38,659 nucleotides of DNA from Candidatus Accumulibacter contiguus (lineage in GTDB: Bacteria; Pseudomonadota; Gammaproteobacteria; Burkholderiales; Rhodocyclaceae). This document shows positions 1 to 38,659 of this stretch, in pieces (position 1 is the stretch's first letter; each line of letters starts with the position of its first letter). The stretch is taken from NCBI RefSeq assembly GCF_012940005.1, contig NZ_SPMX01000037.1, positions 1-38,659 of the forward strand. Direction: 5' to 3'. The notes below the pieces were generated by a model, which worked only from the letters and a program-made list of their open reading frames with translations, was not told where the DNA came from and did no database searches. The translations under genes were made by a program, and so were the position numbers.

Positions 1-302
1 GCGAGAATCAGGAACAGGTTGAGCTTGCTTTCCGCAGCGCTGCCCAGCACCCGCGTGAGGCCCACCTGGTCGGCCAACTGCTTGAGGGCAAACAGCACCC
101 CAAAAATCTCGCCGCTGGTCATCTCTCCCGACCAGTCGTCGAATTCGCCCTTCACCAGACGTTCCATGGCGACGATTCGTTCCGGTGCCCAGTTCGTCAG
201 ATTGGCGATGGTTCGTGTGCAGACTTTGCCTCCCTCGCGATAGGACTCGCGAAGCAGGATGGCCGGCCTGGACTTTCGGTTGGGGACGCGGGCGATGTAC
301 AT
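1..302 (-). CDS. IS1634-type transposase, N-terminal part (runs off the window)
   Basis: This is the first 100 residues of a transposase; the rest lies left of the window. The start ATG is at 302-300 and opens MYIARVPNRKSRPAILLRES, followed by a Gly-Gly-Lys, Arg-Thr-Ile-Ala-Asn-Leu motif. That opening is typical of IS1634/IS4-group transposases, which copy themselves by DDE chemistry. The catalytic DDE residues would lie beyond the window edge, so activity cannot be judged. The gene reads away from an AT-rich inverted-repeat region (298-362) that probably holds the element's promoter or end. Family assignment is by recognition of the N-terminal motif only. Confidence 0.8.
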   Translation of the reverse strand, partial: MYIARVPNRKSRPAILLRESYREGGKVCTRTIANLTNWAPERIVAMERLVKGEFDDWSGEMTSGEIFGVLFALKQLADQVGLTRVLGSAAESKLNLFLIL

Positions 303-362
303 GCCGACAATAATAGCCAATAGCACATTGTTTGTAAATAGCTATTATTATATTTACATGCC
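298..362. repeat. AT-rich inverted repeat upstream of the IS1634-type transposase
   Basis: A perfect 9-base inverted repeat, AATAATAGC at 309-317 and GCTATTATT at 341-349, lies in a strongly AT-rich stretch that contrasts with the GC-rich surroundings. TACATGCC also occurs twice as a direct repeat (298-305 and 355-362). On the - strand a TATAAT hexamer (complement of 347-352) could serve as a -10 element for the transposase, but no convincing -35 is seen. It may be the insertion-sequence end plus promoter. The exact element boundary is not resolved. Confidence 0.4.
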
Positions 363-471
363 TACATTTTTGCCGATTTTCTGGTTTCTTGCCATGAATC
401 AACGACTTACCTCAAGGGCTCCGGGAAGGTCCGCCCGATTGTTCAATTCGCTGAACTGTCGTAAAAAGCCA

Positions 472-1170
472 ATGTACAAACGCAGATTTCTTCACTGCGC
501 CATCATTGTCGTTGCCTGCGTGCCGGCCCTAGCGGCCGCGGTGCCCACCTACACGGCCATCGATTTGGGCACACTTGGTGGCGCGCACGCTGGCGCCAGC
601 GCCATCAACGATAGCGGGCAAATCGCAGGAGGCTCGACCACGAATAGCGGCAACTATCACGCCTATATATATTCCGGAGGTGTAATGACCGACCTAGGTG
701 CCTTGGGAGGCAATGAGAGCATAGCTCTTGGCATTAACAATGCCGGGGAAGTTACAGGAGGGTCGTTCTACAACACTTCTCGCGGCGACAACCACGACTT
801 CTTGTATTCGATCGGCATAATGACTGACCTGGGTACTTTAGGTGGGACGAATAGTGTCGCGTACGACATCAACGACCTCGGACAAATAACAGGCATGGCA
901 AGTACCCCTGACGATGCCCGGATGAACACCTTCCTGTATTCTGATGGCATCATGACGAGTCTAGGCGACCTCATGTGCTGCAGCGGTAGGCCTAATTTTG
1001 GCATAGGCATAAATAACAGCAGCCAGATTGTAGCGGAAACGCACAGCCTCTACCGATCCTATCTCCTTACTCCAGTACCTGATGCGGCTGTTCCTGAGCC
1101 TGGCAGCCTACTTCTCCTTGCCACGGCGCTCGGCGGTGTCTTCGGGCTTCGGCGGAAGGAGAATTGCTGA
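472..1170 (+). CDS. secreted HAF-repeat PEP-CTERM protein
   Basis: A 232-residue exported protein of unknown role. A signal peptide (about residues 1-23) is followed by four HAF-type repeats whose signature DLGTLGG or a variant starts near residues 31, 74, 119 and 164, each followed by an AxxIN(D/N)xGQI segment. The C-terminus has the PEP-CTERM sorting signal: VPEP at 207-210, a hydrophobic helix, then an Arg-Arg tail. Such proteins are sorted by exosortase in bacteria that make exopolysaccharide; no exosortase gene is in this window. The reading frame is open further upstream (an ATG at 394 is possible), but the ATG at 472 puts the signal peptide at the N-terminus, so it was chosen. It stands alone between an IS gene and a TRAP operon. 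The lower GC of the upstream region may reflect the IS insertion. Confidence 0.8.
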   Translation: MYKRRFLHCAIIVVACVPALAAAVPTYTAIDLGTLGGAHAGASAINDSGQIAGGSTTNSGNYHAYIYSGGVMTDLGALGGNESIALGINNAGEVTGGSFYNTSRGDNHDFLYSIGIMTDLGTLGGTNSVAYDINDLGQITGMASTPDDARMNTFLYSDGIMTSLGDLMCCSGRPNFGIGINNSSQIVAETHSLYRSYLLTPVPDAAVPEPGSLLLLATALGGVFGLRRKENC

Positions 1171-1362
1171 CACCAAGATGGAGGGCCGCTGTTGTTGTGT
1201 CTTGGCGCATTGCGAGATGTGCCGCGCATCGTCAATCTTGCCGCTGCCGGCGCTTACCTCGCTGACGACCTGAAGAGCTATTGCGGCAGCGAGCACGAAA
1301 GCATGTTGCGGAAGCTGCAGGAGATCGAGATTCTTCCGCCAGATCGAAGGCCGATTGATTGA
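1171..1362 (+). other. open reading remnant directly after the PEP-CTERM stop
   Basis: The frame of the PEP-CTERM gene continues open for 63 codons after its TGA and ends at a second TGA (1360-1362). The tail is charged and helical in character and ends LQEIEILPPDRRPID, which looks like a protein C-terminus rather than random sequence. There is no start codon with a ribosome site. It may be a 3' fragment of a gene whose front half was lost. I do not recognise the family. Confidence 0.25.
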
Positions 1363-1374
1363 GGCCAGAACCAG

Positions 1375-1397
1375 ACCCGGACGTGCGCCGGGTTTTT
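1375..1397 (+). terminator. rho-independent terminator
   Basis: Stem CCCGG (1376-1380) pairs with CCGGG (1388-1392) across a 7-base loop and is followed by five T (1393-1397). It would end transcription from the PEP-CTERM gene and the remnant after it. Confidence 0.6.
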
Positions 1398-1742
1398 CCT
1401 TGTTGCAGACCGTCGCCAATCGCAGGGGCCAATCTGGCGCGAGCGCTCAGGATCGGGCTGAATTCCAGCCGTCTGGTGTCGCGCAGGGGGACAACCTCAA
1501 AGTTTGTTGGCGATCAAGGCCTGGCGGTGATCTCCGGGCCTTGTTGCTTTTGGGCAAGCATAAAGCTGGCGACTTGCCACTACCTCGTAGACTCAAACAA
1601 AGATGTGCCATAATCATGACTTCCGCATGCGGATCAAGCGGATGCGATCTTGCATTCTGCAAAGCGGCCTGATGAATTGCCCGGCAATGAGGCAAAGCGC
1701 AAGCGATCAGGTCTTGGAGGAGTGAATAGTTTGCTTGTCAAT
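1398..1742. other. intergenic stretch upstream of the TRAP operon, no gene seen
   Basis: About 345 bases without a supported gene. Short open frames are present on both strands, but none has a recognisable product or a good ribosome site. The promoter of dctQM should lie here. A CATAAT hexamer occurs near 1609-1614 without a clear -35, and I found no convincing sigma-54 GG/GC pair. Confidence 0.4.
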
Positions 1743-1748
1743 GGAGGG
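1743..1748 (+). promoter_or_regulatory. ribosome binding site that sets the dctQ start
   Basis: GGAGGG sits 7 bases before GTG at 1756. This strong Shine-Dalgarno favours the GTG over the in-frame TTG (1735) and ATG (1741), the latter of which overlaps the site itself. Confidence 0.65.
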
Positions 1749-1755
1749 ATATCCC

Positions 1756-2344
1756 GTGAACAGTCTACTAAAGCTTTCCAGCCTGATCGATGGACTCACC
1801 GAACGGATCGGCAAGAGCATCATCTGGCTGGTCCTGGTCGTTACCCTGATCGGCGCCGGCAATGCGGTCATGCGTTACTCCATCAACTACAGTTCGAACG
1901 CCTTTCTCGAGATCCAGTGGTACCTGTTTTCGGCGATTTTTCTCTTTGGCGCGGGCTACACGCTGAAGCGCAACGAGCATGTGCGCATTGACCTCATTGC
2001 CGGCCGCCTGTCGAGAAGAGGCCAGGCGTGGATCGACATTTTCGGCATCATTTTTTTTCCTGCTGCCGATGGCGATTGCCGTCATGTATCTGTCCTGGCC
2101 GATCTTTCTGCTCGCGCTGCACAACAACGAACAGTCGAGCAATGCCGGTGGTCTGGCGGTCTGGCCGGTGCGCCTGCTGGTGCCGATCGGCTTCTTCCTG
2201 CTGGTGATTCAGGGCCTCTCCGAGTTGATCAAAAGAATCGGCTTTCTGCTGGGAAAGTGCTCCGACCCGACCGCCAAGACGCACCAACCAACGCCTGAAG
2301 AAGAACTGGCGCTGGCCATCAAGGCCCAGAAGGGAGAACTGTGA
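1756..2344 (+). CDS. dctQ: TRAP transporter small permease DctQ (frameshifted at a T8 run)
   Basis: The small membrane subunit of a tripartite ATP-independent periplasmic transporter, which pairs with DctM to import an organic acid using an ion gradient. The GTG start at 1756 has a strong ribosome site. The first ~100 residues carry two membrane helices and the family motif EIQWYLF. The frame then breaks in eight T at 2051-2058: with seven T the reading passes from IDIFGIIFF into LLPMAIAVMYLSW and on to the normal stop at 2342-2344. The repaired protein is 195 residues with four membrane helices, a normal DctQ. As written, the protein loses its second half. The stop overlaps the dctM start by one base (TGATG), so translation is probably coupled. 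Whether the extra T is a sequencing error, a real mutation or a slippage site is open. Confidence 0.85.
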
Positions 2345-3846
2345 TGACCGAGTTCCTGATCGCCAACATGGCGCCGATCATTTTCGCTTCGATGGTCCTT
2401 TTCCTGCTCGTCGGTTTTCCGGTGTCCTTCGCGCTGGCGGCCAACGGCATTTTCTTTGGCTTGGTCGGCATCGAACTCGGTCTGCTCGGGCCGCAGCTGT
2501 TCCAGGCATTGCCGGATCGCATCTTCGGCATCATGAACAACGATACCTTGCTGGCGATCCCATTCTTCACCTTCATGGGCCTGATCCTCGAGAGATCGGG
2601 AATGGCCGAGGATCTTCTCGACACCATCGGCCAGCTTTTTGGACCGCTGCGTGGCGGCCTGGCTCTCGCGGTGATCTTCGTCGGCGCGCTGCTCGCGGCG
2701 ACGACCGGCGTCGTCGCCGCCTCGGTGATCTCGATGGGTCTGATCTCGCTGCCGATCATGCTGCGCTACGGCTATGACAAGAAACTCGCCTCCGGCGTCA
2801 TTGCCGCTTCCGGAACGCTGGCGCAGATCATTCCCCCCTCGCTGGTGCTGATCATCATGGCCGACCAGTTGGGCAAGTCGGTGGGCGACATGTACAAGGG
2901 CGCTTTCCTGCCGGGCATGACGCTGACCGCCTTCTACGTCGGCTATGTCGTGCTGGTGGCGATCTTCAGACCGCGCTGGATGCCGGCCCTGCCGCTCGAA
3001 GCGCGGACCTTGCGCGGCGGCAAGCTGCTGCTGCGCGTGCTGACGACGCTGGTACCGCCGCTGCTGCTGATCTTCCTGGTGCTCGGCACGATCTTTCTGG
3101 GTATCGCGACGCCGACCGAGGGCGGTGCGATGGGTGCGACCGGCGCCCTGATCATGGCGCTGGCACGCCGGCGCCTGTCGTGGAAGCTGCTCAGGCAGGC
3201 GATGGATACAACCGCCAAACTGACCACCTTCGTGGTCTTCATCCTGGTCGGCGCACGCGTCTTCTCGCTGACCTTCTACGGGGTCGATGGCCACAAATGG
3301 GTCGAGCACCTGCTCACCGGCCTGCCAGGTGGCGAAGTCGGTTTCCTGATCATTGTCAACATACTGGTTTTCCTGCTCGCCTTCTTCCTCGACTTCTTTG
3401 AACTTTCGTTCATCGTCGTGCCGCTGCTGGGTCCGGTTGCGCAGGCGCTCGGCATCGATCTGATCTGGTTTGGCGTTCTGCTGGCGGTCAACATGCAGAC
3501 TTCGTTCATGCACCCGCCATTCGGCTTTGCGCTCTTCTACCTGCGCTCGGTGGCGCCGGCGTCGGTCAAGACCACCGATATCTACTGGGGAGCGATACCC
3601 TTCGTCTGCATCCAGATCATCATGGTCGGAATCCTCATCTTCTTTCCGCAACTCGTCACTTTCGGTCTCGATCAGGAGGAGAAGGTCGATCTCGATTCGG
3701 TACAGATCGAGATGCCAACGTCCGATTACGGCGCGCCCTCTACGCCACCGGGTTTCGAGAGCCCGAAAGAGGCTTCCCCTGCCGCTTCGGAAGATGCCGC
3801 CAGCAAGGCCGTGCGCGATGCGATGAAGCAGGATCAGACGAAGTAA
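2344..3846 (+). CDS. dctM: TRAP transporter large permease DctM
   Basis: The large integral membrane subunit of the TRAP transporter, about 500 residues, forming the transport path in the inner membrane. Most of the length is hydrophobic helices. Family-typical blocks are seen, such as TTGVVAASVISMGL and SGTLAQIIPPSLVLIIMADQ. The protein is longer than the usual ~430 residues because of a hydrophilic, Pro/Ser/Glu-rich C-terminal tail of about 60 residues after the last helix. ATG at 2344 overlaps the dctQ stop; a GTG one codon upstream is a possible alternative. A strong hairpin terminator lies 70 bases downstream. The substrate cannot be read from this subunit. Confidence 0.93.
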   Translation: MTEFLIANMAPIIFASMVLFLLVGFPVSFALAANGIFFGLVGIELGLLGPQLFQALPDRIFGIMNNDTLLAIPFFTFMGLILERSGMAEDLLDTIGQLFGPLRGGLALAVIFVGALLAATTGVVAASVISMGLISLPIMLRYGYDKKLASGVIAASGTLAQIIPPSLVLIIMADQLGKSVGDMYKGAFLPGMTLTAFYVGYVVLVAIFRPRWMPALPLEARTLRGGKLLLRVLTTLVPPLLLIFLVLGTIFLGIATPTEGGAMGATGALIMALARRRLSWKLLRQAMDTTAKLTTFVVFILVGARVFSLTFYGVDGHKWVEHLLTGLPGGEVGFLIIVNILVFLLAFFLDFFELSFIVVPLLGPVAQALGIDLIWFGVLLAVNMQTSFMHPPFGFALFYLRSVAPASVKTTDIYWGAIPFVCIQIIMVGILIFFPQLVTFGLDQEEKVDLDSVQIEMPTSDYGAPSTPPGFESPKEASPAASEDAASKAVRDAMKQDQTK

Positions 3847-3918
3847 CTGTTGTCGCCTCTCGGCGAATGCTCGACGGCCGGAGATCGTCGAGCGGCCTCG
3901 CGGGTGATGGGCCCATGA

Positions 3919-3952
3919 AAAAGGAACGGCGGCGTCGGCCTCCGTTCCTTTT
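3919..3952. terminator. bidirectional terminator between dctM and dctP
   Basis: AAAAGGAACGG (3919-3929) pairs perfectly with CCGTTCCTTTT (3942-3952). The A-run on one side and T-run on the other suit termination in both directions, as expected between convergent genes. Confidence 0.8.
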
Positions 3953-4002
3953 ACTGCGCAGTAGCGGCAGCAACCGACTGCCGCAGGCTTCGCTCGATAC
4001 GT

Positions 4003-5082
4003 CTAGCGCTTGCTGTACATGTAGCTGGAGTATGCACCTTCGGCGATGCGATGCCAGAGGTTCTGGTCGTCCATGAACTTCTTGTAGTCGTCATAGACCT
4101 TCTTGAACTGGGCGTTCGTCGCCGAGGTCTCGGCGTACAGTTCCATCGCAGCCTTGTAGCAGGCGTCCATGACTTCTTTCGGGAACTGCTTCAACTGTGT
4201 TCCCGAACCCACGAGCTGCTTGAGCGCAGTTGGGTTCTTCGAGTCGTACTTGGCGACCATGTCGACGTGCGCGTCGGCACAGGCGAGTTGTAGAATGGTC
4301 TGGTATTCCTTGGGCAGTTCAGCCCACTTCTTGAGGCTGACATAGGCGGACACTTGCGGGCCGCCTTCCCACCAGCCGGGGTAATAATAGAACTTGGCCA
4401 CCTTGTTGAATCCGAGCTTCTGGTCATCATAGGGGCCGATCCATTCGGCCGCGTCGATGGTGCCCTTTTCGAGTGCCGGATAGATGTCGCCACCGGGGAT
4501 CTGCTGCGGAACGGCACCCAGCTTGCTGAGCACGGCACCGGCGAAGCCACCGATGCGGATCTTCAGGCCCTTGAGGTCGGCCGCCGTCTTGATCTCCTTG
4601 CGATACCAGCCACCCATCTGTGTGGTGGTGTTGCCACAGGGGATGGTCATGATGTTCGACTTGGCAAACACTTCGCCGAGCAGTTTGCTGCCATTACCGT
4701 AACGCATCCAGGCGTCCATCTGGCGGTTGGTCATCCCGAAGGGAACGGCCGTCTCCAGGGCGTAGGTCGGATCCTTGCCGAAAAAATAATAGGAAACCGT
4801 GTGTCCCATTTCGACGGTACCGTCCTTGACGGCATCGAACACCGCCGGCCCGGGAACGATTTCGCCGCCGGCAAAAACCTGAATCTGGAACTTGCCGCCA
4901 GTCGCTTCGGCAACCCGCTTGGCCATGTGCTCGGCACCTCCGTAAATGGTATCGAGGCTCTTCGGGAAGCTTGAAGCCAGGCGCCACTTGACCGTCGGGG
5001 CGTTCTGGGCAATCGCCGGCATGGCCATCGTACCGACCGCAAGGCCAGCACCCGCATTCTTCAAAAAGGAACGTCTTTCCAC
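4003..5082 (-). CDS. dctP: TRAP transporter substrate-binding protein, DctP/TakP-like
   Basis: The periplasmic solute-binding protein of a TRAP transporter, 359 residues. The N-terminus ERRSFLK followed by a hydrophobic stretch and AIAQ is a twin-arginine-type signal with a cleavage site near residue 26. The mature part has the DctP fold. The block around GGDIYPALEKGTIDAAEWIG and the later YYYPGWWEGG resemble the TakP group, which binds 2-oxo acids or lactate-type monocarboxylates; the exact ligand is not certain. GTG at 5082 was chosen because AGGAGA stands just upstream on the - strand. The gene faces dctQM across a shared terminator instead of leading the operon, so its expression is set separately. 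It is still the likely partner, as no other binding protein is in the window. Confidence 0.9.
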   Translation of the reverse strand: MERRSFLKNAGAGLAVGTMAMPAIAQNAPTVKWRLASSFPKSLDTIYGGAEHMAKRVAEATGGKFQIQVFAGGEIVPGPAVFDAVKDGTVEMGHTVSYYFFGKDPTYALETAVPFGMTNRQMDAWMRYGNGSKLLGEVFAKSNIMTIPCGNTTTQMGGWYRKEIKTAADLKGLKIRIGGFAGAVLSKLGAVPQQIPGGDIYPALEKGTIDAAEWIGPYDDQKLGFNKVAKFYYYPGWWEGGPQVSAYVSLKKWAELPKEYQTILQLACADAHVDMVAKYDSKNPTALKQLVGSGTQLKQFPKEVMDACYKAAMELYAETSATNAQFKKVYDDYKKFMDDQNLWHRIAEGAYSSYMYSKR

Positions 5083-5180
5083 AATTTGTCTCCTATAGGT
5101 TCTTGTGTTCTTGTAAACGAGTCGCCCAACGATTATAGCGAAAGCAGTCGTGCATGGAACAAACCTTGCCTGACGGCCAG

Positions 5181-5213
5181 GACTTTTCCAGGCACATCCG
5201 ATTCATGAAAGTC
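5181..5213 (+). repeat. dispersed intergenic repeat, copy 1
   Basis: A 33-base segment that starts GACTTTTCCAG and ends CATGAAAGTC; the ends form a GACTTT/AAAGTC inverted repeat. An inverted copy with 3 mismatches and one gap lies at 10985-11016. Related ATGAAAGTCG sequence is found at 38321. It lies in the 223-base gap between dctP and pmbA, where no gene is seen. Confidence 0.6.
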
Positions 5214-5305
5214 AAGACCGTCTCCCTCCCTTGCCGGAATCCCTCGATGGGCACGGAGCATGCTCCGCGAAACCCCGCCTTCGCCTCCGCGAGAGGGGAG
5301 ATTCG

Positions 5306-6679
5306 TCAGTCGCCAGCCACCTTCATCTTCTCGATCAGCAGCGAACCCACCTGCTTCGAACCGCGCACCAGAACGTCGTTGCCGACCGCCGCGACGTTTC
5401 GGAACATGTCGCGAAGATTGCCGGCAATGGTGATTCCTTCCACTGGATGTACGATCTCGCCACCTTCGATCCAGTAACCGGCTGCGCCGCGCGAATAATC
5501 ACCGGTCACATAGTTGACACCCTGACCGAGCAACTCGGTGACCAGCAATCCGCGCCCCATTTTCCTGAGCAGGCCCTGCAGACCACGTTTCCCCGGATGG
5601 ACGATCAGGTTGTGGCAGCCGCCGGCATTGCCGGTGCTCTGCATTCCCAGCTTGCGCGCGCTGTAGGCGCTCAGGAAGTAGCCCTGCAGCCGGCCATCAA
5701 CCAGCACTTCGCGGTCATGCGTTGCGACCCCGTCGCTATCGAAATAGCTGCTCGCCAGGCCGCGTGGCAGATGCGGTCGCTCGCTGATCTGCATTTTCCT
5801 CGAAAAGATGCGCTTGCCGAGACTGTCGACCAGGAAGGAGGTCTTCCGGTACAGGCTGCCACCGCTGACCGCATGCACGAAGCTGCCGATCAGCGAAGAT
5901 GCGAGGGGCGCTTCGAAAACGACCGGTACCCGGCAGGTTTTGACCTTGCGCGCAGCGAGTCGTGACACGGCTCGCTGCGCGGCGATCTCGCCAATCGACT
6001 CGGGAGAGCCAATTGCCGAGGGGTCGCGGGCAGTCGAATACCAGTCGTCACGCTGCATGTTTTCGTTCTTGCCGGCGATCACCGAGCACGAAAGATAATG
6101 CCGCGAACTCGGGTAGCCGCCCATGAAACCCAGGCTGTTGGCCGAAATGAACTGCCCTTCCTGGATCGACACGGTAGCACCTTCCGAGTTGCTGATCTGC
6201 GGGCTGACCGCAAATGCCGCCTGTTCGCAACGCCGGGCAAGTTCGACGGCAGCCTCGACCGAGAGCAGCCAGGGATGGTAGAGATCGAGATCCGGTAGGC
6301 TGCCGGTGTCGATGGCCAGCAACTCCAGGTCGGGCAGGCCTGCACAGGGGTCGGCGGCAGTAAAGCGGGCGATGTTCAGCGCCGCGTCGACAGTCTCGCG
6401 CCAGGCCGTTGGAGAAAAGTCGGAAGTGCTCGCCTGCCCTTTCCGCTGACCCAGGTAGACCGAGACTGCAATTCCCTTGTCACGGTTGTATTCGATGGTC
6501 TCGACCTCACCGCAGCGCACCGTCACCGACTGACCAAAACCAACCGAGACGTCGACCTCGCAGGCGCTGGCTCCCTGCTTGCCGGCATAAACCAGGACAT
6601 CTTGTGCCAATTGCTGGAGAACTTCGAGACGGTGACTGAAGCGTGATTCGCTAGGAGCAATGGAACTTGAACGGGGCAT
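5306..6679 (-). CDS. pmbA: metalloprotease-associated protein PmbA/TldE
   Basis: TldE/PmbA, 457 residues (family about 450). It forms the TldD-TldE protease, which trims peptides such as microcin B17 precursor and degrades the CcdA antitoxin in E. coli. The whole chain matches the TldD/TldE fold. The C-terminal half carries NAGGCHNLIVHPG and a GVNYVTGDYSRGAAGYWIEG block, typical of TldE. As expected for this subunit, there is no HExxxH metal site; that belongs to TldD, which is not in the window. ATG 6679 was chosen over an upstream TTG (6700) because the latter only adds a non-conserved lead. The gene diverges from darP, a pairing also seen in E. coli (pmbA-yjgA). Confidence 0.92.
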   Translation of the reverse strand: MPRSSSIAPSESRFSHRLEVLQQLAQDVLVYAGKQGASACEVDVSVGFGQSVTVRCGEVETIEYNRDKGIAVSVYLGQRKGQASTSDFSPTAWRETVDAALNIARFTAADPCAGLPDLELLAIDTGSLPDLDLYHPWLLSVEAAVELARRCEQAAFAVSPQISNSEGATVSIQEGQFISANSLGFMGGYPSSRHYLSCSVIAGKNENMQRDDWYSTARDPSAIGSPESIGEIAAQRAVSRLAARKVKTCRVPVVFEAPLASSLIGSFVHAVSGGSLYRKTSFLVDSLGKRIFSRKMQISERPHLPRGLASSYFDSDGVATHDREVLVDGRLQGYFLSAYSARKLGMQSTGNAGGCHNLIVHPGKRGLQGLLRKMGRGLLVTELLGQGVNYVTGDYSRGAAGYWIEGGEIVHPVEGITIAGNLRDMFRNVAAVGNDVLVRGSKQVGSLLIEKMKVAGD

Positions 6680-6798
6680 GGGGGCGATCGCCAGAGGCAA
6701 AAACCGTTATCATAGCAGTTCCCCGAAAGGCGCCGCTTGCCGCATTGCAAGCCTTCCCGGTTTTCCCCCTGCCACAGCGAAAGGCACGTCGTAAGCCG

Positions 6799-7338
6799 AT
6801 GAGCACCCCTGAAGAAGTGCCAGCACCGCCATCGAAAACGCAGCGCAAACGGGCCATGGAAGAACTCCAGGCGCTCGGCGAGGAACTCGTCGAACTGGCT
6901 GCTGATCGGCTCAAGAAAATCGCGCTCCCGGAGGGTCTGCTCGCCGCCGTCCGTGAAGCCCGGCGCATGTCCCGACACGACGATGCGCGGCGCCGCCAAC
7001 TGCAGTATATTGGCCGCCTGATGCGCGATGTGGATCCTGCGCCGATCCGCCATGCCTTGGCGGTAGTGCGTGGCGAATCAGCCGAAGAAACCGGCAAACT
7101 GCACCGCCTCGAACGTCTGCGCGCCGAGTTGCTGGCGGATGAGAAGGTTATCTACAGCATCGCCAGCACGTCGCCGTCGATCGACCTGCAGCGTCTGCGT
7201 TCGCTGCGCCGCGCCGCACTGCTTGAGCAGGCACAGGGCAAGCCACCGCGCAGCTACCGCGCCATCTTTCAACTCCTCAAAGAACTCCAGGAAGGCGATA
7301 CTACTGTCGACGACAACGATGAACATGAACCCCGATGA
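6799..7338 (+). CDS. darP: ribosome-associated protein DarP (YjgA)
   Basis: A small, charged, helical protein of 179 residues that in E. coli helps late assembly of the 50S ribosomal subunit. Recognisable features are the KTQRKRAMEELQALGEELV start, the IALPEGLLAAVREARRM block and the RRRQLQYIGRLMRD motif, in the family order. The frame is open further upstream, but ATG 6799 gives the conserved N-terminus. It diverges from pmbA and its end overlaps the mogA start by about 20 bases, so darP and mogA are probably co-transcribed and translationally coupled. Confidence 0.92.
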   Translation: MSTPEEVPAPPSKTQRKRAMEELQALGEELVELAADRLKKIALPEGLLAAVREARRMSRHDDARRRQLQYIGRLMRDVDPAPIRHALAVVRGESAEETGKLHRLERLRAELLADEKVIYSIASTSPSIDLQRLRSLRRAALLEQAQGKPPRSYRAIFQLLKELQEGDTTVDDNDEHEPR

Positions 7339-7924
7339 AGAACTGCGGATCGGCCTGTTGTCGATCAGTGACCGCGCCTCGCAAGGTGTCTATGAGGACC
7401 AGGGCATCCCGGCGTTGCGCGAATGGTTTGCCAACGCCTTGCGCAGCCCCTGGCGAATGGAAACCCGCCTGATTGCCGATGACCAGGCGATGATCGAAAA
7501 GACGCTGATCGAACTGGTCGATACGGTCGGCTGCCAGCTGGTGCTGACCACCGGTGGCACCGGCCCGGCTGCGCGCGACGTTACGCCGGAAGCCACCCTG
7601 GCCGTCGCCGACAAGGTGATGCCGGGCTTCGGTGAAGAAATGCGGCGCATCAGCCTCAACTTCGTGCCGACCGCCATCCTCTCGCGTCAAGTCGGGGTGA
7701 TCCGTGGCCAGGCACTGATCCTCAACCTACCGGGGCAGCCGAAATCGATCCGGGAAACCCTGGAAGGGGTCAAGGCTGCCGACGGTACGGTGCTGGCGAA
7801 CGGCATCTTCGCTGCGGTCCCCTACTGCATCGACCTGATCGGCGGTCCTTATATCGAGACGTTCGACGCGGTGATCAAGGCCTTCCGGCCAAAATCCGCA
7901 CGCCGGCCGGGACCGGCGGTCTGA
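7319..7924 (+). CDS. mogA: molybdopterin adenylyltransferase MogA
   Basis: MogA adenylates molybdopterin before molybdenum insertion in molybdenum cofactor synthesis. The protein is 201 residues (199 from a second ATG at 7325) and very close to E. coli Mog: IGLLSISDRAS near the start, the nucleotide-binding TTGGTGP motif, DVTPEATLAVADKVMPGFGE, the VGVIRGQALILNLPGQPKSI block and the closing AFRPKSARR. It overlaps the end of darP. No other Mo-cofactor genes are in the window. Confidence 0.95.
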   Translation: MNMNPDEELRIGLLSISDRASQGVYEDQGIPALREWFANALRSPWRMETRLIADDQAMIEKTLIELVDTVGCQLVLTTGGTGPAARDVTPEATLAVADKVMPGFGEEMRRISLNFVPTAILSRQVGVIRGQALILNLPGQPKSIRETLEGVKAADGTVLANGIFAAVPYCIDLIGGPYIETFDAVIKAFRPKSARRPGPAV

Positions 7925-7951
7925 GGCTTGGCCCGTTTGCCGTGGCAAGCC
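7925..7951 (+). terminator. possible terminator after mogA
   Basis: GGCTTG (7925-7930) pairs with CAAGCC (7946-7951), with partial pairing further in, followed by a modest T-rich CTTTCATTCCTTT. The stem is imperfect and the U-tract interrupted. Confidence 0.35.
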
Positions 7952-8066
7952 CTTTCATTCCTTTGAATCTTGCTGACCGGCTGTGCCGGATCATCCAGGC
8001 AGTTCGGTCGTGCATCAAGCGAGTCGTCTGACCCCTGCCCCAACCCCCTCCGCTGTCGCAACCCAT

Positions 8067-8576
8067 ATGTACATCACACCCAAGCGCTGTGCGCGCTGCC
8101 GATACGAGCGCCTGGCAAGCGATACTGCGCCCGACTGGCAATGCCCTGCCTGTGGCGTTGCCTACAACAAGGCCGAAGACGCCCTCAACGTTCGGCCGGT
8201 CGGCGTTCGGGTCGTACCGCCGTCGCGACGCAGCAAGCGCTTCGTGTGCTTCGCGATCGCCCTGATCGTCATCGGCGGTCTCTATGCCGTGCAGCACCGG
8301 CAGCATGCCCCTGCCGCCCGCATTGCGACCGCCCAGCCGGAAGTCCTCATGTATGCAACCAGCTGGTGCGGATACTGTGCCAAGGCGCGAGCATTCTTTG
8401 CCCAGCACGGTATCTCCTACGTCGAAATCGATGTCGAGCGCGATGCGCGTGCGGAACACCTCAACAGGCTGCTTGGCGGCGGCGGTATCCCGACGATCCT
8501 GGTCGGCAAGGACGAGTTGGTGCATGGCTTCGACGAGCAGGCGCTCTCCCGATTGCTCGGTCCCTGGATGCGCTAG
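8067..8576 (+). CDS. membrane-anchored glutaredoxin with N-terminal zinc ribbon
   Basis: A 169-residue protein in three parts. Residues ~7-35 hold two CxxC pairs (CARC and CPAC), a likely zinc ribbon. Residues ~58-75 form one membrane helix after a basic stretch. Residues ~90-165 are a glutaredoxin/thioredoxin-like domain with the redox motif CGYC and the cis-proline loop GIPTI. It probably carries out thiol-disulfide exchange at the membrane; the substrate is unknown. The longer open frame (GTG 7983) lacks similarity in its first 28 residues, so ATG 8067 was chosen. The CGYC motif and GGxIPTI loop make the glutaredoxin assignment firm. Confidence 0.8.
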   Translation: MYITPKRCARCRYERLASDTAPDWQCPACGVAYNKAEDALNVRPVGVRVVPPSRRSKRFVCFAIALIVIGGLYAVQHRQHAPAARIATAQPEVLMYATSWCGYCAKARAFFAQHGISYVEIDVERDARAEHLNRLLGGGGIPTILVGKDELVHGFDEQALSRLLGPWMR

Positions 8577-8588
8577 CCGCGATTGGCG

Positions 8589-8608
8589 GACGCGACTTTC
8601 ACATTAAG
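8589..8608 (+). repeat. dispersed intergenic repeat, short copy
   Basis: GACGCGACTTTCACATTAAG matches the reverse complement of 10955-10974 at 17 of 20 positions, and shares CGCGACTTTCA with the reverse complement of 38314-38335. It lies in the 72-base gap between the glutaredoxin gene and the VanZ gene. Confidence 0.5.
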
Positions 8609-8648
8609 GCGCTAGAATTGCCGTTTTGCAACGCTTGGCGGTGATCTC

Positions 8649-9767
8649 ATGGAGCAAACCCCGCTACCGCCACCCCAGCCCTTTCCCGAGGCTGACGAAA
8701 CCCTAGCGCCACCGCCGCTCGCACGCTCCTTGCGGCTGCCGCTGTATCTGGCGCTGGCCTACCTCGTGCTGATCATCTACGCGAGCCTCTATCCCTTCAC
8801 CAACTGGCGCGACCTCGGTGTATCGCCGCTGGAGTTTCTTTCCTCAACCTGGCCGCGTTACTGGACGGTATTCGACCTGCTGGTCAATCTCGTCGCCTAC
8901 CTGCCGCTCGGCTTTTTGCTGGCGCTGGCAATGCGCCGGCTGCCAGGCGGGCGCTGGACCGCAAGCATCGTCGCACTGCTGCTCGGCAGCCTATTGAGCC
9001 TGGCCATGGAATGCCTGCAGAACTGGTTGCCGTCGCGCGTGCCGTCGAACCTTGATCTGGGGTGCAACGCCAGCGGCACCGCCATTGGCGCGCTCATTGC
9101 GTTCTCCAGGGGTCAGCAAATCTTCCGGCGCATCGGCCAGGTTCAGCAGGCCCTGCTGGCACCGATAGATCACCTCGACCTCGGTCTGGTGCTGCTCGGC
9201 ACCTGGCTGTTGACGCAACTCTCGCCGGAAACCTTGCTGTTCGCCACCGGTGACCTGCGCAGTGTGTTCGAACTGACGCCGGCGGTTCCCTACGCGGCGC
9301 ACTCGTTCTTCGTTCTCGAAGCCGGCGTCATCGCTCTCAACAGCATCGTCATCGGCCTATTTGCGCGCACGCTGCTGGCCGATCAGGCAGCACCGCATCT
9401 CGCCCTGCTCGCCTTTTTCGTACTTGCCCTGGCGATCAGGACACTCGCCGCCGCGGTCCTGGTCGCTCCGCAGGACGCTTTCGCCTGGCTGACACCAGGC
9501 GCCGAACTCGGACTGCTGATCGGGGGCGTGCTGCTCTCGCTGCTGCTGCTGCTGCCAGCGCCAATCCGCATCGTGCTGGCTGGCGTGGCGCTGATGGCCG
9601 GCACCGCGCTGGTCAATCTGACGCCGGCCAACCCCTACTCGGAAGCAGCGCTGGCAACCTGGCGACAAGGGCACTTCCTCAACTTCAACGGTCTTACCCG
9701 CTGGGTTGCCAGTTTCTGGCCCTTCGTCGCCCTGCCCTATCTGACGATGGTCGTCCGCGACCTGTAG
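8649..9767 (+). CDS. VanZ-like integral membrane protein
   Basis: A 372-residue membrane protein. The N-terminal part (about residues 30-155) is a VanZ-like domain, with the start YLVLIIYASLYPFTNWRD, the FDLLVNLVAYLPLGFLLAL block and MECLQNWLPSRVPSNLDLGCN. VanZ proteins are linked to teicoplanin resistance in Gram-positives, but in proteobacteria their function is unknown. The remaining ~200 residues add several more membrane helices with no family I recognise. It ends 6 bases from the convergent dnaJ-like gene, so no terminator fits between them. Confidence 0.8.
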   Translation: MEQTPLPPPQPFPEADETLAPPPLARSLRLPLYLALAYLVLIIYASLYPFTNWRDLGVSPLEFLSSTWPRYWTVFDLLVNLVAYLPLGFLLALAMRRLPGGRWTASIVALLLGSLLSLAMECLQNWLPSRVPSNLDLGCNASGTAIGALIAFSRGQQIFRRIGQVQQALLAPIDHLDLGLVLLGTWLLTQLSPETLLFATGDLRSVFELTPAVPYAAHSFFVLEAGVIALNSIVIGLFARTLLADQAAPHLALLAFFVLALAIRTLAAAVLVAPQDAFAWLTPGAELGLLIGGVLLSLLLLLPAPIRIVLAGVALMAGTALVNLTPANPYSEAALATWRQGHFLNFNGLTRWVASFWPFVALPYLTMVVRDL

Positions 9768-9773
9768 CACCGC

Positions 9774-10796
9774 TCAGTCGTCGCCCGAATGGCGGCGCGC
9801 ACGCAACTGCCGTTCCCAGGCAGCGAGTTCCGGAGCGCGTCGATCCAGGTCGGCCGTCAGGCGCGTTTCGAGCTGCTCGAGCAGCGCCAGATCCTCGGAG
9901 CTAGCGGCTTGCGGGCAGATGCACTGCAGATGCAGCACCAGATCGCCGACCGCGGCACCCTGCCGGTGCGGAAAACCCAGGCCGGGCAGACGCTGTTCAA
10001 TCGAGCGCTGCGGCGGCAGTTCGAAGCTGGTCGTGCCGCGCAGGGTCGGCACCTCGACATGGCCACCGCAGAGCAGCCGGAAGATGCTCACCGGTAACTG
10101 ACAATGCAGGTCATGGCCATCGAGAACGAACAGCGGATGTGCGGCCAGGCTGATCTCGAGGTAGAGGTCGCCGGCAATGGTCTGGCCGGGGGCCAGTGGC
10201 GCCTGCCGGGCCAGGCGCAGACGCTCGCCGTCGCGCAGACCCGCCGGCACGCGCACCGCCAGCGTTCGCCATTCCTGGCGCCAGCCACTGCCCGAGCAGT
10301 CCGTGCAGACCGTCTCGCGCAGGTAACCGCGCCCGCCGCATCCTTCGCACACACTCGTTCCGCCGCCTTTGCGTGCAACCCGACCGCAGCCGCTGCAACG
10401 GGGACAAGGCAGCGAATGCTTGTGCTGCAGCCGGCCACTGCCACGGCAGCTCGCGCAGCGAACGCGGTGCAGCAGTTCGATGTTCTTCTGGCAACCCTCT
10501 GCCGCCTCCTCGAGCGTCAGCGTCAGGTATTGCGTCTGATCTTCGGCGACCGGCCCGGCGGCGGTTGTGCTGCGCTCCCTGCTCGTTGCCGCCAGCCGCC
10601 ACTCGGCCAGGCTTTGCGGGTCGAGCAGCAGTTCGTATGCGGCCTGCACACGCATGAACTCGCTCACCGCAGCTGCCGAGGGGTTGCGATCCGGGTGCCA
10701 CTGCATGACCAGCCGACGATACGCGCGCTTGACTTCGTCAAGCGATGCGTCACGGCGTACGCCAAGGATGGCGAAAGGGTCCTCGCTGATACTCAT
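9774..10796 (-). CDS. DnaJ-like co-chaperone
   Basis: A 340-residue J-domain protein. The J domain spans residues ~5-66 with the HPD motif at 34-36 (WHPDRN), which would stimulate an Hsp70 ATPase. The central part has four CxxCxG-type repeats (CASCRGSG, CPRCSGCG, CEGCGGRG, CTDCSGSG), the two-zinc cysteine-rich domain of type I DnaJ, followed by a DnaJ C-terminal substrate domain. The Gly/Phe-rich linker normal in DnaJ is replaced by a short Ser/Thr/Ala-rich stretch, and the protein is shorter than the usual ~375. It is therefore probably an accessory DnaJ paralogue, not the main one, which would sit beside dnaK. ATG 10796 was chosen; a TTG one codon upstream is also in frame. Confidence 0.85.
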   Translation of the reverse strand: MSISEDPFAILGVRRDASLDEVKRAYRRLVMQWHPDRNPSAAAVSEFMRVQAAYELLLDPQSLAEWRLAATSRERSTTAAGPVAEDQTQYLTLTLEEAAEGCQKNIELLHRVRCASCRGSGRLQHKHSLPCPRCSGCGRVARKGGGTSVCEGCGGRGYLRETVCTDCSGSGWRQEWRTLAVRVPAGLRDGERLRLARQAPLAPGQTIAGDLYLEISLAAHPLFVLDGHDLHCQLPVSIFRLLCGGHVEVPTLRGTTSFELPPQRSIEQRLPGLGFPHRQGAAVGDLVLHLQCICPQAASSEDLALLEQLETRLTADLDRRAPELAAWERQLRARRHSGDD

Positions 10797-10813
10797 CAAT
10801 GATCAAAGTAAGG

Positions 10814-10832
10814 CTGGCGCGCCGCGCGCCAG
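10814..10832. repeat. perfect 8-base inverted repeat upstream of the DnaJ-like gene
   Basis: CTGGCGCG (10814-10821) and CGCGCCAG (10825-10832) form a GC-only hairpin with a 3-base loop, 18 bases before the start of the DnaJ-like gene on the - strand. It could be an operator or mRNA leader hairpin. No function can be read from it. Confidence 0.4.
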
Positions 10833-10954
10833 GGAAGGATGTTGGCGACCGCAGGCACCAGGGCTGTGAGCATTCTACGCGATCAGGGATCAAAGCCCGC
10901 AGATCTGTGGGCTGTGTGGTATGCGCGTCCGGCAGCGGCAATAGCAGATTCGGG

Positions 10955-11016
10955 GTTAATATGAAGGTCGCGTCAGCAACTCCCGACTTTCATGATCGGG
11001 GGTGTCTGGAAAAGTC
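10955..11016 (-). repeat. dispersed intergenic repeat, longest copy
   Basis: Two parts. 10985-11016 is an inverted copy of 5181-5213 (3 mismatches, one gap). 10955-10974 matches 8589-8608 in inverted orientation (17 of 20). The ATGAAGGTCG at 10961-10970 and CGACTTTCAT at 10984-10993 can pair as a hairpin with one G-U. It lies in the gap before the ferredoxin gene. Confidence 0.6.
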
Positions 11017-11071
11017 ATGACCGTTAGAATCGAGCACCGCAGCCAGCAATCCACCCGAAGGAGCCAGTCTT

Positions 11072-11380
11072 ATGAGCTATTTCAAGCATCATGTATTTTT
11101 CTGCTGCAACCAGCGCGCCGAGGGCGAGACCTGCTGCAACAATGCCGGCGCCACCACCGCTCAGACCTACGCCAAGGACCGCATCGGCGAACTGCGCCTC
11201 AAGGGCGCCGGCAAGATCCGCATCAACAAGGCCGGCTGCATGGACCGCTGCGACCAGGGACCGGTACTGGTCGTCTATCCGGAAGAGGTGTGGTACAGCT
11301 ACGTCGACTGCGAAGACATCGAGGAGATCATCCAGGAGCATCTGGTACACGGGCGGGTCGTCGACCGTCTGCGCATCTGA
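11072..11380 (+). CDS. thioredoxin-like [2Fe-2S] ferredoxin
   Basis: A 102-residue electron-transfer protein of the thioredoxin-like [2Fe-2S] family. Cluster ligands fit the family spacing: Cys11 or 12, Cys22, Cys56 and Cys60, with the GCMDRCDQGPVLVVYPEEVW block typical of the group. The redox partner is not evident. AAGGAG precedes the ATG at a good distance. It is followed after 34 bases by an alpha/beta hydrolase gene with its own ribosome site, and the two probably form a small operon. Confidence 0.88.
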   Translation: MSYFKHHVFFCCNQRAEGETCCNNAGATTAQTYAKDRIGELRLKGAGKIRINKAGCMDRCDQGPVLVVYPEEVWYSYVDCEDIEEIIQEHLVHGRVVDRLRI

Positions 11381-11414
11381 ACGGAAGCAGCGCGACATCT
11401 GTGAAGGAAAAACG

Positions 11415-12053
11415 ATGAGACCGCAGGCAGAACAACTGCTGATCGACGGACCGGTCGGCAAGATCGACATCACCGTCGAGAATCCCGGCGCGCCGCGCGG
11501 CATCGCGCTGATCGCCCACCCGCACCCGCTGTTCGGCGGTGGCAATACCAACAAGGTGGTGCAGACGCTGGCGCGCACCTTCATCCACCTCGACTACGTG
11601 GCGCTGCGTCCCAATTTCCGTGGCATCGGCCTGAGCGAGGGAAAACACGACGAAGGCAACGGCGAAAGCCAGGATCTGCTGGCCGTGCTCGCGGAAGCCA
11701 AATGTCGCTACGGCAATCTGCCGATCGCGCTCGCCGGTTTCTCCTTCGGCGCCTATGTCGCGACCCGCGTCGCCGAAGCGCTGCTCGCCGCCGGCCATCC
11801 GGCACAGCGGCTGGTGCTCGTCGGCACCGCCTCGGGTTTCGTCGAAGGCGCTCGCACTTACCACACCAAGGCCGTCCCGAGAGACACCATAGTCATTCAT
11901 GGTTCCGAAGACACCACCGTGCCGCTGGCCAACGTCATCGCCTGGGCCAAGCCACTCGACCTGCCGGTAATCGTCGTTCCCGGTGCCGACCACTTCTTTC
12001 ACCGCCGCCTGCACCTGATCCGCGAAATCGTCAGCCACGCATGGCGGCACTGA
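11415..12053 (+). CDS. alpha/beta hydrolase
   Basis: A 212-residue alpha/beta-fold hydrolase without signal peptide, so cytoplasmic. A catalytic triad can be proposed: Ser110 in GFSFGAY, Asp166 in HGSEDTTVP and His193 in GADHFF. The HPHPLFGG block near residue 35 belongs to the oxyanion-hole region of this subfamily. The substrate is unknown. ATG 11415 follows GAAGGAAAAACG, a fair ribosome site. It lies downstream of the ferredoxin gene and converges with cbiO. Confidence 0.85.
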   Translation: MRPQAEQLLIDGPVGKIDITVENPGAPRGIALIAHPHPLFGGGNTNKVVQTLARTFIHLDYVALRPNFRGIGLSEGKHDEGNGESQDLLAVLAEAKCRYGNLPIALAGFSFGAYVATRVAEALLAAGHPAQRLVLVGTASGFVEGARTYHTKAVPRDTIVIHGSEDTTVPLANVIAWAKPLDLPVIVVPGADHFFHRRLHLIREIVSHAWRH

Positions 12054-12079
12054 GCGGCAAGGGTACCCGCCAGGCACCG

Positions 12080-12844
12080 TCAGGCGATCCGCCGAACGAC
12101 CCCACAAACCGGACACCCCTGCATCGAAAACGGCTTCTCCAGCCGGCACTGCGCGAGCAGCGCGTCGTCCCGGAAAAGTTCACGCGTTTCCCCGTCCGCG
12201 GCGACTCGCCCGTCGTGGAGAACGACGGTGCGCTCGCAGAGATCCATCACCAGGTCGAGGTCGTGGCTGGCAATGATCCGGGTGTGGCGAAAGTCCTTGA
12301 GCAGCGCCATCAGTTGCCGGCGCGCAAAGGGATCGAGGCCGCTGGTCGGTTCGTCCAGGACGAGAATGTCCGGCGACATGGCCAGCACCGTGGCGATGGC
12401 GACGCGCTTTTTCTCGCCACCGGAAAGCAGGTACGGTGGCTTGTCGCGCAAGTGCCAGGCGCCGACCAGAGCGAGGGCATCGCGGCTGCGCTCTTCGGCT
12501 TCGGCCGGTGGCAAGCCGAGATTGAGCGGTCCGAAGGCGACGTCGTCCAAGACCGTCGGCATGAACAACTGGTCGTCTGGATCCTGGAAGACCATGCCGA
12601 CGGTGCGTCGTATCTGCGGCAGGGTTGCTCGGGTCAGCGGGAAGTCGCCCACCCGTACCTCGCCCGAGCTGGCGACCAGGCAGCCGTTCAGGTGCAGCAG
12701 CAGCGTCGACTTGCCGGCGCCATTGGCACCGATGACGGCAACGCACTCGCCGTGCGTGATGCGGAGCGAAACCTCGCTCAGCGCGGCGGTACCATCCGGA
12801 TAGACATGGCCAAGGCGCTTCAGCTCGACGAGATGGTGACTCAC
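12080..12844 (-). CDS. cbiO: cobalt/nickel ECF transporter ATPase CbiO
   Basis: The ATP-binding subunit of an energy-coupling-factor importer for Co2+ or Ni2+, 254 residues. Walker A GANGAGKST (about residue 39), the Q-loop FQDPDDQLF, the signature LSGGEKKRVAIA, Walker B LVLDEPTSGLD and the switch His in ASHDLD are all intact. GTG 12844 overlaps the cbiQ stop (GTGA), so translation is coupled. The C-terminus has a CPVC pair (QGCPVCGVV) not needed for ATPase function, possibly a metal-binding tail. Confidence 0.93.
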   Translation of the reverse strand: MSHHLVELKRLGHVYPDGTAALSEVSLRITHGECVAVIGANGAGKSTLLLHLNGCLVASSGEVRVGDFPLTRATLPQIRRTVGMVFQDPDDQLFMPTVLDDVAFGPLNLGLPPAEAEERSRDALALVGAWHLRDKPPYLLSGGEKKRVAIATVLAMSPDILVLDEPTSGLDPFARRQLMALLKDFRHTRIIASHDLDLVMDLCERTVVLHDGRVAADGETRELFRDDALLAQCRLEKPFSMQGCPVCGVVRRIA

Positions 12845-13650
12845 GGCAGCGCCCGCCCGACCAGCGCGCCAAGAAGCTGCGACGCGTCGTACACACGCAA
12901 CAGACCGAAGAGGACCAGCCAGCCAGCGACAAAGGCGACTTCGCCGCTACCGAAATTCCCGACCTTCCGGCTGTGGAAATCACCGCGGTAGGCCCTGGCG
13001 AGCATCGCCATGTGGATGCGATCTGCGCGCTGCCAGGTTCGCAGCAGGAGAAATCCGATCAGCGAGGCGACGGTCGGCAGGCGCGGCGACCGGCCACACG
13101 AGCGCAGTTCCAGCGCGCGGGCGCTGCGCCTGGTGTCCTCGATCAGGACAAAGAGGTAGCGGTAGAGGAACTGCATCTGCATCGCCAGGACCTTCGGCAT
13201 GCCGAGGCGCTCAAGCGCTTCACAGACCGCAGGGAATCCGGTCACGCCGATGAGAATCAGCGCTGCACTGAGGGTGAGCACGGCACGCACGACGATCGAC
13301 AGGCAGGAAATCCAGCCGGCGCTGATCGGGATCGACCCCAGCTTGAAAAGCACCTGCTGGTCGAAAAGCGGGTTGAAGAGGCCAATCGCCAGAGCAAAGG
13401 GGATGGCCACGGCAACGTTCCTGGCGACATAAGCCGTCGGCAGCTTGCCGAGTGCGGCCAGAACGATCGGAAAAATGAAAAAAGGCAGCAGGGCCGCCAC
13501 CGTATATCGGTCGAAAGACGCCACGACGACGATGAAGGCTAGCGTCGCCATCACCTTGGCACGTGCATCGAGACGGTGCATGGCGGTATCCGCGCGGGCA
13601 AACTGGTCGAGGCGCCGAAAGTTTGCGGCCATGCTCTCGATCGATGCCAT
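12841..13650 (-). CDS. cbiQ: cobalt/nickel ECF transporter transmembrane protein CbiQ
   Basis: The T-component of the ECF importer, 269 residues, coupling the CbiO ATPase to the CbiM substrate unit. It has five to six membrane helices and a cytoplasmic section with the coupling-helix motifs (RRSARALELRS and a later MAMLARAYRGDF). It is encoded between cbiM (50 bases upstream) and cbiO (4-base overlap), the normal order for this system. Confidence 0.9.
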   Translation of the reverse strand: MASIESMAANFRRLDQFARADTAMHRLDARAKVMATLAFIVVVASFDRYTVAALLPFFIFPIVLAALGKLPTAYVARNVAVAIPFALAIGLFNPLFDQQVLFKLGSIPISAGWISCLSIVVRAVLTLSAALILIGVTGFPAVCEALERLGMPKVLAMQMQFLYRYLFVLIEDTRRSARALELRSCGRSPRLPTVASLIGFLLLRTWQRADRIHMAMLARAYRGDFHSRKVGNFGSGEVAFVAGWLVLFGLLRVYDASQLLGALVGRALP

Positions 13651-13700
13651 GCTGCGCGCTCAGGGGGAAAGCAAAGCGACTGGCGCCTGGCGGTACGCCA

Positions 13701-14771
13701 TCAAGACAAGCCGCCGGCACGCGGCATGCGGTGGACGCGTCTCTTGAGCAGGAAGCCGATCAGGAATGCCAGCAGCAGCGCCAGCAGACCGCCGACGATC
13801 CCCGAGACGCTGCTGCCGAGCCGGCTTTCCGGATTGGCATCGCCGTTGCCATCGCTGCCTCCGTTGCCCTGCCCTCCGGCATCGGTCTTCCGGAAAGCGT
13901 AATCCGGCAGGATCGCCATCCTCTCCTGAAGCGCGGCCAGTGTCGCGTGCATTCCCTGCTCGGGCCCCTTGAGCTCGGCCTCGCCGCTCACCTGGGCAAT
14001 CGCCCATTCGAGTCCGTCCGGGTCTTTCGACGCAAACCAGGAAAACAATCCACCGGTCAGCACGGCCCCGGCGAGGAAAGCCAGCAGCAGCTTGCGCAGC
14101 GATTGCTGGCCAGGCGTGACCGTTGGCCGGGCTGCTGCACCGATCAATTCTGGCCGCGCACGATGGACAAACGAGACAATCGCGGCCGTCACCACGCCTT
14201 CGACGATTCCGATGGCCAGATGAATGGGCTGCATGAACAGCACGAAAGTGGCAAAAGGCAGCGACGAAATCCCCGAGCTGGCCGTCTCGACGACGACCCC
14301 GAACGCTCCCAGTTGCAGCCCGACGGTCGCTGCGACGATGGCCGCCACGCTCAGGCGCAACTGGCCTGGCCGCGCACCTGCGATTTTCCGGTAGATCAGG
14401 GGGTAGGCAATGAATGCCGGAAAATATCCCAGGTTGAAGAGGTTGCAGCCGAGAGCCAGCAGACCACCGTCGGCAAAGAACAGCGCCTGCACCACCAGTA
14501 CCGAGGCAATGGTCAGGAAAGCTGCATGCGGCCCGAGCAGAATCGCCAGCAGCAGCCCGCCGCCGAGATGGCCACTCGAACCGGTGCCGGGGATGCTGAA
14601 GTTGATCATCTGGGCAGCAAAAAGGAAGGCGCCGAGAACGCCCATCAACGGCACCTTGCGCTCGTCGAGTTCGTCCGTGACCTTTTTCGAACAATAGACA
14701 ATGATGCCCGCTGATACTGCCCACATCGTGCCGCCGACAGCCGGCGACAACAGTGCATCCGCCATGTGCAT
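13701..14771 (-). CDS. cbiM: cobalt/nickel substrate-specific protein CbiM with C-terminal PDGLE domain
   Basis: The S-component that binds the metal, 356 residues. The N-terminus MHMADALLSP has the invariant Met-His start whose backbone and side chain bind Co2+ or Ni2+. Six or more helices follow with the GTGSSGHLGGG block. After about residue 225 a second part begins with a membrane helix, the motif DPDGLE (250-255) and a final helix at ~320-342 ending in basic residues. This resembles CbiN/PDGLE-type accessory domains, so CbiM and a CbiN-like partner seem fused, which fits the lack of a separate cbiN. ATG 14771 follows GGGAGAAAGTA. Longer open frame upstream is not conserved. Cobalt and nickel cannot be told apart from this sequence. 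Confidence 0.9.
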   Translation of the reverse strand: MHMADALLSPAVGGTMWAVSAGIIVYCSKKVTDELDERKVPLMGVLGAFLFAAQMINFSIPGTGSSGHLGGGLLLAILLGPHAAFLTIASVLVVQALFFADGGLLALGCNLFNLGYFPAFIAYPLIYRKIAGARPGQLRLSVAAIVAATVGLQLGAFGVVVETASSGISSLPFATFVLFMQPIHLAIGIVEGVVTAAIVSFVHRARPELIGAAARPTVTPGQQSLRKLLLAFLAGAVLTGGLFSWFASKDPDGLEWAIAQVSGEAELKGPEQGMHATLAALQERMAILPDYAFRKTDAGGQGNGGSDGNGDANPESRLGSSVSGIVGGLLALLLAFLIGFLLKRRVHRMPRAGGLS

Positions 14772-14871
14772 TACTTTCTCCCGCTCAATGATCGCGCCTA
14801 CACAGGAGGATTCTGTCACAAAGCGAAGCGCTGCTGTGGCCGTGGACCTGCGCGGCGCTGCAGAGCGAAGC

Positions 14872-16179
14872 TCAGCTCGCTGGCGTGCGCTCGAAGAGGG
14901 CGATCGATTCGACGTGCGAAGTCTGCGGAAACATATTGACCACGCCGGCGCCGCGCAACCGGTAATGCTTCTGGGCGACGAGAATGCCCGCATCGCGTGC
15001 CAGCGTGGCGGGACTGCAGGAAATGTAGACGATTCGCCGCGGGCCGTCCGCATCGAGCGATTTGATCAGTTCGAGAGCACCTTCGCGCGGCGGGTCGATC
15101 AGCATCCTGTCAAAGCGGCCGAGCGCCGCCAGGCTGTCCGGAGTGGTCTCGAAGAGGTTGGCGAGGCGATACTCGGCGAGCCTGTCCAGGCCATTCGCCG
15201 CAGCGTTCTCGGTGGCGCGGCGAACCAGCTCGGCGCTACCCTCGACTCCCAGAACGCGCGCGCCGGAGCGGGCAATCGGCAGCGTGAAGTTGCCCAGCCC
15301 ACAGAACATGTCCGCAACGCGCTCGCCCGCTTGCGGGGCCAGGAGGGCCAGCGCACGCCGCACCAGCACGCGGTTGATCGCGTGATTGACCTGGGTGAAC
15401 TCGGTTGGCGAGAAAGCGTGCTCGACCGCAAAATCGGGGAGCTGGTAGGAGAGTTGCGGCCCGTCGAGCGGATAGAAGCGATAAGCCGTCGCCGGCCCCT
15501 GCGGCTGCAGGTAGAAGACCACGGCATGGCGGTCGGCGAAGTCGCGCAGCAGAGACTCGTCCGCCGGATCGAGGCCTTCGAGAATGCGCAGCACCAGCGC
15601 AGTCATCCGTTCACCAACAGCCACCTCGATCTGCGGCAGGCGATCCCGGATCGACAGCTCGCCGATCAGTTCGCGCAGCGGCAAGAGCATCGCCGACAGG
15701 CGTGGTGGTAGAATTTCGCATTGTTTCATGTCGGCGACGTAGCTGCTTTTCTTCTCGTGGAAGCCGACGAGAACGCCACCCTTCTTCAGCACCAGGCGAA
15801 CGGAAAGGCGCGCTCGATAGCGGTAGCCCCATGGCTGGCCGTAAATCGGCGTGTAGAGCTGGTCTGCCTTGATGCGGCCGAGGTGCCAGAGATTGTCCTC
15901 GAGCAGGCGCTGCTTGGCCGCGACCTGCGCCTGTGGATCGAGATGCTGCATGCTGCAACCGCCGCAGACGCCAAAATGCGGGCAGCGTGGCGTCACCCGC
16001 TGCGACGACGATGCCAGCACATGCAGCGTGCGTGCCAGCTCATAGCTGGGTTTCCGGCGATAGCTGGCGTACTCGACGCACTCGCCCGGCAAGGCGCCCT
16101 CGACGAAAACCGTTTTGCCGTCAAGACGCGTCACTCCCCGCGCCTCGTGGTCCAGCGACTCAATGATTCCAGTAGGCAT
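14872..16179 (-). CDS. rlmD: 23S rRNA (uracil-1939-C5)-methyltransferase RlmD
   Basis: RlmD methylates U1939 of 23S rRNA using S-adenosylmethionine. 435 residues, normal length. An N-terminal TRAM domain comes first. An iron-sulfur site is formed by Cys66, Cys72, Cys75 ([10 protein letters not shown]) and Cys154 (KQCEIL). The methyltransferase domain carries [12 protein letters not shown] (SAM binding), the IDPPREG motif and the catalytic Cys388 in [11 protein letters not shown]. It lies between priA and the cbi genes on the same strand, with 74- and 100-base gaps, so readthrough is possible. Confidence 0.94.
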
Positions 16180-16253
16180 GCGACGCTTCCGCAGAGAAAA
16201 CGAGCGATTCTATCGCGAATGTCTGCTCGGCTCACAGGCCGATAATTGGCGGG

Positions 16254-18257
16254 TCAGAACTCCAAGGGGTCGACTTCCAGGTGCCAGCGTAGCCGGGATG
16301 GCGCCCTGATGGCTTCGAGCTGGGTCACCCAGTGGGCGAGGAAGCGCTGCAAGGCTCGCCGTGATGGCGACTCGACCAGCAACTGTGCACGTTCGAGACT
16401 GGCGCGACGGGACAGGCGCATCGGCACCGGATCGTAAAAGATCACTTGTAGATCTTCGTCGGACACCGGCTGGGCACGAGCGCTGGCGAGGAAGCCCAGT
16501 GCGTCAGCCATCCGTGGAGATTCCGCACGCAGCATGGCCTGATGGGCATAGGGCGGGAAGCCGGCCTGCTGTCGCTCCTTGAGCTGCATGGCGGCGAAAG
16601 CCGGATAGTCATGCCGGATCAGCGCGGCGTAGAGCGGATGTTCGGGAAACTGTGTCTGCAGCAGCACTTCGCCTGGCCGGTCGGCACGGCCGGCGCGCCC
16701 GGCCACCTGCATCAACTGTGCGAACAGACGCTCCGGGGCGCGCCAGTCTGCGGCGAACAGGGCGGCATCCGGGGCGATCGCACCGACCAGCGTGAGCTTC
16801 GGGAAGTCATGGCCCTTGGCCAGCATCTGCGTGCCAACCAGGATGTCAGCCTCGCCCCCATGGATTCTCGCCAGCAGGACTTCCCATTGTTTGCGGCTGC
16901 GCGCCGAATCACGATCGACACGCAGGATGCGTGCCTGTGGGAAGCGCTCTGCAAGGACTGCCTCGATCCGTTGCGTACCGCGACCGAAGGCGCTGAGATC
17001 CTGGTTGCCACAGGTCGGGCAAAGCTTTGGGACGCGTGCCTCGAAGCCGCAATGGTGGCAGCGCAGACAGCGGTCGGCGAGATGCAGAACCAGGTTGGCG
17101 GCGCAGCGATGGCAATGTGAAGTCCAGCCGCAGGCCGCGCAGGCCAGGACCGGTGCGTAGCCGCGCCGGTTGAGGAAAACCAGACTCTGTTCGGCACGCA
17201 CCAGACGTTGCTCGATGGCCAGCAGCAGGGCTCCGGAGAGTCCATCCTGCAACTTGTCGAAGCGCGTATCGATACACCGCAGCAGGGGCAGGCAGGCACC
17301 CGCGAAGGCCCGCTCCCGCAGCGAAAGAAGCCGATAGCGCCCGCTCCCGTCAACGCCCTGGGCATTGGCCCAACTCTCGAGTGAAGGAGTCGCCGAACCA
17401 AGGACAATCAGGATGCCACTATCGTGAGCGCGGAAGACGGCCAGGTCACGCGCCGAATAGCGAATGCCGTCCTGTTGTTTGAACGACGAGTCATGCTCTT
17501 CATCGACGATGATCAGGCCAAGCTCGGGCAAGGGTGTGAATACCGCCAGGCGGGTGCCGAGGACGATACGTGCCTCGCCAGTCAGTGCGGCACGCCAGTT
17601 GCGGCTACGCGCAGCCTCACCCAACTCGCTGTGCAGGCTGACCAGCCCGGCATTTGGAAAACGAGCCGTGACCCGGGCTTCGAGTTGTGGCGTCAGGTTG
17701 ATTTCCGGTACCAGCAGGAGCGACTGTTGCCCCACCGCCAGGCAGCGTTCGATCAGGCGGAGATAGACTTCGGTCTTGCCGCTGCCGGTGACGCCGTGCA
17801 ATAGGTAGGCGCGGGCGTTACCTGCAGCTATCGACGTCAGCACAGCTTCCTGTTCGCAGGTCAGCAGCGGCGCTGGCTGCGCCGGCACGTCCACGATGCG
17901 CTGCCGAAGCGGCCGAGGTTTCGGTGGTGCCAGCGCGCGTAGTCCGGCCGGCAGGGTAGACAGCATCACCTGCCCAAGCGGCGCGTGATAATAGGCCGCG
18001 CAAAACTTGGTCAGGCGAAACCAGGCGGCGGGCAATGGCGGCAGCTCGCGAAGAATGCTTTCGATCGGTTTGAGCTGTGCAAGCGGAATGTCCGTATCGG
18101 TAGCCAACTCAACGAGGATACCGATCTTGTGGCGTTGACCGAAGGGTACACGAACCCGACAGCCGATGTCCGCCACCGACATCCGCTCTCCCTCGGGAAC
18201 CCGGTAGTCGAAGAATCGGCGAAGCGGCACGTCTAGGGCGACGCGGGCAATCTGCAT
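16254..18257 (-). CDS. priA: primosomal replication helicase PriA
   Basis: PriA restarts stalled replication forks by loading the replisome at forks and D-loops. 667 residues, somewhat shorter than E. coli PriA (732). Seen in order: the N-terminal 3'-DNA-binding domain, Walker A GVTGSGKT (155-162), Walker B DEEH (252-255), the motif III region LGSATPSLES, a zinc-binding insert with CAACGWTSHCHRC, CLRCHHCG and CPTCG cysteines, then helicase motifs including VGTQMLAKGHDFP and QVAGRAGR. ATG 18257 opens MQIARVALDVPL, the normal start. Upstream on its strand lies the DnaA-box-like cluster and then hemE. Confidence 0.95.
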   Translation of the reverse strand: MQIARVALDVPLRRFFDYRVPEGERMSVADIGCRVRVPFGQRHKIGILVELATDTDIPLAQLKPIESILRELPPLPAAWFRLTKFCAAYYHAPLGQVMLSTLPAGLRALAPPKPRPLRQRIVDVPAQPAPLLTCEQEAVLTSIAAGNARAYLLHGVTGSGKTEVYLRLIERCLAVGQQSLLLVPEINLTPQLEARVTARFPNAGLVSLHSELGEAARSRNWRAALTGEARIVLGTRLAVFTPLPELGLIIVDEEHDSSFKQQDGIRYSARDLAVFRAHDSGILIVLGSATPSLESWANAQGVDGSGRYRLLSLRERAFAGACLPLLRCIDTRFDKLQDGLSGALLLAIEQRLVRAEQSLVFLNRRGYAPVLACAACGWTSHCHRCAANLVLHLADRCLRCHHCGFEARVPKLCPTCGNQDLSAFGRGTQRIEAVLAERFPQARILRVDRDSARSRKQWEVLLARIHGGEADILVGTQMLAKGHDFPKLTLVGAIAPDAALFAADWRAPERLFAQLMQVAGRAGRADRPGEVLLQTQFPEHPLYAALIRHDYPAFAAMQLKERQQAGFPPYAHQAMLRAESPRMADALGFLASARAQPVSDEDLQVIFYDPVPMRLSRRASLERAQLLVESPSRRALQRFLAHWVTQLEAIRAPSRLRWHLEVDPLEF

Positions 18258-18322
18258 GCGGAAGATCCGATCCGGGAAACGCGTTTGCGAGCTAAGGCAT
18301 TCAGTTATCTCGGCTTTCCAGC

Positions 18323-18521
18323 CTATACACAGATCTGTGGATAACTCTGTGGATCAGCTTGCCGAAAAGTGGCGCAAAGGCCCTGTTCACAAGGGTTTCC
18401 GGAGATCGCCGGAAAAATAGGCAATTTTTAAAACCTTTTAAATCAATAGGATGGAAATATAGCCATGAGAAGCCACTGGTTTTCAGCAGACGGCGAAAGT
18501 TGTGGCCATTTCTGTGAATAA
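18323..18521. other. DnaA-box cluster with AT-rich tract (candidate origin or DnaA-binding region)
   Basis: In the 284-base gap between hemE and priA there are DnaA-box-like 9-mers (consensus TTATNCACA): CTATACACA at 18323-18331 (one mismatch), TGTGGATAA at 18336-18344 (perfect, - strand), TGTGGATCA at 18348-18356 (one mismatch, - strand), and TGTGAATAA at 18513-18521 (perfect, - strand). A weaker CTGTTCACA lies at 18383-18391. Between them is an AT-rich tract (18413-18446) with the inverted repeat TTTAAAA/TTTTAAA (18427-18442), a possible unwinding element, and a hairpin TTTCCGG/CCGGAAA (18396-18415). No gene is seen. This may be oriC, an auxiliary DnaA site, or a DnaA-controlled priA promoter. 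Confidence 0.55.
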
Positions 18522-18541
18522 GTCAACTGGTAGAAGACGAT

Positions 18542-19619
18542 TTATTCGATTTTTCTACGCAGGAGGCGGCTATGGGTGTGTACCGCATCAACCAGTGCCG
18601 TTACGTTTTCGGGTGGCGTAAACTGGGAAATCCCGTGGCCCAGATTAAACACATGACCGGTGTTGTGCAAACCGTAGCTGTCCAGCACCTGTCTGGCTTC
18701 GGCGGCTACCCTCTCGGGTGAGGCGAAGAGCACTCCAGGATCGAGATTGCCCTGCAAGGCAACCTGGTGACCCACGCGTCGGCGCGCTTCGCCGATGTCG
18801 ATTGTCCAGTCGAGGCCGATCGCATCGCAGCCGATATCGGCGATCGATTCCAGCCACAGGCCCCCCCCCCTTGGTGAACACGATCGACGGAACCCGTGTA
18901 CCTGCCCGCTCGCGGATGAGACTAGCAACGATGCGTTGCAGGTAGGATAACGAGAATTCCTGGTACGCGGCAGCCGAAAGCGAGCCGCCCCAGGAATCGA
19001 ATATCATCACTGCCTGTGCTCCGGACTCGATCTGGGCGTTGAGGTAAGCGCTTACCGCATCGGCAGTGACCGACAGAATGCGATGTAGCAGATCCGGTCG
19101 GTCGTAAAGCATGCCCTTGATGCAGCGGTAATCGCTGCTCGCACCGCCTTCGACCATGTAGCATGCCAGGGTGTAAGGACTTCCGGAAAAGCCGATCAGC
19201 GGCACGGTGTTGTTCAGCGCCCGCCTGATTTCGCTGACGGCATCCATCACATAACGCAGGTGATCCCAGGGGTCTGGTGCAGTCAGGTCGCGGATCGCCC
19301 ATTCCTCGCGCAGCGGACGTTCGAAGCGGGGTCCTTCCCCATCGGTGAAATACAGCCCGAGGCCCATCGCATCGGGCACCGTCAGAATGTCCGAGAAAAG
19401 GATCGCCGCATCGAGATTGTAACGCGCGAGTGGCTGCAGGGTCACCTCGCAAGCCATGGCAGGGTTCTTGCACAACTGCAGAAAGCTGCCGGCACGCCGA
19501 CGCGTTTCGCAGTACTCTGGCAGATAGCGGCCCGCCTGTCGCATCAGCCAGACCGGCGTATGTTCGGTCGGTTCCTTGAGCAGGGCGCGCAGGAAAGTAT
19601 CGTTGCAGGGTCGGGTCAC
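18542..19619 (-). CDS. hemE: uroporphyrinogen decarboxylase HemE (frameshifted at a G10 run)
   Basis: HemE decarboxylates uroporphyrinogen III to coproporphyrinogen III in heme synthesis. The first ~240 residues are intact: [15 protein letters not shown], the [16 protein letters not shown] block and IFDSWGG. The frame breaks in ten C at 18861-18870 (ten G on the coding strand). With nine G the reading goes from VFTKGGG into [18 protein letters not shown] and ends normally at 18542, giving 358 residues, as in the family. As written the protein would lose its last third, including conserved substrate-site residues. HemE should be essential for a heme-using cell, so a sequencing error is the likeliest cause. 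GTG 19619 is preceded by GGAG at 7-8 bases. trkH ends 59 bases upstream on the same strand. Confidence 0.88.
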
Positions 19620-19678
19620 GTTGGGCTCCGCCGCAGCGGGGAATGCGCCGCGAAAGCTCGATTATCCGCCTTTCGCCC

Positions 19679-21133
19679 TTACTTGCGCCAGAAAGCCGGG
19701 GTCATGACCACCAGCAGGGTAAAGATTTCGAGGCGACCGAGGAGCATGGCAAAGGTGCACACCCAGGTCTGGAAGTCTGACAGACCACCGAAATTGGTCG
19801 CCGGACCGACCTCGCCGAGACCCGGACCGGTATTGTTGATGCTTGCGACGACTGCCGAGAAGGCGGTGATGATCTCGAGTCCGGAGAAGGAAAGCGCTAG
19901 CGTCATCGACACGATGCACACCATGTACATGAAGCCGAAGGCCAATACCGCGAAGAGAATGTTGGGGGGCATCACCTCACTGCCAATCTTGATCGGATGT
20001 ACGGCGTTGGGGTGCATGGCGCGTGTCAGTTCGCGGTAGACCTGTTTGTAGAGCACGATGGCGCGGATCATCTTGATGCCGCCACCCGTCGAACCCGCAC
20101 TGGTCGCAAAGCTCGACAGGAACAACATCCACAAAGGAGCAAAGAAAGGCCACAGCGCATAATCGGTATTGGCATAACCGGTGGTCGTTGCGATCGAGAC
20201 GACATTGAAGGCCGAAAACCTGAGCGCCTCGGAGAAGTTCGGATACACCTCATGCACATCGAGAAAGACGGCGATTGCGATGACACTGCCGATGCTTACC
20301 AGGAGAAAGGCTCCAGCTTCCGGATCGGTTACATAAGGACGCAGCGAACGACCCGAAAGAACGACATAGTGGGTTGCAAAATTGCAGCCCGCAATCAGCA
20401 TGAATAGGATACTGACGGCTTCGATCGCCGGTGAATCAAAGAATCCGAAGCTCGCGTCGTGACTGGAAAAGCCGCCAAGTCCCATGGTGCTGAACATGTG
20501 CATGAGCGCGTCGAGCCAGGTCATGCCGGCCCAATGGTAGCCCAGCGTGCAGCAAATCGAGATCAGCGTATAGACCACCCACAGGCCTTTGGCCGTTTCT
20601 GCCATGCGCGGGGTCATCTTCGAATCCTTCATCGGCCCCGGTGTTTCGGCCTTGAACATCTGGCGGCCGCCGATTCCGAGCAAAGGCAGGATGGCTACCG
20701 CCAGAACGATCAAGCCCATGCCGCCGAGCCAGACCAGTTGGCAACGCCAGAAATTGATCGACACCGGCAGCGTGTCCAGTCCCTCGAAGACTGTCGCGCC
20801 GGTCGTGGTCAGTCCGGAGACCGCTTCAAAATAGGCATCCGTAAAACTCGCATTGAGCTGGATCATTAGAGGCAGTCCGGCATAGACCGGCAAGACCGTC
20901 CACACCAGTGCGACCATCAGAAACCCGTCGCGAATCGTCAGATCACGCTTCTCTTTGCGGGTTACATACCACAGTCCCAGGCCAGTACCGACGGTCAGCA
21001 GGACCGCCTCGTCGAAAGCACTCTCGGCTCCGTCATGCGTCGCCCAGGACAAGGCCCAGGGAACCAGCATGGTCAGCCCGAACATGCAGATCACCAGCGA
21101 GAGAACCCGAATGACCGGGTAATAGCGTTGCAT
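19679..21133 (-). CDS. trkH: potassium uptake channel subunit TrkH
   Basis: The membrane channel of the Trk K+ uptake system, 484 residues, normal length. Four pore loops with filter sequences are visible: TTTGATVF (about 110), STMGLGGFS (about 220), TTTGYAN (about 315) and NNTGPGLG (about 430). TrkA, its cytoplasmic gate, is encoded 11 bases upstream, so the two genes are almost certainly one transcript. They follow ntrYX in the same orientation. Confidence 0.95.
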   Translation of the reverse strand: MQRYYPVIRVLSLVICMFGLTMLVPWALSWATHDGAESAFDEAVLLTVGTGLGLWYVTRKEKRDLTIRDGFLMVALVWTVLPVYAGLPLMIQLNASFTDAYFEAVSGLTTTGATVFEGLDTLPVSINFWRCQLVWLGGMGLIVLAVAILPLLGIGGRQMFKAETPGPMKDSKMTPRMAETAKGLWVVYTLISICCTLGYHWAGMTWLDALMHMFSTMGLGGFSSHDASFGFFDSPAIEAVSILFMLIAGCNFATHYVVLSGRSLRPYVTDPEAGAFLLVSIGSVIAIAVFLDVHEVYPNFSEALRFSAFNVVSIATTTGYANTDYALWPFFAPLWMLFLSSFATSAGSTGGGIKMIRAIVLYKQVYRELTRAMHPNAVHPIKIGSEVMPPNILFAVLAFGFMYMVCIVSMTLALSFSGLEIITAFSAVVASINNTGPGLGEVGPATNFGGLSDFQTWVCTFAMLLGRLEIFTLLVVMTPAFWRK

Positions 21134-21144
21134 GGCAATGCCTC

Positions 21145-22575
21145 TCAGAAGAAATGGAAACCGACCGCAAACAGCTTCTCCACCTGCTTGACCACCTTCT
21201 TGTCGAGGCAGAAGACGATCACGTGGTCTCCGGACTCGATCACCACATCCTTGTGGGCGATCAGTACCCGGCCCATCTGCTTCTGTTTGGCCAGGCCGAG
21301 AAAACCGATATCCTGGCTCTTGTCGAGATCGCGCACGATCGCCGCGATGAATGCGCCAGCAATTTCCGGCAACTCACCGATGCGCCGGCCAACCACTTTC
21401 GAATTCTTCTGTTCACCGTGCGCGACGATCTCGAGCGCTTCGGCAGCGCCACGGCGCAGACTATGGACCTGTGCCACATCACCGTGACGGACATAGGTCA
21501 GCAGCGTGCCGATCGATACCTGCGCTGGTGAAATCGCGATGTCGATCGGCCCACCCTGAACCAGTTCGGCGTAGGCGCGCCGGTTGATCAGTGCCACCAC
21601 CCGCTTGCTGCCCATCCTTTTGGCCAGCGACCCGGCCATGATGTTGTCTTCATCATCGCTGGTCAGCGCCAGGAAGAGATCCATTTCGTCGATCGCTTCC
21701 TGTTGCAACAACTCTTCGTCAGTGGCGTCACCGTTGAGTACCAGCACCGACTTGAGGGAGGTGGCCACGAACTCGGCGCGGCGCCGGTCTAGCTCGATGA
21801 CCTTGACCTGGCACTTGTTCTCGAGCGCCTGGGCGACGCGCAGCCCGATATTACCACCACCGGCAATCATCACCCGCCGGACGGGCTCCACCGAGCGTCG
21901 CAGTTCGCGCATCACGGTTCGAATGTGTTCCTCGGCGGCCAACAGGAATACCTCGTCGCCATCTTCGATGATCGTATCGCCAGTCGGAGTGATCGCCCCG
22001 TCACGGCGATAGATCGCAGCGATCCTTCCCTCGATTCCCGGTGGCAGATGATTGGGCATTTCCTTGATCGGGCTACCAACTAGCAGGCCGCCGGAGTAGG
22101 CACGCACGGCGACGAGCGCCAGACGGCCGCTGCCAAAACTCAGGACCTGCAGTGCTTCCGGGAAATCGACCAGGCGCGCAATGTACTCGGTGATCACATG
22201 TTCCGGACACAAGGCGTAATCGACGGCAAAATTTTCCGGGGACAGGAGCTTTTCGCTGTCCAGGAAATCGCGTGCCCGCAGACGAGCGATCCGCGCCGGG
22301 ACGTTGAAAATGCTGTGTGCCACTTTGCAGGCGACGAGATTGGTCTGATCGCTCTGGGTCACGGCAATCAGCAGGTCGGCGTCGTCCAGACCGGCATTGG
22401 CTAGTACCGACGGATGCGCTGCGTTGCCGACGACCGTTTGCAGGTCAAGGCGATCCTGCAAATGCGCCAGCCTCTCATGGTCGCTATCGACCACCGTGAT
22501 ATCGTTGTTTTCAGAGACGAGGCTTTCGGCGACGCTGGCACCCACCTGGCCAGCGCCGAGTATGACGATACGCAT
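21145..22575 (-). CDS. trkA: Trk potassium transport NAD-binding regulator TrkA
   Basis: The cytoplasmic regulator of TrkH, 476 residues. It has two RCK repeats, each a Rossmann-like nucleotide-binding domain plus a ligand-binding TrkA-C domain. The first nucleotide loop is ILGAGQVG (residues 4-11) with the acidic VVDSD ribose-binding site. The second is IAGGGNIG (about 236) with VIELD. It gates TrkH in response to NAD(H) or ATP/ADP. It lies between ntrX (37-base gap) and trkH (11-base gap). Confidence 0.95.
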   Translation of the reverse strand: MRIVILGAGQVGASVAESLVSENNDITVVDSDHERLAHLQDRLDLQTVVGNAAHPSVLANAGLDDADLLIAVTQSDQTNLVACKVAHSIFNVPARIARLRARDFLDSEKLLSPENFAVDYALCPEHVITEYIARLVDFPEALQVLSFGSGRLALVAVRAYSGGLLVGSPIKEMPNHLPPGIEGRIAAIYRRDGAITPTGDTIIEDGDEVFLLAAEEHIRTVMRELRRSVEPVRRVMIAGGGNIGLRVAQALENKCQVKVIELDRRRAEFVATSLKSVLVLNGDATDEELLQQEAIDEMDLFLALTSDDEDNIMAGSLAKRMGSKRVVALINRRAYAELVQGGPIDIAISPAQVSIGTLLTYVRHGDVAQVHSLRRGAAEALEIVAHGEQKNSKVVGRRIGELPEIAGAFIAAIVRDLDKSQDIGFLGLAKQKQMGRVLIAHKDVVIESGDHVIVFCLDKKVVKQVEKLFAVGFHFF

Positions 22576-22612
22576 GGTTGTTGATCTCCCTGACAGCCTT
22601 GACGGTTAGACT

Positions 22613-23875
22613 CTACTCGCGCTCGTCGCCGCGTCGGCCAACATTGAGTCCGAGCTGCTTCAACTTGCGGTAAAGGTGAGTGCGCTCCAAGCCTGTCTTC
22701 TCCGCCAAACGCGTCATGCTACCGCGTTCGCCGGTCAGGTGGTATTCGAAATACATCCTTTCGAAGGCTTCCCGGGCCTCGCGCAATGGTTGATCGAAAA
22801 ACATTGCCGGTAGTGGGAAAGGAGCACCAATCTGCCTGACCTCGATCTGCAGAATGCGGGCGACGTCATCGGCACTGATTTCTTCGTCGAGTGCCGAGAG
22901 CGCGAGATTCTTGACGGTGGTCAGCAGTTCTGCCCACTCCCCGTGCCAACGGTGCAAACGGAGTGCGTTCTGGGCGCCGCTGGAAAAATGCCGCAACGGA
23001 ACCTCGCCGCGCTCGGCCAGATGGGCCAGCAGCAAGGAGGCAATCTCGGGAACATCGTCGGCATGGCCGGAGATCTGCGGCAGCGCCACCCAGACTTCAC
23101 CCAGGCGGTTGACCAACACCGGATCCCAGCCGGCATCGACGAGGTTTGTCAGCGGGCGGGTCGAAGCGGCGACCAACTGCAGATTGTGTCTTTCGAGTCG
23201 TTCAAGCGCGAAGACCAGATTCATCTGTTGCAGCTTTCCGAGCTGCGCGAGGTCGGAGATGAAGACGATGCCGCCGCTGGCATTCTGCAGCATTTCCTGC
23301 GTCAGCGGCGCACTCGAAGTCGACAGATCCAGCCACGGCGCCCGGTGTGTCTGCAAGGTACGCGCGCAAATTTCGGCGATGCTGCCGGATGCGCTCTTGA
23401 GGAGCAGCACCGAGGTTTTCGCCGCGGCCTGCTCAAGGCGCCTCTTGAGGTCCTTGAGCAATGGGGAGTGGGCAAAAGCATCAAGCGTCAAGGGCTTCTT
23501 GAGCAGTACCGTTTCGTGCTTGAGCGCCTTCTTGACCGTGAGCAACAGTTTTTGCAGAGCGATCGGCTTCTCGAGGAAATCGGTGGCGCCGATGCGTGTC
23601 GCTTCGACGGCCGAGTCGATCGTACCGTGACCGGACATCATGACCACCGGCATCGTCAGGAGACCGCTCGCGGACCATTCCTTGAGCAGTGAAATTCCGT
23701 CGGTATCGGGCATCCAGATGTCCAGCAGAACCAGGTCAGGCCGCCGGTCTGTGCGCAGCTTGCGCGCCGCTGCAGCGTTCTCGGCCAGCCACACCGAGTG
23801 ACCTTCGTCGGCCAGAATCTCGGAGAGCAATTCGCGAATTCCCATTTCGTCATCAACGATCAGTATTTGCGCCAT
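22613..23875 (-). CDS. ntrX: NtrX-like response regulator with degenerate central domain
   Basis: The response regulator partner of NtrY, 420 residues. The receiver domain (1-120) is intact, with Asp8/Asp9, phospho-acceptor Asp52 (VLLDIWMP), Ser81 region and Lys103. A C-terminal Fis-type helix-turn-helix is seen (SMTRLAEKTGLERTHLYRKL). The middle, which in NtrC-type regulators is a sigma-54-activating AAA+ ATPase, is shrunken and lacks a Walker A GxxGxGK(E) (KSASGSIAE stands near that place) and the GAFTGA loop. It is therefore unlikely to activate sigma-54 promoters and may act as a repressor or a sigma-70 regulator. Starts 2 bases after the ntrY stop. Named by its partner and order. Confidence 0.85.
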   Translation of the reverse strand: MAQILIVDDEMGIRELLSEILADEGHSVWLAENAAAARKLRTDRRPDLVLLDIWMPDTDGISLLKEWSASGLLTMPVVMMSGHGTIDSAVEATRIGATDFLEKPIALQKLLLTVKKALKHETVLLKKPLTLDAFAHSPLLKDLKRRLEQAAAKTSVLLLKSASGSIAEICARTLQTHRAPWLDLSTSSAPLTQEMLQNASGGIVFISDLAQLGKLQQMNLVFALERLERHNLQLVAASTRPLTNLVDAGWDPVLVNRLGEVWVALPQISGHADDVPEIASLLLAHLAERGEVPLRHFSSGAQNALRLHRWHGEWAELLTTVKNLALSALDEEISADDVARILQIEVRQIGAPFPLPAMFFDQPLREAREAFERMYFEYHLTGERGSMTRLAEKTGLERTHLYRKLKQLGLNVGRRGDERE

Positions 23876-23877
23876 GG

Positions 23878-26031
23878 TCAGGCCTCGGAAGGAAGTTGGC
23901 TTGCGCGTCGCCTGGGTGTCGGTAGAGCAGCCAGCGGCAACAGGATGCTGACCTCGGCGCCGATCGGCTGACGATTGTTGATTCGGATGCGGCCGTGATG
24001 TTCATCGACGATCTTCTTGACGATCGCCAGGCCCAGGCCGGTACCGCGGGCCTTGGTGGTGACATAGGGTTCAAAGACCCGCGCGATGATTTCGGGTGGA
24101 AAACCAGGCCCCTGATCGCTGACCAGCAGTTCAACCATACTGTCGGTACGGCGCGTGCCAATCACGATGGATGGTGAATCCACCGCCTCCTGCGCCTCTT
24201 CAGCGTTGCGCAGCAGGTTGTGGATGATCTGTCGCAACTGGGTGGTGTCGCCCCATACCGGAGGTAACCTGGCCGCGAGATTTGGCTCGATCGTGGCCCG
24301 CGAGGTCTCGTAGAGGCCAAGCACCTCGACGACCAGCGCGTTGAGGTCGACGACGGCCAGCTCGGGCGCAGGCATGCGCGCGTAGTCGCTGAAGTCATTG
24401 ACCATCCTTTTCATCGCCTGTACCTGCATGATGATGGTCTGGGTCGAGCGAGCGAGCATCTCGGCATCGGTACCGCTGAGACGATCGGCAAGCTTCATCT
24501 GCAGGCGTTCGGCGGATAACTGGATCGGTGTCAGAGGGTTCTTGATCTCGTGCGCCAGCCGCCGTGCCACTTCGCCCCATGCGGCACTGCGCTGGGCGGC
24601 GACGAGTCGCGTCACGTCGTCAAATACAACGACGTAGCCACCGTGTGATTCATCCGGAAGCTGCGACCCGCGCAGGAGCAGGATCTGTGGCGGGCCGTCA
24701 GGATGATCAAGTTCGATCTGCTCCTGCCATTCCGTACCTTGGATCTCGGCAAAGGCGTCGATGATGGCCTGACCGAGAACCTGCTGGCGTGGCCAGACTG
24801 TGGCAGACTCTCCGAGAAGGCTGGTGAAGTCGTCGGCAAGGATGGTCAGTGCGCCCTCGTTCACCGTCCGCAGCACGAAGCGTCGGTCGAAAACGAGGAC
24901 ACCGGCAGACAGGTTGGCCAGAATCGATTCCAGATAAGCTCGTGCCGCTTCCAGCTCGGCGCGGTGACGCTCGTTGTCGCGTCGTGCCTCGTCCAGCTGG
25001 CTGGTCATCTGTTTGAACGAGCGCGTCAGGATGCCCAGTTCATCACGGCTATAGATCGCCTGGCGAGGAGTGTAGTCGCCAGCCGCCACGGCCTGGGTAC
25101 CTTCTGCAAGGATCGACAGGGGTGCCGACAAACGACGGGCCAGCACGAAAGCCAGCGCGATGGCGGTGAACAGGGCCAGCAGTACGGTCAGCGTGAGAGT
25201 CATCGCGTAGATGCGGGTAAGCCCTTCGCGACCCAAAGAGAGTTCCTGATAGTCAGCATACACGGTCTGGACGCTGTCGGCGTTCAGCGCGAGCGCTCCC
25301 GGTACCGGCTCGGTGAGTTGCAGGATGCGCGTCTCGACCCCGAGGCCCGGTGGTGCGACGGCCACCAGGACGCGCAAGCTGAGGTCCTTGTCGCCGTTGC
25401 TTTCAATGACCGCGTACCTGCGCTCGCTGCGCGCGCGGCGCAACTGTTCGGGTGCTGGCTGTGCTGGCAGTCGGTTGGCCAGTTCGTCGGTGGCCGTCGC
25501 CAGCAGTTCGCCAGTGGTCGAAAACAAGGCAACGGATTGCACGCCATGCTGCTCGCGCAAGCGATTGAGTTCGAGTCGCCGCTGCACTTCCGAACGTTCG
25601 CCGAGTTCCAGCGCCATGGCCTGCCCCTTGACCGCAAGATCCTCGAGCAAGGAGTCTAGCGCACTGCGACCGAGGTTCAATCCCGCTTCGAGGGCTTTTT
25701 CCACGCGGACGTCGAACCAGGTCTCGATGCTCTTGGTGACAAACTGTACCGATACCGCGTAGATCAACAGCCCGGGAAGGACGGCCATGAGGCCAAACAT
25801 CAGCATCAGGCGAAACTTGAGGCGAGAGCCGAATACCTGCGCCCGATGCTCTCGCCAAAGTGCGTGCAATTGCCATGCGATCAGCGCCAAGAGCGACAGG
25901 GCGACGATTGCGTTCAGCCCGAGCAGCCACGGATAGTGACTGGCAAAAAGCGCCGTATTGGCGCTTGCCGAAGCCAGCAGAAACAACAGAATGCCGCCAA
26001 ACGACGCGGCGGCGACGATCAGTGCTTTCAT
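23878..26031 (-). CDS. ntrY: nitrogen-related sensor histidine kinase NtrY
   Basis: A membrane sensor kinase of 717 residues. Two N-terminal helices and a third at ~73-95 are followed by a ~180-residue extracytoplasmic domain, a helix at ~277-298, a HAMP domain (~298-350), a coiled segment, a PAS domain (~365-475), the phospho-acceptor His494 in RRLAHEIKNPLTPIQ, and the ATPase with N-box HNLLRNAEEA (~604), DQGPGFP and GTGLGLAI. NtrY usually senses nitrogen or redox conditions and phosphorylates NtrX. ATG 26031 overlaps the DUF4390 stop (ATGA) and its own stop is 2 bases from ntrX, so the three genes are tightly coupled. Confidence 0.93.
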   Translation of the reverse strand: MKALIVAAASFGGILLFLLASASANTALFASHYPWLLGLNAIVALSLLALIAWQLHALWREHRAQVFGSRLKFRLMLMFGLMAVLPGLLIYAVSVQFVTKSIETWFDVRVEKALEAGLNLGRSALDSLLEDLAVKGQAMALELGERSEVQRRLELNRLREQHGVQSVALFSTTGELLATATDELANRLPAQPAPEQLRRARSERRYAVIESNGDKDLSLRVLVAVAPPGLGVETRILQLTEPVPGALALNADSVQTVYADYQELSLGREGLTRIYAMTLTLTVLLALFTAIALAFVLARRLSAPLSILAEGTQAVAAGDYTPRQAIYSRDELGILTRSFKQMTSQLDEARRDNERHRAELEAARAYLESILANLSAGVLVFDRRFVLRTVNEGALTILADDFTSLLGESATVWPRQQVLGQAIIDAFAEIQGTEWQEQIELDHPDGPPQILLLRGSQLPDESHGGYVVVFDDVTRLVAAQRSAAWGEVARRLAHEIKNPLTPIQLSAERLQMKLADRLSGTDAEMLARSTQTIIMQVQAMKRMVNDFSDYARMPAPELAVVDLNALVVEVLGLYETSRATIEPNLAARLPPVWGDTTQLRQIIHNLLRNAEEAQEAVDSPSIVIGTRRTDSMVELLVSDQGPGFPPEIIARVFEPYVTTKARGTGLGLAIVKKIVDEHHGRIRINNRQPIGAEVSILLPLAALPTPRRRASQLPSEA

Positions 26032-26669
26032 TTGGCGTCAGTGGAAGGAACCAGCAAGGTCGGGGTGCCTGTCACGGTTGACGGAGCCGTTTCGACAGGC
26101 GTGAAGTTCCAGCGCGCCCAATCGGAGGAGAGGTTCCAGTCCCGGTTGGCCAGGGCGTTGACCTGAAAGGTCTTGGGCATTTGCGACAGGTCGAGACGCA
26201 TGCGCACCGCAGCGAGATAAGTCTGATCGGCCTTGACCGAGCCCTTGTCGAGTACCTGCCAGTTGCGCAAACGCGACAAAATCCGCTGCGCATCGTCGAG
26301 CGTGCTGAAACTCTGGTGCAAGGCACCACTGGACAAACGATACTGACGTGTCAGCGCGTGGTAGGAAAGCTGATAGGTTTGACTGCGGCTGATCACCTGT
26401 TCGTCCAGCCAATACCAGCGAGAACGGCTCAGTTCGAAATCGACGACAAAGTACAGGGTGATGCCCTTGGCTATTGCTTCGTCGAGTCGGGCATTGAGAT
26501 TGATGTTGAAGTCTGCAGCCAGCGTATAGCCGTCGTCGCCTGCGGAAAGGTTCGGGTTGCGGACGCTGATTTCGGCGGCCCGCGTGCCAGAGGAAACCAA
26601 TAGCAGCAGTAGTCCCAGGAACAGGGAGCTAGAGAGCTTTCCGTAACAAGGCATAAAAGAATCCGTCAT
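26028..26669 (-). CDS. DUF4390 exported protein
   Basis: A 213-residue protein with a signal peptide (to about residue 31, after ...SSGTRA). The mature part matches the DUF4390 family known from betaproteobacteria: IxVRNPNLSAGDDGYTLAADF, DFELSRSRWYWLDEQV, and the closing LANRDWNLSSDWARWNFTP. The function is not known; it is regularly found between rsmB and ntrY, so it may act with the NtrYX envelope sensor. Its start overlaps the end of rsmB by 41 bases. A second Met at residue 6 could also be used. Confidence 0.85.
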   Translation of the reverse strand: MTDSFMPCYGKLSSSLFLGLLLLLVSSGTRAAEISVRNPNLSAGDDGYTLAADFNINLNARLDEAIAKGITLYFVVDFELSRSRWYWLDEQVISRSQTYQLSYHALTRQYRLSSGALHQSFSTLDDAQRILSRLRNWQVLDKGSVKADQTYLAAVRMRLDLSQMPKTFQVNALANRDWNLSSDWARWNFTPVETAPSTVTGTPTLLVPSTDAK

Positions 26670-27993
26670 GTTCTTCCTGGGGCAGGAGTCTTTTTTCGGC
26701 CAGCCGCATGGCGGTTGGTTGGCGATAAAGGAAGGCGTCGATCTGCGCTTTATTCTCTTCAGGGAAAACCGAACAGGTCGCGTAGAGCAGCTTTCCGCCC
26801 GGTTTTAGCAGTGGCCAAAGCTTGTCAAGAATTTCGGTCTGGATGTGAGCGAAGCGTCTGATATCGCTCTCCCGGCGCAGGTACTTGATATCCGGGTGCC
26901 GACGCACCACTCCCGATGCCGAGCAGGGTACATCGGCAAGAATGGCGTCGAAAAACCGGCCATCCCACCACTGCTCGGTGGATCGGCAATCGGCCACCTG
27001 CACCGTTGCCTGCAGGCCAAGGCGCCGCAGGTTGTCCTCGATGAGGCGCGTGCGACTGCCGTCGATGTCGAGCGCCAGCAAGTCAATGTCTGCCACTTCG
27101 AGCAGATGCCCGGTTTTTCCGCCTGGCGCCGCACACGCGTCGAGCAGGCGCTGACCAGCGAGTGGTTCAAGGATCTGCACCGCACCCTGGGCGCCGACAT
27201 CCTGGATCGAAACCAGTCCGTCGGCGAAGCCCGGCAAGGCATCGACCGGGACAGGCTTGTCGAGGATCAGTGCATCGCCTCCCAGCGGCCGGGCCGACAA
27301 ACCTGCCTCTTGCAGGCGAGTCGAATAATCGCTCAGGGTGGCACGCCGACGATTGACGCGCAGGGTCATCGGTGGCTGGCTATTGCCGACCGTGACGATA
27401 TTCTGCCAATGATCCGGATAGGAACGCCGCAAGCGTGCCAGCCACCAGCCGGGGTGCTGTTGTGCAGCTTCGTCCTCTTCGAGCATGGCCGCATGCAGGG
27501 CCTCACGTTGACGCAGATAATTGCGCAACACGCCATTCACCAGGCCCTTGAAAGCGCCGCCCGCCAGTTCGCCGGCCGCAGCCACGGCCTGATCGACCAC
27601 CATGTATCCGGATTCGGGCCGAGTCTGCAAACGGTAAAGCGCTCCCAGCAGAAGTGCCTGCGCTTGCGGATGCGGCAGTGATCTTGCCAGCAGGCGCCGC
27701 AGAATGAACTCGCCACATCCGTACCAGCGCAAGCTGCCGTAAGCCACGTCCTGGGCCGCCGCACGGGCTGCTGGTGCCGTTTCGCCGAGGATGGTCAGCG
27801 CTTGCGTCAGGCTCTGTCCGGTGTGCACCAGAGCAATCACCCGCGCCGCCAGTGAAAGGCTCAGGGCCAGCGAATCCGGTGCGAGCGTGGATAGCGTCCG
27901 TCCGGCGAAGCGCGACGATGTGCCCTGGTCTGGAAGTGTCGGTTTGCGCACGCGCTGCGCGCGTGCCGTGGGCGAAGTAGATGAAGAAGGCAA
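26629..27993 (-). CDS. rsmB: 16S rRNA (cytosine-967-C5)-methyltransferase RsmB
   Basis: RsmB methylates C967 of 16S rRNA. 454 residues. An N-terminal NusB-like RNA-binding domain (residues ~45-180) is followed by a SAM-dependent domain with [15 protein letters not shown], the [17 protein letters not shown] motif (the release cysteine) and [11 protein letters not shown] (the nucleophile cysteine). The start is uncertain: TTG 27993 is the first possible codon after an in-frame stop, and GTG 27951 lies closer to the conserved region, which begins about 40 residues in. It heads the - strand cluster that runs through trkH and diverges from the cation-efflux gene. Confidence 0.92.
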
Positions 27994-28082
27994 GGCCGGG
28001 ATTCATGGCGATTGAGGATCCATTGAGTGTAGCACGATGCCTGAGGATGGCGAGATGGTCGCTGGCAGACGATAATGCACAT

Positions 28083-28985
28083 ATGAAGAATGCGCACTCA
28101 CTCAAATCTTATGCGTGGCTGTCAATCGCTGCCGCTCTCGCCACACTTGCGCTGAAGGGAGTGGCTTGGCTGCTTACCGGTTCCGTCGGGCTGCTCTCGG
28201 ATGCCCTCGAATCGGTCGTGAATCTGGCCGGAGCGGCGATGGCGCTGGCAATGCTTACGGTCGCGGAACGGCCGGCAGATGAAGGACATGCTTTTGGCCA
28301 CGGCAAAGCCGAGTACTTCTCGAGTGGATTCGAAGGACTGCTGATCCTGATTGCTGCAGCGGCAATCGCCATTGCCGCGATTGAGCGCCTTCTGCATCCG
28401 CAGGAACTCGAGCAGATCGGGGTTGGGCTGATGGTATCGGTGCTGGCCTCTCTAATCAATCTTGTCGTCGGCCGCATTCTGCTGCTTGCCGGCCGGCGAC
28501 AGCGATCAATCACCCTCGAGGCCGATGCGCACCACCTGCTGACCGATGTCTGGACATCCGCAGGAGTGATCCTTGGCGTTGCCGGAGTGGCAGCCACGGG
28601 ATGGTTATGGCTCGACCCCGCACTGGCGCTGCTGGTCGCCAGCAATATCGTGTGGACTGCCTGGCGCCTGCTGCAACGTACGACCACGGGGCTGATGGAT
28701 GGCAGTCTTCCGCCGGAGCAGCACGCACTCGTACTCAACATCCTGGAGCGCTATCGTTCGCTGGGTATCGACTACCATGCCTTGCGGACCCGCGAGTCGG
28801 GTGCACGCCGCTTCGTCTCGCTGCATGTCCTCGTGCCGGGTGTGTGGACCATCGACCATGGTCATCAACTGCTTGAAGATATCGAACGCGAGATACGTCA
28901 AGCGCTGCCGCATACGTCGGTATTTACCCATCTCGAACCACTGGATGATCCAGCCTCACAGGACGATATCGGCCTTGACCGCTAG
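28083..28985 (+). CDS. cation diffusion facilitator family transporter (FieF-like)
   Basis: A divalent-metal/proton antiporter of 300 residues with six membrane helices and a cytoplasmic domain. The family metal site is visible: [14 protein letters not shown] in helix 2 (Asp40), the [14 protein letters not shown] loop, and His/Asp of [14 protein letters not shown] in helix 5. The C-terminal domain has the [21 protein letters not shown] block. Zn2+, Fe2+, Co2+ and similar ions are the usual substrates; exact choice is not clear. ATG 28083 gives the normal N-terminus. The next gene, a zinc-dependent nuclease, starts 7 bases on. Confidence 0.9.
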
Positions 28986-28992
28986 ACAAACG

Positions 28993-29910
28993 ATGTCTGC
29001 GAGATTCTTCCGGCGGCTGTTGCTGCTGAGCTTGCTGTTGCTTCTGGCTGCTCCGACCTTGGCCTGGAATGCTGCCGGGCATCGGCTCAGTGCCCTGATT
29101 GCCTGGGAACGCCTGGAAGCGCCGACAAGAGATGCGGTGGCGGCACTGCTGCGGCAACACCCGGACTACGAGCGCTGGCAGTTGCGCGCCAATGGTGCTG
29201 ATCCCGACTTGACAGCCTTTCTCGAGGCCTCGACCTGGCCTGACGACATACGCCACGACAAGCGCTTCTATACCGCCGACAGAGAGGAGCCAACATCGAC
29301 CCAGCCAGGTTTCCCCGATATGGAACGGCGATTGAGCTGGCATTACGTCGATCGTCCCTTGGGTCCATCCGAAAATCTTCTGCCGTCGCCAGGCCTGATC
29401 GATCGCCAACTGGTGGCATTGGCCCAGACGGTCGGCGACCGGAAGGCGAAGCTCAGTGCGCGAGCCTACGCACTACCCTGGTTGATTCACCTGGTTGGTG
29501 ATGCCCATCAGCCGCTGCATGCTGCCAGCCGCTATGGCCCGGACGGACAAAGCGATCATGGCGGAAACAAGGTGACGATCAGCAATCCCTTGCATTTGCC
29601 TTCCTCGTCGACGAATCTGCACCGGTATTGGGACGACCTGCCGGGGCCACCCTGGCTGAACGGCCAAGGATTGCAGAGTGCCGCCATTGCATTGGTTGGC
29701 CACTTCGCGCCCGCTGCGGTAACGGCAACGTCAGAGCAATGGATTGATGAAAGCTGGCGGATTGCCAGCGAATACGCCTATCCACCGGTAATCGATGGCG
29801 TGCCAACGATTACCGCCGAATTTCACGAAAGTTCGCTGGCCATCGCAAAGCGCCGGGTCACCGAGGCCGGCTATCGTCTTGCCGAACTGCTGCGGCAGTT
29901 GTTGCGATAG
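28993..29910 (+). CDS. secreted S1/P1-type nuclease
   Basis: An exported phosphodiesterase of 305 residues that should cleave single-stranded nucleic acids with three zinc ions. A signal peptide ends at ...PTLA (residue 24), so Trp25 becomes the mature N-terminus, which in this family is itself a zinc ligand. His30 (AAGHR), the LIHLVGDAHQPLHAASRYG block and the GGNK motif are the other hallmark ligand regions, all present. It is uncommon in bacteria compared with fungi and plants. It is coupled to the upstream metal exporter and faces htpX across a parS site. Confidence 0.9.
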   Translation: MSARFFRRLLLLSLLLLLAAPTLAWNAAGHRLSALIAWERLEAPTRDAVAALLRQHPDYERWQLRANGADPDLTAFLEASTWPDDIRHDKRFYTADREEPTSTQPGFPDMERRLSWHYVDRPLGPSENLLPSPGLIDRQLVALAQTVGDRKAKLSARAYALPWLIHLVGDAHQPLHAASRYGPDGQSDHGGNKVTISNPLHLPSSSTNLHRYWDDLPGPPWLNGQGLQSAAIALVGHFAPAAVTATSEQWIDESWRIASEYAYPPVIDGVPTITAEFHESSLAIAKRRVTEAGYRLAELLRQLLR

Positions 29911-29936
29911 TGCGCATGCATGACGACGCCAGCCAA

Positions 29937-29952
29937 TGTTTCACGTGAAACA
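29937..29952. promoter_or_regulatory. parS site (ParB-binding palindrome)
   Basis: TGTTTCACGTGAAACA is a perfect 16-base palindrome and an exact match to the conserved bacterial parS sequence recognised by ParB/Spo0J for chromosome segregation. It lies in the gap between the convergent nuclease and htpX genes. Confidence 0.9.
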
Positions 29953-29997
29953 CGGCTGTCCTTGGACCTTAGCTGCGGGCCATGGCCCGCAGCCGTG
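29951..29997. terminator. nested hairpin at the end of htpX
   Basis: An outer stem CACGGCTG (29951-29958) with CAGCCGTG (29990-29997) encloses a perfect 20-base palindrome CTGCGGGCCATGGCCCGCAG (29973-29992); the two overlap, so they are alternative folds. It covers the htpX stop codon and adjoins parS. No T-run follows, so termination function is only plausible. Confidence 0.4.
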
Positions 29998-30817
29998 CCA
30001 CTCTTTCTTCGGTCGGCGGATGGGTGCTGAACAGACCAGCAATCGCACCGCCCGACAAGGGATTCATGATCATCATTTGAGCAGTTTCCGGGTGTGCCTC
30101 GGCCGCTGCCATCGGGATGCCGCGAGCGTAGGCGTCGATCTTGGCCAGGGCATCGGCGAGTGCCCTCGGATCACCACTGATTTCTGCGCCACCGCGATCG
30201 GCCTCAAACTCGCGCGCCCGGGAAATGGCCATCTGAATCAGCGAGGCAGCCAGTGGTGCGAGCAAGGCGACAAGAATGCCGGCCAGGGGATTGCTTGGAC
30301 GCCCTTCCGAATCACGACCGCCAAAAAATACCGCGAAATTGGCCAGGGCAGAAATGGCACCAGCCATGGTCGCTGAAATCGTCGAGATCAGAATGTCGCG
30401 GTGCCGAACATGCGCCAACTCATGCGCCATGACCCCACGGATCTCGCGTGCCGACAATAACTGGAGAATTCCCGTCGTTGCCGCGACCGCCGCGTTATCC
30501 GGGTTGCGACCGGTAGCAAAGGCGTTCGGCTGCGCCTCATCGATCAGGTAGACTTTCGGCATCGGCAGTGCTGCGCGCTGCGCAAGTTCCCTGACCATAC
30601 CGTAGAACTGCGGCGCCGAGCTTTCGTCGACCGCGCGCGCGTTGTACATCTTGAGCACCATCTGATCCGAGAACCAGTAGGCGAAGAAGTTCATCGCGCC
30701 GCCAAAGAGCAGCGCCAGCAGCATCCCTGTCTTGCCACCCATGAGCGCTCCGACAGAGCCGAACAGTGCCACAATCGCGGCCATCAGGATAGTCGTTTTC
30801 AGCCAGTTGCCGAGCAT
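29969..30817 (-). CDS. htpX: membrane zinc metalloprotease HtpX
   Basis: A heat-shock M48 metalloprotease of the inner membrane that removes damaged membrane proteins. 282 residues. Two N-terminal helices precede the active site HELAH in [13 protein letters not shown] (about residue 130), with a further glutamate ligand in [14 protein letters not shown] (about 205) and two more helices between. The closing [16 protein letters not shown] is typical. A strong AAGGAGG precedes ATG 30817. fmt ends 69 bases upstream on the same strand. Confidence 0.95.
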
Positions 30818-30886
30818 CGCAGAGTCCTCCTTCCAGACAAGCTTGGTTCTCGTGTGAGCAGCTAGATGGGGAGTCGATGCCGCATT

Positions 30887-31813
30887 TCAAGCCGTGCTCA
30901 CCGCGCACCGGGAACCCTCCACAACCGGAGTGCCGGCCAGGAACTGTGCAGCGGAGAGCCGCCTGCCACCAGCCTTCTGCAATTCGGCGAGAAGCAGCGC
31001 CCCGTCAGCACAGGCCACGACGATGCCACTTCGCTGTGCAGCGAGAATCACCCCTGGCAGTCCGACGCCGGCAACCACTTCGGCACGCCAGACCTTGAGC
31101 ACACTGCCGTCGATTACACAGGTTGCGCCTGGAAAGGGGTTGAAGGCCCGCACCTGCCGTTCCAGTTGGGCTGCCGGTAGACGCCAGTCCAGAGCGGCTT
31201 CCGTCTTGCTGATCTTGGCGGCGTAGGTGATCCCTGTCTCCGGTTGTGGACGCGCCAGCAGTGGCAAGCGCGCCAACACCTCGACGATCAGCCTGGCGCC
31301 CTGCTCTGCCAGACGGTCATGCAGCGAAGATGCCGTATCGTCCTTGTTGATCGGCTGCCTTGCCGACAGCAGCAGCGGGCCGCTATCGAGCCCGGCGTCC
31401 ATCTGCATGATGCACACACCGGTTTCCCGGTCACCAGCAAGCAGCGCACGCTGCACCGGTGCGGCACCGCGCCAGCGTGGCAGCAACGAGGCATGAATAT
31501 TGATGCAACCGAAGGGGGGCATATCGAGTAATGCCTGCGGGAGAATCAGGCCATAAGCTGCGACGATGATCACTTCGGCAGTTACTGCGCGTATCCGCTC
31601 CTGCGCGATCGGGTCCCGCAGGGTCGGAGGCTGAAAGACCTCGATTCCCATCGCCTCTGCCAGTTGCTTGACTGGCGAAGCACGCAGTGCGAGACCACGC
31701 CCGGAAGCGCGATCCGGTTGGGTCAGCACCATCGCTACCTGATGTCCCGCTGCGATGATCGCCCGCAAGGCAAGTGCAGCGAACTCTGGCGTTCCGGCGA
31801 AGACGAGTTTCAC
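30887..31813 (-). CDS. fmt: methionyl-tRNA formyltransferase Fmt
   Basis: Fmt formylates initiator Met-tRNA using 10-formyl-tetrahydrofolate. 308 residues. The start [12 protein letters not shown], the folate-site block [20 protein letters not shown] and the later [11 protein letters not shown] are family hallmarks; a C-terminal OB-like tRNA-binding domain follows (RAFNPFPGA onward). GTG 31813 overlaps the def stop (GTGA), so fmt and def are translationally coupled, as in most bacteria. Confidence 0.95.
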
Positions 31814-32313
31814 GCGGTGATTCTCGCCTGCTTGGCGAGCTTGTTCTTGATGCGCACCTGTTTCAGTTGCGACAGATGCTCGACAAAGACTCGTCCCCGT
31901 AGATGATCGATCTCGTGCTGCAGGCATATGGACAGCAACCCCACTGCATCGACAGTCTGTTCGTGTCCTTGCAGATCGAGATAGCGAACGACGACATGTT
32001 CAGCCCTCTCGACCTTGTCGTAAATTCCGGGCACCGACAGGCACCCTTCCTCACAGATCTGCAAGCCATCCTGCAGAATGATTTCCGGATTGACCAGGGT
32101 CAGCAACTGATCCCGGGTTTCTGAAGCATCAATGATAATGACGCGCTGGTGCACATCCACCTGTGTGGCAGCAAGGCCTATGCCTGGCGCCTCGTACATG
32201 GTCTCGGCCATGTCACGTGCCAAACGGCGAATACTGTCGTCCACCTGCTCAACGCGTGCAGCAAGTTTCTTCAGGCGTGGGTCGGGAAAACGAAGGATTG
32301 GTAGTAGAGACAT
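31810..32313 (-). CDS. def: peptide deformylase Def
   Basis: Def removes the N-formyl group from new proteins, using Fe2+ or another metal. 167 residues. All three motifs are intact: [16 protein letters not shown] (metal Cys) and QHEIDHLRG (two His ligands and catalytic Glu). ATG 32313 starts [14 protein letters not shown]. The frame is open upstream, but without similarity. It diverges from the LysM gene across 172 bases, in which no clear promoter could be picked out. Confidence 0.95.
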
Positions 32314-32485
32314 AAAATGCTTGATCGAAGAAGTAACTACGTGCAAAATCCGGCGCAGTGTCTTGACAATGCCGACGTCGTTGGCGCGACGCCAGCGATG
32401 ATTACGGCAGCAGACCGGGTAAACAACGGCGTGAGACAGAAATCTCGACCGGGAGTTCCCCAACCGCTCCTACGAGGATAACACG

Positions 32486-33502
32486 ATGATCCGCATTATG
32501 TCCGCGTTCATTCTGGCCATGCTCAGTGCGCTCTGTTGCGCCGCCGGGCAGGAAATCCAGTTGGCTGATGGTGCCCCAAGCCGCCATATCGTCGTGCCAG
32601 GTGACACCTTGTGGGACCTTGCCGGAAAATTCCTGAAAGATCCCTGGAGATGGCCGGAAGTCTGGCGGATGAACGATGAAGAGATCAAGAACCCGCACCG
32701 CATCTTCCCTGGCGATGTAATCGTTCTCGAACGCGATGCACAGGGCTCGCCACGCTTGAGTTTGCGGAGCACCCGCCTGGTACCGCAGATTTATTCGACG
32801 ATGATCAGGGAAGGAATCCCGGCGATCCCACCGAACGTCATCAGGCCATTTCTTTCTGACCCGCTGATTGTCGAAGTCGCCAGCCTCGACCGGGCTGCGC
32901 GCATTATCGCGACGCAGCAGGATCGGGTCTACATCGGCAATGGTGATCTTGCCTATGTTGCCGACGCCGATCCGTCCAGGCTGGACTGGCAGATCTATCG
33001 CAACGGCAAGCCGCTACAGGATCCCGTCAGTAAGGAGATCCTCGGTTACGAGGCTTTCTATCTCGGCACCGCAAGGCAGATCGAACCCGGCAAGTACGCG
33101 ACCTTTGAAGTGGTGACAATGAAGCAGGAGATCGGTCGCGGCGATCGCCTGCTGCCGACGATACGTCCTCCGCTGGTTGCTTACGTGCCACACAAACCCG
33201 ACTTTCAGGTCAATGGTCGAGTGATCTCCGTGTATGGCGGCGTCGACACAGCAGGCCGCGGCTCCATTGTCACGATCAACCGTGGCGTCAGGGACGGCAT
33301 CGAGATTGGGCATGTTCTGGCACTGGAGCGCAATCGTACGGTGGTCGAGCGCGATGAGAACGATACCAAGGTGATGATACCGATTCCCCCGGAACGGATT
33401 GGCTTGCTGTTCGTCTTCAGGACATTCGAACGTCTATCGTACGGCCTGGTGGTGCAATCGCAAAGTACCGTAGACGTCAACGACTTCGCCCGTACTCCCT
33501 AG
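32486..33502 (+). CDS. exported LysM peptidoglycan-binding protein
   Basis: A 338-residue exported protein. A signal peptide (about residues 1-21) is followed by one LysM domain (~33-83: HIVVPGDTLWDLAGKFLKDP ... NPHRIFPGDVI), which binds peptidoglycan. The rest has no enzyme motif I recognise and resembles the uncharacterised LysM proteins usually found before dprA in betaproteobacteria. The two cysteines near the signal end do not make a good lipobox. GAGGA precedes ATG 32486. dprA starts 2 bases after its stop, so they share a transcript. Confidence 0.88.
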   Translation: MIRIMSAFILAMLSALCCAAGQEIQLADGAPSRHIVVPGDTLWDLAGKFLKDPWRWPEVWRMNDEEIKNPHRIFPGDVIVLERDAQGSPRLSLRSTRLVPQIYSTMIREGIPAIPPNVIRPFLSDPLIVEVASLDRAARIIATQQDRVYIGNGDLAYVADADPSRLDWQIYRNGKPLQDPVSKEILGYEAFYLGTARQIEPGKYATFEVVTMKQEIGRGDRLLPTIRPPLVAYVPHKPDFQVNGRVISVYGGVDTAGRGSIVTINRGVRDGIEIGHVLALERNRTVVERDENDTKVMIPIPPERIGLLFVFRTFERLSYGLVVQSQSTVDVNDFARTP

Positions 33503-33504
33503 GA

Positions 33505-34620
33505 ATGAATGCGGCCGAGTCGTTGGCATACTGGCTACGACTGACGCTGATTCCTGGTATTGGCGGTGAGACCCAGCGCAAGCTGTTAACCGCATTCGGG
33601 CCTCCGGAAGCCGTCTTCAGTGCCGATCGCAGCGCCTTGCGACATGTCGTTGGTGAAAAAGCGGCAAACCTCTTGATCAACACGGATAATCAGGCCGGCG
33701 TCGAGGAAGCGCTTTGCTGGTCAGAGAAGCCCGGTCATCACCTGCTGTGCCTGGCCGACCCGGAATATCCCCAAGCTCTTCTGCAAATCCCCGACCCACC
33801 GACACTGGTCTACGTTCGCGGCCGTCTCGATCTGCTCAACACGGCGGCCTTGGCCATGATCGGTAGCCGCAACCCTACACCACAAGGGATCACGAACGCC
33901 GAGCGCTTTGCCGCCGCTCTTGCCGAGGCTCGCCTGACCATCACCAGCGGTCTTGCCTTGGGGATAGACGCTGCTGCTCATCGTGGCGCGCTGAAGGCTT
34001 CGGGCAATACCGTGGCATTCATCGGCACCGGAATTGATCGGCTCTACCCGGCCGCCAACCGGGATCTGGCATGTGAGATCGCGGCGAAAGGGACGATCAT
34101 TTCGGAGTTTCGGCTGGGGACTCCCCCCCTCGCGACCAACTTCCCTCGCCGCAATCGCCTGATCGCGGGCTTTTCGCGCGGCGCCCTGGTGGTCGAGGCA
34201 ACGATCGAAAGTGGCTCCCTGATCACCGCTCACCGAGCCGCCGAGCAGGGTCGTGAGGTCTTTGCCATTCCCGGATCGATTCACTCCCCGCAATCGCGCG
34301 GCTGCCATCAATTGATCAAACAGGGCGCAAAACTCGTCGAAACCGTTCAGGACGTACTCGACGAACTGCAGTGGGTGAGTGCTCCAGCCCAGCTCATGAC
34401 TCCGCCAGCGAACCATGACAAAGCCGACGGGCTGTTGCTGAACATGGGTTTCGATCCCTGTGCTCTGGACGATCTCGTAGAGCGCAGCGGCTTGACGGCT
34501 GAAGTCGTTTCGGTGATGCTGCTGCACTTGGAAATGAATGGCGAGGTCGGCAGTTTGCCTGGCGGTCGCTATCAACGCATTTCCCAAAACCGAGAGCCCC
34601 CCCTGACAGATTATTCCTGA
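33505..34620 (+). CDS. dprA: DNA-processing protein DprA
   Basis: DprA loads RecA on incoming single-stranded DNA during natural transformation. 371 residues. An N-terminal helical part is followed by the Rossmann-like core with AMIGSRNPTPQG (~118), SGLALGIDAAAHRGAL, FIGTGIDRLYPAANR and FPRRNRLIAGFSRGALVVEA, and a C-terminal winged-helix domain (~305-360). ATG 33505 starts 2 bases after the LysM stop. A hairpin follows the gene. The smg (DUF494) gene often found after dprA in relatives is absent. Confidence 0.94.
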   Translation: MNAAESLAYWLRLTLIPGIGGETQRKLLTAFGPPEAVFSADRSALRHVVGEKAANLLINTDNQAGVEEALCWSEKPGHHLLCLADPEYPQALLQIPDPPTLVYVRGRLDLLNTAALAMIGSRNPTPQGITNAERFAAALAEARLTITSGLALGIDAAAHRGALKASGNTVAFIGTGIDRLYPAANRDLACEIAAKGTIISEFRLGTPPLATNFPRRNRLIAGFSRGALVVEATIESGSLITAHRAAEQGREVFAIPGSIHSPQSRGCHQLIKQGAKLVETVQDVLDELQWVSAPAQLMTPPANHDKADGLLLNMGFDPCALDDLVERSGLTAEVVSVMLLHLEMNGEVGSLPGGRYQRISQNREPPLTDYS

Positions 34621-34622
34621 CC

Positions 34623-34646
34623 AGCGGACTGTACGGACAGTCCGCT
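34623..34646 (+). terminator. hairpin between dprA and topB
   Basis: AGCGGACTGT (34623-34632) pairs perfectly with ACAGTCCGCT (34637-34646) over a 4-base loop, 3 bases after the dprA stop. The sequence after it (GATTACTCCTTTC) is only weakly T-rich, so it could be a leaky terminator or an attenuator before topB. Confidence 0.5.
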
Positions 34647-34687
34647 GATTACTCCTTTCGCCACTCTCCCCGGCTGATGAAAACCAC

Positions 34688-37285
34688 ATGAGCAAGAAAC
34701 TGATCATCACTGAGAAGCCGTCTGTCGCCGCCGACCTTGCGCGCGCCCTTGGCGGATTCGTTCGGCACGAAGACTACTTCGAGAATGACGACTACGTACT
34801 CTCCTCGGCAATTGGCCACCTGCTGGAACTGGCCTGTCCCGAAGAGTATGAGGTAAAGCGTGGCAAGTGGTCATTCGTCCATCTGCCGGTAATTCCACCG
34901 CACTTTACGCTGCAGCCGATTGCCAAGACCGAGTCGCGCCTCAAGTTGCTGGTCCGTCTGATCAAGCGCAAGGATGTGGTCAGTCTGGTAAACGCCTGCG
35001 ACGCTGGCCGCGAAGGGGAGTTGATCTTCAACTACATCACCCAGCACGCGGCCAATGGCAAGCCGGTAGAGCGCTTGTGGCTGCAGTCGATGACTCCGCA
35101 AGCCATCAAGGAAGGCTTCACGCGCCTGCGCAGTGGCGCCGAGATGCGCGGCCTGGGGGACGCGGCGGTGTGTCGCTCGGAATCCGACTGGCTGGTCGGC
35201 ATCAATGGCACGCGTGCGATGACCGCATTCAATTCCAAGACGGGCGGTTTCCACCTGACTACCGTCGGTCGCGTTCAGACGCCGACACTCGCGCTGATCG
35301 TCGAACGTGAGGATCGCATACGCAAGTTCAAGCCTCGTCCCTACTGGGAGCTTGAGGGGATCTTCCTCTGTGGCGCCGGAGAATACCGTGGCAAGTGGTT
35401 CGACGAGAAATTCAAGGGAAAGGATGAGGACGAGCATGCGCGCGCCGATCGCCTGTGGGATGAGGCCCGAGGGATGCTGCTGCAGCAGAAATGCGCGGGC
35501 AGAATGGGTGAAGTCCGAGAGGAGTCGAAGTCTTCGACACAACTCTCCCCTCTGCTCTTTGATCTGACCAGCCTGCAACGCGAGGCCAATGGGCGCTTCG
35601 GTTTTTCTGCCAAGGCGACGCTTGGCCTGGCACAGGCGCTCTACGAAAAACACAAGGTCCTCACCTATCCTCGTACCGATTCGCGCGCACTCCCTGAAGA
35701 CTATCTTCCGACGGTCAACAGCACGCTCGCGATGCTTACCGGCGAGGGTGTCGGCAAAGGCCACGACGAAGCAGCGCTGGCTCGCTACGCGCCTTTTGCC
35801 CGGCAGATCCTGGCCAGCAACTGGGTCGTGCCGAACAAACGCATTTTCAACAATGCCAAGATCTCCGATCACTTTGCGATCATTCCAACGCTGCAGGCAC
35901 CCAAGCACCTGTCCGAACCCGAGTCGAAGCTGTACGACATGGTGGTCAAGCGCTTTCTTGCCGTGTTCTATCCTGCTGCAGAATCTTTGATCACCACCCG
36001 GATTACGCGTGTCGAAAGCGAACCCTTCAAGACCGAGGGCAAGGTCCTGGTCAACCCGGGTTGGCTGGCGGTCTATGGCCGCGATGCGCAGGGGGCAGAT
36101 GAGGGCAACCTGGTTGCCGTTGCGCCGAATGAGCAGGTCAAGACAGAAGAACTGGTGCTCAGCGCACACCAGACCAAACCACCGGCCCGCTACTCCGAAG
36201 CCAGCCTGTTGACGGCCATGGAAGGTGCCGGCAAGGCCATGGACGACGAGGAGTTGCGGGCGGCAATGGCGGGACGAGGTCTCGGTACCCCGGCTACGCG
36301 CGCACAGATCATTGAAAATCTGCTCACCGAGCAATATCTGTTCCGCGAGGGCCGCGAACTGCTGCCGACGGCCAAGGCCTTTTCGCTGATGACTCTCTTG
36401 AACGGACTTGGAATCCGCGAGTTGACCGCACCCGAACTTACCGGAGAATGGGAATGGAAGCTGGCGCGCATGGAAAGAGGCGAGATGTCGCGCAGCGAAT
36501 TCATGAAAGAGATCGCGGCGATGACGCAGCACATCGTCGACCGAGCCAAGAGTTACGACAGCGACAGCATTCCTGGTGACTTCGGTGAACTTTCGACGCC
36601 TTGCCCGAAATGCGGTGGATTGATCAAGGAGACCTACAAGAAATTCCAGTGTCAGGCCTGCGAATTTGCGCTATGGAAAATTGTCGCCGGCAGGCAGTTT
36701 GAATCATCGGAAATCGAAAAGTTGCTCACCGAGCGCAGAGTCGGCCCCTTGAGCGGCTTCAGGAACAAGATGGGCCGTACTTTCAACGCCATCGTCCAGT
36801 TGAACGCTGAAAACGCTCCGGAGTTTGACTTCGGGCAAAGCACAGCCGGTGATGACGGCACCGTCGACGAGGTGGATTTTTCGCAAAGCGAATCTCTGGG
36901 TGCCTGCCCGAAATGCGCGGCACGCGTATTTGCTCATGGCATGGCGTATGTCTGTGAAAAATCTGTCGGCCCCGGCAGGAGCTGTGACTTTCGCTCGGGG
37001 ACGATCATTCTGCAACAAACGGTTGAACCCGAACAAATGCAGAAACTGCTCGAAACCGGGCGTACCGATCTGCTCAGGAATTTCATCTCGGCCCGCACAC
37101 GGCGCAAGTTTTCGGCTTACCTGGTGCGCGGCGCCGATGGAAAAGTCGGCTTCGAGTTCGAGAAGCGCGAGCCTAAGACCGCCGCAAAAACATCCAGAAG
37201 CGCACCCGCGAAATCAAACACGACGACACTGCCCGATGCCGCTGCGGTTCCGACACGGCGCAGGAAGGCGGACCCGGCCACGTGA
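34688..37285 (+). CDS. topB: DNA topoisomerase III TopB
   Basis: A type IA topoisomerase that separates linked DNA strands, 865 residues (E. coli TopB 653). The TOPRIM domain has IITEKPSVA (6-14) and ACDAGREGELIF (103-114). The active-site Tyr327 lies in LTYPRTDSRALPEDYL. The GRGLGTPATRA block (about 531) is typical of topoisomerase III. The extra length is a C-terminal part with two zinc-finger-like units, CPKCGG...CQACEF (~639) and CPKCAAR...C (~740), and a basic Lys/Arg-rich tail. The stop codon lies inside the long hairpin at 37278-37319. Confidence 0.94.
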   Translation: MSKKLIITEKPSVAADLARALGGFVRHEDYFENDDYVLSSAIGHLLELACPEEYEVKRGKWSFVHLPVIPPHFTLQPIAKTESRLKLLVRLIKRKDVVSLVNACDAGREGELIFNYITQHAANGKPVERLWLQSMTPQAIKEGFTRLRSGAEMRGLGDAAVCRSESDWLVGINGTRAMTAFNSKTGGFHLTTVGRVQTPTLALIVEREDRIRKFKPRPYWELEGIFLCGAGEYRGKWFDEKFKGKDEDEHARADRLWDEARGMLLQQKCAGRMGEVREESKSSTQLSPLLFDLTSLQREANGRFGFSAKATLGLAQALYEKHKVLTYPRTDSRALPEDYLPTVNSTLAMLTGEGVGKGHDEAALARYAPFARQILASNWVVPNKRIFNNAKISDHFAIIPTLQAPKHLSEPESKLYDMVVKRFLAVFYPAAESLITTRITRVESEPFKTEGKVLVNPGWLAVYGRDAQGADEGNLVAVAPNEQVKTEELVLSAHQTKPPARYSEASLLTAMEGAGKAMDDEELRAAMAGRGLGTPATRAQIIENLLTEQYLFREGRELLPTAKAFSLMTLLNGLGIRELTAPELTGEWEWKLARMERGEMSRSEFMKEIAAMTQHIVDRAKSYDSDSIPGDFGELSTPCPKCGGLIKETYKKFQCQACEFALWKIVAGRQFESSEIEKLLTERRVGPLSGFRNKMGRTFNAIVQLNAENAPEFDFGQSTAGDDGTVDEVDFSQSESLGACPKCAARVFAHGMAYVCEKSVGPGRSCDFRSGTIILQQTVEPEQMQKLLETGRTDLLRNFISARTRRKFSAYLVRGADGKVGFEFEKREPKTAAKTSRSAPAKSNTTTLPDAAAVPTRRRKADPAT

Positions 37286-37319
37286 AACAGGCTGCCGGGA
37301 GGCAGCCTGTTTCACGTGG
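37278..37319. terminator. 19-base perfect hairpin over the topB stop, containing parS
   Basis: CCACGTGAAACAGGCTGCC (37278-37296) and its exact complement (37301-37319) flank a GGGA loop. The right arm is the left part of a full parS site, and the left arm carries a matching half-site (CACGTGAAACA). It may end topB transcription, although no T-run follows. Confidence 0.7.
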
Positions 37320-37323
37320 AACA
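37308..37323. promoter_or_regulatory. second parS site (ParB-binding)
   Basis: TGTTTCACGTGGAACA reads TGTTCCACGTGAAACA on the - strand, the classic parS sequence of Bacillus Spo0J. It lies in the gap between the convergent topB and oxyR genes, 7.4 kb from the first parS. Confidence 0.88.
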
Positions 37324-37372
37324 TATCGAACGATCACTCCTGACATTTGCCCAATCAGACTGGCCTGCGAGA

Positions 37373-38285
37373 TCACTCCGCCACAACCCCTGGCGGTGGT
37401 GCATCCAGGATCGCCGCCCGCAAGACATCGATTGCCTGTGGCCTGGGGAAAGTTGCCCGCCAGGCGATGACCACTCGCCGCACTGGAGCAGGCTCGCAGA
37501 AATAGCGAAACAAGAGTAGTGGGTCTTCCTGTGGCCACGATGCCGCGGCCGATGCGGGGACGACCGATATACCCGCGCCACTTGCAACCATGTAGCGAAC
37601 CGTTTCAAGAGAACTTCCTTCGATCGCACCCACGGTTCCGCCAGGCACTGAAAGCTGCGGGCAGGCCTGCACGACCTGATCCCGAAAACAGTTGCCCATC
37701 CCCAGGAGCAGCAGATTTTCCACGGCGATCTGCTCGGGATCGATCAAGGATTCCTTCGCCAAGGGATGGCCACTCGGCATCACGACACAAAAGGGCTCCT
37801 CGTAGACGACTCTCGAGACGATCCCCGGCTCGACGAAAGGCAAGGCTACGACAATCACGTCAAGATCACCCCGACGCAACTGCGACGCCAGGTTTACGGT
37901 GAAGTTCTCATGCAGGTACAGCGGCATCCGGGGGGGCGCGGGAATGCAGGGCAGGAATCAGGCGCGGCAGCAGGTAGGGTGCAATGGTATAGATGACGCC
38001 AAGGCGCAATGGCCCATGCAAGGGATCCTTTCCTTGCTCGACGATCTCCCTGAGTCTTCCAGCCTCCTCAAGCACCCGTTCGGCCTGCATCGCGATCTGT
38101 TCGCCAATCGTCGTCAGACGTACATCAGCGGATGATCGCTCGAACAGAGTCACGCCGTAGCGCTGTTCGACCTTCTTCAGCGCCACCGAAAGCGTTGGCT
38201 GGCTGACGTGGCATTTCTCGGCCGCGTGCCCGAAATGCCTCTCACGTGCAAGCGCCACGATATAGCGCAGTTCAGTCAGCGTCAT
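37373..38285 (-). CDS. oxyR: peroxide-sensing regulator OxyR (frameshifted at a C7 run)
   Basis: A LysR-family activator that senses H2O2. The N-terminal winged helix (MTLTELRYIVALARERHFGHAA ... SQPTLSVALKKVEQ) is intact. The frame breaks in seven G at 37930-37936 (seven C on the coding strand). With six C the reading passes from ALHSRAP to RMPLYLHENF and on to the stop at 37373, giving 303 residues (E. coli 305). The sensing pair is present: CFRDQVVQAC, two cysteines with 8 residues between, as Cys199/Cys208 of E. coli, and so is the following SLETVRYMVASGAG. The redox pair favours OxyR over other LysR types. As written the effector half is lost. No catalase or peroxidase gene lies beside it. 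Confidence 0.85.
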
Positions 38286-38313
38286 TGCGATGGATCCCGG
38301 TTAGAGCACTCAC

Positions 38314-38371
38314 GGTTACTATGAAAGTCGCGAGCGACTCTCGAATCTCCCCTCCCCCCCTTGCGGGGGAG
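38314..38371 (+). repeat. dispersed intergenic repeat with C-rich hairpin
   Basis: GGTTACTATGAAAGTCGCGA (from 38314) is related, inverted, to 8589-8608 and to 10955-10974, and shares ATGAAAGTC with 5205-5213. It runs into a hairpin CTCCCCC/GGGGGAG (38352-38371). The same order, ATGAAAGTC then a TCTCCC-TCCC-TTGC stretch, is seen at 5205-5234. Confidence 0.5.
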
Positions 38372-38397
38372 CAACTGTGTTCCCAGTCAAGCTTTTT

Positions 38398-38659
38398 TTA
38401 GGCGCATTTTGCATGCTCTGGATTCCACGGAATACCCGATTTGACTATGGCGTTCATGATCGTCAGCATCTTGTGCATGCAAGCGACCAGCGCGACTTTT
38501 TTTGAGTTTTCCGTTAGCAAGCAAACGTTCATAAAAGGTCTTGATGACGGGGTTGTAACGTATGGCACTTAAGGCCGCCATGTATAAAGCGGTACGGACC
38601 GTCGCTCGACCACCCCAGGTGATGCGCTTACCCTTGTGGCGACCACTGTCCGCGTTTAA
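38398..38659 (-). CDS. IS110-family transposase, C-terminal part (runs off the window; frameshifted at an A7 run)
   Basis: The last ~86 residues of an IS110-type transposase. The block WGGRATVRTALYMAALSAIR, then NPVIKTFYERLLANGK, is diagnostic for the family's C-terminal domain with the serine-type site. The frame breaks in seven T at 38497-38503 (seven A on the coding strand). With six A the reading goes on as KKVALVACMHKMLTIMNAI to the stop TAA at 38400-38398, a normal ending. The rest lies right of the window. IS110 elements usually lack clear terminal inverted repeats and none was found here. Confidence 0.85.

Follow-up and report, generated by a model that had tools for sequence, protein, structure and literature searches.

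What is a cluster of DnaA boxes doing in the gene-free gap between hemE and priA of Candidatus Accumulibacter contiguus? A preliminary description of this DNA had offered two answers, a true chromosomal origin (oriC) or a site that titrates or reactivates DnaA. The origin half of that alternative is not supported, given the GC skew of several relatives and a copy of the element in a Methylopumilus-like genome (G148), and the reactivating half fits, since the number, spacing and orientation of the boxes and the placement of the IHF site match those of E. coli DARS (DnaA-reactivating sequence) loci. Judged from sequence, the hemE-priA element is probably (about 0.6) a non-coding DnaA-regulatory locus of the DARS type without a conserved Fis site. 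The assignment is built on the geometry and conservation of the boxes, the position of the IHF consensus and the finding that several relatives have no skew switch there.

The element and its surroundings

The window, i.e., the whole stretch of DNA that was analysed (38,659 nucleotides), is contig C71 of a 167-contig, 5.02 Mb draft, with dnaA on another contig (C58). The closest priA relatives among named genome contigs belong to Accumulibacter MAGs (78% and 74%). The gap runs from the hemE stop to the priA start, and both genes are on the minus strand (Table 1). All the boxes that had been reported there were recovered, namely two perfect ones, two with one mismatch and a weaker one (CTGTTCACA, two mismatches), which lies between the strict boxes of the cluster. 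The cluster is genuine and exceeds chance expectation: the window contains 14 sites differing from TTATNCACA at no more than one base, four of them inside 199 bp, and in 300 dinucleotide shuffles the maximum number of boxes per 199 bp was one (189 times), two (106 times), three (5 times) or four (0 times). The AT-rich tract was likewise recovered, with a minimum of 24% GC over 50 bp at 18411 that ties with a stretch at about 306-331 for the lowest value in the window. Tract and candidate IHF-type site coincide; the latter is weak in the window, with two mismatches to the consensus TAAnnnnTTGATW, and has one mismatch to WATCAANNNNTTR when read on the opposite strand.

Table 1. Features of the hemE-priA element, its neighbours and the second core.
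Feature	Position	Strand	Description
priA	16254..18257	-	downstream neighbour
Whole element	18323..18521	-	in priA direction: box A, IHF-type site/AT tract, boxes III, II, I
DnaA box I	18323..18331	+	CTATACACA, one mismatch, inverted to II, 13 bp start to start
DnaA box II	18336..18344	-	TTATCCACA, perfect
DnaA box III	18348..18356	-	TGATCCACA, one mismatch, oriented as II, 12 bp start to start
AT-rich tract	18411..18465	n/a	around the IHF-type site, ends approximate
Candidate IHF-type site	18441..18453	-	CATCCTATTGATT, -109 from box II
Distal DnaA box A	18513..18521	-	TTATTCACA, perfect, 177 bp before box II
hemE	18542..19619	-	upstream neighbour, in two frames
Second DARS-type core	G000:C47:50307-50341 (L252 1501-1535)		uvrD/quinone oxidoreductase gap (names read from translations)

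The hemE frame is broken (18542-18928) around a run of C at 18861-18870; in G272, a complete genome from the same genus, its two parts fall into a single frame, so that an assembly or sequencing slip is likely. The 13-bp spacing of boxes I and II is also found in G272, which makes such a slip unlikely for the spacing itself; in another Accumulibacter locus (L010) it is 14 bp. Two parS matches, at 29937 (perfect) and 37308 (one mismatch), lie 11.6 and 19 kb from the element, in agreement with the preliminary description. They are the only ones with at most one mismatch across the 5.02 Mb draft, suggesting an origin-proximal region. In two complete genomes of the genus, dnaA was not found within 2 kb of either record end. 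Concerning the proteins that could act here, the window's genome encodes IHF-alpha (150.5 bits, over the cut-off) and a 104-aa open frame with a Fis-type helix-turn-helix.

Conservation and core geometry

A priA protein query led to 80 loci, mostly from Betaproteobacteria and some from Gammaproteobacteria, two of which (L028, L051) were left out for want of a priA start. An element was called when a same-direction pair of boxes A and II, each with at most one mismatch and 160-199 bp apart, lay upstream of priA. Such a pair is present in 52 of the 78 loci with a placed priA start, which together with the window gives 53 elements. The preliminary description had named non-conserved boxes as one half of what would speak against it, and that half fails, because the boxes are conserved. 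The pair was not found in the remaining 26 of the 78 loci; two of these (L071, L073) have at most 100 bp of upstream DNA, some (L011, L087) have the core elsewhere or without the pair, and others, e.g., L014, L015 and L027, show no such core in the stretch examined. Read in the direction of priA, box A (mostly TTATGCACA) typically comes first, followed by an AT-rich region containing a TAAGTCATTGATTTA-like word and then by the core, ATCCACA-AAG-TTATCCACA-GNNNN-TGTGGATAA or similar. The distances between boxes A and II are 171-180 and 186-191, plus one of 197; the two groups differ by roughly one helical turn, which a dependence on helical phase would predict. Within the order, 159 of 250 genomes contain the pattern TTATNCACA-N(160-186)-TTATCCACA, and the backward control pattern has a match in G168 only, among the matches listed. 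In two genomes the pattern appears twice within approximately 470 bp in a tandem-like doubling (G019:C1:5094463 and 5094928; G160:C24:156315 and 156784), and in three others (G021, G137, G261) pairs of it are 1.0-1.4 kb apart.

The 53 elements were selected by boxes A and II alone, and offsets from -60 to +60 around box II were then scanned. Apart from box II itself, the scan peaks most strongly for a direct box at -12 (on average 6.28 of 8 matches) and for an inverted one at +14 (4.64), against a background of 2.01 (sd 0.62). The direct box reaches at least six matches in 48/53 elements. The inverted box I does so in 25/53 at exactly +14 and in 29/53 at +13 to +15, and has fewer than six matches over that range in the other 24. 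The commonest spacing of boxes I and II among the relatives is 14, the E. coli DARS value, and that of the window is 13. Additionally, the IHF consensus with at most one mismatch lies between box A and the core in 36/53 elements, versus 6.6 expected from shuffling, and 32 of these 36 place it at -107 to -111 on one strand. A conserved Fis site was not found: the exact Fis consensus occurs in 15/53 elements versus 9.1 expected from shuffling, with a small cluster at -77 to -79, which is between the IHF site and the core and not beyond the IHF site.

A sequence profile of the core (R1) was built from the 53 priA-locus elements, betaproteobacterial and some gammaproteobacterial. In the window's own genome the window core comes first among the 14 places listed (26.1 bits, E = 2.4e-5), a rank that is not independent because this core is among the profile sequences. 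The second place (22.1 bits, E = 4.8e-4) is a further DARS-type core in the gap downstream of uvrD, where no IHF consensus was seen. Of the same-genus genomes, G272 carries both sites (uvrD locus L264) with the same neighbours; G278 has the hemE-priA element with a box I that is not clear, and the other stretch examined there is not next to uvrD. R1 matches with E ≤ 0.01 were obtained in 60 of the 61 genomes of the relatives set, own genome included. Across the window's class, the only class searched, 203 of 232 genomes have a match with E ≤ 0.001, most of them outside its order, and 29 have none; these E-values are rough and some of the genomes may be sources of profile sequences. The best-listed matches in the class mostly span nearly the whole core, inverted box included. 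GTDB places the betaproteobacteria within the Gammaproteobacteria. Scores alone do not choose the kind of site: R1 gives 20.4 bits to boxes 7-2 of E. coli datA, 19.5 to DARS1, 14.2 to the DARS2 core and 14.5 to a lone box in the window genome's own rpmH-dnaA gap, so that datA exceeds DARS1 and the DARS2 core does no better than the lone box. The DARS-type cores adjoin genes of DNA repair or restart, i.e., mutH, uvrB, priA and uvrD (L248, L249, the window and L252), which may be chance.

The origin question and other readings

GC skew was sampled in 11 relatives, and in the window's own draft it was followed within the window. The element lies clearly inside one arm in five relatives and probably in two; three are undecided, and in one the element is near the switch. 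Specifically, skew does not change sign across the element in Paenalcaligenes (G002), G214, G222, G017 and G148; G188 and G198 show the same less strongly. The switch coincides with dnaA in G222 and is close to it in G148 and G002, and G198 behaves likewise by weaker samples. In G144, from the window's family, the skew is negative up to 2.38 Mb, weak or mixed at 2.43-2.66 Mb and positive from 20 kb, so that the skew does not clearly set the element (2.464 Mb) apart from dnaA, which opens the record. Skew is weak in Rubrivivax (G003, one of 20 stretches being all N) and in G164. In Noviherbaspirillum (G001) negative values give way to mixed or positive ones between 420 and 486 kb, with the priA element at about 494 kb, and the sample at dnaA (3.096 Mb), close to zero, has negative ones on either side. 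In G017, sampled over 1.16-1.40 Mb, negative skew flanks dnaA (1.2815 Mb) and a value close to zero follows at 1.38 Mb, so in this genome the switch may lie away from dnaA.

The preliminary description had proposed a check by genome-wide skew; sampled in relatives, the skew puts the element away from a switch in five clearly and two probably, and near one in Noviherbaspirillum, with three undecided. A denser cluster of strict DnaA boxes at dnaA, which would have told against that description, was not found at the dnaA loci of 14 genomes, a result in its favour. These genomes are mostly Betaproteobacteria (L001, L090-L102), and in approximately 1.5 kb on either side of dnaA they have at most four boxes with one mismatch or fewer per 250 bp, 13 of the 14 having only one or two. 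The distance between the element and dnaA ranges from about 23 kb (G043 and G084) to 1.4 Mb (G198) and about 1.85 Mb (G214), suggesting that the site may originally lie close to the origin and be carried away from it in certain lineages with its arrangement intact. In one family the pattern matches a different stretch, not near priA (G226:C1:1431854, G177:C109:88486, G119:C1:183443), which by eye contains more DnaA-box-like words and may be the actual origin in that family.

As an oriC, the site would have DnaA assemble on the boxes and melt the AT-rich tract. A DnaA-box cluster beside such a tract is indeed present, an arrangement not specific to oriC, and the tract flanked by boxes, the parS sites 11-19 kb away and the lack of a denser strict cluster at the 14 dnaA loci all count in favour of this reading; the sparse boxes at dnaA are the reason why we keep a small share of probability for it. 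Two relatives also point this way, Noviherbaspirillum and Cupriavidus metallidurans CHR1, the latter with a possible element. For CHR1, a published account (PMC2864759) places the skew transition 90 kb from dnaA, just past a 213-nt stretch with three perfect boxes. Box A to box I would measure 213 nt at a 190-bp spacing, which is found in two genomes, and the CHR1 stretch may be the same element. Against an origin stand the constant skew sign across the element in five relatives, more weakly in two, with the switch at or near dnaA in G222, G148 and G002. In the window itself the skew keeps one sign over the gap (-0.016 left, -0.002 right), where priA and hemE are co-directional. The AT tract is moreover the position of the IHF-type site. 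We therefore rejected oriC as the general role, on the skew in relatives, and the tract as a DNA unwinding element, on its coincidence with that site. Less probable than an origin is passive titration of DnaA with no catalytic role, which would suit perfect boxes often near dnaA and for which the abstract of PMC12371093 can be cited; titration alone does not require the fixed 12/14 spacing, the inverted box I or the phased IHF site. The lowest probability goes to a DnaA-controlled priA promoter. The element is upstream of priA in 57 of the 77 genomes among those listed for both, with box II 33-309 bp before the start, a distance that varies widely and speaks against a promoter. Furthermore, in three genomes of one genus (G148, G225, G201) the pattern is hundreds of kb from priA. 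In the Methylopumilus-like G148 a complete element, with the core TTATCCACA-AAG-TTATCCACA and its inverted partner, a perfect IHF consensus and box A, sits between pyrG and tatD (names read from translations) at 0.816 Mb of 1.284 Mb, far from both priA (1.256 Mb) and dnaA (base 4). In this lineage the element is independent of priA, hemE and dnaA, and a priA promoter element was discarded on this ground.

A datA-like site, on which IHF would loop same-direction boxes together so that ATP-DnaA is hydrolysed or titrated, is unlikely, yet it is the rival to which we give the most weight. Boxes A, III and II have one direction with the IHF-type site in between, and the R1 score of datA, as given above, fits as well. 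E. coli datA has a head-to-tail pair 12 bp apart and a same-direction third box 160-180 bp away, 162 bp on in our reading of the boxes as 7, 2 and 3, similar to the 163-167 that separate box A from box III at the most frequent spacings. Like the element, datA has one IHF site according to a review (PMC5742627), from which its placement is taken, because our scan found no IHF consensus with at most one mismatch between boxes 2 and 3. The order, however, is reversed: datA runs boxes 7 and 2, IHF site, box 3 in one direction, i.e., pair, IHF, single box, whereas the element runs single box, IHF, pair. The inverted box of datA is 12 from box 3, whereas in the element family the inverted peak is 14 from box II, as in DARS.

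Proposed mechanism and comparison with known systems

Under the preferred DARS-type reading, ADP-DnaA would bind the three-box core, with boxes II and I facing each other and III head-to-tail with II. A bend made by IHF at the AT-rich site, some 109 bp from box II, would fold box A, with its own DnaA, onto the core. Contact between head-to-head DnaA AAA+ domains on the II-I pair would then release ADP, and the apo-DnaA would leave and bind ATP, raising the ATP-DnaA pool before the next initiation. We infer the binding of DnaA and IHF, the nucleotide exchange, its timing and a role for box A that replaces the DARS2 Fis region from the arrangement of the sites. If this function holds, control of initiation timing through DnaA nucleotide exchange becomes testable in many species, and programs that look for origins by clustered DnaA boxes could wrongly report such sites as oriC.

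In alphaproteobacteria such as Caulobacter, oriC lies beside hemE. The element shares with this type of origin the hemE neighbour, DnaA boxes and an AT-rich tract, but differs in that the skew switch is away from it in several relatives, and the parallel is probably only a shared neighbour. Concerning DARS, PMC5742627 defines it by an equal spacing of boxes I-III and by an orientation of box I opposite to that of the other two. This core is found family-wide (12/14 bp), with 12 and 13 in the window itself. E. coli DARS1 (bioD-uvrB gap, MG1655) has the same core, with boxes at 160 (+), 174 (-) and 186 (-), i.e., 14 inverted and 12 direct, and the betaproteobacterial profile matches it over core positions 8-38. 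Unlike the betaproteobacterial elements, the DARS1 gap contains no IHF consensus with at most one mismatch; it also has other neighbour genes and lacks a box in the position of A.

E. coli DARS2 (rppH-mutH gap) has its core at 158/172/184, with the spacing and orientation of the betaproteobacterial elements. The order core-IBS-FBS in PMC4245941 indicates that this would be the published DARS2 core, which the same paper describes as conserved among gammaproteobacteria related to E. coli. In the literature searched, mostly open-access, we found neither a betaproteobacterial DARS-type site nor one at hemE-priA described. The IHF consensus (one mismatch) occurs in the DARS2 gap at -99 and -83 from box II, the two sites being 3 bp apart, in agreement with what the literature gives for IBS1-2, and the Fis consensus is at -137. 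As in DARS2, the IHF site of the elements is on the box III side (36/53, the window copy having two mismatches) and on the same strand, at -107 to -111 compared with -99, approximately one helical turn further out. The distal box differs, since box A is direct at about -177 whereas the DARS2 gap has an inverted perfect box at -197, and the neighbour genes differ from those of both E. coli DARS loci. DARS2 requires Fis at FBS2-3 (PMC4245941), whereas the betaproteobacterial elements have no conserved Fis position beyond the IHF site, and for this reason the element is not filed as a member of DARS2. A wider proposal, held tentatively and at rather less than even odds, is that DnaA reactivation of the DARS type is ancestral and nearly universal in Beta- and Gammaproteobacteria. 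The main betaproteobacterial form would be Fis-independent and usually upstream of priA, with a distal box and one IHF bend replacing the Fis region of DARS2, and a second, core-only copy, downstream of uvrD in Accumulibacter, would act as DARS1.
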